Positions 1 through 64,000 of a stretch of 64,000 nucleotides of DNA are shown here, in pieces (within the stretch, counting starts at the first letter, position 1; each line of letters opens with the position of its first letter). The stretch covers positions 1,054,001-1,118,000 of the forward strand of contig NZ_MTQO01000054.1 of NCBI RefSeq assembly GCF_001984155.1. The letters are read 5' to 3'. Under the pieces are notes generated by a model. It searched no databases and was not told the DNA's origin. It saw nothing but the letters and a program-made list of their open reading frames with translations. The DNA is from Actinosynnema sp. ALI-1.44 (GTDB taxonomy: Bacteria; Actinomycetota; Actinomycetes; Mycobacteriales; Pseudonocardiaceae). Position numbers and translations under genes: made by a program.

Positions 1-627
1 CAACGGGCGCTGCACTCGGCGGTGACGACGTTCGTCGAAAGCGACGACTTCCGGTCCGGCTGGGTCTCGGCCAACCGGACCGTCCAGCCCGAAGTGGTCA
101 CCATGCTGCGGGGCGAGCAGAGCAGCCTGCGGATCGTCGACGACACCGTCGTGCTCGACCTCGGCGTGGTCTCCGACCGGGTCAAGGCGCGGCTGGTGGC
201 CGACGACGTGCCGTTCGCGCAGCGGCTGCCGCACGTCGACGCGTTCGTCCCGCTGTTCTCCCGGCCTGCGATCCGGCAGGCGATCCCGTCGTTCGGCCTG
301 CTGCAGGACCTGAGCGTGATCCTGCCGATCGTGGCCGCCGCGTTGATCGTCGCGGGTCTCGCCCTGTCGGCCAGGCGTCGCCGGACGCTCATCGTCACCG
401 GTGCCGGGCTCGCCGTCTCGGGGTTGCTCGTGCTCGTCTACCAGTGGATCAGCCGGAGCCAGCTCATCTCCCGCAGTCAGTCGCCCGAGCTGACGCGTGC
501 GTTCTACGAGGCGTTCACCGGCAACCTGTCGGTGCTGCTGTGGGTGCTTGTCGGCGTTGGTCTCGCCGCCGCACTCGGGGGCGCCGTCGTGCGTCCCCAA
601 TCAACCGCAACACATCGGCACGGCTGA
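1..627 (+). CDS. Partial membrane protein of unknown function (5' end outside window)
   Basis: The frame is open from the first base, so the start lies upstream; an internal GTG at 22 is a less likely start. The visible part has a polar segment, then a hydrophobic stretch (LSVILPIVAAALIVAG) at about 310-370, a second at about 385-450 and a third near the C-terminus (LSVLLWVLVGVGLAAALGG). This gives one extracytoplasmic domain and three membrane spans. I recognise no catalytic motif. It ends 56 bases before a sigma factor gene on the same strand, so co-transcription is possible but not shown. Confidence 0.7.
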   Translation, partial: QRALHSAVTTFVESDDFRSGWVSANRTVQPEVVTMLRGEQSSLRIVDDTVVLDLGVVSDRVKARLVADDVPFAQRLPHVDAFVPLFSRPAIRQAIPSFGLLQDLSVILPIVAAALIVAGLALSARRRRTLIVTGAGLAVSGLLVLVYQWISRSQLISRSQSPELTRAFYEAFTGNLSVLLWVLVGVGLAAALGGAVVRPQSTATHRHG

Positions 628-682
628 AACGTCCAAGGAGCGTGACACCAGAACAGACCAGCCGGCGGACTCCGAGGTGTGC

Positions 683-1207
683 ATGACGTTCGACGACTTC
701 GTGGCAGAACGGTTGGATCCGCTGCTGCGCTACGCCACGGTGCTCTGCTACGACCCCGACCTGGCCAAGGACATCGTCCAGGAGGTGTTGCTGCGGGCAC
801 AACAGCAGTGGCCGCGGATCTCGACCACAGTGGACTCACCTGCCGCGTACGTCAAGCGCATGGTCACCAACGAGTTCCTCTCCTTGCGCCGCCGGGCGTC
901 CACCCGTGAGGTGGGTACCTCCCTGCGCGTGCTCGACGAGCTGGGCGCACCGACCGCTGACGTGACCGGGCAGTACGACGAGCGCGAAGCCATGATGGCC
1001 AAGCTCGCCACCCTGCCGCGGCGTCAGCGCGCGGCGCTGGTGCTGCGTTACTACGAGGGCTACGACGACGCCGCGATCGCCGCGGAGCTCGACTGCCGCC
1101 CTGGCACAGTGCGCAGCCTCATCTCGCGGGGCCTGGCCACCCTGCGGATCAGGTCGCACAGCCCTGTCGACAGGCCGACGCTGACGATGGCGAAGGAGAT
1201 GGGCTGA
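683..1207 (+). CDS. SigE-family ECF-type RNA polymerase sigma factor
   Basis: A 174-residue sigma factor. Region 2 is at the N-terminus (MTFDDFVAERLDPLLRYA, then DPDLAKDIVQEVLLRAQQQW), followed by the SPAAYVKRMVTNEFLSLRRR segment typical of the actinobacterial SigE family. Region 4 follows with LPRRQRAALVLRYYEGYDDA and the recognition helix of CRPGTVRSLISRGL. ATG 683 is chosen because it opens directly on the conserved N-terminus; a GTG two codons upstream (677) is possible. The stop is followed after one base by the start of the next gene (TGACATG), so the two are coupled. That partner is a membrane protein and probably regulates it. Target promoters are unknown. Confidence 0.88.
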   Translation: MTFDDFVAERLDPLLRYATVLCYDPDLAKDIVQEVLLRAQQQWPRISTTVDSPAAYVKRMVTNEFLSLRRRASTREVGTSLRVLDELGAPTADVTGQYDEREAMMAKLATLPRRQRAALVLRYYEGYDDAAIAAELDCRPGTVRSLISRGLATLRIRSHSPVDRPTLTMAKEMG

Positions 1208-1208
1208 C

Positions 1209-1781
1209 ATGGCCGACGAGACCACTTTTCGAGACGCTCTGGCTCAGCACGCGGAGCGCAGGCAGGGAGAGCAGGACATCCTGATGGCACTGGAACAAGC
1301 GGAGAAGCCGGTACGCGGGCGAAGCCGGTACGTGTGGGTCGCGGCGGGCGCCGTCGCCCTCGCGGGCGCCGCCATCGTCGGCACCACGCTCCTCGGCAGC
1401 AGCCCCGCCGCCTACGCGGTGAACAAGAACGCCGACGGTACCGTGACGGTGTCCATCAAGGACATCCAGTCGATCGAACCGGCGAACGCGAAGCTGCGGG
1501 AGTTGGGCGTGCGCGCCAAGGCAGTCCCGACGACGTCGAGCTGCGCACCGCTCGACGAATCGACCATCTACCGCGGAGCCGAGTGGAACACGGCCTACAG
1601 CGACACGGACAGCTCGGTGACCTTCAGCGCGAAGATCCCGGAGGGCTACACCATGCTTCTCACCGTGTCGGACAAGCCGGACCGCGGCAGCGGCATCGGA
1701 TTCACCGCGCCGGTGAAGGATCCGGCGCCGTCGTGCCTGCTCGACCCGGCGGACGACCCGAGCATGCGTGCGGGCAACTGA
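1209..1781 (+). CDS. Single-pass membrane protein, probable partner of the upstream sigma factor
   Basis: 190 residues: a charged cytoplasmic N-terminus of about 40 residues, one membrane span (YVWVAAGAVALAGAAIVGTT) and an extracytoplasmic domain of about 120 residues with two cysteines (SSCAP and PSCLL) that could form a disulfide. It has no HxxxCxxC zinc-binding anti-sigma motif. The position immediately behind a SigE-family sigma gene and the topology are what a sensing anti-sigma partner would show, but that role is inferred from context only. Confidence 0.75.
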   Translation: MADETTFRDALAQHAERRQGEQDILMALEQAEKPVRGRSRYVWVAAGAVALAGAAIVGTTLLGSSPAAYAVNKNADGTVTVSIKDIQSIEPANAKLRELGVRAKAVPTTSSCAPLDESTIYRGAEWNTAYSDTDSSVTFSAKIPEGYTMLLTVSDKPDRGSGIGFTAPVKDPAPSCLLDPADDPSMRAGN

Positions 1782-1800
1782 GAAGGCGTTGTGCGTCCGA

Positions 1801-1926
1801 GTGGTCGCCATTGTCGGCGGCACACTCGCCGCGCTTCCGATGATCACGTTCATTACGGTGGGGGTCGTCGGGGACCATCCACGACCACCACGGCCGCCGA
1901 CGTCCACGACCAGGTGCGCGCCGTGA
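1801..1926 (+). CDS. Possible small membrane protein (41 codons)
   Basis: A GTG-started ORF 19 bases after the preceding gene. It encodes one hydrophobic span (VAIVGGTLAALPMITFITVG) followed by a proline- and arginine-rich tail, and ends just before the hairpin at 1927. A GAGAAGG sequence lies upstream but is rather far from the GTG. No family is recognised. It may be a real small membrane protein of the sigma operon or chance. Confidence 0.3.
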   Translation: MVAIVGGTLAALPMITFITVGVVGDHPRPPRPPTSTTRCAP

Positions 1927-1954
1927 GAAGGGTGCCTTGCCCAAGGCACCCTTC
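1927..1954. terminator. Bidirectional hairpin terminator
   Basis: Perfect 13-bp inverted repeat GAAGGGTGCCTTG / CAAGGCACCCTTC with a two-base spacer. It sits between the plus-strand sigma operon and the minus-strand methyltransferase that ends at 1960, so it can serve both. Confidence 0.8.
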
Positions 1955-1959
1955 GCCCG

Positions 1960-2721
1960 TTACGGCTTCTGCGCGACAACCAGGACGGCGCCGAATTCCG
2001 CGATGTCAGCCATGGCCGAGTGACCGAACTCGCCCTGTTCCGAGAACTGGCTGAAGGTCTGCCGCATCGTGTGCTCACTGATGTCGAGGATCTCCACCAG
2101 CCGGAGTCCGGCAAGGCGAAGCATCGGCGGATAGTCGTCGACCCGGACAAGAGTCATCATGAACTCGCGCAGGTAGCGATCGACAACAGGCTGCTTGTCG
2201 ACGGGAATCGGCGCCCGTTCGACGAAATCCGTGAGCACGAGACGGCCGCCGGGCCGCAACGCCTGGCAGATCTGATCGAGTACGACGGCACGGTCGGGCA
2301 TGTGGAAGATCGACTCCATGGCGACGGCCGCGTCGAAAGAACGCGGCGGGAACGGCATCCGCGTGGCGTCCGCGTGCCTGAACTCGACTCCGTCGACGGA
2401 CGCGGCGAAGGCGTTCGCGCGACTGATCTGCTCCTGGCTGTTGGAGATCCCCGTGACCCGAGCACCGGTACGCCCGGCGATCCGCACCGCGGGACCACCG
2501 ACACCGCACCCGACATCGAGGACATGACTGCCCTGTGCGACACGCAGCCGATCGGTGACGAGATCGGTGAGCCGATCCGCGGCGTCGCTGAGCGGCACGT
2601 CGCTGTCCGGCGTGTCCCAATACCCGAAGTGCATGTTCACACCGGAAGTCGCGTCACGCGACGCGGTGAACCGGTCGTAGAGCCGACCGACGTCTTCGGG
2701 TACGGGCAAGGCTTGCGACAT
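1960..2721 (-). CDS. SAM-dependent class I methyltransferase
   Basis: A 253-residue enzyme of the UbiE/Erg6/gcMT-like type. Motif I is VLDVGCGVGGPAVRIA, followed by a post-I GITGI-like segment (TGARVTGISNSQEQI), FRHADATRMPFP and FDAAVAMESIFHMPDR, then LRPGGRLVLTDF. The N-terminus (YDRFTASRDATSGVNMHFGYWD) matches small-molecule C/O-methyltransferases. ATG 2721 is chosen over longer frames because AGAAGGG lies just upstream and homology begins there. The substrate is not readable from sequence. It has no biosynthetic neighbours and is followed by the terminator at 1927-1954. Confidence 0.85.
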   Translation of the reverse strand: MSQALPVPEDVGRLYDRFTASRDATSGVNMHFGYWDTPDSDVPLSDAADRLTDLVTDRLRVAQGSHVLDVGCGVGGPAVRIAGRTGARVTGISNSQEQISRANAFAASVDGVEFRHADATRMPFPPRSFDAAVAMESIFHMPDRAVVLDQICQALRPGGRLVLTDFVERAPIPVDKQPVVDRYLREFMMTLVRVDDYPPMLRLAGLRLVEILDISEHTMRQTFSQFSEQGEFGHSAMADIAEFGAVLVVAQKP

Positions 2722-2828
2722 CGTTGACCCTTCTGTGCCGAGTCGGACTGAGCGCCGCTGATCACGGTAGATCAAGAAAGAGTGGTGAGCGGCGACCTGG
2801 CAATCCCCTGACGAAGAATTGGAAGACG

Positions 2829-3380
2829 TCAGGCCACGGCCTTCCGCCGAGCGAGAGCAACGAACGCGCACAGAAAGAGCACCGCGGAAACCAGGACAAG
2901 CTCGGTGACCGGTGGCAAGGACACGGCGCCGACAAGCAGGAGAACAGCCGCGGCCCCGGCAACCAGCAGACTCCGTTCCCACCAAGCCAGAACCAGAAGC
3001 CCACCGAGGACAACCAGTTCATCGCCCCGGTAGTTCGCCCACGCGGCAAGAAGACCGAGCACACCAACAGTCAGCGTCGTCACACTGATCGCGGTCAGCA
3101 CAGACTTGCCGCGCCCCAACTGGAAGTAGACCCACACCGCGGCACAGACCCCGATCGCGAGCAGCGACCCGGCAACAGTCGGCGCAAGCTCGGGCATCTC
3201 CTTGGCAGTCCACATCATCCACGAGAAAGCGGCGATGGCGACGACACCGCACACCGCGCCGAACAGGAACACCCGGGTCCGCCCGGATCCACGGCCATAA
3301 CGTTGGCGGTGTTGATCTGCAAAGCACCTGAGCGGCACCGGGCCGTCGTCGAGCACTGCCTCGACCCGATGGCGGAACAA
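2829..3380 (-). CDS. Small multi-pass membrane protein of unknown function
   Basis: About 183 residues with an amphipathic N-terminus and five hydrophobic segments (VFLFGAVCGVVAIAAFSWMM, LAPTVAGSLLAIGVCAAVWV, VLTAISVTTLTVGVLGLLAA, LVVLGGLLVLAWW, VLVSAVLFLCAFVALA). The start is uncertain: the first 35 residues are not membrane-like and an internal start near 3280 is possible. It lies 107 bases upstream of the methyltransferase on the same strand. No family assigned. Confidence 0.55.
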   Translation of the reverse strand: MFRHRVEAVLDDGPVPLRCFADQHRQRYGRGSGRTRVFLFGAVCGVVAIAAFSWMMWTAKEMPELAPTVAGSLLAIGVCAAVWVYFQLGRGKSVLTAISVTTLTVGVLGLLAAWANYRGDELVVLGGLLVLAWWERSLLVAGAAAVLLLVGAVSLPPVTELVLVSAVLFLCAFVALARRKAVA

Positions 3381-3476
3381 CTGGCGTCGGAAACCAAGGA
3401 AAGGCTCTTGAAAGTCCTGGGTGAGTGGCTTCCCCGGATGGGAATGGACGTGAATCAGGCGGAGCGGTCGGCTTGA
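3312..3476 (+). pseudogene. Possible 3' remnant of a plus-strand gene
   Basis: A plus-strand frame whose last 50 codons read like a genuine helical protein C-terminus (RAVVEHCLDPMAEQLASETK, then ERLLKVLGEWLPRMGMDV). It stops one base before the MocR stop codon on the other strand. Upstream the frame runs antisense to the membrane protein gene and loses coding character. It resembles the dimerisation helix of a small transcription factor, but no family can be named. It could be chance. Confidence 0.25.
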
Positions 3477-3477
3477 G

Positions 3478-4818
3478 TCAACGGTAAGCGTCGCGTTCGA
3501 CCTCGTGCCGGACGTCCTCGAGCGCGGTGCGCAGATCGGCGAGAGCGACCGAGCCGAGCGCCAGCCGGAGGGCGTGCGGCACGGTCGGCGTCGTCGCGAA
3601 CGGTTCGGCAGTGGAGACCGCGATGCCCTTTCGTGCCAGGGATGCTGCGATCCGGTCCGGCCGGGCGTCCGGCGTCAACGGCAGCCACAGGAAGTAGGAC
3701 GACGGGTGCCCGACGTACGGCAACCCGGCCAACGCCTTCCGAGCGATGGACTGCCGTCGGCGGGCATCTTCTCGCTTCTGTGTCTCGAGTCGGTCGACGG
3801 TGCCGTCATCGAGCCACCGACAGGCAATGGCGGCCGTCAGGGCAGGCGTGTTGTACGTCGTAGCTCGGATCGCACGCTCGAGCGCTGGCACAACCGAAAC
3901 CGGGGCGGCGACGTAGCCGATCCGCAGCCCAGTCGCGACGCTCTTCGACAAACCCGATATGTACACGGTGATCTCGGGCGCGAGCGTCGCCAATGGCGGT
4001 GGCGCCTCCTCGACCAGGTATGCGTACGAGCCGTCCTCGATGATCGACAGCCCGTGCTGCCGGGCGATGGAGACCAGTTGTGTGCGTTGGGTTTCGTCGA
4101 GTACCCAGCCCATCGGGTTGTGCAGGGTCGGCATCGCGTACACCGCGCGGACCGCGCGTTGGCGGCACAACCGCTCCAGGGCAGCGAGGTCCGGTCCGGC
4201 CTCGGTCACAGGCAACGGCGCCAGCTCCAGCCCGAGTGTGCGTGCGAGCACCGAGAACCCGGGATAGGTCACGGCGTCCACCGCGATGACGTCACCCGCC
4301 TGGAACAGGGCCATCGCTGTCACCGCAAGGCCTTGCTGGGAACCGTTGACGATCAGGACACGCTCACGACCAACATCGAGCCCACCTCGTCGCAGGTGAC
4401 GAGCGACGGCGGCCCGGTCATGGGTACGCCCGCGTTGAGGCTGATAGCGCAACAGCGCGTCGATGTCCCCGGTCGTCGCGAGGTCACGCAATGCCTGGCG
4501 CAGCAGGTCAGCCTGGCCGGGGACGGCGGGGTAGTTGAAGCTCAGGTCGATGGCGTCGACGGCCACCGACTGCTGATCGACGCCTTCCCCTGGGGCGGCG
4601 GCGAGGTCACGGACGAACGTGCCCCGGCCCTGCTCGCAGCTGACCAGTCCCATCGCTTCCAGTTCGGCGTACACCCGTGACGCGGTGACCACGGCGATGC
4701 CCTCGTCAGCAGCCAACCGCCGATGTGTGGGCAGCCGTGTGCCCGCAGGCCACCGCCCGCCCCGGATCTGCGCGGCGAACGCGTCGACAACGCCCTTGTA
4801 CTTCGGTACCCGCACCAC
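3478..4818 (-). CDS. MocR-type transcriptional regulator (GntR wHTH fused to aminotransferase-like domain)
   Basis: 446 residues. A GntR winged helix (about 8-75: GTRLPTHRRLAADEGIAVVT, ASRVYAELEAMGLV) is fused to a fold-type I PLP domain. The PLP lysine is in ISGLSKSVATGLRIGYVAAP (about residue 289), and YLVEEAP, NPMGWVL and DAVTYPGF segments fit aminotransferase class I/II. This is the MocR/PdxR architecture, in which PLP or an amino-acid-PLP adduct alters DNA binding. It is divergent from the DJ-1/PfpI gene at 4898, with a perfect 7-bp inverted repeat in the 79-bp gap. A TACAAT -10 lies only 3 bases from the GTG start, so the mRNA may be leaderless. Confidence 0.9.
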   Translation of the reverse strand: MVRVPKYKGVVDAFAAQIRGGRWPAGTRLPTHRRLAADEGIAVVTASRVYAELEAMGLVSCEQGRGTFVRDLAAAPGEGVDQQSVAVDAIDLSFNYPAVPGQADLLRQALRDLATTGDIDALLRYQPQRGRTHDRAAVARHLRRGGLDVGRERVLIVNGSQQGLAVTAMALFQAGDVIAVDAVTYPGFSVLARTLGLELAPLPVTEAGPDLAALERLCRQRAVRAVYAMPTLHNPMGWVLDETQRTQLVSIARQHGLSIIEDGSYAYLVEEAPPPLATLAPEITVYISGLSKSVATGLRIGYVAAPVSVVPALERAIRATTYNTPALTAAIACRWLDDGTVDRLETQKREDARRRQSIARKALAGLPYVGHPSSYFLWLPLTPDARPDRIAASLARKGIAVSTAEPFATTPTVPHALRLALGSVALADLRTALEDVRHEVERDAYR

Positions 4819-4821
4819 CGG

Positions 4822-4853
4822 ATTGTAGGCATGACAATTCTTCGACTGTCATG
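4822..4853 (-). promoter_or_regulatory. Probable MocR promoter and operator
   Basis: CATGACA (4830-4836) and TGTCATG (4847-4853) form a perfect inverted repeat with a 10-base spacer. On the minus strand the outer arm supplies an ATGACA -35-like hexamer, with TACAAT at 4827-4822 as -10 (19-base spacing). The repeat would therefore overlap the regulator's own promoter and also precede the plus-strand DJ-1/PfpI gene, as expected for an autoregulated divergent pair. Confidence 0.5.
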
Positions 4854-4897
4854 GGTCGACGGTCGTAGCCTCCCCGTGGACACGAGAGGAGCCCGCC

Positions 4898-5515
4898 ATG
4901 CACACCGCGATCCTGACCTTCGAGGGCTACAACGAACTCGACTCGCTCATCGCCCTCGGCATCCTCAACCGGGTCAAAGAGCCCGGCTGGCAGGTGTCGA
5001 TCGCCGGCCCGGCCCCACGGGTGCGTTCGATGAACGGCGTCACCATCGACGCCACGATCGACCTCGTCGAAGCCTGCGCGGCGGACGCCGTGATCGTCGG
5101 CAGCGGCTCGATGACCCGCGAAGTCGTCGAAAACCCGAGCATCATGAACGCCCTACGCCGGCTCGACCCCGCCAGGCAACTGTTGGCCGGACAGTGCTCC
5201 GGCGCGCTTGTCCTCGCCAAACTCGGACTGCTGACCGACGTGCCCGCCTGCACCGACCTCACCACCAAGCCGTGGGTCGTCGCCGCCGGAGTCGAGGTGC
5301 TCAACCAGCCCTTCTTCGCCTGCGGCAACCTCGCGACCGCAGGCGGTTGCCTGGCGTCCACCTACCTCGCCACGTGGGTCATCGCCCGGCTCCACGGCCT
5401 CGACGGTGCGAAGGAAGCCATGCACTACGTCGCCCCTGTCGGGGAGAAGGAGGAGTACGTCGAACGCGCCTTGCGCAACGTGATGCCCTACCTGGAACCA
5501 GCCTTGACCTCTTGA
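4898..5515 (+). CDS. DJ-1/PfpI family protein
   Basis: 205 residues, the usual size of the family. The nucleophile-elbow motif AGQCSGALVLAKLGLL places the conserved cysteine at residue 100, and ADAVIVGSG precedes it as in other family members. GAGAGGAG precedes the ATG at a good distance. Members include chaperone/deglycase-like, isonitrile hydratase and AraC-associated proteins; the sequence does not say which. Divergence from a MocR regulator suggests that regulator controls it. Confidence 0.85.
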   Translation: MHTAILTFEGYNELDSLIALGILNRVKEPGWQVSIAGPAPRVRSMNGVTIDATIDLVEACAADAVIVGSGSMTREVVENPSIMNALRRLDPARQLLAGQCSGALVLAKLGLLTDVPACTDLTTKPWVVAAGVEVLNQPFFACGNLATAGGCLASTYLATWVIARLHGLDGAKEAMHYVAPVGEKEEYVERALRNVMPYLEPALTS

Positions 5516-5785
5516 GTGCCGGTTCGCGCGGCAAGGGTGCCGATGTGCCTGCCGATCGCGATAGACGGCGAGCGTCTACGCGAGAGCGACGCTGACCTCC
5601 GTGTCGGGGTTCGCCACAAGGTGAGCCAACTCGGCGGCGTTGCCGCGACTCCGAGCGGAACAGACGATCATCACACCCGCGGGTCCGACACGCCGGGACG
5701 CCTTACGATCTGCGCGAACCGCGTAACACGATCACTATGTCATGCGGAACACAGACGCCTGACGCACCGAAAGCCCGCATCGACA

Positions 5786-7033
5786 GTGATCACGCTCCTC
5801 GCCGCGGCGGTGGCCGCCCTCGCCCGATCCTTGACGGCTGTCCGCCTGCTGCGCTGGAACCTCGGCGCACCGGCGATCATGGTGCTCGCGGGCATCCTCG
5901 TCGGCCTGGCCGTCGAGGACTCGGTGGCCGCGGCGCTGAACACGACAGTGGCCCAGCACGTCGCGGAGATCATCCTGGCGTTCCTGCTGTTCGTCGACGC
6001 CACGGAGGTCCGCGGCGGCCGGCTGTGGGGCAACTCGCCAGGCCTGGTCACCAGGGTCCTGCTGCTCGCGATGCCGGTGAGCGTGCTCGCCGCGATGGGA
6101 CTGGGAGCGCTGCTGTTCCCCGACCTGCCCTGGCCGATCCTGCTGATCGTCGCGTGTGTGGTCGTACCGATCGACTTCGCGCCCAGTGAACAGGTAGTGC
6201 GCGATCGGCGGCTGCCCCCGCGGGTGCGCAGCGTGCTCAACGTCGAAGGCGGCTACAACGACGGCATCATCTCGCCTGTCTTCGTGTTCGCCCTGCTGAT
6301 CGCCACTGAAGGCTCCACCACCACGCCGATGGACGCCCTGACCATGGCGGTGTCCCAGGCGGCGAAGGCGCTCGGTGCGGGGATCGTGATTGGCGGGGTG
6401 GTCGCGTGGCTGATGTACCGCTGTGACCGCAACGGGTGGATGACGGCGCAGTCACGCCGGATCGCGGTCCTGCTCACGCCGCTTGTCGCGTACTGCGCGG
6501 CCGTGGGGATCGAGGGCAACGGCTTCGTCACGGCCTTCGTGTGCGGGATCGCCTTCCGGTACCTGCACCGCCTGCTCATCGCCCGCAGCCTGCACCGCGC
6601 GCCCACGACCCAGCGCCCGCACGCGCCGACCGCGCTCACCCAGGACTTCGGGCTTCTGGAAGACGTCACCGCCCTGATGACCATGACCATGTGGTTCGTC
6701 GTCGGCTTGGCGACCGTGGTGATGGTCATCCTCGGGGTGAGCTGGCAGGCCGTCGTGTTCTGTGCCGCCGCGCTCACGATCATCCGGATAGTCCCGGTTC
6801 TCGCGGTGCTGTTCGGCACCTCGTTGCCACGGCGGGACCGGATGCTGTTGGCGTTGCTCGGGCCGCGTGGAACCACCTCGATCGTCTTCGGTCTGATCGC
6901 CTACAACGGCCTGCCCGAAGGCGCCGACGCCGACACTGTCCTCTTGGCCACCGTCTTGTGTGTACTGGGCAGCGTCGTCCTGCACGGCGGCGGTTCGAAC
7001 ATCGCCATCAGCCGTCTGACCCAGGCGAAATAA
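5786..7033 (+). CDS. Monovalent cation:proton antiporter (CPA1/NhaP-like)
   Basis: About 415 residues and 11-12 hydrophobic segments. Family signatures include FLLFVDATEVRGGRLWGN, VPIDFAPSEQVVRDRRLPPR, RSVLNVEGGYNDGIISPVFV (the E-GxNDG element of NhaP-type exchangers) and LALLGPRGTTSIVFGLIAYN (the GPRG element). The likely function is Na+ or K+/H+ exchange in the plasma membrane. GTG 5786 is chosen because the first membrane helix begins there; the open frame extends back to about 5516 but that part is not protein-like. The Shine-Dalgarno sequence is weak, so the start is uncertain. Confidence 0.82.
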   Translation: MITLLAAAVAALARSLTAVRLLRWNLGAPAIMVLAGILVGLAVEDSVAAALNTTVAQHVAEIILAFLLFVDATEVRGGRLWGNSPGLVTRVLLLAMPVSVLAAMGLGALLFPDLPWPILLIVACVVVPIDFAPSEQVVRDRRLPPRVRSVLNVEGGYNDGIISPVFVFALLIATEGSTTTPMDALTMAVSQAAKALGAGIVIGGVVAWLMYRCDRNGWMTAQSRRIAVLLTPLVAYCAAVGIEGNGFVTAFVCGIAFRYLHRLLIARSLHRAPTTQRPHAPTALTQDFGLLEDVTALMTMTMWFVVGLATVVMVILGVSWQAVVFCAAALTIIRIVPVLAVLFGTSLPRRDRMLLALLGPRGTTSIVFGLIAYNGLPEGADADTVLLATVLCVLGSVVLHGGGSNIAISRLTQAK

Positions 7034-7145
7034 CCTCCAGGATCGTACGTCGGTCCACCCGAACGGGTGAAAGTCTGTTCGGTCCCCCGCGAATGCCGGA
7101 ACCATGGCGTCTCTGGTTGAGTGAAGTGACCTCGGGGGAGGGTTG

Positions 7146-10100
7146 ATGGCACCCGATGCGGTGCACCGCACAGTCCTGATTGTGGACGTGGAGAGGTTCA
7201 GCGGGCGGAAGAACCCGGAGCAAAGGAAAGCACGCGCCGCCGTCTACGCGGCCCTGGCGCATGCTCTGGGGGCGCACTGGGGCGCGTGCCACAGCGAAGA
7301 CCGGGGTGACGGGGTGTTCATCCTGGCACCGGCGGATGTTCCGAAGCAGTTCTTCGTGGAGCAGGTGCCCGGTCGCCTGGTGGAAGCGCTGAACGGACAC
7401 AACCGGGTACACGCGGCCGGTGAGCAGATCCGGCTGAGGATGGCGGTGCACGCGGGGGAGGTCCTGCTCGACGAGCACGGTGCGACCGGCGTCGCGATCA
7501 ACCACACATTCAGGTTGCTCGACGCGTCGCCGTTGAAGGATGCCCTCGCCGGGTCCGTCGGTGTGCTCGCGGTGATCACCTCCGACTGGTTCTTCCGTGA
7601 AGTGGTCTGGCACAGCGCCGCGGACGAGACTCGCTATCGCCACAAGCACTTCACGGTCAAGGAAACCGAGGCGGTCGGATGGATCTGCCTGCCGGACGAC
7701 CCCTACCCGCCCGACGCGAACCAGGCGGAGCGGTCGCGGGACGTCCACCCGTATCCCGGCCTGCGTGCGTTCCAACCCGACCAAGCGCGTTGGTTCTTCG
7801 GCCGCGAGACGGACCTGTCGGTGCTGATGGACAAGATCGACCACCGCACCGGGCCGGTCTTCGTCGTCGCCCCATCCGGTGTTGGCAAGTCGTCACTGCT
7901 GCGGGCCGGTGTGATACCCGCGGTGGCCGACAGCGAACGTCAGTGGTTGTTGCTGACCCCGGCAAAGGAGCCCTGCGAGGCGCTGGCGCAACAGGTCGCG
8001 CACCTGGTCGGTGACAGCGCGGCCGACGTCCTCTCGGCAGTCCGGTCCGATCCCGCCCGGCTGGCGGGCATGGTGCCTGACGGGACTGTCATCGTGATGG
8101 ACCAGTTCGAAGAGGTGTTCACCCTGTGCGCCGACGAGGCCGAGCGGCGGTGTTTCATCACCGCAGTGGTCGCGACGCGTGCGGTTCTCGGGGTGCGGGG
8201 CGACTGCTACAACCACTGCCTCGCTGACGATCAGCTCGCGCCGTTCCTGCCCGCGAGCCAGTTCAACCTCCAGGCGATGACTCCGGCCGGGTTGCGGGAA
8301 GCCATCGAGCGGCCGGCTCTGCAGATCGGCGTCGCCGTCGAGCCGGGACTGGTCGAGGTCCTCCTGCACGAGATCGGGACGGATGCCGGACAGTTGCCGC
8401 TGCTGGCTCACGCGTTGGCCGTCACCTGGCAGCAGCGCACGGGCGACAAGCTGACCGTGGCGGACTACGGCCGGACCGGGCGGATCCAGGGCGCGATCAT
8501 GACCACCGCGGACGAGGCATACGCGCGGTGTTCCACGGCCGAACAACGCGCGATCTTCCAGCACATCCTCTTGCACCTGGTCGTGGTCAGGCCCGATGCG
8601 CAGCCCGCCAGGCGGCGCGCGGATCCGGCCGACCTCGTCAAGGGGTTCGACGATCGGCGGACCGCCGAGACGGTGCTCGGCTGGCTGATCGAGAAACGCC
8701 TGGTGACGTTGGACGACAACGCCATCGAGCTCTCCCACGAAGTACTGCTGCGGGAGTGGCCCCAGCTCGGCACCTGGATCGACGCGGGCCGCAACGACCA
8801 GGTCATCCGGCAGCAGTTGATCGAGGCCGCCGACCAGTGGGAAAGAGAGGGCAACCCGGTCGGATCGCTGTATCGCGGCGATCGGCTGGCCATCGCAAGG
8901 CAGTGGCGGTCGAGGACCGAGCACCGCGCTGCTCTCACGCCGCTCGGGCAGGCGTTTCTCAGCGCGTCCACCCGGTACGAAAGCCGCAGGGCCAGACTTC
9001 GCCGGACCGCGGTCGCCATGCTGGCGGCGCTTGGCCTCGTCGCGTCCGGTGCCGCTGTCTACGCCTTCGAGCAAAGCGACATCGCCCACGAGCAACGTGA
9101 CGCGGCGATCTTCAACAAGGTCACCGCTGAGGCGAACCGGACACGGTCCATCGACGCGTCGCTGGCGGCTCAGCTCGATCTCGTCGCCCACCGCATGCGC
9201 CCGGCCGATCCGGACACCCGCACCCACCTGGTCGTCGACGCGAACGCGCCGTTGTCCACCACGTTGCCCAGCAGCAAGATCGTCAACGCGCTGGCGCTCA
9301 GTCCCGACGGGCAAACGTTGGTCACCGGCGGCGACGACCGGACCGTGCGGTTGTGGAACGTCGCCGACCCGGCACACCCGCTGCTGCTGAACGAAAGCAC
9401 CAGCAACGGCCAAGTGCTCCAAGCGGTGGCGTTCAGCCCGGACGGGCAAACGTTGGCCACTGGCGGCGATGATCGGACCGTGCGGTTGTGGAACGTCGCC
9501 GATCCAGCTCGCCCCGAGGTTCTCGGTCAGCCGATGGGGGGACACACCAAGACGATCCGGTCGGTGGCGTTCAGTCCTGATGGCCGGACGCTGGCCACCG
9601 GTGGCGATGATCGGACCGTGCGGCTGTGGAACGTCACCAACCTCGCCCAGCCCACGACACTCGGCCCACCGATGGCCGGGCACACCGGGACCGTGGGTTC
9701 GGTGGCGTTCAGTCCTGATGGCCGGACGCTGGCCACCGGTGGCGATGATCGGACCGTGCGGCTGTGGGACATCACCGCGCCGAACCACGCCGGTCCCACC
9801 AGGCCACCATTGACCGAACACACCGGGGCCGTCTACTCGGTGGCGTTCAGCCCTGATGGCCGCACGCTGGCCACTGGCGGCGATGATCGGACTGTGCGGT
9901 TGTGGAACGTCGCCGATCCAGCTCGCCCCGAGGTCCTTGGCCGACCGATCACCGGGCACACCATCACGATCCGGTCGGTGGCGTTCGGTCCCGGCGGACA
10001 CACGCTGGCCACTGGCGGCGACGACCAGACTGTGCGGTTGTGGAACGTCGCCAACCCAGCCCGCCCGGCGCCTCTCGGCCCGCCGTTGACCGGACATGCC

Positions 10101-10859
10101 GACGACATCCGGTCGATGGCGTTCAGCCCGGACGGGCGCATCCTGGCCACCGGCGGCGACACGAAGGACGAGAACACCGCGCGGTTGTGGAACATCGCCG
10201 ACCCGGCCAAACCCACGCCGCTGACCCAGATCGTGATCGGACGGGACGCCAACGTCCTGGCCATGGCCTTCAGTCCGGACGGGAGGACTTTGGCCACGGG
10301 TACCGAATACAGCGACGCCGCGGTGTGGTTGTGGAACGTCACCGACCCCACCAAGCCCACACTGCGGGCCGGACCCCTCACCGGGCATGGGGACGACATC
10401 CACCGGGTCGCGTTCAGCCCGGACGGGCGGACACTGGCCAGTGGCAGTCGTGACCAGCAAGTCCGGCTATGGGACGTCACCGACCTCGCTTCTCCCGGAC
10501 TCCTCGGCGAACCCCTTGTCGGCCACATGAACCCCGTCTTGTGGGTGGCGTTCAGCCCGGATGGGAAGACGTTGGCCAGCGGCAGCGGCGACAACACTGT
10601 GCTGCTCTGGCAGCCGGAAGACCGGACGCGTCCGGGTCAACCGCTCACCGGGCACCAGGCCGACGTCAACACGGTGGCGTTCAGCCCGGACGGCGCCACC
10701 CTCGCCACCGGCAGCGACGATCACACCGTGCGGCTGTGGGACATGAACGTGCCCCAAGCCATCCAAAGCATCTGCGCCATCACGGGGGACACGCTCACTC
10801 GCGAGATGTGGGACAAGTTCGTGTCCACGGAGCTGCCGTACCGCCCGCCGTGTTCGTGA
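7146..10859 (+). CDS. Nucleotidyl-cyclase-like / STAND NTPase / WD40 signalling protein
   Basis: About 1237 residues; ATG 7146 follows GGGGGAGG. Domains in order: a class III nucleotidyl-cyclase-like domain (about 5-175) keeping candidate metal aspartates in LIVDVERFSG and EDRGDGVFIL plus RMAVHAGEV and GVAINHTFRLLDAS; the HPYPGLRAF entry motif; a STAND NTPase with Walker A APSGVGKSSLLRAG (about 242) and Walker B VIVMDQFEEVF (about 314); a winged-helix region; a membrane span (AVAMLAALGLVASGAAVYAF, about 622-641); then eleven WD40 repeats (about 712-1205) and a Cys-ending tail (YRPPCS). STAND proteins of this type are switch-like sensors often linked to conflict or cell-death responses. The ligand, and whether the cyclase-like domain is active, are unknown. 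It converges on a chaperone operon. Confidence 0.9.
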   Translation: MAPDAVHRTVLIVDVERFSGRKNPEQRKARAAVYAALAHALGAHWGACHSEDRGDGVFILAPADVPKQFFVEQVPGRLVEALNGHNRVHAAGEQIRLRMAVHAGEVLLDEHGATGVAINHTFRLLDASPLKDALAGSVGVLAVITSDWFFREVVWHSAADETRYRHKHFTVKETEAVGWICLPDDPYPPDANQAERSRDVHPYPGLRAFQPDQARWFFGRETDLSVLMDKIDHRTGPVFVVAPSGVGKSSLLRAGVIPAVADSERQWLLLTPAKEPCEALAQQVAHLVGDSAADVLSAVRSDPARLAGMVPDGTVIVMDQFEEVFTLCADEAERRCFITAVVATRAVLGVRGDCYNHCLADDQLAPFLPASQFNLQAMTPAGLREAIERPALQIGVAVEPGLVEVLLHEIGTDAGQLPLLAHALAVTWQQRTGDKLTVADYGRTGRIQGAIMTTADEAYARCSTAEQRAIFQHILLHLVVVRPDAQPARRRADPADLVKGFDDRRTAETVLGWLIEKRLVTLDDNAIELSHEVLLREWPQLGTWIDAGRNDQVIRQQLIEAADQWEREGNPVGSLYRGDRLAIARQWRSRTEHRAALTPLGQAFLSASTRYESRRARLRRTAVAMLAALGLVASGAAVYAFEQSDIAHEQRDAAIFNKVTAEANRTRSIDASLAAQLDLVAHRMRPADPDTRTHLVVDANAPLSTTLPSSKIVNALALSPDGQTLVTGGDDRTVRLWNVADPAHPLLLNESTSNGQVLQAVAFSPDGQTLATGGDDRTVRLWNVADPARPEVLGQPMGGHTKTIRSVAFSPDGRTLATGGDDRTVRLWNVTNLAQPTTLGPPMAGHTGTVGSVAFSPDGRTLATGGDDRTVRLWDITAPNHAGPTRPPLTEHTGAVYSVAFSPDGRTLATGGDDRTVRLWNVADPARPEVLGRPITGHTITIRSVAFGPGGHTLATGGDDQTVRLWNVANPARPAPLGPPLTGHADDIRSMAFSPDGRILATGGDTKDENTARLWNIADPAKPTPLTQIVIGRDANVLAMAFSPDGRTLATGTEYSDAAVWLWNVTDPTKPTLRAGPLTGHGDDIHRVAFSPDGRTLASGSRDQQVRLWDVTDLASPGLLGEPLVGHMNPVLWVAFSPDGKTLASGSGDNTVLLWQPEDRTRPGQPLTGHQADVNTVAFSPDGATLATGSDDHTVRLWDMNVPQAIQSICAITGDTLTREMWDKFVSTELPYRPPCS
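9561..9767 (+). repeat. Identical 69-bp DNA repeats inside the WD40 array
   Basis: Bases 9561-9629 and 9699-9767 are identical and 138 bp (46 codons) apart, which is one WD40 repeat unit. Neighbouring units at about 9421-9500 and 9837-9912 are nearly identical to them. The identity includes synonymous positions, so it reflects recent duplication or gene conversion. Confidence 0.9.
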
Positions 10860-10948
10860 GACCGAGGTGGACCTGACCGCGTCCGACCGGCATACGCCAG
10901 TCCCTGACGGCCGTACGCCACAGTGTCCCGCGATGTCACGGTGAACAG

Positions 10949-10977
10949 TCACGGGGGTGGACGCTCCACCCCCGTGA
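10949..10977. terminator. Bidirectional hairpin terminator
   Basis: 12-bp perfect stem CACGGGGGTGGA / TCCACCCCCGTG with a CGC loop, extended by one T-A pair. It lies between the stop of the STAND gene and the stop of the minus-strand chaperone operon at 10983. Confidence 0.8.
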
Positions 10978-10982
10978 TCCCT

Positions 10983-11471
10983 TCATGCCTGCTCGTGGCC
11001 TGTCTCGGCTGTGCCGTCGAGGACGTTGACCACCACCTGCGCCGGTCGGAAGACCCATTCACCGTGCAGATAACCTCGACGCAGCAAGGAAACCACTGAC
11101 CGGTCGGGACGCTGCGGGTCGTGGTGGGTACCGACCGCCTCGTGGTGCAACGGGTTGAACTGGCCGTCCCCCGGGATCAGCCGTACTCCGTGCCGGTGCA
11201 GGATGTCGAGCAGCTCGTCCCGAACCGAGCCGGCGAACTCGGGGTCCGCGCCGTCGTACTGGTCCAGACGGTCGACCACCAGCGCGAGCGCGTGCGCGAT
11301 CGGCTGCAGGTACTGGCGGAACGCGCCCACTTCAGCGCGTTGCAACCGTTCGGCGTAGTCCGTGATGACCTGCCGCTTGTCCCGGTCGTCGAGCAGTCGC
11401 CTGCGGAACAGGTCGGCCAGTTCGTCGAGCGAGCGCTTGATCTCCGAGGTCGCGTCCGCCGGCTCGGTCAC
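10983..11471 (-). CDS. GrpE-like nucleotide exchange factor
   Basis: 162 residues. A long helical N-terminal half (IKRSLDELADLFRRRLLDDR, then QVITDYAERLQRAEVGAFRQ) precedes a small C-terminal domain (LLDILHRHGVRLIPGDGQFN, HHEAVGTHHD, RRGYLHGEWVFRPAQVVV), which is GrpE-like in layout and motif. In GrpE proteins these parts form the dimer stalk and the beta domain that opens the Hsp70 nucleotide site. GTG 11471 overlaps the Hsp70 stop (GTGA), so the two are translationally coupled. It is the last gene of the operon before a terminator. This is an accessory copy dedicated to the neighbouring Hsp70, not obviously the housekeeping grpE. Confidence 0.8.
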   Translation of the reverse strand: MTEPADATSEIKRSLDELADLFRRRLLDDRDKRQVITDYAERLQRAEVGAFRQYLQPIAHALALVVDRLDQYDGADPEFAGSVRDELLDILHRHGVRLIPGDGQFNPLHHEAVGTHHDPQRPDRSVVSLLRRGYLHGEWVFRPAQVVVNVLDGTAETGHEQA

Positions 11472-12994
11472 TGGACCTCCAGCTCGCGCATCGCCCTGTG
11501 CATGCTCTCCACCTCGGAACGATCGAGGTTGTGCGGCCGGTCGAGCTCGACCTCGCCCAGCGTCCTGTTGTTGGTGAGGTCGAAGATCTCCACGTGTACG
11601 ACACCATCGATGTCGTAGGACATGGTGACCCGCAGGGGAGCGTCCTCGGGCAGGCCCGGTGGCAGTTCGATCGGGCGTTCCAGCAGGCGGGTCACGTACT
11701 CGGGATCTTCGTCGTCGCCTTCGGTGACGGTGAAATCGAGCTGCCGCTGGTGGTGGCGGACGGTGCCGTACTGCTTGACCTGCCTGCACGGGATCTTGCT
11801 GTTGCGCGGAATGATCACATCGTTGATCTCGATGTCGTTGCGCTTGCGGTCCAGGATGATCGTGCCGAGGCTCTGCGAGGTCACGTCGGAGATGACCAGG
11901 CGCCGGGTCAACGACGTGCTGCCCTGGCGTTCCGCGGCGGCCTTCTCGGCGACGATCGCCGCCCCGAGGGCGACCACCTCGTCGGGGTTGGTGCCGGTTT
12001 CCGGCTGGATGCCGGACAGCCTCGTGATCATCTCGCGGACCATCGGCATCCGGGTCGACCCACCGACCAGCAGCACCTTGTCGATGTCCGACCACGCCAG
12101 CCCTGCCTCTTCCAATACCGCCTCGGACAGGTCCTCGGTGCGGCTGAGCAGGTCGGCGGTCATCTCTTCGAACGCGGTCCGCGTGACCTTGATCGTGAAG
12201 TTCTTGCCGTTCGCGGTGACGAAGACGGAGGCCTGTGCCATCTGGCTGAGCGTCCGTTTCGCCATCTCGCACTTCTCGCGCAGGTCTGCCTCGGCCGAGC
12301 CGCCGTCGAGCAGGTCGGGGCCGCCCTGGTCCGCCACGGTCGAGGCGACGTGCTTCATCAACGCGTTGTCGAAGTCGAAACCACCGAGGTTGCGGTCCCC
12401 GTCGGTGGCGATGACGTCGAACTCGCCGCCGCCCAGCCGCATGATCGTGACGTCGAAGGTGCCGCCGCCGAGGTCGAGTACGAACAGTTTCGTGTCGTCC
12501 TGTTCGTGCCCCAGGCCGTACGCGATCGCCGCGGCCGTGGGTTCGTTGATCAGGCGGAGCACGTTGAGGCCTGCGATCTGCCCGGCGTCCTGGGTGGCCG
12601 TTCGGCGGGCGTCGTCGAAGTACGCCGGTACCGTGATGACCACGTCCCGGATTTCCTCGCCGTCCAAGGCCATCGCGGCGTCTTCGACCAGCCTGCGCAG
12701 GATGACGGCCGAGATCTGTTCCGGCCGGTACTCGACGCCGCGGGAGTCGGTGAAGATCCAGTGTGGATCGCCCATCTGCCGCTTGACGAACTGCGCGCAG
12801 TCGTCCGGCATCACCGCGACGCTGCGCTTGGCCATCGATCCCACCAGAGCCGCTTCGCCCTCCTGGAACATCACCACGGACGGCGTCAGGAACTCCCCGT
12901 CGCGGTTCCACAGCAGTTCGGGCGCGCCACCGGACTTGACCACGGCCACCGCGGAAAAGGTGGTACCCAGGTCAATGCCAACTACGCGAGCCAT
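11468..12994 (-). CDS. Accessory Hsp70 (DnaK-like) chaperone lacking the C-terminal lid
   Basis: 508 residues against about 600-640 for DnaK. The ATPase domain is complete: VGIDLGTTFSAVAVV, PAYFDDARRTATQDAGQIAG, INEPTAAAIAYGLG, LDLGGGTFDVTIMRLGGGEF and LLVGGSTRMPMVREMI. A short beta-type substrate-binding domain follows (residues about 385-490) and the protein stops at HRAMRELEVQ, without the alpha-helical lid. GGAGGA precedes ATG 12994; an adjacent GTG at 12997 is an alternative. It sits between a J-like protein upstream (34-base gap) and the GrpE-like gene with which it overlaps by 4 bases, forming a self-contained chaperone set. Confidence 0.92.
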   Translation of the reverse strand: MARVVGIDLGTTFSAVAVVKSGGAPELLWNRDGEFLTPSVVMFQEGEAALVGSMAKRSVAVMPDDCAQFVKRQMGDPHWIFTDSRGVEYRPEQISAVILRRLVEDAAMALDGEEIRDVVITVPAYFDDARRTATQDAGQIAGLNVLRLINEPTAAAIAYGLGHEQDDTKLFVLDLGGGTFDVTIMRLGGGEFDVIATDGDRNLGGFDFDNALMKHVASTVADQGGPDLLDGGSAEADLREKCEMAKRTLSQMAQASVFVTANGKNFTIKVTRTAFEEMTADLLSRTEDLSEAVLEEAGLAWSDIDKVLLVGGSTRMPMVREMITRLSGIQPETGTNPDEVVALGAAIVAEKAAAERQGSTSLTRRLVISDVTSQSLGTIILDRKRNDIEINDVIIPRNSKIPCRQVKQYGTVRHHQRQLDFTVTEGDDEDPEYVTRLLERPIELPPGLPEDAPLRVTMSYDIDGVVHVEIFDLTNNRTLGEVELDRPHNLDRSEVESMHRAMRELEVQ

Positions 12995-13031
12995 CACGAT
13001 CCTCCCACTCCGGGCTCGGCTGGATACACGT

Positions 13032-14210
13032 TCACGCGGCGCCGGCGCGGCCGGACTCGTCGCGGCTCATCTGGTTGATCTTCCAACCCGGCTTGTAGCA
13101 CTGGTAGATCGGCAGACCGATCCACAGCGCCGCGGCGACGAGCGCGATGAGGACCGCCACGCCTTGGTCAGCGAGGCTGAGCACGATCCACCCGACGACG
13201 ATGATGACAGCGCGCTTGAAGATCACTGAGTAGCGCAGGTCGTAGACCCGGTGCTTCGACTGGCACCACGAAAGATATTCGGTCAGGCGCGTGACCTCGG
13301 CCTGGATGTCGCGGTCCGCCGAGACCTGCCGGGCACGTTCCACCAGCGACCGCATCTGGTTGATCTCGTGCTGCCCGGTGACCACATAGGTGTCGCCATC
13401 CGACAGTCGTGGCATGAGCTCGGCCATCCGGATCAACGCCATGGCCAGGTACCTGCCTGCCATCTCGCGTTCCCGGCCGGACTCGGCGAGTGGCTCGAGA
13501 ATGGGTACGGCGCGGTCGGGCTGGTCCATCGCGATCAAGCACGAGGCCATCCCGATCGTCGTGTACTCGTCCGTCGGATCCATCCGCTGCAGGGCTTCGT
13601 AGCAGCCGTACGCGTCGCCCCACTGCCCGAGCCGTTCGTGCACCAGGGCCAGGTCGAATCGGAGGTCCGGATCGTCGGGGCTGAGGTTGACCGCCTGGCG
13701 CGCCTCGAACAAGGCATCCTCGTCGCGGCCGAGACCCGTGCTCGCCCTGGCCTGCAAGCTCCACACTTCGGCGGACTCACCGTAGTTCTGGCGCGCTTCC
13801 CGGGCGGCATAGGACGCCGACAGATAGTCGTTGACAGCGAGGAACTCCTTGGCCTTCCGAAGCCAGTCGCTCCCATCCGCGACAGTGGGAGTCGCCGAAG
13901 GGGCCGCGCCCTGTGCGGCCAAGCGTTGGTCGTAGACACGGCGTTGGTCGTCGTCGAGCAGAACCTGCCGCGCCTCGCTGAGCTGCTTGACCTTCTGCTC
14001 CGCTTCCTGCCGTCGAGTGAGGTCGGGATTGTTGGTCCGCTTCTGCCAGATGCGGAGTTCCTGCTTGATCCTGCTGGTGAGCTCTTCTGATGTCGCGTCG
14101 TGATCCACGCCGAGCAATGCGTAGTAGTCGGTGAGCCGTCCCTGAGTCACGGGGGACATTGGAACTGATCGAAAACGACTTTGCCAGCGGTTGCGCGAAT
14201 TCGTTGTCAT
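13032..14210 (-). CDS. J-domain-like TPR protein with C-terminal membrane anchor
   Basis: 392 residues. An N-terminal J-like domain (about 25-95: RLTDYYALLGVDHDATSEEL through LLDDDQRRVYDQRL) lacks the HPD tripeptide; the corresponding place reads TNNPD. Then come TPR-like helical repeats (about 120-270, e.g. ALFEARQAVNLSPDDPDLRF, ALVHERLGQWGDAYGCYEAL) and two closely spaced hydrophobic helices (about 333-347 and 349-368) that would anchor it in the membrane. ATG 14210 is chosen because AAAGGGA lies just upstream; ATG 14159 has no Shine-Dalgarno. It heads the operon with Hsp70 and GrpE-like genes and presumably recruits that Hsp70 to a membrane client. Confidence 0.87.
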   Translation of the reverse strand: MTTNSRNRWQSRFRSVPMSPVTQGRLTDYYALLGVDHDATSEELTSRIKQELRIWQKRTNNPDLTRRQEAEQKVKQLSEARQVLLDDDQRRVYDQRLAAQGAAPSATPTVADGSDWLRKAKEFLAVNDYLSASYAAREARQNYGESAEVWSLQARASTGLGRDEDALFEARQAVNLSPDDPDLRFDLALVHERLGQWGDAYGCYEALQRMDPTDEYTTIGMASCLIAMDQPDRAVPILEPLAESGREREMAGRYLAMALIRMAELMPRLSDGDTYVVTGQHEINQMRSLVERARQVSADRDIQAEVTRLTEYLSWCQSKHRVYDLRYSVIFKRAVIIVVGWIVLSLADQGVAVLIALVAAALWIGLPIYQCYKPGWKINQMSRDESGRAGAA

Positions 14211-14305
14211 TGTTTCCCTTTGTTGGCGCAACGCAAACAAAAAGCACCACGGCTGAGCTGCGCGTTCGGGGTGTGCGGTGATCGAAAGTTCGCGTCCGAT
14301 GCACT

Positions 14306-14326
14306 GTTGCCTCCAAACCAGGCAAC
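14306..14326. promoter_or_regulatory. Inverted repeat upstream of the chaperone operon
   Basis: GTTGCCT-N7-AGGCAAC, a perfect 7-bp inverted repeat about 100 bases upstream of the J-like gene. A further AGGCAAC half-site lies at about 14404, in the divergent region shared with the small gene at 14476. It could be an operator. It does not match the HspR (CTTGAGT-N7-ACTCAAG) or CIRCE consensus. Confidence 0.3.
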
Positions 14327-14475
14327 GAAGGCTGAAGGCAGCCAGCTACACGCCAATAGCTCGATGTCAAGGAAGAACGCGACAGGGGAGTCGTCAACAT
14401 GTCAGGCAACGCCGTTTTACGTCCAGGTAAGCTCAAGGGCTGTCGTCAGCACGATGGCGGACGGAGGCAGGGGAC

Positions 14476-14682
14476 GTGAGCGGGATCGACAATTGGTACC
14501 TGGACTACGCTCATCGGCACGAGCTGACACCCGGGTTCAGCCCGGACGACGACATCCCTGGTCCGTACGTTCCCGCCTGTCCGCCACGCCGCACGCCGTC
14601 GCACCTCCACGCCCCCGCCGGTGCAGCGTCCGGCGCAGATCGCGTGATCGCCACTCGATCGGCAGTCGGCAGACACAGCTGA
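14476..14682 (+). CDS. Small hypothetical protein (68 aa)
   Basis: GTG start 8 bases after GGAGG. The N-terminus (MSGIDNWYLDYAHRHELTPG) is aromatic and acidic and looks protein-like, while the C-terminal half is low complexity. No family is recognised. It is divergent from the chaperone operon and ends just before the first truncated MBL repeat, so part of its tail may derive from rearranged DNA. Confidence 0.45.
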   Translation: MSGIDNWYLDYAHRHELTPGFSPDDDIPGPYVPACPPRRTPSHLHAPAGAASGADRVIATRSAVGRHS

Positions 14683-14702
14683 TCGTGTGGCAATCGTCAG
14701 GC

Positions 14703-14872
14703 GTTACCAGCCGCGAGTGCGCCATTCGTCGATGTACGTCTTCCTCGCCCAGAATCGAGTCGTCGCCGCGGCCTGGGTAGAACCAGGTGTCATCAAGCAG
14801 CGCGTCGAATAGTCGCGACCGCATGTCGTTGATCAGCGACTCGAAATCTGAAGAGGAGGTGGTGCGGCCGAT
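14703..14872 (-). pseudogene. Displaced 3' fragment of the MBL-fold hydrolase gene, copy A
   Basis: On the minus strand this reads SSDFESLINDMRSRLFDALL then DDTWFYPGRGDDSILGE, matching residues about 174-225 of the intact hydrolase at 19434-20111. The metal-binding histidine of YPGHGDD is changed to Arg. A one-base shift near the end hides an otherwise preserved HIDEWRTRGW-stop ending. There is no 5' part of the gene. It is the most decayed of three such fragments and ends at the hydrolase stop codon, like the other copies. Confidence 0.85.
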
Positions 14873-14888
14873 GTCAACGCGTCCCGCA

Positions 14889-14928
14889 AAGCAGACATGC
14901 CCCGCCGTTTGGCGGGGCATGTCTGCTT
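14889..14928 (-). terminator. Strong hairpin terminator of cspA
   Basis: Perfect 18-bp stem (AAGCAGACATGCCCCGCC and its complement) with a GTTT loop, 9 bases beyond the cspA stop codon on the minus strand. Confidence 0.85.
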
Positions 14929-14937
14929 GATCCTCGT

Positions 14938-15141
14938 TCAGATCAGGGTGACGCTGGTGGCCTGCGGGCCCTTCTGGCCCTGGCCGACGTCGAAGCGCAC
15001 GCGCTGGTTCTCCTCGAGCGACTTGAAACCGCCGCCCTGGATCTCTGAGTAGTGCACGAACACGTCGGCGCTACCGTCCTCGGGGGCGATGAAGCCGAAG
15101 CCCTTCTCGGAGTTGAACCACTTCACGGTGCCTTCTGCCAT
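14938..15141 (-). CDS. cspA: Cold-shock domain protein
   Basis: 67 residues. It carries both RNA-binding motifs, KGFGFI (RNP1) and VFVHYSEI (RNP2-type), in the standard single OB-fold chain starting [27 protein letters not shown] precedes ATG 15141. It binds single-stranded RNA/DNA as an RNA chaperone. A leader of more than 150 bases separates it from the next feature, typical for genes controlled at RNA level. Here it lies alone between copies A and B of the truncated MBL gene, so it may be cargo of an integrated segment rather than the ancestral chromosomal copy. Confidence 0.95.
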
Positions 15142-15325
15142 GTTGTCTCCTTGTACAGCGGTTACGGCACGCCACTGATGCGACGAACCGGGCCTGTCTG
15201 CGACGGGGACCTTCTCCGGTCGAAACCCGGAGGAAATACGCATTGCCCGCAAACAAAGGTTTCGCGAGCGCGTACTGAAAACACGAACCTAAAACCTAGG
15301 ACCACTGAGAAGTGTAGCACACCGA

Positions 15326-15353
15326 CGGGGGCTCCTGCGTCAGGCAGCCCCCG
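15326..15353. terminator. GC-rich hairpin next to repeat B
   Basis: CGGGGGCT-CCTG / CAGG-C-AGCCCCCG with a CGT loop and one bulged base, 14 bases beyond the downstream end of the truncated MBL copy B. It probably terminated transcripts leaving that fragment on the minus strand, ahead of the cspA leader. Confidence 0.45.
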
Positions 15354-15366
15354 CCAGGTGAAAGTT

Positions 15367-15573
15367 CGCCAGCCGCGCCCGCGCCACTCACTGAGCCGCG
15401 GGCGCTGTTCGCCCAAGGTCGAGTCGTCGCCGTGGCCGGGGTAGAACCACGTGTCGTCCGGCAGGACGTCGAACCGTCGAGAGGGACGTCGTCAGTGAGC
15501 GACTTGAAGTTCTCGGGCGCGGTGGTTTTGCCCACGCCGCTGGGAACAGAGTATCGCGTCAGCGGTGAACAGA
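15367..15573 (-). pseudogene. Displaced 3' fragment of the MBL-fold hydrolase gene, copy B
   Basis: The minus strand reads GVGKTTAPENFKSLTDDV, then after a small deletion that shifts frame, RFDVLPDDTWFYPGHGDDST and LGEQRPRLSEWRGRGW. These correspond to residues about 160-225 of the intact gene at 19434. The stop codon is lost (CGA in place of TAA). Its promoter-proximal edge (15542-15567) is identical over 26 bases to the same edge of copy C (17229-17254) but differs from the intact gene, so B and C share an origin. Confidence 0.85.
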
Positions 15574-15578
15574 CTCAG

Positions 15579-16373
15579 TCATCGATGCCCGGCTTCCCAG
15601 AGGGCAGCGATGGGAAGAGACAAGAGCCGTTCTCCGAAGTGGACGCTTCCTCGCTTGCCCGTGTGCAGAACGATGCCCTGGCGGAACTGGTCGCCGACCT
15701 GGTCGCGTAGTGCCGCGAGACCCTGGAAGTCGTCGGCGGTGACTGTGTCTCCTGCCTTGGACTCGATCCCGACGATCTGACCGTCCTCTCGTTCGAGGAC
15801 GACGTCCACTTCTGCTCCACCACTGATTCTCCAATGGTGCAGGCGGACTTGTGCCTCGCTCCAAGTGGCCTGCTTGGCGAGTTCGTTGACGATGAACGTT
15901 TCCACGAGTGCGCCACGCGGGGGCGAGACGGGCTTGGCTAGTGATTCCGGCGAGATGCCCAGTAGCGAGGTCGCCAGCCCGGTGTCGGTGAGGTGCACTT
16001 TGGCGTGTTTCACGATCCTTGCGGTCGGATTGCGGGACCATGCTGGAAGCCGGTGTATCAGAAACACCGCTTCCAGTAGTTCCAGATAGCGGTTCACGGT
16101 CGTACGGTGCAGGCCTGTTTTGTTCGAGGTATGGACGCTGTTGTGCTCCTGCGCCGTGATGGAAGCAAGGTAGGACAGGAGCGTGGTGATGGCGCTGGGC
16201 TCGTTGAGTCTCGTCATCTCGCGGATGTCTCGTTCCGCGATTGCACGCACGTAGCTACGGAACCAGGTCCGACGAGCCCTGGCACTGTGCATGAGGGCAG
16301 GCTCGGGAAATCCACCACGGCAGATGCGTTCGAAGTAGCCGGCACGATCCACTTGCGACGGTGAGAACAGCAG
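15579..16373 (-). pseudogene. 5'-truncated DUF4143 ATPase (AAA_14 domain missing)
   Basis: About 265 residues matching the C-terminal two thirds of AAA_14/DUF4143 proteins. It has a GGFPEP motif, the HTH-like stretch SNKTGLHRTTVNRYLELLEA with VFLIHRLPAW, LTDTGLATSLLGI, GALVETFIVNEL and the nuclease-like strand set GGAEVDVVLE, IVGIESKAGD. The N-terminal P-loop domain with Walker A, about 130-150 residues in intact relatives, is absent. The frame upstream of about 16373 is unrelated. The ATPase is therefore broken, and the cut coincides with the end of the truncated gene at 16426-17007. The 3' end lies 6 bases from copy B. Confidence 0.8.
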
Positions 16374-16425
16374 TGTGGACCGACACCTTGCAGTATGTTG
16401 GACCGACATCTGACAGGATGATCCA

Positions 16426-17007
16426 TCAACATTTGAGCACAACGATGAGACCGATCTGGGGCACCTCGTCATCCTGATCCGGCGCAGCCGGGGTATGCAT
16501 CCTGAGCGTCTCGGATGCCTTGGGTTCCCGTGGCGGTGACGGCCTCACGAGGAGGGACAAGCGGATCTGAGTATCCAGCGTGACGTTGCGGAAGTACGGA
16601 AAGGTCGCTATTCCGTGACTGGTCAGATCTCTCTCGATCCGGCGGGTGATCCTGGTTCCCCTGGTCCGCGCATTCCAGTGCCGCAACAGTTCTCTCACGG
16701 TGAGTACCACGGTCTCGCCTGCTCGCAGCGATGCGTCGACATCGGTCAAGAACTGATTCGCCTCGACCGAATCGACGATCTCCTCCGAAGTGTCCTGCAA
16801 CTCGGAACGCAGCGACGCGAGAATCCGACCGGCGCTGGTTCGCCAGCACGTCCAGCCGTTCACCTGGGTGTCGGTCACTGCCCTCGCCGCGTCAGACGGT
16901 GTGGATCTGCTGATTCTCCAATGGGTCCCCCGCCACCGAACCGAGTCTGGAGTTCGATGGCGGGCGTCAAAGCTTGCTGGGAGCGATTCACTCGAGCGGG
17001 TGCGCAC
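16426..17007 (-). pseudogene. 3'-truncated gene with RAMA/DUF4357-like and winged-helix-like domains
   Basis: The frame reads WRISRSTPSDAARAVTDTQV then NGWTCWRTSAGRILASLRSE, which resembles the RAMA/DUF4357 module (aa-rich helix, NGW-x-W, terminal LR). A winged-helix-like segment follows: LTVRELLRHWNARTRGTRIT, RRIERDLTSHGIATFPYFRN, VTLDTQIRL. In proteins I recall with this second domain, a segment near PQIGL leads into CBS domains; here it ends at VLKC-stop. Both this 3' end and the missing 5' end of the DUF4143 gene fall at about 16375-16430, so one deletion probably removed both. The first 25 residues are not convincing. The family call is from memory of motifs. Confidence 0.5.
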
Positions 17008-17048
17008 ACGGTGTGCTCGTCAGGGGCGAGACGCTCCCGGGTTGTTCA

Positions 17049-17261
17049 GTTCACCAGCCGCGCTCACGCCATTCATCGATGTGTGGCTTCTGTTCGCCCA
17101 GCGTCGAGTCGTCGCCGTGGCCCGGGTAGAACCAGGTGTCGTCTGGCAACGCGTCGAACAGCCGCTCGGCGACGTCGTCCGTCAAAGACTTGAAGTCCTC
17201 GGGGGAGTTGGTCTTGCCCACGCCGCCCGGGAACAGAGTATCGCGTCAGCGGTGCACAGGC
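17049..17261 (-). pseudogene. Displaced 3' fragment of the MBL-fold hydrolase gene, copy C
   Basis: Minus strand: DTLFPGGVGKTNSPEDFKSL, TDDVAERLFDALPDDTWFYP, GHGDDSTLGEQKPHIDEWRE and RGW-stop. This is an undamaged frame matching residues about 163-225 of the intact hydrolase including its stop codon. Only the upstream part of the gene is missing; an in-frame stop and an extra two bases precede DTLF. It is the best preserved of the three fragments and the one closest to the intact gene. Confidence 0.88.
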
Positions 17262-17700
17262 GGAGCGATACGGCTCACAACGACTCTTGAGGTGCTCATG
17301 GCCGTGTGACCGCATGACCGTCGGCAGGTGGTGCCTCTTGACTCCTCCGGACTGATGCTGAGTAGAGCAGATCCTCGACGCTCGCGGCGGCGATCAAGAG
17401 GATGACGATCCTACGTCGTGGTTGCTCATGGCGGTGATAGCCAGCGGACATCGTCCGTAGGCCTGTCCCGTAGCCCTCAACGTTTGTGGCATTCAGCAAC
17501 ACCGTACAGGCAGTATTCGCTCGTGCTCATCCAGTCATGCAACGATTCCACTGGAGGTGACGCTATGTAGAAGAATGAATCAAATTCGAGACAATTTTAG
17601 GCCTTGATACAAGTTCTGGTCTCAATCGCGTCTCGACTAGGTTAAGTCCACGCTAGTTGGTGGGCTGTATGGGTGAATTCGCGTCTCGTCTGAAACAATA
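17262..17700. other. AT-richer intergenic stretch upstream of the dGTPase
   Basis: No convincing gene. Base composition falls toward AT from about 17560 (runs such as AATTTTAGG). A strong Shine-Dalgarno (GGAGGTGA, 17553-17560) is followed by ATG-TAG at 17565-17570, a start directly followed by a stop. The small palindrome AGGATGACGATCCT lies near 17400. The promoter of the dGTPase is probably here, but no clear -35/-10 pair stands out. Confidence 0.5.
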
Positions 17701-17748
17701 ATGGCGATCCTTGCGACTCTTGGTTACCTGCGCAGACTCGGCAGATAG
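17701..17748 (+). CDS. Possible 15-codon leader peptide of the dGTPase
   Basis: ATG 17701 to TAG 17746-17748 encodes MAILATLGYLRRLGR. No strong Shine-Dalgarno precedes it. Its first codons are exactly the arm that can pair with the ribosome binding site of the next gene, the arrangement found in translational attenuators. Confidence 0.3.
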   Translation: MAILATLGYLRRLGR

Positions 17749-17784
17749 TCGCAGCTTCTTCGCAAGATGGACGAGGATCGCCAT
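17701..17784 (+). promoter_or_regulatory. Predicted RBS-sequestering hairpin before the dGTPase
   Basis: ATGGCGATCCT (17701-17711) is the exact complement of AGGATCGCCAT (17774-17784), which contains part of the GAGG Shine-Dalgarno and the ATG start of the dGTPase. TGCGA (17712-17716) and TCGCA (17760-17764) extend the stem after a 9-base bulge. Translation of the leader ORF would melt the 5' arm. Confidence 0.45.
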
Positions 17785-19312
17785 GGCCAAACCTGCTCGG
17801 ACGCAACCAGTGCATGAACTAGTGCGCCTAACGCCCAAAAGTGCACGTAGAGACGCCCGGCTGATTCAGCCAGCGCGACCTCGAAGCCCTCATGACACGC
17901 GTTCGGAAGCACGTAGAGATCGAGATCGTGTGTTGTATTCTGTCGCTTGGCGACGTCTCGGCGGGGTAACGCAAGTCGTTACTCCGTTCGAGGACATGGC
18001 TTTGATGCATAACCGTCTTACGCATTCGGAGAAAGTTGCCCAAGTGGCAAGGAGTATTGCGGAACGTCTCTTGTTTCAAGAAAAGTCACATCGCCTGATC
18101 GCTCACCTCGGAGGAATAGATGTAGATGTAGTTGAAGCTGCGGCGTTGGCACATGATCTCGGGCATCCCCCTTTCGGGCATATCGGTGAGATTACTCTCG
18201 ATAAAGTTGCTCGCGGTAGCCTGCTGCGCTTGTCGGATGGATTTGAGGGTAATGCGCAGACCTTCAGGTCTGTTCTCTTGGGTGAAACGCGCAGTGCTGC
18301 CTATGATGGGCTCGATCTTACATGTGCGACCCTGCTCGCTATTGCCAAGTATCCATGGGTAAGGGAGTCGACTCTTAAAGATGACCACGATGCGCGGTTG
18401 AAGACTAATACAGACTATCGGAGACGGTGGCGAAAATTCAGCGTGTACCGCTCCGAGAAAAACTCATTCACTAGGGCGCGGGCATTCCTTGATGAAGTGA
18501 GGTCATTTCGACCAGAAACGCAGTCGCTTGAGGCTTCGATCATGGATGTCGCAGACGACATCACATATGCAATCCATGATCTAGAAGATTTCTATCTGGC
18601 GGGAATTCTGGATGTGCGAGCAGTGTTAGACGAATTGCGGAGAAATGAGCAAGATAGTTTGTTGCGCAAACTCCGTGCCAGGCTCAAGCTCGACTATCCA
18701 GATTACTATAGACGCGCACTTTTTGACAGGGCGGTGATGGTTGTTCAAAAAGAGCTGCGGTCTTCGTTCGCGACAAAGTACGACGGTGGTCTCACTACCG
18801 TGGGTCGTGCGCGGGCGGCAGGGTCAAAGTTGATCGGCAAGTACATCAACAGTGTGCACATCAGTGAAGACGTCTTCTGGACGCATGGTCCTTATGTCGC
18901 ATTGAAGTCTCCGCAGTGGCATGAGGTTCAACTGTTGAAGGAAATTACTAAGAACTTTGTTATAACGCGTCCCGATATTGCATTGCTACAGCGCGGGCAA
19001 CAGCGTATTCTGCGAGAACTGGTCCAGTATCTCTTGGAATGGAAAGACTCAAAGAGTGACTTCAAACGCCTGCCGCGTCGTCTGCGTGAAGAAATTATCA
19101 TTGCCCAAAATGGTCATGGAAGAATAGATTCGACGCGAGCCTACGGGGATCTGCTCCGTGTTCGCGGAAATGGTGGATTTGCTCCACGTGGTGACGCTAA
19201 TAGGTGTATTCTGGACTATTTGTGTACGCTCACTGACGGTCAGTGTTATGCGCTCTATTATAAGCTGTCTGGATCTCGTCCGGCAGCCTCTGCGATGGAC
19301 TTCTTCCTCTGA
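17783..19312 (+). CDS. dGTPase-type HD-domain phosphohydrolase
   Basis: 509 residues. HD metal motif: His in RLTHSEKVAQVARSIAERL (about residue 80), His-Asp in AALAHDLGHPPFGHIGE (about 125) and the distal Asp in DVADDITYAIHDLEDFY (about 256). The spacing and the HDLGHPPFGH signature are those of Dgt/SAMHD1-like enzymes, which hydrolyse dGTP or other dNTPs to nucleoside and triphosphate. ATG 17783 follows ACGAGGATC; an upstream TTG frame exists but is not protein-like. Codons such as ATT, AAA and GAT are far more common than in the neighbours, which suggests recent transfer. Enzymes of this family act in dNTP homeostasis and, in several bacteria, in phage defence; which applies here is not shown. 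Confidence 0.88.
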   Translation: MAKPARTQPVHELVRLTPKSARRDARLIQPARPRSPHDTRSEARRDRDRVLYSVAWRRLGGVTQVVTPFEDMALMHNRLTHSEKVAQVARSIAERLLFQEKSHRLIAHLGGIDVDVVEAAALAHDLGHPPFGHIGEITLDKVARGSLLRLSDGFEGNAQTFRSVLLGETRSAAYDGLDLTCATLLAIAKYPWVRESTLKDDHDARLKTNTDYRRRWRKFSVYRSEKNSFTRARAFLDEVRSFRPETQSLEASIMDVADDITYAIHDLEDFYLAGILDVRAVLDELRRNEQDSLLRKLRARLKLDYPDYYRRALFDRAVMVVQKELRSSFATKYDGGLTTVGRARAAGSKLIGKYINSVHISEDVFWTHGPYVALKSPQWHEVQLLKEITKNFVITRPDIALLQRGQQRILRELVQYLLEWKDSKSDFKRLPRRLREEIIIAQNGHGRIDSTRAYGDLLRVRGNGGFAPRGDANRCILDYLCTLTDGQCYALYYKLSGSRPAASAMDFFL

Positions 19313-19433
19313 TAGCGCAGGAACTGTTCATTGAGCTTTTGTCGCATAGGGATGTGTCGCGTGCGCTGCGCTTCGCGCTCAGTGCGTGCGGTGGAGCCTC
19401 CGCGGTGAATGCGAAAGCTCCAGGCACGTTTGG

Positions 19434-20111
19434 TTACCAGCCGCGGGAACGCCATTCCTCGACGTGAGGCTTCTGTTCGCCGAGGGTCGAGTCGTCGCCG
19501 TGGCCGGGGTAGAACCACGTGTCGTCCGGGAGTACGTCGAACAGCCGCGACGAAACGTCATCAACCAGTGAAGCGAAGTCCTCGGGCGACGTGGTCTTGC
19601 CCACGCCGCCGGGGAACAAGGAGTCGCCGGTCCACAGGTGCGGGTGGCCGTGGGGGTCTCGGTAGAGCAGGGCGATCGAGCCCGGGGTGTGGCCTCGCAG
19701 GTGGATGACCTCCAGGGTGCACTCGCCGACCTCGATCGTGTCGCCGTGTTTCACGAGCACGTCAGGGGGTACTGGTAGGGGGTCGGCATCGAGGGCGTGG
19801 GCGACTGTGTTCGCGCCGTTCGCTCCTGCGATGGCTCCGAGGGCCTGCCAGTGGTCGGGGTGTTGGTGTGTTGTCACGATCGTTCGCAGCCGTGGCCTGT
19901 TTCGATCGTGTCCGATGAGGTCTTCGATCCGCTCCGGATCGTTCGCCGCGTCGATCAACAGCGCGTCCCTGGTGGCGTTGCAGACCAGGAGGTATGCGTT
20001 GTTGTCCATCGGCCCGACGGACAGCTTGTTTATCGTCAGCTTCTCGAGCGTGCGCCTGGCGGCCGCACCGCCTGGATCCACATGACCCGTGTAGTTCTCG
20101 ACAACGTCCAC
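19434..20111 (-). CDS. MBL-fold metallo-hydrolase (intact copy)
   Basis: 225 residues with a complete glyoxalase II-like metal site: THQHPDHWQA (H82, H84, D86, H87), RGHTPGS (H141), TGDSLFPGG (D163) and YPGHGDDSTLG (H204). GTG start at 20111. The substrate is probably a thioester or lactone, not predictable in detail. Bases 19432-19638, coding for residues about 158-225 plus the stop codon, recur three times downstream at 17049, 15367 and 14703 in the same orientation without the rest of the gene. The 3' end thus looks like an integration target restored by each incoming element. Confidence 0.92.
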   Translation of the reverse strand: MDVVENYTGHVDPGGAAARRTLEKLTINKLSVGPMDNNAYLLVCNATRDALLIDAANDPERIEDLIGHDRNRPRLRTIVTTHQHPDHWQALGAIAGANGANTVAHALDADPLPVPPDVLVKHGDTIEVGECTLEVIHLRGHTPGSIALLYRDPHGHPHLWTGDSLFPGGVGKTTSPEDFASLVDDVSSRLFDVLPDDTWFYPGHGDDSTLGEQKPHVEEWRSRGW

Positions 20112-20214
20112 GGTCGCCGACAGTAGTCCTTCAGGACCTGCTCAGTGTCCTCACAGGTTGGCGAATTACGCTCCGATCACGAAGTCGTCCTTGTCCGCCG
20201 ATCACTGCGAGCTC

Positions 20215-21477
20215 GTGACTACCACACTTTCCGCGACCGACGCGGAGGCCACGCCGTCTCCCGGACGGTCCACGCGCCGGATCAGCTGGGACATCCTGCG
20301 GGTGTTCGCCGTGTTCGCCGTCGTGGTCGAACACATCACCCACCAATCCCCCATCAATCACCCTGAGCTGGGCGGATTCCTCTTTACTTTACCGCTTCAG
20401 TTCGGGGCTAGCACCATGCTGGTGATCTCTGCCTTCTTCGTGTGCGTCACCATCGGCCGCCGCCGCTGGCTCTGGAACCGGATCGCCCGGCTGGTTCCGC
20501 CGTACCTGGTCGCCGTGGTGGTGACCTACGTCGTCACGCGGATCGCCGTGACCTTCTTCAACGGCTACTCGTACGCGGACGGTAGTTGGCTGTTCGGGGA
20601 ACCTGTCTCCGGTGTACCCACGCTGTACCCCTGGTACCTGCCGACCGGGCATGATCTCGTCGGCAACCTGCTCATGATCCAGGCGTGGGCGCCCAGCTTC
20701 CACTGGATCGACGGCTCGTACTGGACCCTCCCCTTCCAGATCGTCGCGTTCTCCATCGCGGCTTTCCTCTTCCCGCGCAAGTGGCTCACCGCGCGCAACG
20801 CCCCGGCCTGGCTGTGGTCATTGGTGATCGTTCCCGTCGTCCTGCGGTTCACCGTCCGCGGGGACGACGCTCCGCAGTGGGTCAAGTCCGTGTTCGACGG
20901 TCTCGCGTTGCACCGCGTGCACCTGTTCGGCGTGGGTATCGCCATCTGGTTGTGGTCGACCGGTCGCCTGCGTGGCTGGCACCTCGGCGTTTACATCACC
21001 GCCGCGTTGATCGCGCAGGACGCGCACGCGTACTTCAGCGACACGCCCTCCACCATCGCCTTCGGTGTCGCCCTGCTCCTGGTCTGCGCCGCGGCCGGTG
21101 GCCCGGATTGGGACATTCCTCTCGTTCGCAGGCTCGCGCCCGCCATCACGTGGCTCGCCGGCATCTCGTTCGGTGTCTACCTCGTCCACCAGGAGCTCGG
21201 GTTCGTCCTCGCCCGGTCACTGCTGGACCTCGGGGCCCCGCCGTTCGAGCGGTTCGCCGCCTCGTTCGCCATGGCCGTCGTGCTCGGCTGGCTGCTCACC
21301 AAGTTCGTCGAGCGGCCGGTGCACCGCCTGCTGACTCAGAGCCAGGCCGGTAAGGCGGGCAGGTCTCCCGCCAGCCCGGTGCCGTCTCCCCGACCGATCA
21401 GCCAGGCCAGCACGGTCGGCGCCGGTCCGCCCACCCCCGGCGAGTCCTTGGCCGCCGCCAGTTCCCAGTCGCGTTGA
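20215..21477 (+). CDS. Acyltransferase 3 family membrane protein
   Basis: About 420 residues with ten or more hydrophobic segments. It begins with the family signature ISWDILRVFAVFAVVVEHIT, has the RRRWLWNRIARLVPPYLVA loop and ends with the TKFVERPVHRLL motif. Such integral-membrane enzymes O-acylate sugars, lipids or peptides at the envelope. GTG 20215 is chosen (GCGAG upstream); a TTG at 20158 would add 19 residues. The last 46 residues run antisense through the 3' end of the next gene and are low complexity, so the functional domain ends near 21340. The specific substrate is unknown. Confidence 0.85.
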   Translation: MTTTLSATDAEATPSPGRSTRRISWDILRVFAVFAVVVEHITHQSPINHPELGGFLFTLPLQFGASTMLVISAFFVCVTIGRRRWLWNRIARLVPPYLVAVVVTYVVTRIAVTFFNGYSYADGSWLFGEPVSGVPTLYPWYLPTGHDLVGNLLMIQAWAPSFHWIDGSYWTLPFQIVAFSIAAFLFPRKWLTARNAPAWLWSLVIVPVVLRFTVRGDDAPQWVKSVFDGLALHRVHLFGVGIAIWLWSTGRLRGWHLGVYITAALIAQDAHAYFSDTPSTIAFGVALLLVCAAAGGPDWDIPLVRRLAPAITWLAGISFGVYLVHQELGFVLARSLLDLGAPPFERFAASFAMAVVLGWLLTKFVERPVHRLLTQSQAGKAGRSPASPVPSPRPISQASTVGAGPPTPGESLAAASSQSR

Positions 21478-22127
21478 CGCCCGTCGGCGAGGTCCACCCG
21501 CAGGCGCACCGGCGGTACGTCGGTGCGCTGGGCGAACTCGCCGACGATCTGGTCGAGCAGCCGCTCGACGTGCCCGTCCGGCAGGTCGGCGAACCCGACC
21601 CCGGCGTCGAGGTCGACCGTGTGCACCGCCGTCTCCTGCCACCGCAGCCACGGCACCTCGCACGCCGTGATCTGCCGCCCCGTGGCCAGCGTGACCGACT
21701 TCCCCCACGAAATGTCATCCATATGAGTGACAGATTCGAAGAACCTCTCGACCGCCGCCGTCAGGTCCTCCCGCAGGACCTGCAGGATCCGGTGGGCTCC
21801 TTCCTCTATGTCCGCGTCCCTGTCCGCCCTGCTGGCGTACATCGGGTGCTCCACGCCGGTGCGCGCCCAGGTGAGCAGGTTCACCAGCGCGTCGGCGTTG
21901 CGCGCCAGGTGGGTCACCACATGCGCCCTCGTCCAGCCGGGCAGCAGGCTCGGCCGCCTCATCGCGATGTCGTCGATCCCGTCGACGGCGCTGGTCAGCA
22001 GCGCGGTCGTCTGCCTGGCCGCGGCTATCCCGAGCTCGGCGTAGTCGGTCGCGGAAAGGGCGCTGCGCGGACCCGGCAGGGAATCGTGGGGCGTGGTGGT
22101 TTGTTGCGATACGCGTGGTTCAGTCAT
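21336..22127 (-). CDS. Maleylpyruvate isomerase-family mycothiol-dependent enzyme
   Basis: 263 residues of the DinB-like MDMPI fold. The N-terminal helix bundle carries RPSLLPGWTRAHVVTHLARN, whose GWTxxxVxxHLAxN is the family signature, and WLRWQETAVHTVDLDAGVGF supplies further metal/thiol-site residues. The C-terminal domain ends APTVLAWLIGRGD. Enzymes of this family use mycothiol, the actinobacterial thiol, in isomerisation or conjugation. ATG 22127 is chosen; a longer frame to 22163 has no signal. It is divergent from uvrA, and its 3' end overlaps the convergent acyltransferase gene by 142 bp. Confidence 0.88.
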   Translation of the reverse strand: MTEPRVSQQTTTPHDSLPGPRSALSATDYAELGIAAARQTTALLTSAVDGIDDIAMRRPSLLPGWTRAHVVTHLARNADALVNLLTWARTGVEHPMYASRADRDADIEEGAHRILQVLREDLTAAVERFFESVTHMDDISWGKSVTLATGRQITACEVPWLRWQETAVHTVDLDAGVGFADLPDGHVERLLDQIVGEFAQRTDVPPVRLRVDLADGRQRDWELAAAKDSPGVGGPAPTVLAWLIGRGDGTGLAGDLPALPAWL

Positions 22128-22269
22128 GTGTCGTTGTCCCGACTGCGTAGAGCGACATGGCACTCACGATGAGCTGATTGCGACCAGGGTACGGGTAGAT
22201 CACCTGCCGCGGGAGAGACGCCGAATCGGTTTTGTCGGACCCTCGGCTTAACATGGTCGCGGCAGCTCG

Positions 22270-22285
22270 ATCGAACGCATATTCG
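22270..22285 (+). promoter_or_regulatory. LexA (SOS) box of uvrA
   Basis: TCGAACGCATATTCGA matches the actinobacterial SOS box TCGAAC-N4-GTTCGA at all but one position and lies 39 bases upstream of the uvrA start. Confidence 0.75.
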
Positions 22286-22323
22286 AGAGCACTCGCCCAA
22301 GATCAAGACCGAAGGGACCCCTT

Positions 22324-25182
22324 GTGGCCGACCGTCTCGTGGTTCGCGGTGCCCGCGAGCACAACCTGCGCAGCGTGGATCTCGACCTGCCGAGGGACAG
22401 CCTCATCGTGTTCACCGGGCTGTCCGGGTCCGGGAAGTCCAGCCTCGCGTTCGACACCATCTTCGCCGAGGGTCAGCGCCGGTACGTCGAGTCGCTGTCC
22501 GCGTACGCCCGCCAGTTCCTCGGCCAGATGGACAAACCGGATGTCGACTTCATCGAGGGCCTCTCGCCCGCGGTGTCCATCGACCAGAAGTCCACGAGCC
22601 GCAACCCGCGCTCGACCGTCGGCACCGTCACCGAGGTGTACGACTACCTGCGGCTGCTCTACGCGCGCGCAGGCAAGCCGCACTGCCCGACGTGCGGCGA
22701 GGCGATCAGCAAGCAGACGCCGCAGCAGATCGTCGACCAGGTCCTCGCGCTGGAGGAGGGCACGAAGTTCCAGGTCCTCGCGCCGGTGATCCGCAGCCGC
22801 AAGGGCGAGTACGTCGACCTGTTCCAGACGCTGCAGTCGCAGGGCTACTCCCGCGCCAGGGTCGACGGCGTCGTCCACCCCCTCGGCGACGTGCCCAAGC
22901 TCAAGAAGCAGGAGAAGCACGACATCGCGGTCGTGATCGACCGGCTGACGGTCAAGAAGAGCGCCAAGCAGCGGCTGACCGACTCGGTCGAGACCGCGCT
23001 GCGCCTCGCCGACGGCCTGGTCGTGCTGGAGTTCGTCGACCTCGACGAGAACGACCCGCACCGCGACCGCGGTTTCTCCGAGAACCTGGCCTGCCCGAAC
23101 GGCCACCCGCTGGCGATCGAGGACCTCGAGCCCCGGTCGTTCTCGTTCAACTCGCCGTACGGTGCGTGCCTGTCGTGCTCGGGCCTCGGTGTCCGGATGG
23201 AGGTCGACCCCGAGCTGGTCGTGCCGGACGACGAGCTCTCGCTGGCCGACGGCGCGATCGCGCCGTGGGCGGGTGGGCAGACAGCCGAGTACTTCACCAG
23301 GCTGCTGACGTCGCTGGCCGAGAGCGTCGGCTTCCGGATGGACACGCCGTGGCGGCGGCTCCCGGCGAAGGCGCAGAAGGCGGTCCTGCACGGCACCTCC
23401 GACCAGGTGCACGTGCGCTACAAGAACCGCTATGGCCGTGAGCGGTCGTACTACGCCAGCTACGAGGGCGTGATCCCGTTCCTGGAGCGCCGCCAGGAGC
23501 AGACCGAGTCCGACGCGATGCGTGAGCGCTACGAGGGCTACATGCGGGAGGTTCCGTGCCCCGCGTGCCAGGGGACGCGCCTCAAGCCGGAGATCCTCGC
23601 GGTCACGTTGCACCACAAGACCCAGGGCGACCTGTCGATCGCGGACGTCTGCGCGATGAGCGTGTCCGACTGCTCGGACTTCCTCGAAGGGCTCAAGCTC
23701 GGCCAGCGCGAGTCGATGATCGCGGGCGCGGTGCTCAAGGAGATCCAGGCGCGGCTGCGGTTCCTGCTCGACGTCGGGCTGGACTACCTGTCGCTCGACC
23801 GCGGCTCGGCCACCCTGTCCGGGGGCGAGGCGCAGCGGATCCGGCTCGCCACGCAGATCGGCTCCGGCCTGGTCGGCGTGCTCTACGTGCTGGACGAGCC
23901 GTCGATCGGTCTGCACCAGCGCGACAACCACCGGCTGATCGAGACGCTGACCCGGCTGCGGGACCTGGGCAACACGCTCATCGTCGTCGAGCACGACGAG
24001 GACACGATCCGGACGTCCGACTGGGTGGTGGACATCGGCCCCGGCGCCGGTGAGCACGGCGGCAAGGTCGTGCACTCGGGTCCGGTGGCGAAGCTGTTGA
24101 AGAACAAGGAATCCCTGACCGGGGCGTACCTGTCCCGGCGCAAGGAGATCCCGATCCCGGACATCCGCAGGCCGATCGACCGCAAGCGGCAGTTGACCGT
24201 GGTCGGCGCGCGCGAGCACAACCTGCGTGGCCTGGATGTGTCGTTCCCGTTGGGCTGCTTGGTGTCGGTGACCGGCGTGTCCGGCTCCGGGAAGTCCACA
24301 TTGGTCAACGACATCCTCGCGCAGGTGCTGGCGAACAAGCTCAACGGCGCGCGCCAGGTGCCCGGCAGGCACACCAGGGTCAACGGCCTCGCCCACCTGG
24401 ACAAGCTGGTGCGGGTGGACCAGTCGCCGATCGGCCGCACCCCGCGGTCCAACCCGGCGACGTACACCGGCGTGTTCGACAACATCCGCAAGCTGTTCGC
24501 GCAGACCACCGAGGCCAAGGTCCGCGGCTACCAGCCGGGCCGGTTCTCGTTCAACGTCAAGGGCGGGCGCTGCGAGGCGTGCGCCGGTGACGGCACGATC
24601 AAGATCGAGATGAACTTCCTGCCGGACGTGTACGTGCCCTGCGAGGTCTGCAAGGGCGCCCGCTACAACCGGGAAACCCTTGAGGTGCACTACAAGGGCA
24701 AGACCATCTCGGAAGTCCTCGACATGCCGATCGAGGAGGGCGCGGAGTTCTTCAAGCCGATCACCTCGATCCACCGGCACCTCAAGACCCTCGTGGACGT
24801 CGGCCTCGGCTACGTCCGGCTCGGCCAGCCCGCCCCGACGCTGTCCGGTGGTGAGGCGCAGCGCGTGAAGCTGGCCAGCGAGCTGCAGAAGCGCTCGACC
24901 GGGAAGACGGTGTACATCCTGGACGAGCCGACCACCGGTCTGCACTTCGAGGACATCCGCAAGCTGCTCGGTGTGATCAACGGCCTGGTGGACAAGGGCA
25001 ACACGGTGATCGTGATCGAGCACAACCTCGACGTGATCAAGAGCTCGGACTGGATCGTCGACATGGGGCCGGAAGGCGGGTCCGGCGGTGGCACGGTCGT
25101 GGCCGAGGGCACGCCGGAGGACCTCGCGGACGTCAAGGAGAGCTACACCGGCCAGTTCCTCCGGCAGGTGCTGGAGGTCTAG
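22324..25182 (+). CDS. uvrA: Excinuclease ABC subunit A
   Basis: 952 residues, full family length. Two ABC ATPase modules: Walker [17 protein letters not shown] near residue 33 and [16 protein letters not shown] near residue 655; signature motifs [20 protein letters not shown] and [16 protein letters not shown]; Walker [14 protein letters not shown] and [13 protein letters not shown]. Zinc-binding cysteine pairs are present ([32 protein letters not shown]). It recognises damaged DNA and loads UvrB in nucleotide excision repair. GTG start with AAGGG upstream, preceded by a LexA box, so SOS induction is expected. Confidence 0.98.
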
Positions 25183-25259
25183 GCCGAACGGGTCAAGAGG
25201 AACGGTGATCGGGGTGTCGCGCTAGGGTTCCGCCGCATCAGCTCAGCTGTGGGGGAACT

Positions 25260-26186
25260 GTGTCCGACATCTTCGATCACCCTGACCTGCGCGACCCGTC
25301 ATGGGAGCGCAAGCTCAAACAGGAGACCAGACGCAGCCGCTGGCGCCGCAACCGGCGCCGAGTGGCCATCCTGCTGGCGGTAGCGGTGGTGGGTGCGGGC
25401 GGCGCGTACCTCTACGCGTCTCAGCCCGAACAGCAGAACACGCCGCCGTCGGCGCAACCGCAGGCCACGGTGGCGACGACGCCGACCACCATGCAGACAC
25501 GCGCCAAGGTCGACCTGACCCAGCCGTTCGCCGGGACACCGGCCGCGGGCTGGAGCGACGGTGAAGCAGGCGTGGTCGTCCCGGCCGCGACGCCGCTCAA
25601 CGGGTTCACCGCCAAGCAGGTGACCGATGCGCTGACCAAGGCGCGGCAGGCGTTCATCACCGCCAATCTGGACAGTGGGCGGCTCCACGATCACAACCCC
25701 GAGCCGCTCGCGGCCCTGTTCGCCAAAGACGCCCAAGCTCCGCTGCGGACCGAGACGGCGTACCGCGTCCGGATCGCCGCCGGGTTCAAACTGCTGCCTG
25801 CGCCGCCGAAGGTCAACGGCACGCTGACAGCGCAGCTGGGTGAGAAGGGCGAGCTCGTCATCAAGGCGAACTTCTCGGTGGCGTACGCCTTCGACGTCGA
25901 CGACCTGGGCAAGATCCGGGACGCGATGGACATCGTCGCGGTCTACCGCGTCGAAAGCCATTACGTCTTCCTTGACGGGAAGCAGTTCCCGTCAACAAGT
26001 CGTGGCATGTGGCCGGGCGCGTGGCAGAGCTACTTCTACTCGATCGCTTGCGGGCCGTTCCGTGAAGGGCTGCTCGCACCGGCGTACAGCGAGCGCCGAA
26101 CCGTGCCGGGCGTCGGTGACCCCGAGGATGGCCGTAAGAAGGCGTTCGACCCGAACCTGCCGATGGCCACCGAGGACACCTGCTGA
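25260..26186 (+). CDS. Single-pass membrane protein of unknown function
   Basis: 308 residues. A highly basic N-terminus (RRSRWRRNRRR) precedes one membrane span (VAILLAVAVVGAGGAYLYAS), a threonine- and glutamine-rich linker and an extracytoplasmic domain of about 220 residues (LTKARQAFITANLDSGRLHD, TAYRVRIAAGFKLLPAPPKV, VAYAFDVDDLGKIRDAMDIV). Two cysteines lie near the end. GTG start behind GGGGGAA. I do not recognise the domain. It follows uvrA by 77 bases but functional linkage is not evident. Confidence 0.8.
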   Translation: MSDIFDHPDLRDPSWERKLKQETRRSRWRRNRRRVAILLAVAVVGAGGAYLYASQPEQQNTPPSAQPQATVATTPTTMQTRAKVDLTQPFAGTPAAGWSDGEAGVVVPAATPLNGFTAKQVTDALTKARQAFITANLDSGRLHDHNPEPLAALFAKDAQAPLRTETAYRVRIAAGFKLLPAPPKVNGTLTAQLGEKGELVIKANFSVAYAFDVDDLGKIRDAMDIVAVYRVESHYVFLDGKQFPSTSRGMWPGAWQSYFYSIACGPFREGLLAPAYSERRTVPGVGDPEDGRKKAFDPNLPMATEDTC

Positions 26187-26306
26187 AACTCGGACCAATC
26201 CGGCCCGCGAATTGCTCCGAACGGGGTTGAACCGCCGCTGACATCTCCTCGTGTGTGTGAGTGAACAGGGTCACGCGAAGGGCGGGGCCACACCAGGAGG
26301 TTAGTC

Positions 26307-26888
26307 ATGAAGGGCGCTCGTGTCGGCGTGCTGACTGCCATCGCCGGTCTGGGGCTGCTGGGCCTGACCGCTTGCAGTGGCGACGATCCCGCTCCGAGAG
26401 TACAGATTCCGCAGCCGCCGCGACAGCAGGACTTGCCGATCGCGGACGGTCCGAGGCCGAACCTGGTCGCGGTCGAGGTGTCCACTCTCGGCCGGGTGGT
26501 GACCAACCAGGACGGGATGACCCTGTACCGGTTCGACAAGGACACCGCTCAGCCATCGGTTTCCAACTGCTACGACACGTGTGCCAAACAGTGGCCGCCG
26601 TTGTTGGCCGAGGGCAAGGAAATCACGTTCACGGGCGTGCCGCGGGAGATGGTCGGCACGGTCAAGCGCAAGGACGGCACCCGGCAGGTCACGATCAACA
26701 AGTGGCCGGTCTATATGTACGCCAAGGATTCCGCTCCCGGCGACGCGGCGGGGCAGGGCGTGGGCGGTACTTGGTTCGCGATCACCCCCGACGGCAAGAA
26801 GTCGCCGGGGGTCGCGCAGGCCGCGAAGCCGCAGCAACAGCCGAAGACGCAGCAACCTCCCGCCGGTGACACCGGCTCCGGCTACTGA
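26307..26888 (+). CDS. Secreted lipoprotein with PF03640-type repeats
   Basis: 193 residues. Signal peptide with lipobox GLTAC (Cys about 24). The body contains the Lipoprotein_15 repeat elements LGRVVTNQDGMTLYRFDKDT, SNCYDTCAKQWPP and TRQVTINKWPVYMYAKDSAP, followed by a Pro/Gln-rich tail. A perfect AGGAGG lies 6 bases before ATG. The biochemical role of this family is not established; the paired cysteines and aromatic residues suggest a surface binding or redox role. It lies just upstream of an ECF sigma/anti-sigma pair and is probably part of that regulon. A two-repeat paralogue is at 60827. Confidence 0.88.
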   Translation: MKGARVGVLTAIAGLGLLGLTACSGDDPAPRVQIPQPPRQQDLPIADGPRPNLVAVEVSTLGRVVTNQDGMTLYRFDKDTAQPSVSNCYDTCAKQWPPLLAEGKEITFTGVPREMVGTVKRKDGTRQVTINKWPVYMYAKDSAPGDAAGQGVGGTWFAITPDGKKSPGVAQAAKPQQQPKTQQPPAGDTGSGY

Positions 26889-27014
26889 CGCGCGAGCGGA
26901 GGGAATCACGTCGTGAGTGCCTCACTCGCCATCGCAGGAGGCCCGCGATCACCAGTGGTCCGTCCAAGTCCAGTAACCTCCGCACCGACTCGATCCACAG
27001 CGGAGAGGAACCTG

Positions 27015-27569
27015 GTGACGACCCCAGGCTGGTGGCCGCGGCGATCGCGGCGCGTTCGTGGCGAAGACCTTGTCCGGTCCTTGTACAACGAGCACGGTGC
27101 GAGCCTGCTCGCGTACGCGACCCGGCTGACCAACGACCGGGCCGCGGCCGAAGACATCGTCCAGGAGACATTGCTGCGGGCGTGGAAGCACTCCGACGCG
27201 TTGACCGCCGAGAAGGGGTCGGTCAGGGGCTGGCTGCTCACCGTGGCGCGAAACATCGTCACGGATCGGGCGCGGGCCCGCGCGGTCCGGCCGCCCGAGG
27301 TGGCGGAGGTGACTGAGTCACCGTCGGTCGAACGGGACCACGCCGACCAGGTGGTGGACTCGATGGCGATGCTCGGCGCGCTGGACAGCCTGTCGCCTGA
27401 GCACCGCGACGTGCTCGTGGAGATCTACTACAAGGGCCGCACGGTCACCGAAGCCGCGCAGGTGCTGGGGATCGCGGCGGGTACCGTGAAATCACGTTCT
27501 TACTATGCATTGCGTGCCCTGCGGGCCGTGATGTCCGGCGGCAAGACAGGGACGGAGGTGCCCCGGTGA
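27015..27569 (+). CDS. ECF RNA polymerase sigma factor (SigL/SigK-like group)
   Basis: 184 residues. Region 2: LVRSLYNEHGASLLAYATRL, TNDRAAAEDIVQETLLRAWK, RGWLLTVARNIVTDRARA. Region 4: LSPEHRDVLVEIYYKGRTVT, EAAQVLGIAAGTVKSRSYYA. GTG 27015 is chosen because GAGAGGAAC precedes it and the upstream extension is Pro/Ser-rich. Its stop overlaps the anti-sigma start (GTGA), giving translational coupling. The set of lipoprotein, sigma, anti-sigma and SRPBCC protein suggests control of envelope functions. Target promoters are not identifiable here. Confidence 0.9.
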   Translation: MTTPGWWPRRSRRVRGEDLVRSLYNEHGASLLAYATRLTNDRAAAEDIVQETLLRAWKHSDALTAEKGSVRGWLLTVARNIVTDRARARAVRPPEVAEVTESPSVERDHADQVVDSMAMLGALDSLSPEHRDVLVEIYYKGRTVTEAAQVLGIAAGTVKSRSYYALRALRAVMSGGKTGTEVPR

Positions 27570-28258
27570 GCAACCCACACGACCACTCCTCGCTCGGGGC
27601 GTATGCCCTCGGGGTGCTGACCCCGCAGGAGGCCACCGAAGTGGAGGCACACCTCCGTTCGTGCCCTGACGGCAGGCGTGAGGTCTCCGACCTGGTCAAC
27701 ATGCGCGCGGCGCTGGACTCGGTCCCGCCGGAGGCCTTCATCGACGGTCCACCGCCGGGCGGTGATCTGCTGCTGCAGCGCACACTGCGCCGCGTTCGCG
27801 CCGAGGAGGGCGAGCAGCCCGCCGCGCGCCCCTCGCTCGGGCGTCGTCTCGCCGCGGTCGCGGCGGCCGTTGTGATCGTCGGCGGGGCCCTCGCGGGCGG
27901 TATCGCCATTGGCGGCGGCAGCGACACCCCGCCCGCGCAGGAGGCGGTTGGTGTGCCGTTCGCGGCGACCGACCAGGCCACCGGTGCCAAGATGGACGTG
28001 AAGGTCGAAGCCCTGGCGGGCTGGGTGAAGCTGCACGCGAAGGTGGCTGGCATCAAACAGGGGGAGAAGTGCCAGTTGATCGTCACGGGCAAGGACGGCA
28101 CGCAGAAGGTCGCGGGCAGTTGGCTGGTGACCGAGAAGGCCGAGGACGCGGGCACGTCGCTGGACGCCCCCGCGCTGGTCGACCCGAAGGACGTGAAGTC
28201 GGTCGACGTGATCACCTTCGACGGTCGCAAGCTGGTGTCCGTGCCGGTGAGCTTGTGA
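27566..28258 (+). CDS. Membrane anti-sigma factor (RskA/RslA-like) with incomplete zinc motif
   Basis: 230 residues. The N-terminal anti-sigma domain (HSSLGAYALGVLTPQEATEV, then EAHLRSCPDGRREVSDLV) keeps the histidines and first cysteine of HxxxCxxC, but the second cysteine is Gly. One span follows (VAAAVVIVGGALAGGIAIGG, about 93-115), then an extracytoplasmic RskA-like C-terminal domain. It binds and holds the coupled sigma factor at the membrane. With one zinc ligand missing, redox release through zinc loss is less likely, and regulated proteolysis more so, by analogy with RskA. Confidence 0.85.
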   Translation: MSNPHDHSSLGAYALGVLTPQEATEVEAHLRSCPDGRREVSDLVNMRAALDSVPPEAFIDGPPPGGDLLLQRTLRRVRAEEGEQPAARPSLGRRLAAVAAAVVIVGGALAGGIAIGGGSDTPPAQEAVGVPFAATDQATGAKMDVKVEALAGWVKLHAKVAGIKQGEKCQLIVTGKDGTQKVAGSWLVTEKAEDAGTSLDAPALVDPKDVKSVDVITFDGRKLVSVPVSL

Positions 28259-28259
28259 T

Positions 28260-28766
28260 GTGACCGGGATCGGCGGGAAGCCGCGGGGTGGCGCCGGGAT
28301 GGGCCTGCTCCGCGGCTTCGGCGCGCCCGTGAACCGCTACCGGTTCCGTAGCTTGTGGACGGTGCGTGCCGAGGCGGACGACGTGTTCGACGTCGTCACC
28401 GATCCGGGGACGTACCCGTTGTGGTGGCCCGACATCCACGGGGTCGGGCGGATCGACGACGACACCGCCGAAGTGGTCTGCCGGTCGGTGTTGCCGTACG
28501 CGCTGACCTTCCGGATGCACCGGGCCGAGCAGGACGTCAGCCGGGGCCGGATGCTGATCGGGATGACCGGGGACCTCGAGGGCTTCTGCCGGTCGACGGT
28601 CGTGGCGGCGCGGCGGACGGTGACGCTGGAGATCACCCAGGACGTGATCGTGAACAAGACCTTGCTCAGGGCGCTGGCACCGGTCGCGAGACCGGTGTTC
28701 CGCGCCAACCACGCCGCGATGATGTGGCGTGGCCAGCGCGGACTGCGCCGGTTTCTCAGACGTTGA
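28260..28766 (+). CDS. SRPBCC (START-like) family protein
   Basis: 168 residues. The fold signature is visible as RSLWTVRAEADDVFDVVTDP, GTYPLWWPDIHGVGRIDDD, then beta strands ending in a long C-terminal helix (NHAAMMWRGQRGLRRFLRR). Such domains bind hydrophobic ligands or act as cyclases/aromatases. GTG 28260 starts one base after the anti-sigma stop, but ATG 28299 or GTG 28329 would remove a Gly-rich extension and may be correct. It is probably the last gene of the sigma operon. Confidence 0.8.
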   Translation: MTGIGGKPRGGAGMGLLRGFGAPVNRYRFRSLWTVRAEADDVFDVVTDPGTYPLWWPDIHGVGRIDDDTAEVVCRSVLPYALTFRMHRAEQDVSRGRMLIGMTGDLEGFCRSTVVAARRTVTLEITQDVIVNKTLLRALAPVARPVFRANHAAMMWRGQRGLRRFLRR

Positions 28767-28881
28767 CCACCGCCGGAGTCGGTCCGCCGCCGACCGACTC
28801 AACGGAAACTAAGCGGTGACTCATCGCGGCTCCCTACGTTTCGAATCGACGTCCTCGGACGACGATTGAGGGGAGTCCACC

Positions 28882-30279
28882 GTGCCGGTATCGGCAGGAC
28901 GAGATGAGTGGCAGGTCATTGTTGCCGGAGCGGGCAATGCGGGTCTTTGCGCTGGTATAGCTGCTTTGCAGGCAGGCGCGACCGCGGTCGCCGTCGTTGA
29001 CGCGGCTCCCGAGAAACTCCGGGGCGGCAACAGTTCGCTGACCAAAAGCATGCGCTTCTCCTGGCGGGACAGCGCGCACCTGGCCAGGCTGTTGCGGACA
29101 TCGGACACGGGGCTGGTCGAGGAACTGGTGGCCGGGCGGTCGGAGTACGCGAACGAGCAGTACCTCGACGATTGGCTGCGGGTCTCCGGCAGCCAGGTGA
29201 ACACGGCGCTGATCGCGTCCATCATCGGTCGTTCGGCCAGCGCGATCACCTGGATGTACGAGTCGGGGCAGCGCTGGGAGCCGAGGAAGAATCCGCTTCC
29301 CGGTGATGTGCCCGTGGTGCTCGAAGGCGGCGGCCAGGGATTGCAGGACCGGAACTTCGAGCAGTTCGAGCAGTTGGGCGGCCGGGTTTTCCACGACAGC
29401 GCGCTGACCGACATCGAGGTGACCGTCGACGGGATGTACCACATCAAGGGCGTGGGACCGGCGTTTCCCGCGACGTGCGCCGCCTTGGTGCTGGCATCGG
29501 GAGGGTTCGAGGGCAACGAACGGATGCGTGAACGCTACCTCGGTGAATCCTGGCGAGATGTGAAACTGCGGGGAGTGCCCTTCAACAAAGGCGTGCCGTT
29601 GATGGCTGCCATCGCGATCGGTGCGGACAAGGCGGGCAACTGGGCGAAGTGTCACGCCACCCCGCAGGGAATCCTGTTGCCCAACCACATGTTGCCCGGT
29701 CAGATGCAGGAGTCGCACGCGTTGGCTCGGTACGCCTATCCGCGGGGGATCGTGGTCAACCGGAACGGGCTCCGGTTCTTCGACGAAGCCGCCGACTACG
29801 GCAACCTGACGTACGTCACGCTCGGCCAGAAAATCCTGGAACAACCGGGGAAGGTGGCTTTCCAGATTTTCGACAAGGCCGTCCTCGACGCGGACCTGCT
29901 GCCGAAGAGCTACCTCGAGGATCCGGCCTCCGTCGTCGCCGCGTCGATCGAGGACGGGGCACGACGCCTGTTCATCGATGTCGAGAACCTGGTCGAAACA
30001 GTCCGCGCGCACCCGAGAGTCGGTACGCCGCCGTATTTGTTCGTTCCGGTGGTGTGCGGCCTGACATTCACCTACGGCGGCCTGTCGGTGAGCCCGAACG
30101 CCGAGGTGTACGGGGGCGGCAGGCCGATGATCGGGCTCTACGCCGTGGGGGAGATCGTCGGGGGCCTGTACGACCAGGGATATCCCGCTGGCACCGGCCT
30201 GACGGCCGGTGCGGTGCTGGGCAGGGCGGCAGGCGCGTCCGCCGCCACCTACGCGATGAAGATCGGTGAGCTCCTATGA
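28882..30279 (+). CDS. FAD-dependent dehydrogenase (FAD_binding_2 / TcuA-like)
   Basis: 465 residues. The N-terminal FAD site is VIVAGAGNAGLCAGIAAL with DAAPEKLRGGNSSLT; C-terminal FAD-contact elements are GLYAVGEIVGGLYDQGYPAG and TGLTAGAVLGRAAG. Overall it is closest to fumarate reductase/tricarballylate dehydrogenase-type flavoproteins, which oxidise or reduce a C-C bond next to a carboxylate or ketone. GTG start behind GAGGGGAG. It begins a four-gene operon, and its stop overlaps the next start (ATGA). The substrate is unknown; context with a sugar oxidoreductase and UDP-glucose dehydrogenase suggests a sugar- or acid-derived molecule. Confidence 0.85.
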   Translation: MPVSAGRDEWQVIVAGAGNAGLCAGIAALQAGATAVAVVDAAPEKLRGGNSSLTKSMRFSWRDSAHLARLLRTSDTGLVEELVAGRSEYANEQYLDDWLRVSGSQVNTALIASIIGRSASAITWMYESGQRWEPRKNPLPGDVPVVLEGGGQGLQDRNFEQFEQLGGRVFHDSALTDIEVTVDGMYHIKGVGPAFPATCAALVLASGGFEGNERMRERYLGESWRDVKLRGVPFNKGVPLMAAIAIGADKAGNWAKCHATPQGILLPNHMLPGQMQESHALARYAYPRGIVVNRNGLRFFDEAADYGNLTYVTLGQKILEQPGKVAFQIFDKAVLDADLLPKSYLEDPASVVAASIEDGARRLFIDVENLVETVRAHPRVGTPPYLFVPVVCGLTFTYGGLSVSPNAEVYGGGRPMIGLYAVGEIVGGLYDQGYPAGTGLTAGAVLGRAAGASAATYAMKIGELL

Positions 30280-31325
30280 GAGTTGTGATCGTCGGAACGG
30301 GCTCGATCGGATCACGTCATCTCGGTTGTTGCGAGCAGGCCGGGCACCAGGTCCTCACCGTGGACAGCAATGGTCGCGCGGACTGCGACCGGGTAGCACT
30401 GGTGCCCGACCCGTCGAGTGTCGACGCCTGGGTCGTCGCCACGCCGACGGCCGCGCACCTCCTCGTGCTCGAGGAGATCCTGCGGTACCAGCCGGACGCC
30501 CGCGTGCTGCTGGAGAAGCCCGTTTGCTACCCGGCGGAGCTTCCGGATCTGACCCGGATGATCCACCAGCACCCCCGGTGCCGGATCGTCGTCAACGACG
30601 TCTACACGTACAGCAGGGCCGTGCGGCGCTTCGCGGAGTCCGTGCGGAGGTTCAGCGAATTCGATCCGATCACCCGGATAACCGTGGAGTTCACCAAGAA
30701 CCGGGAGCTCGACGTCGCCAACGGCAGGTTCGTCGATACGGGGTACGGGGAGGCCGGTTACGAGTTCTTCCACATGTTGAGCATCGTGCGGTCGATTCTT
30801 CCGGGTGACCGCTATCAAACCTACCTGCGAACCGAGCCGGCGCTGATCACGCCCGAGATGCGCGTGCGGATTTCGGCGCCGAACGTGCCGGAGCTCGAGA
30901 TGTACGCTTCGTCGCGAGGTGTCGTCGGCTTTCCGGAACTGGCCGGTTTCGCCTTTTCGTCGACGGCGGCGAAGCACTATGTGGCACGTGCCAGAATTCC
31001 GTACGGTGTCGACATGCGATACCGCTTCGCGGACGTGGAGCTCGAATCGGGCGTACACGTCACGGTGGTTTTCGAGCCGTCGTACGGCACCGCTGTCGAT
31101 TACAAGAACAAGCATGTCGTGTCCATCGGTGGTGCCGAGTCCCGTCATCAGTACACGATTTCCGGCAACCACTTCGACGAGGCTGTGCTGACACAGCTCG
31201 ATCTGTTGCACCACGCCGACGAGGGCACAGCCGTGATACGGCTCGCCGAGCACCAGTGCATGGCGTGCCTCGGTGTTTCCGTTTCCATCGATGAGAAGTT
31301 CGCACGATTCGAAAGTGAGGCATGA
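30276..31325 (+). CDS. Gfo/Idh/MocA-family NAD(P)-dependent oxidoreductase
   Basis: 349 residues. Rossmann motif VVIVGTGSIGSRHLGCCEQA; the family EKP motif appears as VLLEKPVCYP. The C-terminal half is an alpha/beta domain with long strands (ITRITVEFTKNREL, GVHVTVVFEPSYG, NKHVVSIGGAE). Enzymes of this family oxidise or reduce sugars and cyclitols. ATG 30276 overlaps the previous stop, and its own stop overlaps the next ATG, so translation of the three genes is coupled. The catalytic lysine is the EKP lysine. Confidence 0.85.
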   Translation: MRVVIVGTGSIGSRHLGCCEQAGHQVLTVDSNGRADCDRVALVPDPSSVDAWVVATPTAAHLLVLEEILRYQPDARVLLEKPVCYPAELPDLTRMIHQHPRCRIVVNDVYTYSRAVRRFAESVRRFSEFDPITRITVEFTKNRELDVANGRFVDTGYGEAGYEFFHMLSIVRSILPGDRYQTYLRTEPALITPEMRVRISAPNVPELEMYASSRGVVGFPELAGFAFSSTAAKHYVARARIPYGVDMRYRFADVELESGVHVTVVFEPSYGTAVDYKNKHVVSIGGAESRHQYTISGNHFDEAVLTQLDLLHHADEGTAVIRLAEHQCMACLGVSVSIDEKFARFESEA

Positions 31326-32509
31326 TGCAGACCAATCTGGAATGGGCGACGCTGCTGCGGGTCCCACCGGACATGCTGGCCGAAGTCGCGGACGAGAAGA
31401 CGATCCGCGGGCTGGTCGCCGGTGTGATCAAGTCCGACACGGCCGCGTACGAACTGTTCGCGCAGGCCTGCCGATTCGAGGCGCCGTTCGCCACGAGCTG
31501 GATCCACGGCCCCGGCGAACGATCCCCGTACCTGTCGTTGGAACTGGCCGCGGCTTCGCTGGACGACGACCGGTACCGGTCCTTGCTCGGTGACATCGTG
31601 CTGTCCACGTCGGCCGCGATTCCCTACGACTACCGGGCGTTGGCCGGACAGGCGCTCGCCCGGATCGGGGTCGGCGAGCTCACCGGCCCGCTCACCCACG
31701 TCGTCGAGTCGTTCGAACCGTTGGCGTCCCGCAGCCTCGAGGCGAAGGTCAGCGTCCCCACCGACGGTATCGACCACCTCTTCGACATCCCGGAGACCGT
31801 GGCAGGCCGGATCGCCCTCGTGGTCGCCGCGACCGAGGCCAAGACCATGGAAAGCCGGTACCTGCTCGCCAGGCGGGTCCTCGGGCAAGGTGATCCGGTG
31901 CCCGCCGCGCGGTCGGTGGCGGAGCGGCTGATCGTCGACGACGTGGGAACCACCATGATCTCGCCCGCGGACTACCTGGTGCCGTGGGACCAGGAGCTGG
32001 CCGGTCCCGACGGCGGCAAGCTCACTCTCGCCGAACTGATGCGGATCGTCCTGCTGTGCCCGGAGTTCAAACTCCCCGACGCGACGGTGCGACCGATCCT
32101 GGTCGATTTCTACCGGTCGGTGCTCCGGGTCAGCGGACGCGCGATCATCGGTCTCGCCGCCGGTGTCTTCCACGTGGAGCACGGTGTGCTCGCCACGCCG
32201 TCGTACTACTACCAGGGCCGTGACGCCATTCTCGGCAAGGGGTGTGTCATCGACTGCGTCGGTGGTGCGATCCTGCAACGAGGCACGTTCCTCGGTGGCG
32301 GATTCATGCCCATCCTGATTCACACGCACAAGCACATTCGCGGCAGCGGCGACTCGGGGGCGTCGGAACGGAAGAAGATCCTGCCGTGCGTGTTCGCCGC
32401 CGAGGCGGGCGCGCGATTCCCGATGGACGCGATCGGACTGTTCGAAACGGTGGACTACCTGGGAAAGGACGCGCCATATCAGGGAATCCGAGCTGTTCCG
32501 GTCGACTAG
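31322..32509 (+). CDS. Uncharacterised protein with hexapeptide-acyltransferase-like C-terminus
   Basis: 395 residues. The first 270 are mainly helical with no recognised motif (VESFEPLASRSLEAKVSV, ESRYLLARRVLGQGDPVPAA). The C-terminal part reads GRDAILGKGCVIDCVGGAIL, QRGTFLGGGFMPILIHTHKH, resembling the turns of a left-handed beta helix and the catalytic His loop of hexapeptide acyltransferases. An acetyl- or acyltransferase acting on the operon's sugar product is a reasonable guess, but the fold is short and unproven. ATG 31322 overlaps the preceding stop; the following gene starts 31 bases later. Confidence 0.7.
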   Translation: MMQTNLEWATLLRVPPDMLAEVADEKTIRGLVAGVIKSDTAAYELFAQACRFEAPFATSWIHGPGERSPYLSLELAAASLDDDRYRSLLGDIVLSTSAAIPYDYRALAGQALARIGVGELTGPLTHVVESFEPLASRSLEAKVSVPTDGIDHLFDIPETVAGRIALVVAATEAKTMESRYLLARRVLGQGDPVPAARSVAERLIVDDVGTTMISPADYLVPWDQELAGPDGGKLTLAELMRIVLLCPEFKLPDATVRPILVDFYRSVLRVSGRAIIGLAAGVFHVEHGVLATPSYYYQGRDAILGKGCVIDCVGGAILQRGTFLGGGFMPILIHTHKHIRGSGDSGASERKKILPCVFAAEAGARFPMDAIGLFETVDYLGKDAPYQGIRAVPVD

Positions 32510-32540
32510 TACGCAAGGTTCTGCGTCAGAGGGGATTACT

Positions 32541-33854
32541 GTGTTCGGCTCTAATGTCGCTGTGGTGGGCGCGGGGTACGTCGGGTTGACGACTGCGGTG
32601 TGTCTGGCGTCGTTGGGACACCGGGTCGTGTGCGCGGACGTCGATGCGGCGAAAGTGAGTGCGTTGGGTCGCGGCGAGGCGACCATCCAGGAGCCAGGCC
32701 TGGCCGAGTTACTCGGGGCGGGGCGGGCGTCGGGCCGGCTGCGGTTCGTGCTCGGCGCGAGCACGGCCGTGTCCGAGGCCGAGGTCGTTTTCCTGTGCGT
32801 GCCAACGCCGATGGCGCCCGACGGGTCGGCGGAACTCGCCGTGCTCGAGTCCGTTGTGCGGGAGTTGCGCGGGGTACTGCTGCCCGGGACTGTGGTGGTG
32901 AACAAGTCGACGGTTCCCGTCGGTACGGCCGTCCACGTCGGTGAGATCCTCGGCCGCACCGACGTGGCGGTGGTGTCCAACCCCGAGTTCCTGCGGGAAG
33001 GTTCCGCGATCCGCGACTTCCTGCGGCCCGACCGGATCGTGATCGGCTCGGCCGACCGGCTCGCGGGCGAGCGCGTCGCCGCGTTGTACGAGCGGCTCAG
33101 CGGGCCCGTTCTGCTGACCGACACGGCGAGCGCGGAGATGGTCAAGTACGCGTCCAACTGCTACCTGGCGACTCGTCTGTCCTATGTGAACGCCATTGCC
33201 GAGCTGTGCGAGCGCCTCGGCGCCAATGTCGGCGACGTGACCAGGGGAATGGGCTACGACCAGCGGATCGGCAAGTCCTTTCTGCGGCCCGGCCCCGGCT
33301 GGGGTGGCTCGTGCCTGCCGAAGGACACCCGTGCGCTGTTGAGATCCGCGGAGGCCGCGGGCGGCGAGTTCCCGCTGTTGCGTGCCGCGATCGACACGAA
33401 CGTGCGGCAACGTGAACTGGTGCTCGACAAGGTCCGCCAGGCGGTGGGCGGCAGGCTGGCCGGGGTCAGGGTCGGCCTGCTCGGGTTGACGTTCAAGGCC
33501 GGTACGGACGACCTGCGTGATTCCCCGGCACTGGCGATCGCCGAGCAGATGGCGGCCGAGGGCGCGGACCTGCTCGGGTACGACCCGAGCGTCCACGCGC
33601 CGGTGCCGGGCACGACGGACTGGGTGCGGGTGATGGAGACGCCCTACCGGGCGGCGGACGGTGCCGCGGCGATCATGCTGTTGACCGACTGGCCCGAGTT
33701 CCGCCACCTCGACTGGAAGCGGATCGCGGGGCTGCTCGACGGCCGGGCGGTCATCGACACCCGCAACCACCTGGACCCGCGTGTCCTGCGGCGCGCGGGC
33801 CTGTCCTGCCGTCGTCTCGGTCAGCCGGTGCGGCCGGGCAAGGTCGCGTCCTGA
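32541..33854 (+). CDS. ugd: UDP-glucose/GDP-mannose 6-dehydrogenase
   Basis: 437 residues, family length. NAD site VAVVGAGYVGLTTAVCLA; NKSTVPVGTA and SNPEFLREGSAIRDFLRPDR are conserved substrate elements; YASNCYLATRLSYVNAIAEL forms the central helix; the catalytic cysteine is in GWGGSCLPKDTRAL (about residue 257). GLTFKAGTDDLRDSPAL marks the UDP-binding domain. It oxidises a nucleotide hexose twice to the uronate. GTG start with GAGGGGA upstream. As the last gene of the operon it probably supplies UDP-glucuronate to the upstream enzymes. It ends 3 bases from the convergent regulator's stop. Confidence 0.93.
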   Translation: MFGSNVAVVGAGYVGLTTAVCLASLGHRVVCADVDAAKVSALGRGEATIQEPGLAELLGAGRASGRLRFVLGASTAVSEAEVVFLCVPTPMAPDGSAELAVLESVVRELRGVLLPGTVVVNKSTVPVGTAVHVGEILGRTDVAVVSNPEFLREGSAIRDFLRPDRIVIGSADRLAGERVAALYERLSGPVLLTDTASAEMVKYASNCYLATRLSYVNAIAELCERLGANVGDVTRGMGYDQRIGKSFLRPGPGWGGSCLPKDTRALLRSAEAAGGEFPLLRAAIDTNVRQRELVLDKVRQAVGGRLAGVRVGLLGLTFKAGTDDLRDSPALAIAEQMAAEGADLLGYDPSVHAPVPGTTDWVRVMETPYRAADGAAAIMLLTDWPEFRHLDWKRIAGLLDGRAVIDTRNHLDPRVLRRAGLSCRRLGQPVRPGKVAS

Positions 33855-33857
33855 CAG

Positions 33858-36800
33858 TCATCCATTGTGGACGAAGTTGTCGATGGCACGCCGGGCCTCG
33901 GCGGCCAAGGTCCGGTACCCGGCCTCGTCGGCGATCGCGACGGCCTGCCGGGCGTAATCGGGCTCGTGGCACACGGCTGCGAGCCCGAGCAACGCCCCGG
34001 CCTCGGTGAACCGGCTGCCGGTGTCCCGGGCGAGGTCGAGTGCCGACCGGTAGTACCCGGCGGCTTCGGGGTGGTTGCCGTGTCGCTGGTGGATCGTTCC
34101 CAGCACGCGTAGCGCGTCGCTTTCGCAGGGGCGGTCGTTGGCGTCACGGGCCAGCTCCAGTGCGGCGGTCGCCGCTTCGAAGGCTGCGGTGTACCGGTCC
34201 GCGTCCCGGTGCACCGCGGCCAGTTCGACCCGGGTTTCCGCTTCGAGCCCGCGGTGGCCGACCTCCTGCGCCATGCGCAACGCGTGGCGCAGCAGGTCGG
34301 CGGCTTGGCCGAGATCGCCGGCATCGTGCCAGGTCGCGCCGAGTTGGTAGAGCGCGCCCGCCTCACCGGAGGCGGAATCCACCTCGCGGTTGATGGCCAG
34401 GGCCTGGTTGAAGTAGCGGAGCGCTTCCTTGAGGGAGCCCAGATGCCGGTGGATGATGCCGAGACCGGTGAGGTTCCCGGCCTGCTTGGACCGCCAGCCT
34501 GCCCGTCGGCGCAGCGTGAGGGCGCGTTCGTGGTGTTCGCAGGCCTCCGCCAGTCGCCCCGACTGCAGGTGCAGGTTGCCGAGATAGCTCAGCGCGGTGG
34601 CCACCCCCGTCGACCACCCGGCACGCCGGGCGATGGCCAGCGCTCGCGCCGAGTACTCGGTCGCCTGCCGGTGGTTGCCCTGGCGGAAGTTGATGTCGGC
34701 GAGGCTGAGCAGTGCGGCGGTCGCCGCGTTCGGATCGCCGGTGGACTCGGCGATGGACTGGCCGGCGGACGCCACCGCCAGCCAGTCCACTGTGTACATC
34801 CGAAGCCAGAAGTAGCCGCGCAGCGACTCGGTGATCAGCCCCGCGACCGGCCACGGCCGGTGTTCGGCGGCGTGCGTGACAGCGGCGACCAGATTGGCGC
34901 GTTCGGCGTCCAGCCACGCCAACGCGTCGGTGTGATTGTCGAAACTGGACACCTTGGTGGGCTGTTCGTGTGCCGGCGGCGACGACATCCGCCGCATGTG
35001 CGGGTACAGCATCGCGGCGGCGTCGTCGACGGTGCGCAGATACCAGTCGTAGAGCCTGCGCAGCGCACTGTCGCGTTCGGACGCGGTGTCCTCGTGCCTG
35101 CCGCGTTCCTTGGCGTAGTGGCGAAGCAGGTCGTGGCATCCGTAGCGACCAGGGGCGCGCTCCTCGAGCAGGTGTCCGGCTGCGAGCGTCGCGAGGTGTC
35201 CGGCGGCGTCGTGGCGGGAGATGTCGGCGAGCGCCGCCGCGATCTCGGCGGTGATCTCGGGGCCCGGTGCGGAGCCGAGCAGCCGGAACAGCCGCCGTGT
35301 GTCGCCGGGGAGCGCCGAATAGGACTGGCTGAAGGCCGGCAGGACGGCCGTCTTGTCGTCTCCTGCCACGCGCAGCGAGTCGAGCCGGTCGCCGGAGCGC
35401 AGCTCGGCGACGTACCCGGCGACGGTGAGCTTGGGCTGGGCCAGCAGTTGCGCGGCCGCGATCCGCAACGCCAAGGGCAGGTGCGCGCACAACTCGGCCA
35501 ACTCCGCCGTTGCCCGTGGCTGCGCTTCCGTGCGTTCGGTGCCGAGCAGCTCCCGCAGCAGAGCGCCGGATTCCTCGGCGGTGAGCACGTCGAGGGTCAG
35601 TTCGTGCGCGCCGTCGCGTGCGACCAGTCCGGCGAGCACGCACCGGCTGGTCACCAGCACCAGGCAGCCAGGTGCACCGGGCAGCAGCGGGCGGACCTGG
35701 TCCGGCTCGAAGGCGTTGTCGAGCAGCACGATCATGCGCCGGTCGGCGAGCAGGCTGCGGTACAGCGCCGCGGCCTCGTCGACCTCGACCGGAACCTGGT
35801 CGGCGGCTACGCCGAGGGCACGGAGGAACCGGGCGAGCACCTCGATCGGCCGCATCGGCGTGCCTGTGCTGTACCCGCGTAGGTCCACGTGCAACTGGCC
35901 GTCGGGGAAGCGGTGGCGGACGCGGTGCGCCCAGTGCACAGCCAGCGCCGTCTTGCCGACGCCCGCGGTTCCGGCGATGGCCGAGATGACCACTGTGGTG
36001 GCGTTGTCGCGGCCGGTGAGCAGCTCGTCGAGCCGGCGCAGTTGCGTCTGCCTGCCCGCGAAACCGGCGATGTCGGCAGGCAGCTGGGCAGGCGGTGTCC
36101 CCAGGCTCGTGGTGGTCGTGACGGTGCCGGTGACGGTGCCGGACATCAGACCCGGCTCGTCGGAGAGGATGTCCTGTTCGAGTCTGCGCAGTTCCGGGCC
36201 GGGCTCCAGGCCGAGTTCCTTGACGAGCATCGCGCGCCCGTGGCTGTAGGTCTCCAGCGCCTCAGCACGACGCCCGCAGCGGTACAGCGCCAGCATCAGC
36301 AGTCCGCGTAATCGCTCTCGCAGCGGGTATTCGATGGTGAGGCGGTGCAACTCGTCCACGGTCTCGACGTGCCTGCCCAAGGCCAGGTCGGTGTCCAGCC
36401 GCGTTTCCAGTGCTGTGAGCCGGTACTGCTCGAGCCGGGCGGTCTCGGCCGCCACGATCGACGTGGCGGGCACGTCCGCGAAGGCGGGTCCGTGCCACAG
36501 CGCCAGCGCCGCGGCGAGTTCACCGGCGGCGGCGTGCAGCCTGCCCTCGGCCAGATCGCGCTGGCCGGACTCGAGCAGCCGTTTGAACGCCACCGCGTCC
36601 AGCTCTTCGGCCGCGACGGCCACCTGGTAGCCGCGGTTCTTGGTGAGCAGCAGGTCGTTCGCGTCCGCGCCGAGCAGACGGCGCAATCGCATCACGTATC
36701 CCTGCACGGTGTTGTGCGCCGTCCGAGGCGGCCGTTCGCCCCAGATCTCGTCGACGAGACGGTCCGCGCTGACTGTTTGGCCCGCGCGTGCCAACAGGAC

Positions 36801-36890
36801 AGCGAGCACCGCCCGGGGTTGGGCGGCGCGGATCGCCGACCACCGTTCGCCGGTGTACACCTGCAACGGACCGAGTATTCGAAACCGCAT
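33858..36890 (-). CDS. AfsR/SARP-family transcriptional regulator
   Basis: 1010 residues. OmpR-type winged helix (about 1-95: LGPLQVYTGERWSAIRAAQP, RAVLAVLLARAGQTVSADRL), bacterial transcriptional activator domain (about 97-245), NB-ARC ATPase with Walker A AGTAGVGKTALAVHWAHRV (about 310) and Walker B IVLLDNAF, then a long TPR region (about 690-980, many units of the ALAINREVDSASGEAGALYQ type). This is the AfsR layout; SARPs activate secondary-metabolite genes by binding direct repeats. Its position tail-to-tail with the four-gene operon makes that operon a possible target. No matching direct-repeat site was identified. Confidence 0.93.
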   Translation of the reverse strand: MRFRILGPLQVYTGERWSAIRAAQPRAVLAVLLARAGQTVSADRLVDEIWGERPPRTAHNTVQGYVMRLRRLLGADANDLLLTKNRGYQVAVAAEELDAVAFKRLLESGQRDLAEGRLHAAAGELAAALALWHGPAFADVPATSIVAAETARLEQYRLTALETRLDTDLALGRHVETVDELHRLTIEYPLRERLRGLLMLALYRCGRRAEALETYSHGRAMLVKELGLEPGPELRRLEQDILSDEPGLMSGTVTGTVTTTTSLGTPPAQLPADIAGFAGRQTQLRRLDELLTGRDNATTVVISAIAGTAGVGKTALAVHWAHRVRHRFPDGQLHVDLRGYSTGTPMRPIEVLARFLRALGVAADQVPVEVDEAAALYRSLLADRRMIVLLDNAFEPDQVRPLLPGAPGCLVLVTSRCVLAGLVARDGAHELTLDVLTAEESGALLRELLGTERTEAQPRATAELAELCAHLPLALRIAAAQLLAQPKLTVAGYVAELRSGDRLDSLRVAGDDKTAVLPAFSQSYSALPGDTRRLFRLLGSAPGPEITAEIAAALADISRHDAAGHLATLAAGHLLEERAPGRYGCHDLLRHYAKERGRHEDTASERDSALRRLYDWYLRTVDDAAAMLYPHMRRMSSPPAHEQPTKVSSFDNHTDALAWLDAERANLVAAVTHAAEHRPWPVAGLITESLRGYFWLRMYTVDWLAVASAGQSIAESTGDPNAATAALLSLADINFRQGNHRQATEYSARALAIARRAGWSTGVATALSYLGNLHLQSGRLAEACEHHERALTLRRRAGWRSKQAGNLTGLGIIHRHLGSLKEALRYFNQALAINREVDSASGEAGALYQLGATWHDAGDLGQAADLLRHALRMAQEVGHRGLEAETRVELAAVHRDADRYTAAFEAATAALELARDANDRPCESDALRVLGTIHQRHGNHPEAAGYYRSALDLARDTGSRFTEAGALLGLAAVCHEPDYARQAVAIADEAGYRTLAAEARRAIDNFVHNG

Positions 36891-37017
36891 CAGTTCTCAC
36901 GGTACCGCTGACGGTCGTTCGCGTTTACCGCCATTCGCAATACGGCGCAGATCGGTGGAAACGGCGTGTACAAGGCACCCGTTGAGCGGCTGATACGGAC
37001 ATGGGACCTGTCACAAG

Positions 37018-37065
37018 GCGAAGTGCCGGTCACACCGCACATCGACGGCGTGACCGGCACTTCGC
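37018..37065 (-). terminator. Hairpin terminator of the dicarboxylate transporter gene
   Basis: GCGAAGTGCCGGTCAC (37018-37033) and GTGACCGGCACTTCGC (37050-37065) form a perfect 16-bp stem with a 16-base loop, 20 bases past the transporter stop. Confidence 0.75.
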
Positions 37066-37085
37066 CGGAGTTCCTTGCCGGTTGC

Positions 37086-38441
37086 TCAGGCCTTGACCGA
37101 GTCCTGTTTGGTCTCGGTCTTGTCGTCGTCGCCCGGTCCGCCGTGGTCGTCCGACAGCGAGCTCTCGTCGAACGGTTCCGCGCCGGACAGCACCCGTTGT
37201 GCTTTGTCCCGGTCGAATTCCTTCGTCCACGTGCCGAGCAGCACGGTGGCCACGGCGTTGCCGGTGAAGTTGGTCAACGCGCGGGCTTCGGACATGAACC
37301 GGTCGATGCCGACGATGAAGCCGACCCCGCCGACCAGTTCCGGCCGGTGCGACGACAGGCCGCCTGCCAGCGTGGCCAGACCCGCGCCGGTCACGCCCGC
37401 CGCGCCCTTCGAGGCGATCATCATGAACAGCAGCAACTTGATCTGCTCGCCGAAGTCCAGCGGATCGCCCATGGCCTCGGCGATGAAGATCGTCGACATG
37501 GTCAGGTAGATCATCGTGCCGTCGAGGTTGAACGAGTAACCGGTCGGCACCGTGATGCCCACGACCGGCTTGCTCACGCCGACGTGCTCCATCTTCGCGA
37601 TCAGCCGGGGCAGCGCGCTTTCCGACGACGACGTGGAGAAGATCAGCAGGTACTCGCGGGCCAGGTACCGCATCAGCGAGAACAGGTTCAGCCGCGACAC
37701 CAGCCACAGCATCCCGGCCAGGATGACCGCGATGAACAGGACGCACGTGATGTAGAAGCCGAGCATGATCACGAGCAGGCTCTGCAGCGCCGCCGTGCCC
37801 GTCTTGCCGACCACGGCGGCGATCGCGCCGAACGCGCCGACCGGGGCCAGCCACATGATCATCGACAGGACCTTGAACACCAGGCGCTGGATGTGCGCGA
37901 TCCCGCGCAGCACCGGCTCGCCCTTCTTGCCAAGGCCCTGCAGCGCGAAGCCGACCAGCAGCGCCACCAGCAGGGTCTCCAGCACGTCCCCGCTGGTCAG
38001 GCCGGACAACAGGGTGGTCGGGATGATGCCGAGGATGAACTTGGTGGTGTCCTCCTGGGCCTTGACCTCGGCCTGCCCGGCCTTGACGACGTCCTTGGTG
38101 AGCTGCAGGCCGTCACCGGGGTGCAGGATGTTGCCGACGACCAGACCGACGGCCAGCGCCACGAACGACATCGCGATGAAGTAGCCGATCGCGAGGCCGC
38201 CGACCTTGCCGACCTGCGCGGCCTTCCTGATCGACCCGACGCCGAGCACCAGCGTGCAGAAGATGATCGGGCTGATCATCATCTTGATCAGGTTGACGAA
38301 CCCGTCACCGATCGGCTTGAGGCCGATCGCGGTCTGCGGCCAGATGAGGCCGACGGCGATGCCGAGGGCGACCGCCACGATGACCGCGAGGTAGAGGAAG
38401 TGGGTGCGATCCCGGCGGGTGCGCCCTTCGACTGTGGACAA
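37086..38441 (-). CDS. dctA: Dicarboxylate/amino acid:cation symporter (DctA-like)
   Basis: 451 residues. Family signatures: KMMISPIIFCTLVLGVGSIR near the N-terminus, the serine-rich reentrant loop FSTSSSESALPRLIAKMEHV, the NLDGTMIYLTMSTIFIAEAM motif, and ASKGAAGVTGAGLATLAGGL. It imports C4-dicarboxylates or related acidic substrates with Na+ or H+. The start is a TTG at 38441 with AGGAGG at ideal distance. It is divergent from a CitA/DcuS-type sensor kinase, which is the usual regulator type for such transporters. Confidence 0.92.
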   Translation of the reverse strand: MSTVEGRTRRDRTHFLYLAVIVAVALGIAVGLIWPQTAIGLKPIGDGFVNLIKMMISPIIFCTLVLGVGSIRKAAQVGKVGGLAIGYFIAMSFVALAVGLVVGNILHPGDGLQLTKDVVKAGQAEVKAQEDTTKFILGIIPTTLLSGLTSGDVLETLLVALLVGFALQGLGKKGEPVLRGIAHIQRLVFKVLSMIMWLAPVGAFGAIAAVVGKTGTAALQSLLVIMLGFYITCVLFIAVILAGMLWLVSRLNLFSLMRYLAREYLLIFSTSSSESALPRLIAKMEHVGVSKPVVGITVPTGYSFNLDGTMIYLTMSTIFIAEAMGDPLDFGEQIKLLLFMMIASKGAAGVTGAGLATLAGGLSSHRPELVGGVGFIVGIDRFMSEARALTNFTGNAVATVLLGTWTKEFDRDKAQRVLSGAEPFDESSLSDDHGGPGDDDKTETKQDSVKA

Positions 38442-38569
38442 AACGGGCCTCCTGGGAAGGCAGGACGTGACGGCTGGTCGTGGTGAACGGTTGTGCAGAC
38501 TATGAGTGGCGATATGACCCTGGTCACGGTTGTGTTCATTTCGGTCGCGCGTCGCGGAGGTTACGGATC

Positions 38570-40156
38570 ATGCGTGAGTGGAGCCTCGCCCGCCAATTGC
38601 TGGTGCTGCAAGTCGTGATCGTCGCCGTGATAGTCGGCGGGGGATCGATACTCGCCTACCTGGACGCGGCCAGGAACACCGAGGACGCCGCACGGCGCGA
38701 AGTCGTCGCGGTGGCCAAGTCGGTCGCGGACGCTCCGACGCTGGTCGACGCGCTGGTCACGCCTGACCCGAGCATCACGCTGCAGCCGTTCGCCGAGGCT
38801 GTCCGGCACGACACCGGCGTCGACTTCATCACGATCATGAAGACCGACCGGACCCGCTACACGCATCCGAACCCGGGGGAGATCGGCAGGAAATTCCTGG
38901 GCAACACGCAGGACGCGCTGGACGGCCGGGTTCTGACCGAGACGTTCGTCGGAACGCTGGGGCCGTCGGTTCGAGCGGTCGTCCCGGTTTTTTCAGCCGA
39001 TCGTGTGGTCGCGCTGGTGGCTGTCGGGATCACGGTCGCGGCGATCGCCGACGAGCTGTCCAGCAGGCTGGTCGCCGTGGTGCTCGTCGCCGCCGCGGCC
39101 CTGGGTGTCGGCCTGATCGGGACGTACTTCGTCAGCGCACGGGTGCGCAGGCAGACCAGGGGGATGGGCCCGGCCCGGCTCGGCCGGATGATCGACTACC
39201 ACGAGTCGATCCTGCACGCGGTGCACGAGGGCCTGCTGCTGCTCGACCGCCACGGTGTGGTGACCCTGTGCAACGACGCCGCCCGGGACCTGCTCGGCGT
39301 GACCGGGGGCGTCGAAGGCGAACCGCTGTCCTCGCTGGGACTCCCGTCGTCCCTTGTGGACAGCCTGCTGTCCGGTGGGCAGGTCCGCGACGAGATCCAC
39401 GTGACCGACCGCAGCGTGCTGGTGGTCAACAAGTCCGAGGTGCCCGCGCACGGTGCCGTGGTGACGCTGCGGGATCACACCGACCTGCAGGCGCTGACCG
39501 GTGAACTGGACTCGGTCAAGGGGTTCGCGGAGTCGCTGCGCTCGCAGGCCCACGAGGCCGCCAACCGGCTGCACACCGTCGTGTCGTTGATCGAACTGGA
39601 CCGGACCGGCGAAGCCGTCCAGTTCGCCACCGAGGAGCTCGAGATCGCGCAGCAGTTGACCGACCGGGTGGTCGGCGCGGTCCGGGAACCCGTGCTGGCC
39701 GCGTTGCTGCTGGGCAAGATGGCTGAGGCGAGTGAACGCGGCGTCGAGTTGGTGATCACGCCGGACACGCACATCGAGGAGACGGCGTTGCCCGGCCGTG
39801 ATCTCGTGACGATCCTCGGCAACCTGATCGACAACGCGCTCGACGCGGCGGCCGACGGCGACGAGCCGCCCAAGGTCCATGTGACCGTGCGCAGCGACGA
39901 CCCGGGCGTGCTGATCAGGGTCGCCGACACCGGGCCGGGTCTCGACGAGGACGCCTCGCGGGCCGCGTTCACCCGTGGCTGGTCCACAAAGGACGCCAGC
40001 AGGGGGCTGGGACTGGCGTTGGTCGGCCAGGCGGTGCGCCGCTACGGCGGGACGATCGAGCTCGGCCAGGAGATCGGCGCCGTGTTCACCGTCCGGTTGC
40101 CCGCCGGGGGACAATCGGAGCGTGGTGGCAGTCGATCCGGGATTACCTCCGGGTGA
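38570..40156 (+). CDS. CitA/DcuS-type sensor histidine kinase
   Basis: 528 residues. Membrane spans at about 10-30 and 165-188 flank a periplasmic Cache/PAS domain with the carboxylate-ligand motif TRYTHPNPGEIGRKFLG. A cytoplasmic PAS domain (about 205-305) follows, then the kinase core with phospho-accepting His 328 in SQAHEAANRLHTVVSL, N box NLIDNALDAA, and VADTGPGLDE and GLGLALVGQAV G boxes. ATG 38570 with GGAGG 9 bases upstream. It is predicted to sense an external di- or tricarboxylate and control the divergent transporter gene through the CitB-type regulator at 42838, two genes away. Confidence 0.92.
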   Translation: MREWSLARQLLVLQVVIVAVIVGGGSILAYLDAARNTEDAARREVVAVAKSVADAPTLVDALVTPDPSITLQPFAEAVRHDTGVDFITIMKTDRTRYTHPNPGEIGRKFLGNTQDALDGRVLTETFVGTLGPSVRAVVPVFSADRVVALVAVGITVAAIADELSSRLVAVVLVAAAALGVGLIGTYFVSARVRRQTRGMGPARLGRMIDYHESILHAVHEGLLLLDRHGVVTLCNDAARDLLGVTGGVEGEPLSSLGLPSSLVDSLLSGGQVRDEIHVTDRSVLVVNKSEVPAHGAVVTLRDHTDLQALTGELDSVKGFAESLRSQAHEAANRLHTVVSLIELDRTGEAVQFATEELEIAQQLTDRVVGAVREPVLAALLLGKMAEASERGVELVITPDTHIEETALPGRDLVTILGNLIDNALDAAADGDEPPKVHVTVRSDDPGVLIRVADTGPGLDEDASRAAFTRGWSTKDASRGLGLALVGQAVRRYGGTIELGQEIGAVFTVRLPAGGQSERGGSRSGITSG

Positions 40157-41330
40157 GCGGATCCGCCTGTATCGCAGGCGAGCCGGGCTGACCCAGGAGC
40201 AGTGCGCGCAGCTCAAGGGCTGCACGGTGTCGGCGTGGCGGAAATGGGAGTCGGGGCAGCGCCAGGTCACGGCGTTCGCCGACTGGATAGCGATCGCGCG
40301 GATCCTGCGCGTGCGTGACCTCTACCGGCTGACCGGGATGCCGGTCGGCGTGCTGCCCGAAGACCCGCCCGAGCACGCTTCGGTGCCCGCCATCCGCGCG
40401 GCCATGGTGTCGTTCGACCCGCGTCCGCGCGATGAGCCGGACGTGCCCGGGTTGGCAGCGGCGGTCCGCGCGGCGTGGGACGTCTGGCAGCGAAGCAGGC
40501 CGTTCGGGCAGATCGGCTCGATGCTGCCGGGGTTGATCACCGAGGTCCGTGCGGCGATCCCGGTGGTGGACGGGCCGCCGCGCGCGCTGTTGTTGCGGAC
40601 CGCGTCGATGCTGTACTTCCTGGCGCGTGCGTACACCAAACACGTTGGCGCGCGGGATGTTTCGCTGCTGGCGGCGGACCGGGCGATGGCCGCGGCGATC
40701 AAGGCCGATGACCTGGACCTGCGTGCCGCGGCGGCGTGGAACATCGGCATGATCCTCGCCGGGCAGGGACACATCGACGTCGCACGGGAACTAGCGCACG
40801 ACGCGGTGGCCGAGTTGGAGCCGGTGCTGGCCGACGGGCCGGTCGCCAGGGTGAGCCTGTTCGGCGCGTTGCACCTGTTGCGGGCGATGCTGTTCGCCAG
40901 GTCCGCCGACGAGGACGCGGCGTGCGCGGCGCTGGAGACCGCGGCGGAGATCGCCGAACGACTGGGCGAACGCAACGACTTCCGTACCGTGTTCGGCCCG
41001 ACGAACGTCGGAATATACCGGACGTGGGTCGCGGTCGAATTCTCCCGGCCCGGCGAGGCAATTCGAACGGCGCAATCTTGTGATGTGCGAAAACTGTCGA
41101 GTGTGGAGCGGAGATTCTCGTACTACGTCGCGCTGGCGAAGGCGTACTGCAGTCGAACCGAAGACGTCGCCGCCGTGCACATGCTGCTGCGGGCCGAGCG
41201 GGAATCCGCCGACGAGCTGGCGTTGAACGTCGAGGTGAAGGCGTTGGTGCGGGAACTGCTGCGCCGTGAGACAGCGCTGACGCGTCCGGAGCTCAGACCG
41301 CTCGCGGATCGAACAGGCATCATCCACTAG
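40125..41330 (+). CDS. XRE-family HTH regulator with TPR-like C-terminal region
   Basis: 401 residues. Helix-turn-helix near the N-terminus: LYRRRAGLTQEQCAQLKGCT, VSAWRKWESGQRQV. The rest is helical and TPR-like (ALLLRTASMLYFLARAYTKH, DLDLRAAAAWNIGMILAGQG, ACAALETAAEIAERLGERND). Single-domain XRE-TPR regulators are common in actinomycetes and respond to development or small signals. GTG 40125 (or the adjacent 40122) overlaps the kinase 3' end by about 32 bases, so it is co-transcribed with it. Confidence 0.82.
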   Translation: MAVDPGLPPGERIRLYRRRAGLTQEQCAQLKGCTVSAWRKWESGQRQVTAFADWIAIARILRVRDLYRLTGMPVGVLPEDPPEHASVPAIRAAMVSFDPRPRDEPDVPGLAAAVRAAWDVWQRSRPFGQIGSMLPGLITEVRAAIPVVDGPPRALLLRTASMLYFLARAYTKHVGARDVSLLAADRAMAAAIKADDLDLRAAAAWNIGMILAGQGHIDVARELAHDAVAELEPVLADGPVARVSLFGALHLLRAMLFARSADEDAACAALETAAEIAERLGERNDFRTVFGPTNVGIYRTWVAVEFSRPGEAIRTAQSCDVRKLSSVERRFSYYVALAKAYCSRTEDVAAVHMLLRAERESADELALNVEVKALVRELLRRETALTRPELRPLADRTGIIH

Positions 41331-41345
41331 GTGCACGGCACTACT

Positions 41346-41396
41346 CGGGTAACTGTCACGCCGTGGGGCAGTCGCCCGGCGAGTGGCTGTTACCCG
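41346..41396. promoter_or_regulatory. Inverted repeat upstream of the phosphatase-fusion gene
   Basis: CGGGTAAC (41346-41353) and GTTACCCG (41389-41396) are perfect complements separated by 35 bases, with partial pairing inside. It could be an RNA hairpin or a paired operator, between the XRE-TPR gene and the fusion gene. Confidence 0.3.
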
Positions 41397-41421
41397 CCAG
41401 TACGGCGGTTGAGTGGAAGTC

Positions 41422-42717
41422 ATGGCGAAAAACCCGTGGTGGCTGGCTGGTGGCGTGCTGGGCCTCGCATTCGGCTATTTCTTCTGGTACACCCCGTACG
41501 CGGCGTTCACCAAAGTGCTGTCGGCGGAGGTCGGCGCTTTCGGGCTGCTTTCGTCCGCCGCGCTGGGGACGCTCGCCGGTGCGGCGCTGTTCCTCGGATC
41601 GACCGGCTGGTGGCGGCGCATCCGGTTAAACCGCGCGATGCTCACCGCGGGGTTCTGCATGGCCCTGATCATCGCGACGACCACGCTGAACTACACGTTC
41701 GCGGGCGTGTCGGTCCTGTTCATGCTGCTGATGATGCGCGGCGGAACCCTCATCCTCGCACCGATCGTGGACACCGCCCGCGGCCGGGAGGTGAACACCT
41801 ACTCATGGACGGCACTGGGTTTCAGCCTGTTCGCGGTGGCCGCGGCGCTGAGCGACGTCAACAGCTACGTGCTCACCGCCGGTGCCGTGCTGAGCCTCGC
41901 GGTGTACTACACCGGCTACATCGGACGCTTCGGGGTGATGAGCAGGGTCGCCAAAACGGGTGACGCCGACGACGATCGCGGTTACCTGGCGTCGGAGATG
42001 GCGATCGCGGCCGTGCTCCAGGTCGTGGTGGTCAGCGCGTTCGGGTACGGCTCGTTCACCTTCGGCGGGTTCGCCATCGGCTTGCTGTACGCGGTGTTGT
42101 ACGTCTACGGCACGCTGATCTACCTCGACCGCCGCGAATACACCTGGTGCGTGCCGGCGAACCGGTGCGCCAGCCTGGTTTCCGGCCTGGTCGCCTCGTT
42201 CGCCCTGACCTGGCTGACGGGAATCGCCGCGCCCGGCACCGGGCAGCTGGTCGGGGCGGGCTTCATCCTCATGGCCATCGCGGCGCTGAGCTACCCGGCG
42301 GTCGTGCGTGGCCCGCGAGTGCTGTTCGTCTGTGGTGGCAACACATGCCGCTCGGCGATGGCGGAGGCGTTCGCCCGTGCCATCTGCGGCAGCCGTGTCC
42401 GGAGTGCCGGTCTACACGCGACTCGCGGCCTGCCCATGCCGCCGGAAGCACTCGTTGCCCTGCGGCAATGGGGGATCACACCCCACGGCCACAAGTCCAG
42501 ACGGCTGACGCCAGAGATGATCGCCAGGGCGGAGCGGATCTACGTGATGACCGAGAAGCAGCGCGCGGCCGTCCTGGCGATCGTTCCCGGTGCGAGGGTC
42601 TCGCTGATCGACCCGGCGGGCGACATCCCCGACCCGCACGGCCAAACCCAGGCAGCGTTCGGTGAATGCGCCACCCGGATCAGGGACGCGGTGAACGCTC
42701 GCCTCGTGCCCGCGTGA
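41422..42717 (+). CDS. Membrane protein fused to a low-molecular-weight protein tyrosine phosphatase
   Basis: About 431 residues. Residues 1-285 form eight to ten hydrophobic helices (WLAGGVLGLAFGYFFWYTPY, LLSSAALGTLAGAALFLGST, LVSGLVASFALTWLTGIAAP and others), including a charged cytoplasmic loop (IVDTARGREVNTYSW). Residues about 296-431 are a complete LMW-PTP: P-loop VLFVCGGNTCRSAMAEAFA (Cys about 304, CX5R), SAGLHATRGLPM, YVMTEKQRAAV, and general-acid loop DIPDPHGQ. The membrane part resembles multi-pass transporters, but I cannot name a family. LMW-PTPs usually stand alone and dephosphorylate tyrosine kinases of polysaccharide export, so a self-contained membrane-tethered phosphatase is unusual. 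Start: ATG 41422 or GTG 41413. Confidence 0.87.
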   Translation: MAKNPWWLAGGVLGLAFGYFFWYTPYAAFTKVLSAEVGAFGLLSSAALGTLAGAALFLGSTGWWRRIRLNRAMLTAGFCMALIIATTTLNYTFAGVSVLFMLLMMRGGTLILAPIVDTARGREVNTYSWTALGFSLFAVAAALSDVNSYVLTAGAVLSLAVYYTGYIGRFGVMSRVAKTGDADDDRGYLASEMAIAAVLQVVVVSAFGYGSFTFGGFAIGLLYAVLYVYGTLIYLDRREYTWCVPANRCASLVSGLVASFALTWLTGIAAPGTGQLVGAGFILMAIAALSYPAVVRGPRVLFVCGGNTCRSAMAEAFARAICGSRVRSAGLHATRGLPMPPEALVALRQWGITPHGHKSRRLTPEMIARAERIYVMTEKQRAAVLAIVPGARVSLIDPAGDIPDPHGQTQAAFGECATRIRDAVNARLVPA

Positions 42718-42837
42718 CGGCAGGTGATGATTCGGTTCCGGTACGTGGTACACCATGCCCAGATGCCGGGCGGCGGCGTTCGTGGGAGACACTGTTCGGC
42801 GGTAGGCCGGACGAGCCCGCCACGTGAGGCTGTCGAG

Positions 42838-43509
42838 ATGATCAGGGTTTTGGTGGTCGAGGACGATCCCGTCGCGGCCGACGCGCACCGGCTCTACGTC
42901 GAGCGGGTCGCGGGGTTCTCCGTGTCCGGCGTCGCGCACACCGGCGCGGAGGCGAAACGGTTCGTCGAACAGCACCAGGTCGACCTGCTCCTGCTGGACC
43001 TCTACCTGCCCGACGCGCACGGCCTGCAGATCAGCCGCGCGGTGCGGGCGACCACCCCGAACATCGACGTGATCGCCGTGACCTCGGCCCGCGACCTGGC
43101 GATGGTCCGCGCGGCGGTGTCGGCGGGGGTCGTGCAGTACCTGCTCAAGCCCTTCACGTTCGCGACACTGCGCGACAAACTGGAGCGGTACGCCCAGTTC
43201 AGGGACGCGATCACGGCGGCGGGGGAGGCCGCGGGCCAGGCCGATGTGGATCGTGCGCTGGCCACGCTCCGGGGTACCGAGGGCATCGGGCTGCCCAAGG
43301 GGATGAGCGCGGACACGCTCGATTCGGTCGTGGCCGCTTTGCGGGAGACCCCGGAGGGTCTTTCCGCGGTGGGTGCCGCTGGTGCTGTGGGGATTTCGCG
43401 GGTTACCGCTCGGCGGTATCTCGAGCATCTCGCGGACACCGGGACCGTTGTTCGGCGTCCGCAGTACGGGCCGGTTGGGCGGCCTGAGCTTTTCTACCGT
43501 CTGGCTTGA
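42838..43509 (+). CDS. CitB/DcuR-type response regulator
   Basis: 223 residues. Receiver domain MIRVLVVEDDPVAADAHRLY with acidic pocket D9/D10, phospho-acceptor D54 in LLLLDLYLPDAHG, and the conserved lysine in YLLKPFTFATL. The C-terminal helix-turn-helix is of CitT type (GLSAVGAAGAVGISRVTARR, YLEHLADTGTV). ATG 42838 is preceded by GAGG. It is the natural partner of the CitA-type kinase at 38570, although two unrelated genes lie between them. It probably activates the dctA-like transporter. Confidence 0.9.
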   Translation: MIRVLVVEDDPVAADAHRLYVERVAGFSVSGVAHTGAEAKRFVEQHQVDLLLLDLYLPDAHGLQISRAVRATTPNIDVIAVTSARDLAMVRAAVSAGVVQYLLKPFTFATLRDKLERYAQFRDAITAAGEAAGQADVDRALATLRGTEGIGLPKGMSADTLDSVVAALRETPEGLSAVGAAGAVGISRVTARRYLEHLADTGTVVRRPQYGPVGRPELFYRLA

Positions 43510-43635
43510 TTTCGCTGTGTGCGGTGGTGTTTCACGGACAAGATTTCCCCTCGCCGGGGGGCTGACCTCTGGGCAGGAGGTTCTTCGCGTTGTGTTCTTC
43601 CCGGCGCATGCTTTCTTGTCCCAGGGTTGTGAGGC

Positions 43636-43783
43636 GTGGGCGTCTCCTGCCCGTCGACCTGCCCCAGGGAACCACGGTCTATCAAGAGGATCGGTACCGC
43701 TATCGCTGGGCTGTTTTGTGCAGGCCGACCTCTTGACAGCCCGTGGTTGGCTTCGCCCAGGCCGACGGGCAGGAGACACCCCC
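43636..43783. repeat. Long imperfect inverted repeat in a 358-bp gene-free stretch
   Basis: Two arms of about 55 bases, about 43636-43690 and 43728-43783, are complementary. GTCTCCTGCCCGTCG (43642-43656) matches 43763-43777 exactly, and the 20-base segment at 43670-43689 matches 43729-43748 at 18 positions. Around 43797-43850 two direct repeats of about 28 bases follow (GCGCTTGCGCGCGAGCC and GCGCTTGTGCGCGAGCC). The whole gap 43510-43867 has no credible gene. It may be a large terminator/cruciform or the relic of a small mobile element. Confidence 0.6.
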
Positions 43784-43867
43784 GAAGCGGACCTCTGCGC
43801 TTGCGCGCGAGCCTGTTGTCGCTGGGTTTGCGCTTGTGCGCGAGCCGTTGTGGGTTGCTTGCGCTGT

Positions 43868-45367
43868 CTACTTGGACTGCAGTTCCCTCATTCGGACGGG
43901 CACCCCCGGGCGGGTTTGCCATGGGTGTGGGCCGGTGAGCGGCCGGTACTCCACACCCATGGCATCCAGCCTGGCCAGGTGGTGGTTGACCAGGCGGGCT
44001 TCGAACTCCTCGTAGGACCGGCCTGCCGGTGCCGACCAGACGACCTCGGCGAACGCGGCCAGCCGGGGGAAGGTCATGTATTCCACGCGCCGGAAGTTGT
44101 CCATGTGTTCGGACCAGGCCTGCGCCTGTGCGCCGAGGACGTGCTTGTGGAACTCCTCCTTCAGTCCCGGCGGGATCGGCTCGTAGCCGTAGACGTCCTC
44201 CAGCGTGTGCACGAAACCGACCGGGATCGGCTCGTCCGGGTGCCGGGACTGGCGGTGGTCGAGGTAGACGTACTGCTCGGGGCACATCACCACGTCATGT
44301 CCCGACGACGCTGCCGTCGCGCCCGCTTCCTCGCCTCGCCATGAGCCGACCACCGCGTCGTCCGGGAGGTCGCCGACGTCCAGCATCTCGTCCCAGCCGA
44401 GGGCGCGGCGGCCGTGTTTGGTCAGGTGCGCCGCCAACTGGCCGAGGAACCAGCCGTGCAGTTGGGCCACGGAGGTGTAGCCCTGCTCGGCCATCCGCTG
44501 GGCCGCGATGGGGTTGTCGTTCCACTGCACGGTCGGCACTTCGTCGCCGCCGATGCAGATCACCGGGCTGTCGAAGACGTCCATCACGTGGTCGAGGACG
44601 GTTTTGTAGAACTCCACCGTCGCGTCCGAGACGTTGAGGATGTCCTCGCTGATGCCCCATTCCGGCCGCACCGCGATCTGCTCACCCGTGTTGCCCAGTT
44701 CGGGGTACGCCGCGATCGCCGCCTGGCTGTGTCCTGGCACGTCCACCTCCGGCACGATCGTGATGTGCCGTTCGCGGGCGTACGCCACGATTTCGCGCAG
44801 GTCCGCGGTGGTGTAGAAACCGCCGTGCGGGCGGCCGTCGTTCTCCTTCGTGCCGTCGGGCGGGCGGCCGACCCACGAGCCCGTGCGCCAGCTGGCGACC
44901 TCGGTCAGCTTCGGGTACGCCGGGACCTCGATCCGCCAGCCCTGGTCGTCGGTCAGGTGCAGGTGCAGCACGTTCAGCTTGTGCGCGGCCATCAGGTCGA
45001 TGAACCGGAACACCTCGTACTTCGGTTTGAAGTGCCTCGCCACGTCCAGCAGCACGCCGCGCCACCCGAACCTCGGCGCGTCCTCGATCGTGCCGCAGGG
45101 CAGCTCCCAGGGTCCTGTGTGGATCGAGGCGGCCCTGAACCGGTCGGCCCCGTGGAGCTGCCGCAGGGTTTGCGACGCGTAGAACGCGCCTGCCTCGTCC
45201 GCCGCGGCGACCTCGACACCCTGCGGCGTGATGGTTATCCGGTACCCCTCGGGCGGCAGGCTGCCGGTGTACGTCACCGACGGCTCCACCGGTTCGTCGC
45301 TGACGAACGTACCTTCCGCCGGGGTCGCCGAGGACGGCTTGGGAAGCAAGCCTTCGAAACTCGTCAT
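43868..45367 (-). CDS. Beta-N-acetylhexosaminidase (GH20)
   Basis: 499 residues. After an N-terminal GH20b-like domain (YRITITPQGVEVAAADEAGA, FYASQTLRQL), the TIM barrel has RGVLLDVARHFKPKYEVFRF, KLNVLHLHLTDDQGWRIEVP, TIVPEVDVPGHSQAA and the catalytic Asp-Glu pair in VICIGGDEVPTVQW (about residues 275-276). It removes terminal GlcNAc or GalNAc from chito-oligosaccharides or glycans. No signal peptide is evident, so it probably acts on imported disaccharides. ATG overlaps the permease stop (ATGA). It is the last gene of an ABC uptake operon behind a dre-like site. Confidence 0.93.
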   Translation of the reverse strand: MTSFEGLLPKPSSATPAEGTFVSDEPVEPSVTYTGSLPPEGYRITITPQGVEVAAADEAGAFYASQTLRQLHGADRFRAASIHTGPWELPCGTIEDAPRFGWRGVLLDVARHFKPKYEVFRFIDLMAAHKLNVLHLHLTDDQGWRIEVPAYPKLTEVASWRTGSWVGRPPDGTKENDGRPHGGFYTTADLREIVAYARERHITIVPEVDVPGHSQAAIAAYPELGNTGEQIAVRPEWGISEDILNVSDATVEFYKTVLDHVMDVFDSPVICIGGDEVPTVQWNDNPIAAQRMAEQGYTSVAQLHGWFLGQLAAHLTKHGRRALGWDEMLDVGDLPDDAVVGSWRGEEAGATAASSGHDVVMCPEQYVYLDHRQSRHPDEPIPVGFVHTLEDVYGYEPIPPGLKEEFHKHVLGAQAQAWSEHMDNFRRVEYMTFPRLAAFAEVVWSAPAGRSYEEFEARLVNHHLARLDAMGVEYRPLTGPHPWQTRPGVPVRMRELQSK

Positions 45368-46233
45368 CCTTTGACAGCTCCAGAGATTCCGGACGCCAGG
45401 TGCCGCTGCACGAAGATGAAGAAGATCAGCACCGGGATCGTCATGAGGGTCGCGCCAGCCATGATCCCGCCCCAGTCGAGCTCTTCCGGCTTGTAGAACA
45501 CCCGCATCGCCTGGGGCAGCACGCGGTTGTCCACGTCGGAGAAGATCAGGGTCTGGGCGAAGAGGAAGTCGTTCCACGCGTGGATGAACGCCAACACGCT
45601 CGTCGCGACCAGGCCGGGCGCCACGAGGGGGAACAGCACCTGCCAGGTGAACCGCATGCGGCTCGCGCCGTCCAGTGCCGCCGCCTCTTCCAGTTCGGCG
45701 GGCACGGCCGCGACGAACCCCCTCAGCATCCAGATCGCGAACGGCAGGCTGAACGCCAGGTTCACCAGCACCAGCGGCGCCAGCTGGTTCAGGCCGAACG
45801 CGGGCACGCTCGTGCCCACCTGCTGGACCATGAAGAACAACGGGATCGTCAGCGCCTCGACCGGCACCATCTGCGCCACCAGCAACATCACCAGCAGCAC
45901 TGTGCGGCCCTTGAACCGGAACCGGGTCAACGCGATCGCGGACAGGAACGACAGCAGCATCGACAGCGCCACCACGCAGATGGCCACGATCGTGCTGTTG
46001 AGGAAGTAACGCCCGAAGCCGTTGGAGCCCAGCACCCGCTCGAAGCTCTCCAGGCTCGGTGCGAACGTCCACGGCGTGGCGGACTGGATCTCACCCGCCG
46101 GTTTGAACGCCGCGAGAACCATCCAGTACAGCGGGAACGCCACCATCGCGGCGATCACGCAGCAGACGATCTCGGCGACCAACCTGCCGGGGCTACGGCG
46201 TTTCTTGCGCAAGGGCATGCTCACGGTTGCCAT
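45364..46233 (-). CDS. Carbohydrate ABC transporter permease (MalG type)
   Basis: 289 residues, six membrane spans, and the EAA loop ELEEAAALDGASRMRFTWQV, LFPLVAPGLV, which contacts the ATPase. C-terminus AFIHAWNDFLFAQTLIF is typical of sugar permeases of the CUT1 class. It overlaps the preceding permease gene by 13 bases. No ATPase gene is in the operon; actinomycete CUT1 importers commonly share a MsiK-type ATPase encoded elsewhere. Confidence 0.92.
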   Translation of the reverse strand: MATVSMPLRKKRRSPGRLVAEIVCCVIAAMVAFPLYWMVLAAFKPAGEIQSATPWTFAPSLESFERVLGSNGFGRYFLNSTIVAICVVALSMLLSFLSAIALTRFRFKGRTVLLVMLLVAQMVPVEALTIPLFFMVQQVGTSVPAFGLNQLAPLVLVNLAFSLPFAIWMLRGFVAAVPAELEEAAALDGASRMRFTWQVLFPLVAPGLVATSVLAFIHAWNDFLFAQTLIFSDVDNRVLPQAMRVFYKPEELDWGGIMAGATLMTIPVLIFFIFVQRHLASGISGAVKG

Positions 46234-47165
46234 CCGGACCTCCGTTGTGTCCGCAGGTACACCACCGTGATCAGCATCAGCAGCACGGTCATCACGACAC
46301 CGATCGCCGCGCCGAGGCCGTATTCCTCACCGGCGAACGCCTTCTGGTACGTGTAGACGTTCAGCACCAGGTTGCGGCCGGCCACACCGCCGCCGTTGGT
46401 CATCACGTAGATCTGGGTGAACAGCTTGAAGTCCCAGATGATCGACTGGATCGTGGCGATCACCAGCAGCGGCTTGAGGATCGGCAGGATCACCTGGGTC
46501 GCGGTGCGCCGCCAGGTGGCGCCGTCCAGCTGCGCCGCCTCGATGATCTCCGAGGAGATGTTCTTGATGCCCGCGTACATCGTGACCATCACGAACGGGA
46601 ACGAGCACCAGATCACCTCGGCGGCCACCAGCCCGAAGGCCGAGAACCGCTCGAAGGTCCACGAGTGCCCCTGCATCCCGAGCACCTCGTTGACCACACC
46701 GAAGTTCGCGTCGAACAGGAACAGCCACACGTACGACCCGGCCATCGCCGGGGTCGCCCACGCGCCCAGCGCGGCGAGGAACAGCAGCATCCTGGGAATC
46801 GCGCGGACACGCGTGGCCAGGACCGCGAGGCCGGTGCCGACCAGGAGACTGCCGACCACGCACACCGCGGCGAACAGGATCGTCGACACCAGCACCGACC
46901 AGAACTGCGTGTCGCCGAACAGTTCGATGTAGTTGTCGGCCCCGATGAACACCAGCGGTTCCGCGCCGCTGGCCTGCGGCTGGTTGTAGTCGTACAACGA
47001 GATCTGCACGAGCTGGAACAGCGGGTAGGCCATCAGCGCCGCGAGCAGGATCCCCGCGGGCAGCAGGTAGATCGCCGCCGCCCGCCCGTCGCGCTTCTTG
47101 CGGGCAGGCCGCCGCGGCGCCTGGACCTCGAGGTCCGGCGCCGCGGGGGCTAGTTGCGTCGTCAT
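46221..47165 (-). CDS. Carbohydrate ABC transporter permease (MalF type)
   Basis: 314 residues. Charged N-terminus (RRPARKKRDGRAAAIYLLPA) then six spans; EAA loop SSEIIEAAQLDGATWRRTAT, QVILPILKPL. Forms the channel with the MalG-type subunit. ATG 47165 shares one base with the binding-protein stop (TGATG), so the genes are coupled. An amino-sugar substrate is inferred from the adjacent hexosaminidase. Confidence 0.92.
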   Translation of the reverse strand: MTTQLAPAAPDLEVQAPRRPARKKRDGRAAAIYLLPAGILLAALMAYPLFQLVQISLYDYNQPQASGAEPLVFIGADNYIELFGDTQFWSVLVSTILFAAVCVVGSLLVGTGLAVLATRVRAIPRMLLFLAALGAWATPAMAGSYVWLFLFDANFGVVNEVLGMQGHSWTFERFSAFGLVAAEVIWCSFPFVMVTMYAGIKNISSEIIEAAQLDGATWRRTATQVILPILKPLLVIATIQSIIWDFKLFTQIYVMTNGGGVAGRNLVLNVYTYQKAFAGEEYGLGAAIGVVMTVLLMLITVVYLRTQRRSGWQP

Positions 47166-48475
47166 CAGTTACCGAACGCCTTGTTCATCTCACCTGCCGC
47201 CGCGTCCGTTGCCGCCTCGACGGACTGGCCGCCCGTGGCGACCTGCTGGATCGCGGTCGGGATGATGTTCTGCGCGTCGATCTTCGTCCACGCGGGCGTC
47301 GCCGGGACGAACTTGGTGCCGCTCTGCGCGGCCTTCACGAACGGCTCGACGAACTTGTCCGCACTGGCGACCTGCTCCTGGACGTCCTTGAACGTCGGCA
47401 GGTTGCCCATCGCGGTGTACATCTTCTGCTGGTACTTCTTGCCGCCGAGCAGCTTGATGAACTCCAGCGACAGCGTGTACTTCTTGCTCGCGCCGAACAC
47501 GCCGAGCAGGTTGCCACCGGCGAACGGCGGGGCCAGCTTGCCCGCCTCCGTGCCCGGCAACGGGACAACTGCGTACTTGCCCTTCACCACGCCCGCCTCG
47601 ACGGCCTTGCGGTTGAAGTCGCCGCCGATCGTCATCGCGGCCTTGCCACCGGCGAACTGGGCGACGGACTGGCTACCGGTCAGCTGCGCGCACGCGGCAG
47701 GCGGGCAGATGTCGTCCTTGAGCAGCTCGGAGTACTGCTTGAGGCCCGCACGAGCCTTCGGGTCCGTGAGCCCGGATGTCCACTTGTCACCGTCCTGTTT
47801 GGCCAGTTCGCCACCGTTGGCCCAGATGTACGGGAAAGCGGCGTAGATGTACTTGCCGCCGACCGCGACGCCGTACAGGTCCGGCTTCGACTGGCGGATC
47901 CTGCGGGCGGTCTCGGTCAGCTCGGCCAGTGTCTTCGGCGGCTGCAGGCCGAGCTCGGTGAACACGTCGGTCCGGTAGTACAGGGCGCGCGTGCCGGTGT
48001 ACCACGGGATGCCGAACGTCTTGTTCTTCACCTTGGCGGTGTCGAGCACCGACGGGATCAGGTCCTTGCTGTCCGGCCACGCGGCGATGTCGTTGGTCAG
48101 GTCGGCGAACCCGTTGGACGCGGCGTAGCCCGCGAGGTCGGTGTTGCCGAACTCGGCGACGTCCGGTGACGAGTTCTTGTCGTTGAAGGCGCCGTTGAAC
48201 CGGGTCGCGCGGCCGTCGGTCGGCAGGTACTCGACGGTGACCTTCACGCCCTGGTGCGCCGCCTCGAACTCCTGCTTGGCCTCGTTGACCGCCGCTTCCT
48301 TCGGGCCGTTGCTGGCCTCCTGGAACAGCCACACCTTCAGCTCACCGGTCATCTCGCCGACCGGCTGGCCGGAGTTCCCGTTCTGCTGCGGCTGGTTGTT
48401 GGCTGCCTGCGGCGGTCCACATGCGACTACTAACGCCCCCACAGCGGCTGCAGCCAGCAAACCTTTGATCTTCAT
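47165..48475 (-). CDS. Extracellular sugar-binding lipoprotein of an ABC transporter
   Basis: 436 residues. Signal peptide and lipobox VVAC (Cys 19) in MKIKGLLAAAAVGALVVACG. Family 1 solute-binding features: GELKVWLFQEASNGPKEAAV, FGIPWYTGTRALYYRTDVF, KAAMTIGGDF and LEFIKLLGGKKYQQKMYTAM. Most likely binds chitobiose, GlcNAc or a related oligosaccharide, as the operon includes GH20 hexosaminidase and a dre-like operator lies 84 bases upstream of the start. Comparable systems are DasABC and NgcEFG of streptomycetes; which is closer cannot be told by eye. Confidence 0.92.
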   Translation of the reverse strand: MKIKGLLAAAAVGALVVACGPPQAANNQPQQNGNSGQPVGEMTGELKVWLFQEASNGPKEAAVNEAKQEFEAAHQGVKVTVEYLPTDGRATRFNGAFNDKNSSPDVAEFGNTDLAGYAASNGFADLTNDIAAWPDSKDLIPSVLDTAKVKNKTFGIPWYTGTRALYYRTDVFTELGLQPPKTLAELTETARRIRQSKPDLYGVAVGGKYIYAAFPYIWANGGELAKQDGDKWTSGLTDPKARAGLKQYSELLKDDICPPAACAQLTGSQSVAQFAGGKAAMTIGGDFNRKAVEAGVVKGKYAVVPLPGTEAGKLAPPFAGGNLLGVFGASKKYTLSLEFIKLLGGKKYQQKMYTAMGNLPTFKDVQEQVASADKFVEPFVKAAQSGTKFVPATPAWTKIDAQNIIPTAIQQVATGGQSVEAATDAAAGEMNKAFGN

Positions 48476-48558
48476 TGTTCCTCCGGTTGCGTCTGTTGCA
48501 ACGCGCGTTTCGCATAAGGCAATGCCGCGATGCTAGAACGGACAATTGCCCGGCACAA

Positions 48559-48570
48559 GGGTCTAAACCA
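48559..48570 (-). promoter_or_regulatory. dre-like DasR operator
   Basis: GGGTCTAAACCA differs at two positions from the dre core TGGTCTAGACCA bound by the GlcNAc regulator DasR. It lies in the promoter region of the amino-sugar uptake operon. Confidence 0.55.
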
Positions 48571-48597
48571 ATGCTGTTACCGCAGGTAGATCCTCGT

Positions 48598-48633
48598 GAG
48601 TGGGTTGGCCGGTTCTGACCGGCCAACCCACTC
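48598..48633 (-). terminator. Hairpin terminator with TCTG loop
   Basis: Perfect 16-bp stem GAGTGGGTTGGCCGGT / ACCGGCCAACCCACTC with a TCTG loop, 18 bases beyond the lactonase stop on the minus strand. A close relative is at 61891-61931. Confidence 0.8.
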
Positions 48634-48651
48634 GCGAGGGCTGACCAGGGA

Positions 48652-49764
48652 CTACTTGAAGGACACTATGCCGACGTTGTTCACCTTCGCTGTGACGGCG
48701 GAACCACCGAGCGTGCCCGTGCGGGGGTCACGCGGCAGCACGTTGATCGTGCCCGCGCGCTGGTTCGACACGTACACCCTCGTCCCGGCCGGGTCGAAGG
48801 TGAAGTGCCGCGGCCAGGAGCCGCCGGTGGGTGTCGTGCTGACGAACGTGAGCGTCTTGCCGGTCTCGCAGACCGTGAACTGGGCCAGGCTGTCGTGCCC
48901 GCGGTTGGTGGCGTACACGAACCGGCCGTCCGGCGAGATCTGGATCTCGCCGGGGTAGTTCTCCGGTGGCGTCGCGCCCCCGAGCGTGCTGATCACCTGC
49001 CCGGCCGTGAACTTCCCGGCCGCCGCGTCCCACGCCAACACGGTCACCTCCGACCGCAGCTCACCGAGCACGTAGGCGAACCGGCCGTTCGGGTGGAACG
49101 TCAGGTGTCGCGGCCCGAGCCCGGCGGCCAGGGGCAGCTGCTGGTTGAGTTTCAGCTTGCCCGCGTTGTCGATGCCGTACACGTACACCGAGTCCGTGCC
49201 GAGGTCGACGGCGACGATCCACCGCCCGCTCGGATCGGACACGACCTGGTGCGCGTGCGCGGCCCGGCTGCCGGTGTGGGTCACGACGTCCGTCACCCTG
49301 CCGACCTTGCCGTCGGCCTGCAGCGACAGCACCGAGACGCTGCCGCTGGTGTAGTTGGCCGTCAGCAGGTACTTGCCGTGCACAGTGGCGTGTGTCGGCC
49401 CGGCACCGTTGACGTTCACCGAGTTGAGCACCCTCGGCCGCTGCGGGTCGGCGATGCTGAGCGCGGTGACCTTGCCCGGATTCGTCTCGATGGTCGTGTA
49501 GACCACCCGGCCGTCACGCGAGTACGCGAACCACGACGGGTCCGGGATCCCGCTGACGCCGCTGGTGATGGTGAGCTTGCCGGTCGCCGAGTCGACGGTA
49601 CCGACCTGGAAGCCGGGGCCGGGCGGGTTGCCCCAGCTCGTGTAGCTCCCGATGTACACAGTGGACACTAATCTCCCCTGGGCCGACGCTGGTATCCCCG
49701 TGGCCACCATTAAACCGCCGACTCCGGCGGCGCCGAGAAAGCGGCGCCGATTCAAATCCGTCAC
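48652..49764 (-). CDS. Tat-exported lactonase-family beta-propeller protein
   Basis: 370 residues. Twin-arginine signal DLNRRRFLGAAGVGGLMVAT ending near ASAQG. The body is a seven-bladed propeller of the 6-phosphogluconolactonase (YbhE/Pgl) family, with repeats such as GLGPRHLTFHPNGRFAYVLG, ISPDGRFVYATNRGHDSLAQ and SWPRHFTFDPAGTRVYVSNQ. Members hydrolyse sugar lactones; an exported one could open gluconolactone or another aldonolactone. GTG start. It is the last gene of a five-gene minus-strand operon with a gluconate-type permease and KDPG aldolase, which fits sugar-acid use. Confidence 0.88.
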   Translation of the reverse strand: MTDLNRRRFLGAAGVGGLMVATGIPASAQGRLVSTVYIGSYTSWGNPPGPGFQVGTVDSATGKLTITSGVSGIPDPSWFAYSRDGRVVYTTIETNPGKVTALSIADPQRPRVLNSVNVNGAGPTHATVHGKYLLTANYTSGSVSVLSLQADGKVGRVTDVVTHTGSRAAHAHQVVSDPSGRWIVAVDLGTDSVYVYGIDNAGKLKLNQQLPLAAGLGPRHLTFHPNGRFAYVLGELRSEVTVLAWDAAAGKFTAGQVISTLGGATPPENYPGEIQISPDGRFVYATNRGHDSLAQFTVCETGKTLTFVSTTPTGGSWPRHFTFDPAGTRVYVSNQRAGTINVLPRDPRTGTLGGSAVTAKVNNVGIVSFK

Positions 49765-49790
49765 CTGTGCTGATCCTCTCCTTGCAGGGG

Positions 49791-51215
49791 TCAGATGAAG
49801 ATCATCAAGACCGCCGCCACCAGGAAGGCGACGACGGACAAGATGGTTTCCAGCACTGTCCAGGTCTTCAGCGTGTCCTTGACGGAGATGCCGAAGTACC
49901 GGGACACGATCCAGAACCCGCCGTCGTTGACGTGCGAGGCGATGATCGAACCGGCGCAGATGGCGGCGACGATGAGCGCCAGTTGGGGTTGGGTGTAGCC
50001 CGCGTTCGCGATGGTGGGGCCGACGATGGCCGCCGACGCCGCGATCGCCGCGGTGGCCGAACCCTGCGCGATCCGCAGACCGCACGAGATGAGATAGGCC
50101 GCGACGAGCACCGGCAGGCCGATGTCCGCGAGCGACGACTGCACGGCTTTGCCGATCCCGCTGACGGTCAGCACACGGCCGTAGAACGCACCGGCACCGA
50201 CGACCAGCAGGATCATCGCGACCGGCTTGAGCGAGGCGTTGGCGATCGAGGAGACCTCGCTGCGGGTCATCCCGCGGCGGTAGCCCAGCAGCCAGAACGC
50301 CAGCAGCACCGAGATCGTCAGCGCGATCGCCGGGGTGCCGAAGAACGTGGCCACACCGGCCGCGAACGACTTCTTCGGCAGGATGATGCTGCCGAACGTA
50401 CCGATCAGGATCAGCACCAACGGGATCGCGATGATGGTGACGACCGTGCTCAGCTTCGGCTCGGCCGGTGCCGTCGCGGTGCCCGGCCCGTCCTGCTTGC
50501 GCCCGGCCTTGGCGGCCTCCAGCATCTCCTCCGGCACCTCGATGTGGATCCGGTTGCCGATCCGGTTGGCGAACCACAGGCCCACACCCCACGCGGGAAT
50601 CGCGCAGATCGCGCCGAACAGGATCACCCAGCCGAGGCCGACGCCGAGCAGACCGGCCGCGGCGACCGGGCCGGGGTGCGGCGGCAGGAACGCGTGGGTC
50701 ACCGACAGGCCCGCCAGCAGCGGCAGGCAGAACAGCAGGATCGACTTGCCCGACTGCTTGGCCACCACGTACACCAGCGGCGCGAGCACGAAGATGCCGA
50801 TGTCGAAGAACACCGGGATACCGAAGATCAACCCGGCCAGGCCCATCGCCAGCGCGGCCCGTTTCTCGCCGAACGCCTGCAGCAGCTTGCGTGTCAGCAC
50901 CTGCGCTCCGCCGGACGACTCCAGGATGGCGCCGAGGAACGTGCCCATGCCGATGATGACCGCGATGTGGCCGAGGATGTTGCCGAACCCGGTCTCGATC
51001 AGCGAGCCCGAGTTGCTCGACTGGATCGACCCGACCAGGGTCTCCACCGGGATGCCCGCGGCGAGCGCGGTACCGACACCGACGATCAGCAACGCGATGA
51101 AGGGTTCGACCTTCCACGCGATGATCATCGCCAGCAGCAGTGCGATACCGACCGCGGCGAGCGTGAGCAGCCCGCCTGTCGTGTGTTGCAACCAGTCCAC
51201 CATGGACTGCTCCAT
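49791..51215 (-). CDS. Gluconate:H+ symporter (GntP family)
   Basis: 474 residues, about 12-14 hydrophobic segments. Signatures: GFGNILGHIAVIIGMGTFLG, LPPHPGPVAAAGLLGVGLGW (the family HPGP element), RIAQGSATAAIAASAAIVGP and ASHVNDGGFWIVSRYFG. Transports gluconate or related aldonates, and in some relatives D-serine-type compounds. ATG 51215 with GAGAAG upstream. It lies 6 bases after the aldolase gene in the same operon, so its substrate presumably feeds 2-keto-3-deoxygluconate metabolism. Confidence 0.92.
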   Translation of the reverse strand: MEQSMVDWLQHTTGGLLTLAAVGIALLLAMIIAWKVEPFIALLIVGVGTALAAGIPVETLVGSIQSSNSGSLIETGFGNILGHIAVIIGMGTFLGAILESSGGAQVLTRKLLQAFGEKRAALAMGLAGLIFGIPVFFDIGIFVLAPLVYVVAKQSGKSILLFCLPLLAGLSVTHAFLPPHPGPVAAAGLLGVGLGWVILFGAICAIPAWGVGLWFANRIGNRIHIEVPEEMLEAAKAGRKQDGPGTATAPAEPKLSTVVTIIAIPLVLILIGTFGSIILPKKSFAAGVATFFGTPAIALTISVLLAFWLLGYRRGMTRSEVSSIANASLKPVAMILLVVGAGAFYGRVLTVSGIGKAVQSSLADIGLPVLVAAYLISCGLRIAQGSATAAIAASAAIVGPTIANAGYTQPQLALIVAAICAGSIIASHVNDGGFWIVSRYFGISVKDTLKTWTVLETILSVVAFLVAAVLMIFI

Positions 51216-51221
51216 CTTCTC

Positions 51222-51854
51222 TTAGTGACGCTTGGCCAGTGCTACGGCGTCGACGAACTCGCTGGCCCGCTGCCGGATTTCAGCCAACCTCGACTCGGCG
51301 GCCAGTTCGGGGGAGACCACGCCGCTGCCCGCGGTGACCGCGAGCGCTCCGGCTGCCAGGTACTCCGCGGCGTTGGCGGCGGTCAGGCCGCCGGTCGCCA
51401 CCAGTGGAGTTCCCGGGTACGGGCCGTGCAGGTCCTTGAAGTAGTCCGGACCCAGCCGCGCCGCCGGGAACACCTTGACCGCTGTGGCGCCCATGTCCAC
51501 AGCGTCGGCCACCTCGGTCGGGGTCATCGCCCCGAGCACGACCGGCACACCCTGCTCGGTCGCCACGGCAACGACCTTCGGCCGCAGACCGGGCGTCAGC
51601 AGGAACTTCGCGCCCGCGTTGATCGCGTCGCGGGCGTTCTGCTCGGTCATCACCGTGCCCGCACCGAGGATCAGACCATCCACCTTGGCGGCCTGTTCCA
51701 TCAGACGCGGCGCGTTCGGCGTGGTGAAGGAGAACTCCACGATCGGCAGACCCGCCTCGACCAGGGTCTGCCCGAGACCGACGGGGTCGGCGATCTCCGG
51801 AGCCCGGATGATGCACAACGAACGCCACGCGCTGAGCTCGGCGATGAGATCCAT
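51222..51854 (-). CDS. eda: 2-keto-3-deoxy-6-phosphogluconate aldolase
   Basis: 210 residues. Schiff-base lysine K127 in GATAVKVFPAARLGPDYFKD; catalytic Glu 40 in LPIVEFSFTTPNA; phosphate-site segment TPLVATGGLTAANAAEYLAA. Class I aldolase cleaving KDPG to pyruvate and glyceraldehyde 3-phosphate, the last Entner-Doudoroff step. A kinase that would make its substrate is encoded in the divergent operon at 54925. It is spaced 7 bases from the D-aminoacylase gene. Confidence 0.92.
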   Translation of the reverse strand: MDLIAELSAWRSLCIIRAPEIADPVGLGQTLVEAGLPIVEFSFTTPNAPRLMEQAAKVDGLILGAGTVMTEQNARDAINAGAKFLLTPGLRPKVVAVATEQGVPVVLGAMTPTEVADAVDMGATAVKVFPAARLGPDYFKDLHGPYPGTPLVATGGLTAANAAEYLAAGALAVTAGSGVVSPELAAESRLAEIRQRASEFVDAVALAKRH

Positions 51855-51861
51855 GATTTTC

Positions 51862-53451
51862 CTAGACTCCTGGGTTTCGCAGCGAATGGCCTGGTGTGGC
51901 GCCCGTGTGCGTCCCGTCGTCGATCACCGGCACACCGTTGACGAGCACGTACGGAATACCAGTGGCGACTTGGCGCGGCTCGTCGAAAGTCGCGGTGTCC
52001 GCGACCGTGTCCGGGTCGAACAACACGAGGTCGGCCGCGTAACCCTCGCGGACGAGGCCTCGATCGGACAGGCGCAAACGATTGGCGGCCCGGCCGGTCA
52101 GGTGCGCCACGCACTCCTCGAGTTCGAGCACGCCCAGCTCACGCACGTACCGGGCGAGGTAGCGCGGGAACGTGCCCCACGACCGCGGATGCGGGCGCTC
52201 GCCGACCAGGATCCCGTCGCTGCCACCGGTGTGCGCCGGGTGCTTCATGATCGCCCGGACGTTGTCCTCGTGACCGACGTGCATCAGGCACGAGGTACCC
52301 ATCCGCTCGTCGATCAACACGTCGAAGTACAGCTCCGCCGGTGGCCGCCCGGCGGTGCGGGCCGACTCGGCCACGCTGTGCCCGACCAGGTGCAGGTTCG
52401 CGTCCCTGCGGACGCCGTTGATCTCGATCGAGTCCCAGTCGACCGGCACGCCGTGGCAGCCGTCGGACCCGTTCTCCTCCAGGTCGGCGCGGATCCGCTC
52501 CCGGGTGTCCGGATCGGACATCCGGGCGATCGCGGCGTCCGGCCCGCCCTCGGTCGACCAGCTCGGCAACAACGCGCTCAGGTACGTCGCACCGGGCAGG
52601 TACGGGTACGTGTCGAGCGTGATGTCACAGCCGTCGGCGATCGCCTCGTCCAGCAGCGCCAGCAGTTCCACGCCACGGCCCTTGTTGACGGGGAAGTTCA
52701 TCGTGGCGTGCGCCAGGTGCAGCGGGCAGCCGGAGCGCCGCGACACGTCGACCATCTCGGCGTACGCCTCCAGCGCGCCGGCACCGTAGCTGCGGTGGTG
52801 CGGGCTGTAGTAGCCGCCGAGCTTGCCCGTGACCTCGCACAACGCGACCAGTTCCGCGGTGTCGGCGTACATCCCCGGCGTGTACGTCAGTCCGGAGGAC
52901 AGGCCCATCGCGCCCTCCCGCAGGCCCTGCGCGACGACCTCCCTCATGGTGTCCATTTCGGACTCTGTGGGCGGCCGGGCGTCCCAGCCGACCACCATCA
53001 TCCGGATCGTGCCCTGCGGCAGCAGGTACGCCGCGTTCACCGCGATGCCCTGGTCGAGCCGGTCGAGGTACTCGCCGACGCTGCGCCAGTTCCAGTCGAA
53101 CCCGGCCGGGTCGTCGTTCCACCCGGCCAGCTGCGCCCGCAGCCCGGCCAGCGTCTCGTCGTTGACCGGCGCGTAGGACAGCCCGTCCTGGCCGTAGACC
53201 TCGCTGGTCACGCCCTGCGAGACCTTGGCGAGGTGGTCGGGCTTGGCCAGCACCTGCAGGTCGGAGTGGGAGTGCATGTCGATGAACCCCGGCGCGAGGA
53301 CGAGGCCGGTCGCGTCGACCACGCGGGTGGCGTCCAGTCTCCTGCCGGTCGCGATCTCGGCGATTCGACCGGCCTGCACGCCGACGTCCGCCCGGTAGCG
53401 CGGCGCGCCGGTTCCGTCGACGACGGTCGCACCGCGGAAGGCGATGTCCAT
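51862..53451 (-). CDS. N-acyl-D-amino-acid deacylase (D-aminoacylase)
   Basis: 529 residues of the amidohydrolase superfamily. Metal motif LVLAPGFIDMHSHSDLQVLA; D-aminoacylase-specific segments VTSEVYGQDGLSYAPV, MGLSSGLTYTPGMYADTAEL, YSPHHRSYG, PLHLAHATMNFP and GGSDGILVGERPHPRSWGTF; C-terminal GYAADLVLFDPDTVAD. It hydrolyses N-acyl-D-amino acids to D-amino acid and carboxylate. The next gene upstream encodes a D-amino-acid deaminase, making a two-step route to a keto acid. ATG 53451. Confidence 0.92.
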   Translation of the reverse strand: MDIAFRGATVVDGTGAPRYRADVGVQAGRIAEIATGRRLDATRVVDATGLVLAPGFIDMHSHSDLQVLAKPDHLAKVSQGVTSEVYGQDGLSYAPVNDETLAGLRAQLAGWNDDPAGFDWNWRSVGEYLDRLDQGIAVNAAYLLPQGTIRMMVVGWDARPPTESEMDTMREVVAQGLREGAMGLSSGLTYTPGMYADTAELVALCEVTGKLGGYYSPHHRSYGAGALEAYAEMVDVSRRSGCPLHLAHATMNFPVNKGRGVELLALLDEAIADGCDITLDTYPYLPGATYLSALLPSWSTEGGPDAAIARMSDPDTRERIRADLEENGSDGCHGVPVDWDSIEINGVRRDANLHLVGHSVAESARTAGRPPAELYFDVLIDERMGTSCLMHVGHEDNVRAIMKHPAHTGGSDGILVGERPHPRSWGTFPRYLARYVRELGVLELEECVAHLTGRAANRLRLSDRGLVREGYAADLVLFDPDTVADTATFDEPRQVATGIPYVLVNGVPVIDDGTHTGATPGHSLRNPGV

Positions 53452-53480
53452 TTCGGACTCCTTTGTCAGAAACACGCCTG

Positions 53481-54776
53481 TCAGAAGTAGGTTCGGATGA
53501 AGTCGACCACGGCCTCGCCGTCGGCGCCGACAGCGGGCAGCAGCTGCCACTTGTCGAACACCGTGCACGGGTGCGACAGGCCGAGCCCGATCCAGTCGCC
53601 GACCCGCACGTCGGCGCCGTTCGGCTCGAGGTACGCGTGCTGGTCGTTCAGCGACGTGATCACCGCGCCGGTCAGCGGCAACGTCGTGCCGTCGCGGTGG
53701 ATCAGTTGCGGCTCGGGCAGTCCCTCGTCGAAGGACGCGTCCCGTTTGCCGATGGTCAGCAGCGCGAGGTTCTCCTCGGGCTTGGACGTCACCTGCGCCC
53801 ACGCGCGCAGCGCGCTGCGGAAGCTCGATGTGCCCGCGATCCGGGAGTGCGCGCCCAGTGGCGAGTTCTCGCGGTAGAAGCCGTCGTCGTGCGTGACGTA
53901 CGCGCCGCTGCGCAGCAACGGGAACACGTTCAGGCCGTCGGGCCACGGCTGGGTCAGTGCGTCGGCGACGTGGTCGAAGTACGCGCTGCCACCGACCGTG
54001 ACGATCACGCGTTCGGGGTCCTCGAACTTGCCCGCCAGCTGGCTGGTGACCGAGCGGATCTGGGCGAGGAAGTCGTCGATCGCCTGGAGACCCGCCGAGT
54101 CCGCCGCGTGCGCGAGCGAGCCTTCCCAGCCCGCGGTGCCGACGAGCTTGAGCACCGGGCTGGCCACGATCGCGTCGGCGACCGCTTCGGCTGTCTCGGC
54201 CGTGCGCGCGCCTGTCCGCCCGCCGGGCGCGCCGACCTCGACGAACACGTTGACCTGGCGTTGTGAGCCTGCGAGGCCCTCGGTCATCAACTCGACCGCG
54301 CGGACCGAGTCGGCCCAGCAGTAGAACTCGAAATCGGGGTGGTCGGCGAGTTCACGGGCGAGCCAGCGCAGCGCGTTCGGGTCGACCAGCTGGTTGGCCA
54401 GCAGGATCCGGGTCAGGCCGAACGCCCGGTACACCCGCAGCTGGCTGGCGTTGGCGGTCGTGATCGCCCAGCAGCCGGCTTCGAGTTGGCGCTTGAACAG
54501 CTGTGGCGCCATCGTCGTCTTGCCGTGCGGTGACAGCGCGAGGCCGCGTGATTCGCACCAACGGCGCATGGTCGCCAGATTGTGTTCGATGGCATCGTTG
54601 TCGAGCACCACGAGCGGCCCGACGAAGCCGTCGGTGAACAGCTTCGGCTTGGTGGCCAGCGCCTCGGCCACGGTCTTGCCGAACAGCGCGTCCGGCATGC
54701 CCTTGAAGCGCCAGTCGATCCGCTCGTCGGCCAGCCGATTCACCGCGTCGAGGTTCATGCTCGCCGGTTCGACCAT
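53481..54776 (-). CDS. PLP-dependent D-amino-acid deaminase/aldolase (DSD-like)
   Basis: 431 residues with an alanine-racemase-type N-terminal barrel. PLP lysine in LALSPHGKTTMAPQLFKRQL, preceded by PLVVLDNDAIEHNLATM; GGSAYFDHVADA binds phosphate. The C-terminal D-serine dehydratase-like domain has PNGADVRVGDWIGLGLSHPC, whose His and Cys are the zinc ligands of this family. Eukaryotic-type D-serine dehydratase and D-threonine aldolase are relatives; the exact substrate is open. ATG 54776 is chosen over 54791 because GGAGGG is well placed. It heads the minus-strand operon, divergent from KdgK-IclR-RidA. Confidence 0.88.
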   Translation of the reverse strand: MVEPASMNLDAVNRLADERIDWRFKGMPDALFGKTVAEALATKPKLFTDGFVGPLVVLDNDAIEHNLATMRRWCESRGLALSPHGKTTMAPQLFKRQLEAGCWAITTANASQLRVYRAFGLTRILLANQLVDPNALRWLARELADHPDFEFYCWADSVRAVELMTEGLAGSQRQVNVFVEVGAPGGRTGARTAETAEAVADAIVASPVLKLVGTAGWEGSLAHAADSAGLQAIDDFLAQIRSVTSQLAGKFEDPERVIVTVGGSAYFDHVADALTQPWPDGLNVFPLLRSGAYVTHDDGFYRENSPLGAHSRIAGTSSFRSALRAWAQVTSKPEENLALLTIGKRDASFDEGLPEPQLIHRDGTTLPLTGAVITSLNDQHAYLEPNGADVRVGDWIGLGLSHPCTVFDKWQLLPAVGADGEAVVDFIRTYF

Positions 54777-54790
54777 CTGGATACCCTCCA

Positions 54791-54805
54791 TTGCGTATCT
54801 TGCAA
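54791..54805. promoter_or_regulatory. Candidate IclR-type operator
   Basis: TTGCGTATCTTGCAA is an interrupted palindrome (TTGC...GCAA) in the 148-bp divergent intergenic region. Its position 15 bases before the deaminase start and the IclR gene in the divergent operon suggest an operator. Confidence 0.35.
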
Positions 54806-54924
54806 CGGCTATTGCGCGATGTGCTGCGGTGGTGTGTAGCATCCCCATCGCCGCCAGGTCAACGTTCGCAACGAGCCCCCTGCGCTGGGTGATCGGCCCG
54901 GTACGGGGAAAGGATGGAAGTCCA

Positions 54925-55893
54925 GTGGAGACCGATGTGCTGTGCCTCGGCGAGTCCATGGCGCTGTTCGTGCCGGGGGAGCCGGGACCGGTGGACCAGG
55001 TCCGCACGTGGATCCGGACCGTCGGCGGCGCCGAGTCCAATGTGGCCTGCAATCTGGCCATGCTCGGTCTGCGCGCGAAGTGGGTCAGCGCCGTCGGCCA
55101 GGACGCCTTCGGGCAGGCCGTCGTCTCGGCGGTCCGGTCGAGCGGCGTGGACGTCTCAGGTGTCGTGGTCGACCCCGTCCGGCCCACCGGGCTCTACATC
55201 AAGGAGAGCAACGCGGGCGGCAGCCCGGTTCGCTACTACCGCCGCGGTTCGGCCGCGTCCGGCATGGACCGCTCGATGCTCGACCAGCTCGACCTGAACG
55301 TCCGCGTCCTGCACCTGACGGGAATCACGGCGGCGCTGTCCGACTCGTGCCTTGAGCTGATGCGCGCGCTCTTCGCCGCGCCGCGGGAGACTTTCCGGCT
55401 GTCGTTCGACCTCAACTGGCGGCCCAAGCTGTGGAGCGACCGGGACCCGTCCGTGCTGCGGGAACTGGCCGACGCGGCGGACATCGTCCTGGTCGGCGAC
55501 GACGAGGCGCTGGCCGTGTGGGAAACGAGCGACCCCGCCGAGATCCGGCGGATCGTGCCCCACCCGTCGACGCTCGTGGTGAAACACGGCTCGCGCGGCG
55601 CGACCCTGATCGAAGGCGACATCCAGCTCTTCCAGCCCGCGCTGCGCGTCGACGTGGTCGAACCCGTCGGCGCGGGCGACGCCTTCGCGGCCGGATTCCT
55701 GGCCGCGACCCTGGCAGGCGCGTCCCCGGAACGCAGACTTCGCTCCGGGCACCTGCAAGCCGCCACGACACTCCGCACGCACGACGATGTCGGTACACCG
55801 CTCCCGTCCGAGCTGGTCACCTCGCTGCTCGACGCGGACGCGGACGAGTGGGCCGCCGCTCACCTCACCGAGCAGGGAGTCTTACAAGCATGA
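54925..55893 (+). CDS. kdgK: PfkB-family sugar kinase, probably 2-keto-3-deoxygluconate kinase
   Basis: 322 residues. PfkB signature near the N-terminus (TVGGAESNVACNLAMLGLRA) and the catalytic anion-hole motif PVGAGDAFAAGFLAA with the Asp base. YYRRGSAASGMDRSMLDQLD matches KDG-kinase-like relatives. It would phosphorylate KDG to KDPG, the substrate of the aldolase encoded divergently at 51222. GTG 54925 with GGAAG upstream. Its stop overlaps the start of the IclR gene (ATGA). Confidence 0.87.
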   Translation: METDVLCLGESMALFVPGEPGPVDQVRTWIRTVGGAESNVACNLAMLGLRAKWVSAVGQDAFGQAVVSAVRSSGVDVSGVVVDPVRPTGLYIKESNAGGSPVRYYRRGSAASGMDRSMLDQLDLNVRVLHLTGITAALSDSCLELMRALFAAPRETFRLSFDLNWRPKLWSDRDPSVLRELADAADIVLVGDDEALAVWETSDPAEIRRIVPHPSTLVVKHGSRGATLIEGDIQLFQPALRVDVVEPVGAGDAFAAGFLAATLAGASPERRLRSGHLQAATTLRTHDDVGTPLPSELVTSLLDADADEWAAAHLTEQGVLQA

Positions 55894-56633
55894 GCCAAAG
55901 TTTGGACAGGGCGCTGACCCTGCTGGACGGCCTCGCCGAAGGCCCGCGCACGCTGGACCAGCTCGCCGAGGTCATCGGCGTGCACAAGTCGACCGTCCTG
56001 CGGCTGCTGCGGACACTCGAGGCACACCGGTTCGTCCAACGCGACGGCGTGCGCTACTACCGGCTCGGGACAGCCCTGTTCGACTTGGCACACCGCTCGC
56101 TGGAGGACCGCGACGTCCGCCGCAGCGTCGAAGCCGCACTGCGGGACCTGAACGCGCAGACCGGCCACACCGTGCACCTGGCCTCCTACGAGGACGGCGA
56201 GGTGGTGTACATCGACAAGTTCGAGAGCCGCCACCAGGTCCGGATGTACTCCCGGATCGGCAAACGCGCGGCACTGCACTGCACGGCGGTCGCCAAGATC
56301 CTCGTGGCCGCGCTCCCGGACGAGCGTCGCCGGGAGATCGCCAAAGGCATCACCTACGAGAAGAAGACCGAGAACACGATCATCACGCCGGAGGCCTATC
56401 TCACCGAGCTGGCGACCGTCGCCTCACGCGGCTACGCGGTCGACAACTCCGAGCACGAGGACTTCATCCACTGCATCGCCGCACCGATCCGCGGCGCACG
56501 CGGTGAAGTGCTCGCGGCGATGTCGTTGTCCGTGCCGAAGGTACTGTTGGATCTTGACGGGTTGCTGGGGCTCGTCCCCGATTTGTTGCGCGCGGCGGAG
56601 AAAGCGTCCGCCGAGTGCGGCTATCACCGATAG
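55890..56633 (+). CDS. IclR-family transcriptional regulator
   Basis: 247 residues. N-terminal winged helix (LDRALTLLDGLAEGPRTLDQ, LAEVIGVHKSTVLRLLRTLE), C-terminal effector domain (GHTVHLASYEDGEVVYIDKF, MYSRIGKRAALHCTAVAKIL, IHCIAAPIRGARGEVLAAMS). IclR proteins bind small acids and usually repress neighbouring catabolic genes. Coupled to kdgK by a 4-base overlap, it very likely controls both arms of the divergent 48.6-57.0 kb locus, with KDG or a keto acid as effector by analogy with KdgR. Confidence 0.92.
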   Translation: MSQSLDRALTLLDGLAEGPRTLDQLAEVIGVHKSTVLRLLRTLEAHRFVQRDGVRYYRLGTALFDLAHRSLEDRDVRRSVEAALRDLNAQTGHTVHLASYEDGEVVYIDKFESRHQVRMYSRIGKRAALHCTAVAKILVAALPDERRREIAKGITYEKKTENTIITPEAYLTELATVASRGYAVDNSEHEDFIHCIAAPIRGARGEVLAAMSLSVPKVLLDLDGLLGLVPDLLRAAEKASAECGYHR

Positions 56634-56644
56634 AGAGGAAGAAC

Positions 56645-57022
56645 ATGGCCAGGACCTTCATCCACCCTGAGGGCACCGTGAAGCCGACGGTGCCGCTGTC
56701 GCACGGGGTGCGGAAGGGCAACATCCTCCAGGTCGCGGGCCAGGTGGCGTTCGATGAGCAGAACGAGCTCGTCGGCACCACAGTGGCGGAGCAGACCCGT
56801 CAGGTCCTCGCGAACGTCAAGCGGGTACTGGAAGCGGGCGGAGCCTCGTTCGACGACGTCGTGATGTTCCGCGCGTACCTGACCGACGTCGCGCACTTCG
56901 CGGAGTTCAACGCGGCCTACGCCGAGGTCCTCGGTTCGGACCTGCCGGCACGCACCACGGTCTACGTCGGCCTGCCGCCCGGCCTGCTCGTCGAGATCGA
57001 CGCGCTGGCCGTTGTGGACTGA
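56645..57022 (+). CDS. ridA: RidA/YjgF-family enamine/imine deaminase
   Basis: 125 residues, standard length. Conserved Arg 103 in LPARTTVYVGLPPGLLVEID and Glu 117 of the active site, with GQVAFDEQNELVG near the trimer interface. RidA hydrolyses reactive enamines and imines released by PLP-dependent deaminases. The deaminase encoded divergently at 53481 is a likely source, which explains its place here. ATG 56645 follows GAGGAAG, 11 bases after the IclR stop. A terminator follows at 57034. Confidence 0.92.
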   Translation: MARTFIHPEGTVKPTVPLSHGVRKGNILQVAGQVAFDEQNELVGTTVAEQTRQVLANVKRVLEAGGASFDDVVMFRAYLTDVAHFAEFNAAYAEVLGSDLPARTTVYVGLPPGLLVEIDALAVVD

Positions 57023-57033
57023 CGTCAACGACA

Positions 57034-57069
57034 ACGCGATCAGGCTCGCCCCGGCGGGCCTGATCGCGT
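57034..57069. terminator. Bidirectional hairpin terminator
   Basis: ACGCGATCAGGC / GCCTGATCGCGT, perfect 12-bp stem with a 12-base loop, between ridA and the convergent LLM oxidoreductase. Confidence 0.8.
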
Positions 57070-57076
57070 CTCTCGC

Positions 57077-57928
57077 CTAGAGCCTCGGCGGGCCCTGTTC
57101 CACGCGCCGCAGCACGGGATCGAGGTCGGTGATCAGCTCGTCCTGCTGCCTGCGTTCGTCCCACCACGTCGCGCCCGCGTCGGCCAGTGGGCCGATCACG
57201 TCGCGCGCCTTGGCCGGGTCCGCCGGGCTCATCCCGCCGACCACCACGTCGAACGGTCCCGGATCCCGCTGGCTGTCGACGTACTCCACCAGGTCGCGGA
57301 CCTCATCGACAGGTGGGGTGAAACCGTGCCGCGCGGACTTGAACAGCGGTACGACCCCGTCCCACCTGGCCGCGCGCCGCATGGGCCGCTTGTTCGGCCA
57401 GTAGCCCGCCACCCAGACCGGCACGCGGGGACGCTGCACCGGGGTGGGCAGCAGGGCCACCTCGTCGGCCGTGAAGTGCTGCCCCCGGTGCGTCACGGTG
57501 TCGCCGGACCAGTAGCGGTCCAGCAGGTACAGGCCTTCGTCGAGCATCTCCGCCAGCACCACCGGGTCGGTCGGTTCGCCGAAGCTGCCGAACTCGTCGT
57601 CGACCGGGGCGCCGAGACCGGTTCCGAGGATCACCCGGCCACCGGTCAGGTTGTCCAAAGTGGATACCTGGCGGGCCAGTTGGTGCGGGCGCCGCCGCGC
57701 CACCGGCGTGACCAGCGTGCCGAGCTTGATCCGGCTGGTCGCCACCGCGGCCGCCGTCAACAGCATCCACGGATCACCGAAGGGGCGCCGGAGTTGTTTC
57801 AGGTGCACCACGTGATCCCAGACGAACACCGCGTCCCACCCTGCCTGTTCGGCCGCCACCGCCACTGTGGCGACCGCGCCGGGGTCCGCGAAATCACCGA
57901 AGTTCGGGATGTTCACCGAGAAACGCAC
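57077..57928 (-). CDS. LLM-class flavin-dependent oxidoreductase (probably F420)
   Basis: 283 residues of the luciferase-like monooxygenase fold: MRFSVNIPNFGDFADP, AAEQAGWDAVFVWDHVV, SRIKLGTLVTPVARRRPHQL, ARQVSTLDNLTGGRVILGTG, VPVWVAGYWPNKRPMRRAAR. These are F420- or FMN-dependent; the LGTLVTPVARRRP and GRVILGTGLG pattern is common in actinobacterial F420 enzymes. The substrate is unknown. It stands alone, followed on the minus side by the terminator at 57034. Confidence 0.85.
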   Translation of the reverse strand: MRFSVNIPNFGDFADPGAVATVAVAAEQAGWDAVFVWDHVVHLKQLRRPFGDPWMLLTAAAVATSRIKLGTLVTPVARRRPHQLARQVSTLDNLTGGRVILGTGLGAPVDDEFGSFGEPTDPVVLAEMLDEGLYLLDRYWSGDTVTHRGQHFTADEVALLPTPVQRPRVPVWVAGYWPNKRPMRRAARWDGVVPLFKSARHGFTPPVDEVRDLVEYVDSQRDPGPFDVVVGGMSPADPAKARDVIGPLADAGATWWDERRQQDELITDLDPVLRRVEQGPPRL

Positions 57929-57961
57929 TCTCGCATGACATCACGCGGTGCAACCGGTTTT

Positions 57962-58783
57962 TCACTCGCGCTGCACCTCGGCGGGCAGTCTGGCCGAGCC
58001 GAACACCCGGGAGATCTCGATGCCGTACCGCATCACCAGCGGCCCGACCTCACGCACCCGGGCGGGCTTCATCCGGGATGCCAGCGAGGACACCGAGAGC
58101 GCGCCGATCACCTCGTCGCTGTGGTCGAAGATCGGCGCGGCGACACAACGGACCTCCTCCTCGTTCTCCCTGTCGTCGATGGCGTAACCGCGACGCCGGA
58201 TGCGTTGCAGGTCGGCGCGTAACGCCTCGGCGTCGGCGAGGGTGCGGTCGGTCACCGGTGCCAGACCGCGGTCGATCGCCTCCTGGACTGCTTCTTCGGG
58301 CAGCCAGGCGAGAATCGCCTTCCCCACGGCCGTCCGGTACGCGGGCACCCGGTTGCCTATTCGGGAGGCCATTCGTACCTGGTGGTCGTTCTCGACTTTG
58401 TCGATGTAGACAACATCCGGCGGCTCGTACACGACCAAATGACAGGTCTCGCCCAACGTGCGTTGCATGCGCCGCAGCGGCTCGGCGGCCACGGTGCGTA
58501 AGTCCAACGACGCCAGGTAGGCCTGGCCAAGGCGCAGTGCGCCGTGGCCTAGCCGGAACCAGCCGGTCTGCCGGTCCCGGATGAGCAGATTTGTGTCGAG
58601 CAGGGGAGTTGTCAGGCGCAGCACGCTGCTCTTGCTGATCTTCAGGTCCTCGGCGATCCGGGACAGCGGGACACCGCGGGTCTCGTTCGCCCGATCGGAC
58701 ACGTACTGGAGTACTGAAAGCGCGCGTCGTAGTGACGACGACTGATTACGCGAACTGGGCTGACTGGACACAGTGTGAAGCAT
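57962..58783 (-). CDS. IclR-family transcriptional regulator
   Basis: 273 residues. Winged helix SLRRALSVLQYVSDRANETR, GVPLSRIAEDLKISKSSVLR and effector domain (ETCHLVVYEPPDVVYIDKVE, MASRIGNRVPAYRTAVGKAI, VRCVAAPIFDHSDEVIGALS). ATG 58783 is an informed choice; GTG 58771 is possible and no clear Shine-Dalgarno is visible. It is divergent from the exported flavin oxidase at 58927, whose gene it probably represses. The intergenic AT-rich stretch TTTTGCATTGCACAA at about 58821-58835 is a possible site. Confidence 0.88.
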   Translation of the reverse strand: MLHTVSSQPSSRNQSSSLRRALSVLQYVSDRANETRGVPLSRIAEDLKISKSSVLRLTTPLLDTNLLIRDRQTGWFRLGHGALRLGQAYLASLDLRTVAAEPLRRMQRTLGETCHLVVYEPPDVVYIDKVENDHQVRMASRIGNRVPAYRTAVGKAILAWLPEEAVQEAIDRGLAPVTDRTLADAEALRADLQRIRRRGYAIDDRENEEEVRCVAAPIFDHSDEVIGALSVSSLASRMKPARVREVGPLVMRYGIEISRVFGSARLPAEVQRE

Positions 58784-58926
58784 GACACGTGGTCTGGACC
58801 TGTTACGGCCACAACACGACATTTTGCATTGCACAACAACCTGATCAACTCGTGGCACGTCTGACCTGCGCGGTGGTCGTCTGGAGAGCGCTGGGGGGTT
58901 TCGTGCTCGAAGGGGTGACTATCCAA

Positions 58927-60603
58927 ATGAGTGAGGTAGGACGCCGGAATTTTCTGGTGGGAGCGGGCGCCGCGGCAGTGGGAGTGGCGGCGTCGGGTGC
59001 ACTCGGCGGCACCGCGGTGGCACAGGAAACCGGAGCGCAGGCGCAGGCCGGGGTCAGCCTGCCCGCCGCGACGGTCAAGCCGGGTGACGGCAGGTACATC
59101 GACTTGGTCAGAGGCACCAACCCGCGCTGGATCGGTGCGCCGGAACAGGTGCGCGTGGTCAGTTCGACCGCGCAGGTCGTTGCCGCGGTTCAGGATGCGG
59201 TGACGGCGGGCAAGCAGATCGGCGTGCGCAGCGGCGGTCACTGCTACGAGGACTTCGTCTACAGCGGCAAGCAGGTCGTGCTCGATTTGTCCGAGTTGGA
59301 CGACATCGGCTACGACCCCGCGGTGAACGCGATCTCGGTCGGCGCGGGTGCGAACCTTTTTCAGGTTTATGAGGCGCTGTACCGGGTCTGGGGCGTCATC
59401 ATCCCCGGCGGCTCGTGCGGCACGGTCGGCGCGGGCGGCCACATCAGCGGCGGTGGCTACGGTCTGAACTCCCGGCAGTTCGGTCTGACCGTCGATTACC
59501 TGTACGGCGTCGAAGTCGTCGTCGTTGACGCTTCGGGCAGAGCGAAGTCGGTCATCGCGACCAGGGAGGCCAACGACCCCAACCGCGACCTGTGGTGGGC
59601 GCACACCGGCGGTGGCGGTGGCAACTTCGGCGTGATCACGCGGTTCCTGCTGAAGTCACGTACGGCGACGGGCACCGACCCGTCGACGTTCCTGCCCAGG
59701 CCGCCGTCCGAGATCTACCTGAGCTCGGTCGCGCTCAACTGGGCGGACATCACCCAGGCCGACTTCACCAGGGTGGTGGACAACTTCGGCAAGTGGCACG
59801 AGCGCAACAGCGCGCCGGATTCGCCGTACGCCGGGCTTTTCGGCCTGCTGAAGCTGAACAAGCGGACGTTCGACCCGGCGACGAAAGCCGTCGGCGGCCA
59901 GGTCGCGCTGCTGACCCAGTCCGACGCCACCGCGCCGAACGCCCGCAAACTGCTCGACGACTACCTGAACGCGGTGTTCGCCGGGGTCCAGGCGCAGCGG
60001 ACCGCGTCGGTCGCCCAGACCGGCCACCACCCCGCGCTGGCGCAGTTCGACGAGCCGCAGCGGCTTCCGTGGCTCAACGGCACGTACGCGTTGAGCGGTG
60101 GCGGTTGGGAGTTCCGCGGCGACTACAAGTCGGCGTACCTGCGCAAGGGGCACACCGCGGAGCAGATCGCCGCGACCTACCAGGCGCTGGCGACCACGGA
60201 GTACAACAACCCCAATGCGTTGGTGCAGATCGACTCGTACGGCTGCAAGATCAACGCGGTGGGTTCGGCGGACACCGCGGTGCCGCAGCGTGACTCGGTG
60301 ATGAAGCTGCAGTACCAGGTGTACTGGAAGGACCCGGCGGAGGACGCCAAGCACCTCCAGTGGTTCCGCAACTTCTACTCGTCGGTGTACGCGTCGACGG
60401 GTGGTGTTCCGGTGCCGAACGCGGTGACGGACGGCTGCTACGTGAACTACCCGGACATCGACCTGTCCGACCCGTCGTTCAACAAGTCCGGTGTGGCGTG
60501 GTCGACCCTGTACTACAAGGGGAACTACGCGAAGCTGCGTCAGGTCAAGGCGAAGTACGACCCGCGCAACATCTTCCGCCACCGCCAGTCGATCGAGCCG
60601 TAG
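58927..60603 (+). CDS. Tat-exported FAD-linked oxidase of the berberine-bridge (BBE/VAO) family
   Basis: 558 residues. Twin-arginine signal EVGRRNFLVGAGAAAVGVAA, cleaved near VAQE. FAD domain with RSGGHCYEDFVYSGK (His 105) and IPGGSCGTVGAGGHISGGGY (Cys 164): the His plus Cys pair that gives bicovalent FAD attachment. HTGGGGGNFGVITRFLL follows, and the BBE tail YYKGNYAKLRQVKAKYDPRN is at the C-terminus. Such enzymes oxidise sugars, oligosaccharides or complex secondary metabolites with O2. ATG 58927 fits the signal peptide. A strong terminator follows at 60616. Confidence 0.92.
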   Translation: MSEVGRRNFLVGAGAAAVGVAASGALGGTAVAQETGAQAQAGVSLPAATVKPGDGRYIDLVRGTNPRWIGAPEQVRVVSSTAQVVAAVQDAVTAGKQIGVRSGGHCYEDFVYSGKQVVLDLSELDDIGYDPAVNAISVGAGANLFQVYEALYRVWGVIIPGGSCGTVGAGGHISGGGYGLNSRQFGLTVDYLYGVEVVVVDASGRAKSVIATREANDPNRDLWWAHTGGGGGNFGVITRFLLKSRTATGTDPSTFLPRPPSEIYLSSVALNWADITQADFTRVVDNFGKWHERNSAPDSPYAGLFGLLKLNKRTFDPATKAVGGQVALLTQSDATAPNARKLLDDYLNAVFAGVQAQRTASVAQTGHHPALAQFDEPQRLPWLNGTYALSGGGWEFRGDYKSAYLRKGHTAEQIAATYQALATTEYNNPNALVQIDSYGCKINAVGSADTAVPQRDSVMKLQYQVYWKDPAEDAKHLQWFRNFYSSVYASTGGVPVPNAVTDGCYVNYPDIDLSDPSFNKSGVAWSTLYYKGNYAKLRQVKAKYDPRNIFRHRQSIEP

Positions 60604-60615
60604 GCCCCGACCCAC

Positions 60616-60663
60616 CGTTCCGGCACCCCCGAGTGCGCTCCGGGTGTCAGGGGTGCCGGAACG
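60616..60663 (+). terminator. Hairpin terminator
   Basis: CGTTCCGGCACCCC (60616-60629) and GGGGTGCCGGAACG (60650-60663), perfect 14-bp stem with a 20-base loop, 13 bases after the oxidase stop. Confidence 0.8.
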
Positions 60664-60826
60664 CGTGGAAAGCAGGCGAGACGGGTCGTTCTCGCAGGCC
60701 TGCGGCCGCGTTGAAAAATTCTTGGATCCCGCTGAACCGCTGTCGGACCCCGCTCGTGTTGTGGGTGAGCAACCACGGCCCCGCACAGATGCACCGGGGC
60801 ATCAAGCGGGAGAAGGGATTCAAGTC

Positions 60827-61765
60827 ATGGCACCACCTCGGGTGAGGCACATCCTTGCCACCGCGGCAGCAGTCGGCGCCGTGCTGGCCACCGCGGCGTG
60901 CGGGGCGAGCCCCACGGCGACGCCTGCGGCCAACCAACGGCAGCTGGAACAGCAGCCGACTGTCGCAGCGCCGACCGGGACGGTGGCCGTTGACGACGCA
61001 CCCGCGAACCGCGCCGGTGCCGCGAGCGCCGGTCTGAAGGCGACGGAGTCGGGAACGCTGGGCACGATCCTTTCCGACGCGGAAGGAAAAACGCTTTACC
61101 GCTTCGATAAGGACACCGCGAAACCACCGAAGTCCAACTGCGCGGACGCCTGTGCCAAGGCGTGGCCGCCCGCCCCCGCGTCCGACAACATGACGCTCGA
61201 AGGCGTCGACAAGGCGATGGTCGGTTCGATCGACCGCCCCGACGGCACCAAGCAGCTGACGGTCGGCGGCTGGCCGATGTACTACTACGAGAAGGACGCC
61301 AAGGCGGGCGACACCACAGGTGAGGCCGTCGGCGGAGCGTGGTGGGTCGCCGCCCCGAACGGCACCCGCGCCAAGGACAAGGTGAAGGCTGCCGCGCCGG
61401 GCACGACGGTGGTGCGCGCCATGGACGTGAAGCCGTTCGGCAAGGTGCTGACCGACGACAAGGGCTTCACCCTCTACATCTTCGACAAGGACACCAAGAG
61501 CCCGTCGGCGTCGAACTGCAACGGCGACTGCGCCGCGAAGTGGCCGCCGCTGAAGGCCGAGGACAACGTCATCGCCGAGGGCGTCGACAAGAGCCTGATC
61601 GGTTCGGTCACCCGCCAGGACGGCACCAAGCAGGTCACCGTCGCGGGCTCGCCGGTCTACCGCTTCGCCAAGGACACCGCGCCCTGCCAGGCCAACGGTG
61701 AGGGCGTGCAGGGCACCTGGTTCGTGGCCGCGCCGGACGGCGCGAAGGCCAAGGACAAGAAGTAA
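60827..61765 (+). CDS. Secreted lipoprotein with two PF03640-type domains
   Basis: 312 residues. Lipobox TAAC (about residue 25) after a typical signal. Two tandem Lipoprotein_15-like domains: LGTILSDAEGKTLYRFDKDT with SNCADACAKAWPP and TKQLTVGGWPMYYYEKDAKA; then FGKVLTDDKGFTLYIFDKDT with SNCNGDCAAKWPPL and TKQVTVAGSPVYRFAKDTAP. It is a paralogue of the single-domain protein at 26307, and its tail is Lys/Ala-rich. The function is unknown; it is probably surface-exposed. ATG 60827 with AGAAGGG upstream; it starts 164 bases after the terminator, so it has its own promoter. Confidence 0.88.
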   Translation: MAPPRVRHILATAAAVGAVLATAACGASPTATPAANQRQLEQQPTVAAPTGTVAVDDAPANRAGAASAGLKATESGTLGTILSDAEGKTLYRFDKDTAKPPKSNCADACAKAWPPAPASDNMTLEGVDKAMVGSIDRPDGTKQLTVGGWPMYYYEKDAKAGDTTGEAVGGAWWVAAPNGTRAKDKVKAAAPGTTVVRAMDVKPFGKVLTDDKGFTLYIFDKDTKSPSASNCNGDCAAKWPPLKAEDNVIAEGVDKSLIGSVTRQDGTKQVTVAGSPVYRFAKDTAPCQANGEGVQGTWFVAAPDGAKAKDKK

Positions 61766-61852
61766 CCAGATCATGTGATCCGGCGCTGGCCTCCCCTCCT
61801 GCGCCTCACCGGCGCCGGGTCACAGTTGGGTCCGATCCCCAACACCCGAGAA

Positions 61853-61882
61853 GCGGCCCCTGGGAACCCTCCCAGGGGCCGC
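61853..61882 (+). terminator. Hairpin terminator after the lipoprotein gene
   Basis: GCGGCCCCTGGGA / TCCCAGGGGCCGC, perfect 13-bp stem with an ACCC loop. Confidence 0.75.
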
Positions 61883-61890
61883 TGGTGTGT

Positions 61891-61931
61891 CGTGAGTGGT
61901 GGCCGGGTTCTGACCCGGCCAACCACTCACG
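61891..61931 (-). terminator. Hairpin terminator with TCTG loop
   Basis: CGTGAGTGGTGGCCGGGT pairs with ACCCGGCCAACCACTCACG (one bulged A) around a TCTG loop, directly after the DUF1844 stop. Sequence and loop closely resemble the terminator at 48598-48633. Confidence 0.75.
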
Positions 61932-61933
61932 AG

Positions 61934-62320
61934 TCAGTGGACGGGGCCGGTGTACTTCTCGCCGGGTCCGGCGCCCGGCTCGTCGGGGAAGGCCGAGCCC
62001 TCGCGGAAGGCCCGCTGCAGCGACTGGAGCCCTTCCCGCAGCGGTCCGGCGTGCGGTCCGAGGTACTCGACGGACGCCGTGATCAGCCCGGCCAGTGCCG
62101 TGATCAGCCGCCTGGCCTCGTCGAGGTCGCGGCGGGGCGAGGTGTCCGGGTCGGGGTCGGCGAGCCCCAGCCGCTCGGCCGCGGCCGACATCAGCATCAC
62201 GGCCGCGCGGCTGATCACCTCCACGCTGGGAATCTCGCTGAGGTCGCGGACGTTGACACTGTCGTCGTCACTGGTAGCAGGGTCTGCGGTGGGGTCGTTC
62301 ACGATCTGGTACCCTTCCAT
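61934..62320 (-). CDS. DUF1844 protein
   Basis: 128 residues: an acidic N-terminus, then [34 protein letters not shown] and [20 protein letters not shown], the helical DUF1844 signature, and a flexible acidic C-terminus. Function is unknown. In actinomycetes it is conserved next to infC-rpmI-rplT, as here, divergently oriented. ATG 62320; only a weak AGGGG lies upstream. Confidence 0.88.
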
Positions 62321-62472
62321 CTGCGACCAGCCCCTGTGCGAACGGGGGCGGCAAGTGGAGCCCCGCTCCCACCCGAGTCACCGCACAGGTGTCCGGGTCC
62401 GGTCTTTATCGCAGCAGCGCGAGCTCGCTGCGGCGCGACGTGCGTGCACGTCGTGGATCGGTGTAGGCAGCG

Positions 62473-62508
62473 GGCCCCGCGTCAGCAATGGCGACGGGGC
62501 CTGACGCG
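62473..62508 (+). promoter_or_regulatory. Structured leader of the infC operon (possible pseudoknot)
   Basis: GGCCCCG (62473-62479) pairs with CGGGGCC (62495-62501), while the interleaved CGCGTCA (62478-62484) pairs with TGACGCG (62502-62508). This order allows either an H-type pseudoknot or two alternative stems. Further palindromes lie upstream (GCAGCGCGAGCTCGCTGC, CGACGTGCGTGCACGTCG near 62415-62455). infC operons are often autoregulated through such leaders. Confidence 0.45.
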
Positions 62509-62578
62509 TTACTGGGGTCACACCGCAGGCCGCAGCCACCAGCTAGAGAGACTTTGTACTCGGGAAAGAGGAGGCACC

Positions 62579-63145
62579 ATCAGCTCCGAGTCACGTATCA
62601 ACGACCGCATCCGGGTGCCGGAGGTCCGACTCGTCGGGCCGAACGGCGAGCAGGTGGGGATCGTCCGCATCGAGGACGCGCTCCGCCTCGCACAGGAGGC
62701 GGATCTCGACCTCGTCGAGGTGGCCCCGCAGGCCCGCCCGCCTGTCTGCAAGCTCATGGACTACGGCAAGTTCAAGTACGAGAGCGCGCAGAAGGCCCGC
62801 GAGTCCCGGCGCAACCAGGTACTCACGGTGATCAAGGAGCAGAAGCTCCGGCCGAAGATCGACCCGCACGACTACGAGACCAAGAAGCGCGCTGTCGTCC
62901 GCTTCCTCGAGCACGGCAACAAGGTCAAGATCACCATCATGTTCCGCGGCCGTGAACAGTCCCGCCCGGAGCTCGGATACCGGTTGTTGCAGCGGTTGGC
63001 CGACGACGTGGCCGAGCTGGGGATCATCGAGTCCTCGCCCAAGCAGGACGGCCGCAACATGATCATGGTCCTGGCGCCGCACAAGAACGCCAAGCCCAAG
63101 ACCAAGGCGACCACGCCGCAGTCCGACACCGACCCCGCCGAGTAG
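62579..63145 (+). CDS. infC: Translation initiation factor IF-3
   Basis: 188 residues. N domain: [55 protein letters not shown] domain: [40 protein letters not shown]. It prevents premature subunit joining and proofreads initiation. The start appears to be ATC 62579: AGGAGG lies at ideal distance, no ATG/GTG/TTG fits, and [11 protein letters not shown] aligns with family N-termini. Rare ATT/ATC starts are a hallmark of infC and underlie autoregulation, because IF-3 discriminates against them. Confidence 0.96.
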
Positions 63146-63220
63146 GCCACCGGGGTCACCCGAAGTAGTGAGCGCTTCCGCCCGTGCACGGCGGGCGGAA
63201 GCACCTAGATGAGGACGACC

Positions 63221-63415
63221 ATGCCTAAGAACAAGACGCACAAGGGCACTGCCAAGCGCATTCGCGTGACCGGCAAGGGCAAGTTGAAGCGCGAGATGAC
63301 CGGCCGCAGGCACATCCTGGAGAAGAAGTCCAGCAAGCTGACCCGTCGCCTCGAGGGCACCACGGACGTCTCCCCGAACGACGAGAAGCGCGTCAAGCGC
63401 CTGCTCGGCATCTGA
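63221..63415 (+). CDS. rpmI: Ribosomal protein bL35
   Basis: 64 residues, [20 protein letters not shown] through KRVKRLLGI, standard bL35. ATG 63221 with GAGGA upstream. It is the second gene of the infC-rpmI-rplT operon. Confidence 0.97.
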
Positions 63416-63486
63416 GCTTCCCAGCTCCACTCCCTTGACCACCCGGGGCGCCCCGAACGCCCCACAGAGATAAGCAGGATGGACCC

Positions 63487-63867
63487 GTGGCACGCGTCAA
63501 GCGGGCAGTCAACGCCCAGAAGAAGCGCCGCACGACCCTCGAGCTGGCCAGTGGCTACCGCGGCCAGCGCTCGCGGCTGTACCGCAAGGCCAAGGAGCAG
63601 GTGCTCCACTCGCTGAACTACGCCTACCGCGACCGCCGCGCCCGCAAGGGTGACTTCCGGCAGCTGTGGATCACCCGCATCAACGCGGCCGCGCGTCAGA
63701 ACGGCATGACCTACAACCGCTTCATCCAGGGTCTGAAGGTCGCAGGTGTCGAGGTCGACCGCAAGATCCTCGCCGAGCTCGCGGTGAGCGACCCGGCCGC
63801 GTTCACCGCGCTGGTCGAGGTCTCCCGCGCCAACGTTCCGGCCGTTCAGTCCCAGGACAAGGCCTGA
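63487..63867 (+). CDS. rplT: Ribosomal protein bL20
   Basis: 126 residues: [60 protein letters not shown] and [20 protein letters not shown] are bL20 signatures. It is essential for early 50S assembly and, in several bacteria, binds its own operon leader to repress it. GTG start. Its stop overlaps the likely CTG start of the next gene. Confidence 0.97.
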
Positions 63868-64000
63868 GCGAGCACACCCGACCCGGGGCGGACCAGCTCT
63901 TCACCGAGCGGACGCCCCGGGTCGCTGCTGCCCGGCAGTTGACCAAACGCGCGGGCAGAGAACGGGCGGGCAGGTTCCTCGCCGAAGGAGCCCAGGCCGT
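63864..64000 (+). CDS. Start of a TrmH/SpoU-family RNA methyltransferase (3' end outside window)
   Basis: The frame reads [45 protein letters not shown] and runs off the window. This is the N-terminal substrate-binding domain typical of the SpoU/TrmH methyltransferase found after rplT in actinobacteria. The only start at the junction is CTG 63864, overlapping the rplT stop (CTGA). The catalytic SPOUT domain is outside the window. Confidence 0.75.

What the first reader, a model, noticed from the sequence alone, without database searches (positions are those of the whole stretch)
14703..19638. The 3' end of an MBL-fold gene occurs four times in tandem with cargo between copies: a serial integration site
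About 170-210 bp covering residues about 158-225 and the stop codon of the hydrolase at 19434-20111 recur at 17049-17261, 15367-15573 and 14703-14872, all in the same orientation and on the 3' side of the intact gene. None of the copies has the 5' part. Between them sit a dGTPase, a broken RAMA/DUF4143 pair and cspA. Integration of an element into a gene's 3' end restores the gene and displaces the old 3' end, so repeated insertions give exactly this order. Decay increases with distance: C has an intact frame, B a frameshift and lost stop, A a frameshift and a lost metal ligand. B and C share an identical 26-base inner edge (15542-15567, 17229-17254) that the intact gene lacks. No integrase is present, so the segments would be non-autonomous or mobilised in trans. 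An MBL-gene attachment site is, to my knowledge, not a described hotspot.
Basis: partly seen in the sequence, partly recalled or inferred. Interest (0 to 1): 0.88.

Follow-up and report, generated by a model that had tools for sequence, protein, structure and literature searches.

The report
Serine-integrase cassette array in hydrolase gene
In a family of soil actinomycetes, mobile DNA elements repeatedly insert at one exact point near the end of the same hydrolase gene, swap in their own copy of the gene's end, and leave behind a row of small gene cassettes (toxin-antitoxin and anti-phage genes) separated by leftover gene ends; the window holds an old, integrase-less example.

Summary
Confirmed and explained. 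The end of the MBL gene (19434-20111, minus) recurs at 17051-17256, 15367-15570 and 14704-14879 and nowhere else in the 11.7 Mb genome. Many relatives show the same; copies that keep their 5' edge begin at codon 166 behind a conserved 25-bp arm. Over 84,980 species the arm pattern gave 15 stretches, all at MBL copies in Pseudonocardiaceae. Seven of 297 family genomes carry a close large serine integrase (about 490-510 aa), each within 20 bp of a copy's arm. Such elements supply their own last 60 codons and displace the host's. A motif lies 5 bp further out in attP than in attB, the published signature of such sites. In the window the gene is attB and copies C and B are attR-type; no cognate integrase remains. 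In relative G093 the cspA block that follows copy B here directly follows the intact gene. Cargo: toxin-antitoxin pairs, DUF4143 ATPases, defence genes. This is a new, integron-like variant of IME/CIME accretion. Mobility is inferred, not shown.

The parts
19434..20111 (-). intact MBL-fold hydrolase gene (target), 225 aa; codons 166-225 are the exchangeable end
   Evidence: Pfam Lactamase_B 50 bits; open frame; homologous gene near uvrA in Streptomyces clavuligerus
19595..19636 (-). predicted attB, 42 bp, crossover TT = first two bases of Phe166 codon (19616-19615)
   Evidence: B motif at -20 and B' motif at +22 in the class averages; coordinates derived
17051..17256 (-). copy C: displaced MBL end with 25-bp P arm, reading frame and stop intact
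17212..17258 (-). predicted attR (P-B') of copy C
15367..15570 (-). copy B: displaced MBL end with P arm, 1-nt deletion, no stop; followed by the cspA block that follows the intact gene in G093
15525..15571 (-). predicted attR (P-B') of copy B
   Evidence: arm; its indels put it out of register in the arm classification, so B' type is by eye
14704..14879 (-). copy A: arm lost, frameshift, His to Arg; probably the oldest
   Evidence: G093 keeps an arm remnant (4 mismatches) after cspA
17711..19312 (+). cassette 1 cargo: dGTPase-like HD phosphohydrolase (GC 0.51 from 17930 on)
   Evidence: Pfam HD and HD_assoc; PADLOC dGTPase 276.5 bits; GC
16426..16878 (-). cassette 2 cargo, remnant: DUF4357/RAMA-like fragment (clusters with a 452-aa protein of G126)
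   Evidence: weak Pfam DUF4357 and RAMA, both below cut-off
15579..16472 (-). cassette 2 cargo, remnant: DUF4143 protein without the N-terminal AAA domain
   Evidence: Pfam DUF4143 140 bits; longer relatives 416-445 aa, one scanned is AAA_14 + DUF4143
14938..15141 (-). cspA, next to the MBL gene before the younger insertions
   Evidence: CSD 108.6 bits; same block at the intact gene of G093

Best explanation
The end of the MBL gene is the bacterial attachment site of a lineage of integrative mobilizable elements (19-30 kb) with a large serine integrase of about 490-510 aa, a MobA-type relaxase and a MobC-like protein. The integrase recombines a 52-bp attP with a 42-bp attB, both centred on the TT of the Phe166 codon. 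The element's P' arm is itself a coding 60-codon MBL end, so integration keeps the gene whole but makes it chimeric (attL = B-P'). The host's old end moves to the far side of the element behind the element's P arm (attR = P-B'). When the element leaves, attB is restored. Segments that have lost or never had an integrase stay behind, each bounded by P-B' sites. They can travel only together with an autonomous element, whose attL can recombine with any distal attR. Repetition builds an array, newest next to the gene. The window is such an array after the autonomous element has gone: attB at the gene, then the dGTPase cassette, attR-C, a broken DUF4357/DUF4143 cassette, attR-B, the ancestral cspA block and the eroded copy A. 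Shown from sequence: the site, the integrase association, the end exchange, the insertions, the site architecture, and G093's pre-insertion state. Inferred: the recombination itself, the crossover base, restoration of attB, and the hitch-hiking route of the small cassettes.
For: Own genome: 4 matches, all here. In tblastn with residues 158-225, intact genes match from residue 158 and most displaced copies from 161-167; upstream of the junction the displaced copies share an arm the gene lacks. The arm has a sharp edge: at most 0.5 bit upstream of -25 and 1.3 at -25 (30 of 44 copies kept by a filter that demanded CACC in the arm, which inflates those four positions). Strict arm pattern, up to 3 mismatches: 24 of 297 family genomes, 0 hits for the reversed control; 37 of its 38 hits lie at an MBL copy (the 2 in the window, 35 of the other 36), the odd one being G022, so 23 genomes of 6 genera. 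Degenerate pattern: 15 stretches in 84,980 species, 15 of 15 at an MBL copy. Close integrases (over 780 bits) in 7 of 297 genomes, all 7 at -6 to 20 bp from a copy's arm; 0 of 12 distant integrase loci of the family lie beside an MBL end. Resolvase and Recombinase domains in 5 of 5 of these integrases scanned, Relaxase in 5 of 5 elements scanned. Chimera test, 5'/3' identity: 0.785/0.843 for pairs of integrase-bearing genomes (n=15), 0.789/0.723 for integrase-bearing versus other (n=138), 0.789/0.791 for other pairs (n=253). Synteny in two genera. G093. Motif offsets -25/+27 in attP versus -20/+22 in attB, the 5-bp shift described in PMC3783163 (passages).
Against: No circle, excision or transfer is shown. 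Similarity of cargo does not predict similarity of the adjoining MBL end: rho between -0.18 and 0.05 in three clusters (one five-pair cluster gave 0.95 and 0.63); split by toxin-antitoxin subfamily it is -0.16/-0.19 (10 pairs) and 0.34/0.49 (15 pairs), the latter weaker than the 0.66 with host similarity. Copy B is not closer than D or C to G093's gene end (0.80 against 0.84 and 0.82), which decay or later exchange could explain but which is not a positive result. In G142 and G192 the copy beside the integrase is degenerate. 14 of 54 displaced copies cannot be assigned to B' or P' type, and one of 23 intact genes without integrase (G114) is a tie. The window's DnaJ/HSP70 flank has no match at the expected place in the relatives' fetched regions. 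The motif was read off P and P' first, so only the shift in B and B' is a test, and B' is the weakest (5.41 of 8, next best 4.17). Most relatives examined closely were chosen because they had hits.
Confidence: 0.84

Rival explanations
1. The small cassettes are mobile units in their own right: circles carrying a P-B' site recombine with the gene's attB under an integrase acting in trans, in the manner of integron cassettes.
For: 38 of 65 segments are under 2 kb, one of them an artefact of unread bases. DUF4143 genes are 87-93% identical among G034, G087 and G142, whose MBL 5' ends are at most about 81% identical.
Against: P-B' is an attR-type hybrid, and the abstract of PMC3783163 says serine integrases do not recombine other pairings (listing). 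Cargo and adjoining end are not linked. The Phd-92 cassettes partly follow the host tree (rho 0.66, 15 pairs).
Confidence: 0.3
2. The copies arose by ordinary tandem duplication or unequal homologous recombination at the gene's end, without a site-specific recombinase.
For: The ends are homologous over 180 bp, so RecA could recombine them and may account for some exchanges.
Against: Constant breakpoint and conserved non-gene arm in many genomes; integrase at the junction in 7 of 7; 5' gene sequence is found only with the intact gene in the regions searched; element-type ends recognisable across genera.
Confidence: 0.03
3. The array is a tyrosine-integrase or integron-type (IntI/attC) cassette array.
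For: Small one- or two-gene cassettes rich in toxin-antitoxin pairs resemble superintegrons (recalled).
Against: A crude motif scan found no tyrosine recombinase in any of the 32 sequences (first 21; the same motif file missed serine integrases at first). The associated enzyme is Resolvase plus Recombinase. Orientation of cargo is mixed.
Confidence: 0.02

Closest known systems
IME/CIME accretion at a gene's end (reviewed by Guedon et al. 2017, PMC5704250; passages read)
   Same: Site-specific integration, decay to segments that keep att sites (CIMEs), tandem accretion, relaxase-bearing element.
   Different: A passage says integration of IMEs with site-specific serine recombinases was seen to disrupt dispensable genes; here the element carries a coding 60-codon replacement. 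The segments here are often single toxin-antitoxin modules.
SCCmec and the Enterococcus cassette chromosome at rlmH (PMC6222049; passages read)
   Same: Large serine recombinases, insertion in the 3' region of a conserved gene, att direct repeats, highly variable cargo.
   Different: Site is an MBL hydrolase gene; one integrase rather than the ccrAB pair; about 180 bp of coding end is exchanged; elements carry a relaxase.
AICE accretion in Streptomyces (PMC9513070; passages read)
   Same: Actinomycete elements and remnants stacked at one site.
   Different: Illustrated at a tRNA-Arg gene; those elements are defined by integrase, Rep and TraB; 'lactamase' occurs 0 times in the main text.
Integrons and integrase-less attC clusters (recalled)
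   Same: Arrays of small one- or two-gene cassettes, toxin-antitoxin rich, recombinase absent from many arrays.
   Different: Serine not tyrosine recombinase; separators are attR-type half-gene sites, not attC; cargo in either orientation.
Catalogue of large serine recombinases and their target genes (Durrant et al. 2022, PMC10083194; passages read)
   Same: Single-gene-targeting integrases whose sites are conserved coding sequences (the prolyl isomerase example).
   Different: Main text has no occurrence of 'lactamase' or 'hydrolase'; the supplementary tables could not be read here, so the pair may be listed there.

Membership tests
Large serine integrase with canonical att sites | Resolvase N-terminal, Recombinase and zinc-ribbon domains | tested here: met
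   Resolvase and Recombinase above cut-off in 5 of 5 integrases scanned (G027, G142, G286, G123, G212); zinc ribbon only in G027 and below its cut-off (22.9 of 25.3 bits)
Large serine integrase with canonical att sites | int gene next to attP | tested here: met
   7 of 7 close integrases start -6 to 20 bp from a P arm
Large serine integrase with canonical att sites | zinc-domain motif 5 bp further from the centre in attP than in attB | tested here: met
   P -25, P' +27, B -20, B' +22; criterion from PMC3783163
Large serine integrase with canonical att sites | recombination of attP and attB and its direction | not testable with these tools
   needs an assay
Integrative mobilizable element (relatives) | own integrase plus relaxase, bounded by att repeats | tested here: met
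   Relaxase by Pfam in G027, G142, G286, G123, G212 and MobC in G027, G286, G212; G192 only by similarity; G221 not examined; junctions
Integrative mobilizable element (relatives) | no complete conjugation apparatus | not tested
   elements were not annotated completely
Integrative mobilizable element (window segment) | integrase present | tested here: not met
   best integrase match in the own genome 63.5 bits, on another contig
CIME accretion array (window) | segments that keep att sites but lack integration genes, in tandem at the target gene | tested here: met
   both copies C and B keep the P arm, A does not
SCC / cassette chromosome | ccrAB recombinases and insertion in rlmH | tested here: not met
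   site is the MBL gene; a single integrase at the junctions
Integron | IntI tyrosine integrase | tested here: not met
   none in 32 sequences by a crude motif scan; serine integrase at the junctions
Integron | attC sites that fold | not tested
   separators are P arm plus MBL coding end; folding was not examined

The most novel reading that the evidence does not exclude
A serine-integrase counterpart of the integron: a chromosomal MBL gene acts as the anchor, one-sided attR sites (P arm plus a half gene) act as the cassette tags, and single toxin-antitoxin or defence modules are captured, stacked and exchanged between genera, while each integration of an autonomous element replaces the last quarter of a working host enzyme, probably including a metal ligand.
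Probability: 0.3. Interest if true: 0.85.

Novelty: new variant of a known kind. Interest (0 to 1): 0.66.

Why it matters
It identifies a hotspot for anti-phage and toxin-antitoxin cargo in a family that includes antibiotic producers, anchored in a conserved gene near uvrA, together with its integrase and predicted attP and attB at base resolution. That gives testable new integration tools for hard-to-engineer actinomycetes. It also offers a natural case of serine-integrase accretion in which the target gene is kept whole by exchanging its coding end, and an easy marker (the 25-bp arm) for finding such cassettes.

Tried and rejected
Regenerated attB at each insertion: my first model, rejected because element-supplied arms differ from host arms (30-nt identity 0.55 between the classes, 0.89 and 0.75 within). 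Cargo-end linkage test: negative. Window flank search in relatives: no syntenic match in the fetched regions; a homologue of the 1237-aa gene lies inside the G065 array. First recombinase scan by motif missed the serine integrases; they were found by reading the gene lists of the long elements. Phage and plasmid collections: 21 and 44 records with a match to the 60-residue end; 20 of each were listed and only one record was opened, which had no array. IMG/VR: 1 protein locus, not followed; arm pattern 0. Order-level search, at most 4 candidates scored per genome: of 10 integrase loci, 2 (G411, G575) have an MBL end beside them. G411 has its intact gene 10.7 kb upstream and a different P arm; in G575 no intact gene lies in the 59.7 kb held. 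Decay by distance: not general. The chimera test was first run with G229 (0.791/0.714, n=144, and 0.788/0.773, n=276); part of the G229 gene reads N, so it was dropped and the test rerun. Literature: eight paper searches showed no description of this site in their listings; this covers open PMC text only, and supplements were not available.
Full report
OBSERVATION. The own genome (11.7 Mb, 54 contigs) has four matches to the MBL gene, all in this window and in one orientation.

A HOTSPOT, NOT A LOCAL ODDITY. Copy C as a query matched 290 of 297 genomes of the same family, and at least a dozen of the listed genomes had two same-strand matches 1-25 kb apart (the listing was cut and two candidates were scored per genome). 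I fetched 20 regions, later more. A profile of arm plus end found at least one truncated copy in 29 of 32 sequences examined. These include the window and two 8-kb named loci, and most were chosen because they had hits, so 29 of 32 is not a prevalence. One array (G065) has nine truncated copies, two of them weak. With residues 158-225 as query, intact genes match from residue 158 and most displaced copies from 161-167; later starts are partial copies. Copies that keep their 5' edge begin at codon 166 and are preceded by an arm close to TGTTCACCGCTGNNGYGATNCNCTG; intact genes read TGTTCACCGGCGACTC.CTG or a close variant there. The conserved arm ends sharply 25 bp from the junction (on 30 of 44 copies kept by a filter).

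DISTRIBUTION. A strict arm pattern (up to 3 mismatches) matched 24 of 297 family genomes in 7 of 46 genera, with no hit for the reversed control. Of its 38 hits, the 2 in the window and 35 of the other 36 lie at an MBL copy; the exception is G022, so 23 genomes of 6 genera hold. A degenerate pattern over 84,980 species gave 15 stretches in 13 species of Actinophytocola, Kutzneria, Amycolatopsis, Kibdelosporangium, Actinocrispum, Lentzea and Solihabitans; all 15 lie at an MBL copy, one of them partial. IMG/VR gave none.

THE INTEGRASE. In G027, G142, G286 and G192 the intact gene and the first copy are 19-30 kb apart. Each interval has a serine recombinase of about 490-510 aa transcribed away from the junction. 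A profile of these four found close relatives (over 780 bits) in 7 of 297 family genomes; the next best scores 285 bits (at most 5 candidates scored per genome). All 7 start between -6 and 20 bp from a copy's arm (the negative values, in G142 and G192, reflect uncertain start codons and degenerate copies). None of 12 more distant integrase loci of the family is beside an MBL end. Five of these integrases were scanned and have Resolvase and Recombinase; the five elements have a MobA-type relaxase, and MobC was found in the three scanned for it. The own genome has only an unrelated integrase (63.5 bits). In two other families of the order, more distant integrases (429 and 346 bits) also abut an MBL end, so the site is used more widely, with other P arms.

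END EXCHANGE. If an element brings its own gene end, intact genes in integrase-bearing genomes should be chimeric, and they are. For pairs of the six such genomes with an intact gene in hand, 5' identity is 0.785 and 3' identity 0.843 (n=15). For integrase-bearing versus other genomes it is 0.789 and 0.723 (n=138); for other pairs 0.789 and 0.791 (n=253) (without G229, part of which reads N; one search gives the first run with it). Displaced ends mostly match the hosts' relatives better than the intact ends do. In G142 the intact end is 0.71 to G109; its displaced ends are 0.89, 0.90 and 0.87, and 0.66 for the degenerate one beside the integrase. The element-type arm (GGTGGTCCTGGGCGGACAACAA and variants) is common to all six. 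Of 44 full-length displaced copies, 26 keep the frame; differences among these fall 58% in third codon positions, as among intact genes, consistent with their having been coding until displaced.

INSERTION BY SYNTENY. A 966-aa gene lies 8.06, 8.10 and 8.84 kb after MBL in G107, G157 and G230 and 38.8 kb after it in G286, all of one genus. In Lentzea a gene of a 217-aa family lies 3.2 and 2.9 kb after MBL in G051 and G229 and 31.0 and 34.4 kb in G123 and G212. For the window itself, same-genus G093 has cspA 223 bp after the intact gene. In the window the same block (0.93 identity over 496 bp) begins directly after copy B, with cspA 225 bp beyond it, while the 220 bp after D, C or A give 0.64-0.66, with scores of 68-90 against 74 (mean) and 100 (maximum) for shuffled sequence and 360 for B. 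The dGTPase and DUF4357/DUF4143 segments were therefore inserted between the gene and its former end B. Against this, B is not the copy closest to G093's own end (0.80; D 0.84; C 0.82).

SITE ARCHITECTURE. With TT of the Phe codon as +1/+2, the motif TGTTNNCCGC scores best at -25 in P (7.17 of 8, n=29) and at +27 in P' (7.83, n=6), against -20 in B (6.43, n=28) and +22 in B' (5.41, n=29 displaced and 22 intact); background is 2.1-2.7. Both pairs share one centre and differ by 5 bp per side, the relation between attP and attB shown for the Listeria integrase (PMC3783163, passages). The motif was read from P and P', so B and B' are the test. The autonomous elements thus leave B-P' at the gene. 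Of 23 intact genes without an integrase, 22 have a B'-type arm and one (G114) is a tie; of 54 displaced ends 40 are B'-type and 14 are too degenerate or out of register to assign, among them the window's B and A; none is clearly P'-type. The small cassettes therefore appear to have only attR-type boundaries. The simplest canonical route is that an autonomous element excises from its attL to a distal attR, carries cassettes along, integrates elsewhere, and later leaves alone. This is inference.

CARGO. There are 65 segments between copies: median 1,568 bp, 38 under 2 kb and 7 over 18 kb; one short one is an artefact of unread bases in G229. The 56 segments under 8 kb hold 114 predicted proteins in 48 clusters. 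The largest clusters are Phd antitoxin (22 in 18 genomes), PIN partner (21 in 17) and DUF4143 (10 in 9) (Pfam, where the shorter PIN-like partner had no match). One Phd-PIN cassette is 773 bp in G065, G051 and G229 and 766, 772 and 786 bp in G123, G163 and G157. Of 19 proteins scanned, 15 match PADLOC models, some weakly: the window's dGTPase (276.5 bits), Wadjet genes in G142 and G114, DISARM genes in G212, a type I methylase and an Orf5-type protein in the G027 element, and AbiEii in G142. Gene calls are from my own simple caller.

WHAT IT IS. A chromosomal accretion hotspot of serine-integrase elements and their integrase-less remnants. The kind is known (CIME accretion, SCC-type elements); the site, the exchange of a coding end by a serine-integrase element and the cassette-like minimal segments are the new aspects. 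Eight paper searches showed no description of it in the open library; supplementary tables, including those of the 2022 recombinase catalogue, could not be read.

Noticed in passing
   Followed up: no
Mycobacterium phages Larva, Psycho, Kratio and relatives (gene 37 or 38): These phages carry an MBL-type hydrolase whose C-terminal 60 residues are 55-58% identical to the window's gene; it may reflect capture of the host gene.
   Followed up: no
window 7146-10859: A homologue of this 1237-aa protein lies between MBL copies in G065, so the region beyond copy A may be part of an older array or a region shared with it.
   Followed up: partly
G147:C1 5197.5-5218.6 kb (L042, L043): A 21-kb segment between two copies appears by eye to hold metabolic and regulatory genes; no close integrase in this genome.
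   Followed up: partly
L163-L165 (G411) and L166 (G575): In two other families of the order, related integrases abut an MBL gene end but with different P arms, suggesting several integrase lineages converge on this gene.
   Followed up: partly
window 15579-16878: The DUF4357-like and DUF4143 genes are both shorter than their relatives where they meet; possibly two cassettes fused by a deletion that removed the copy between them.
   Followed up: partly
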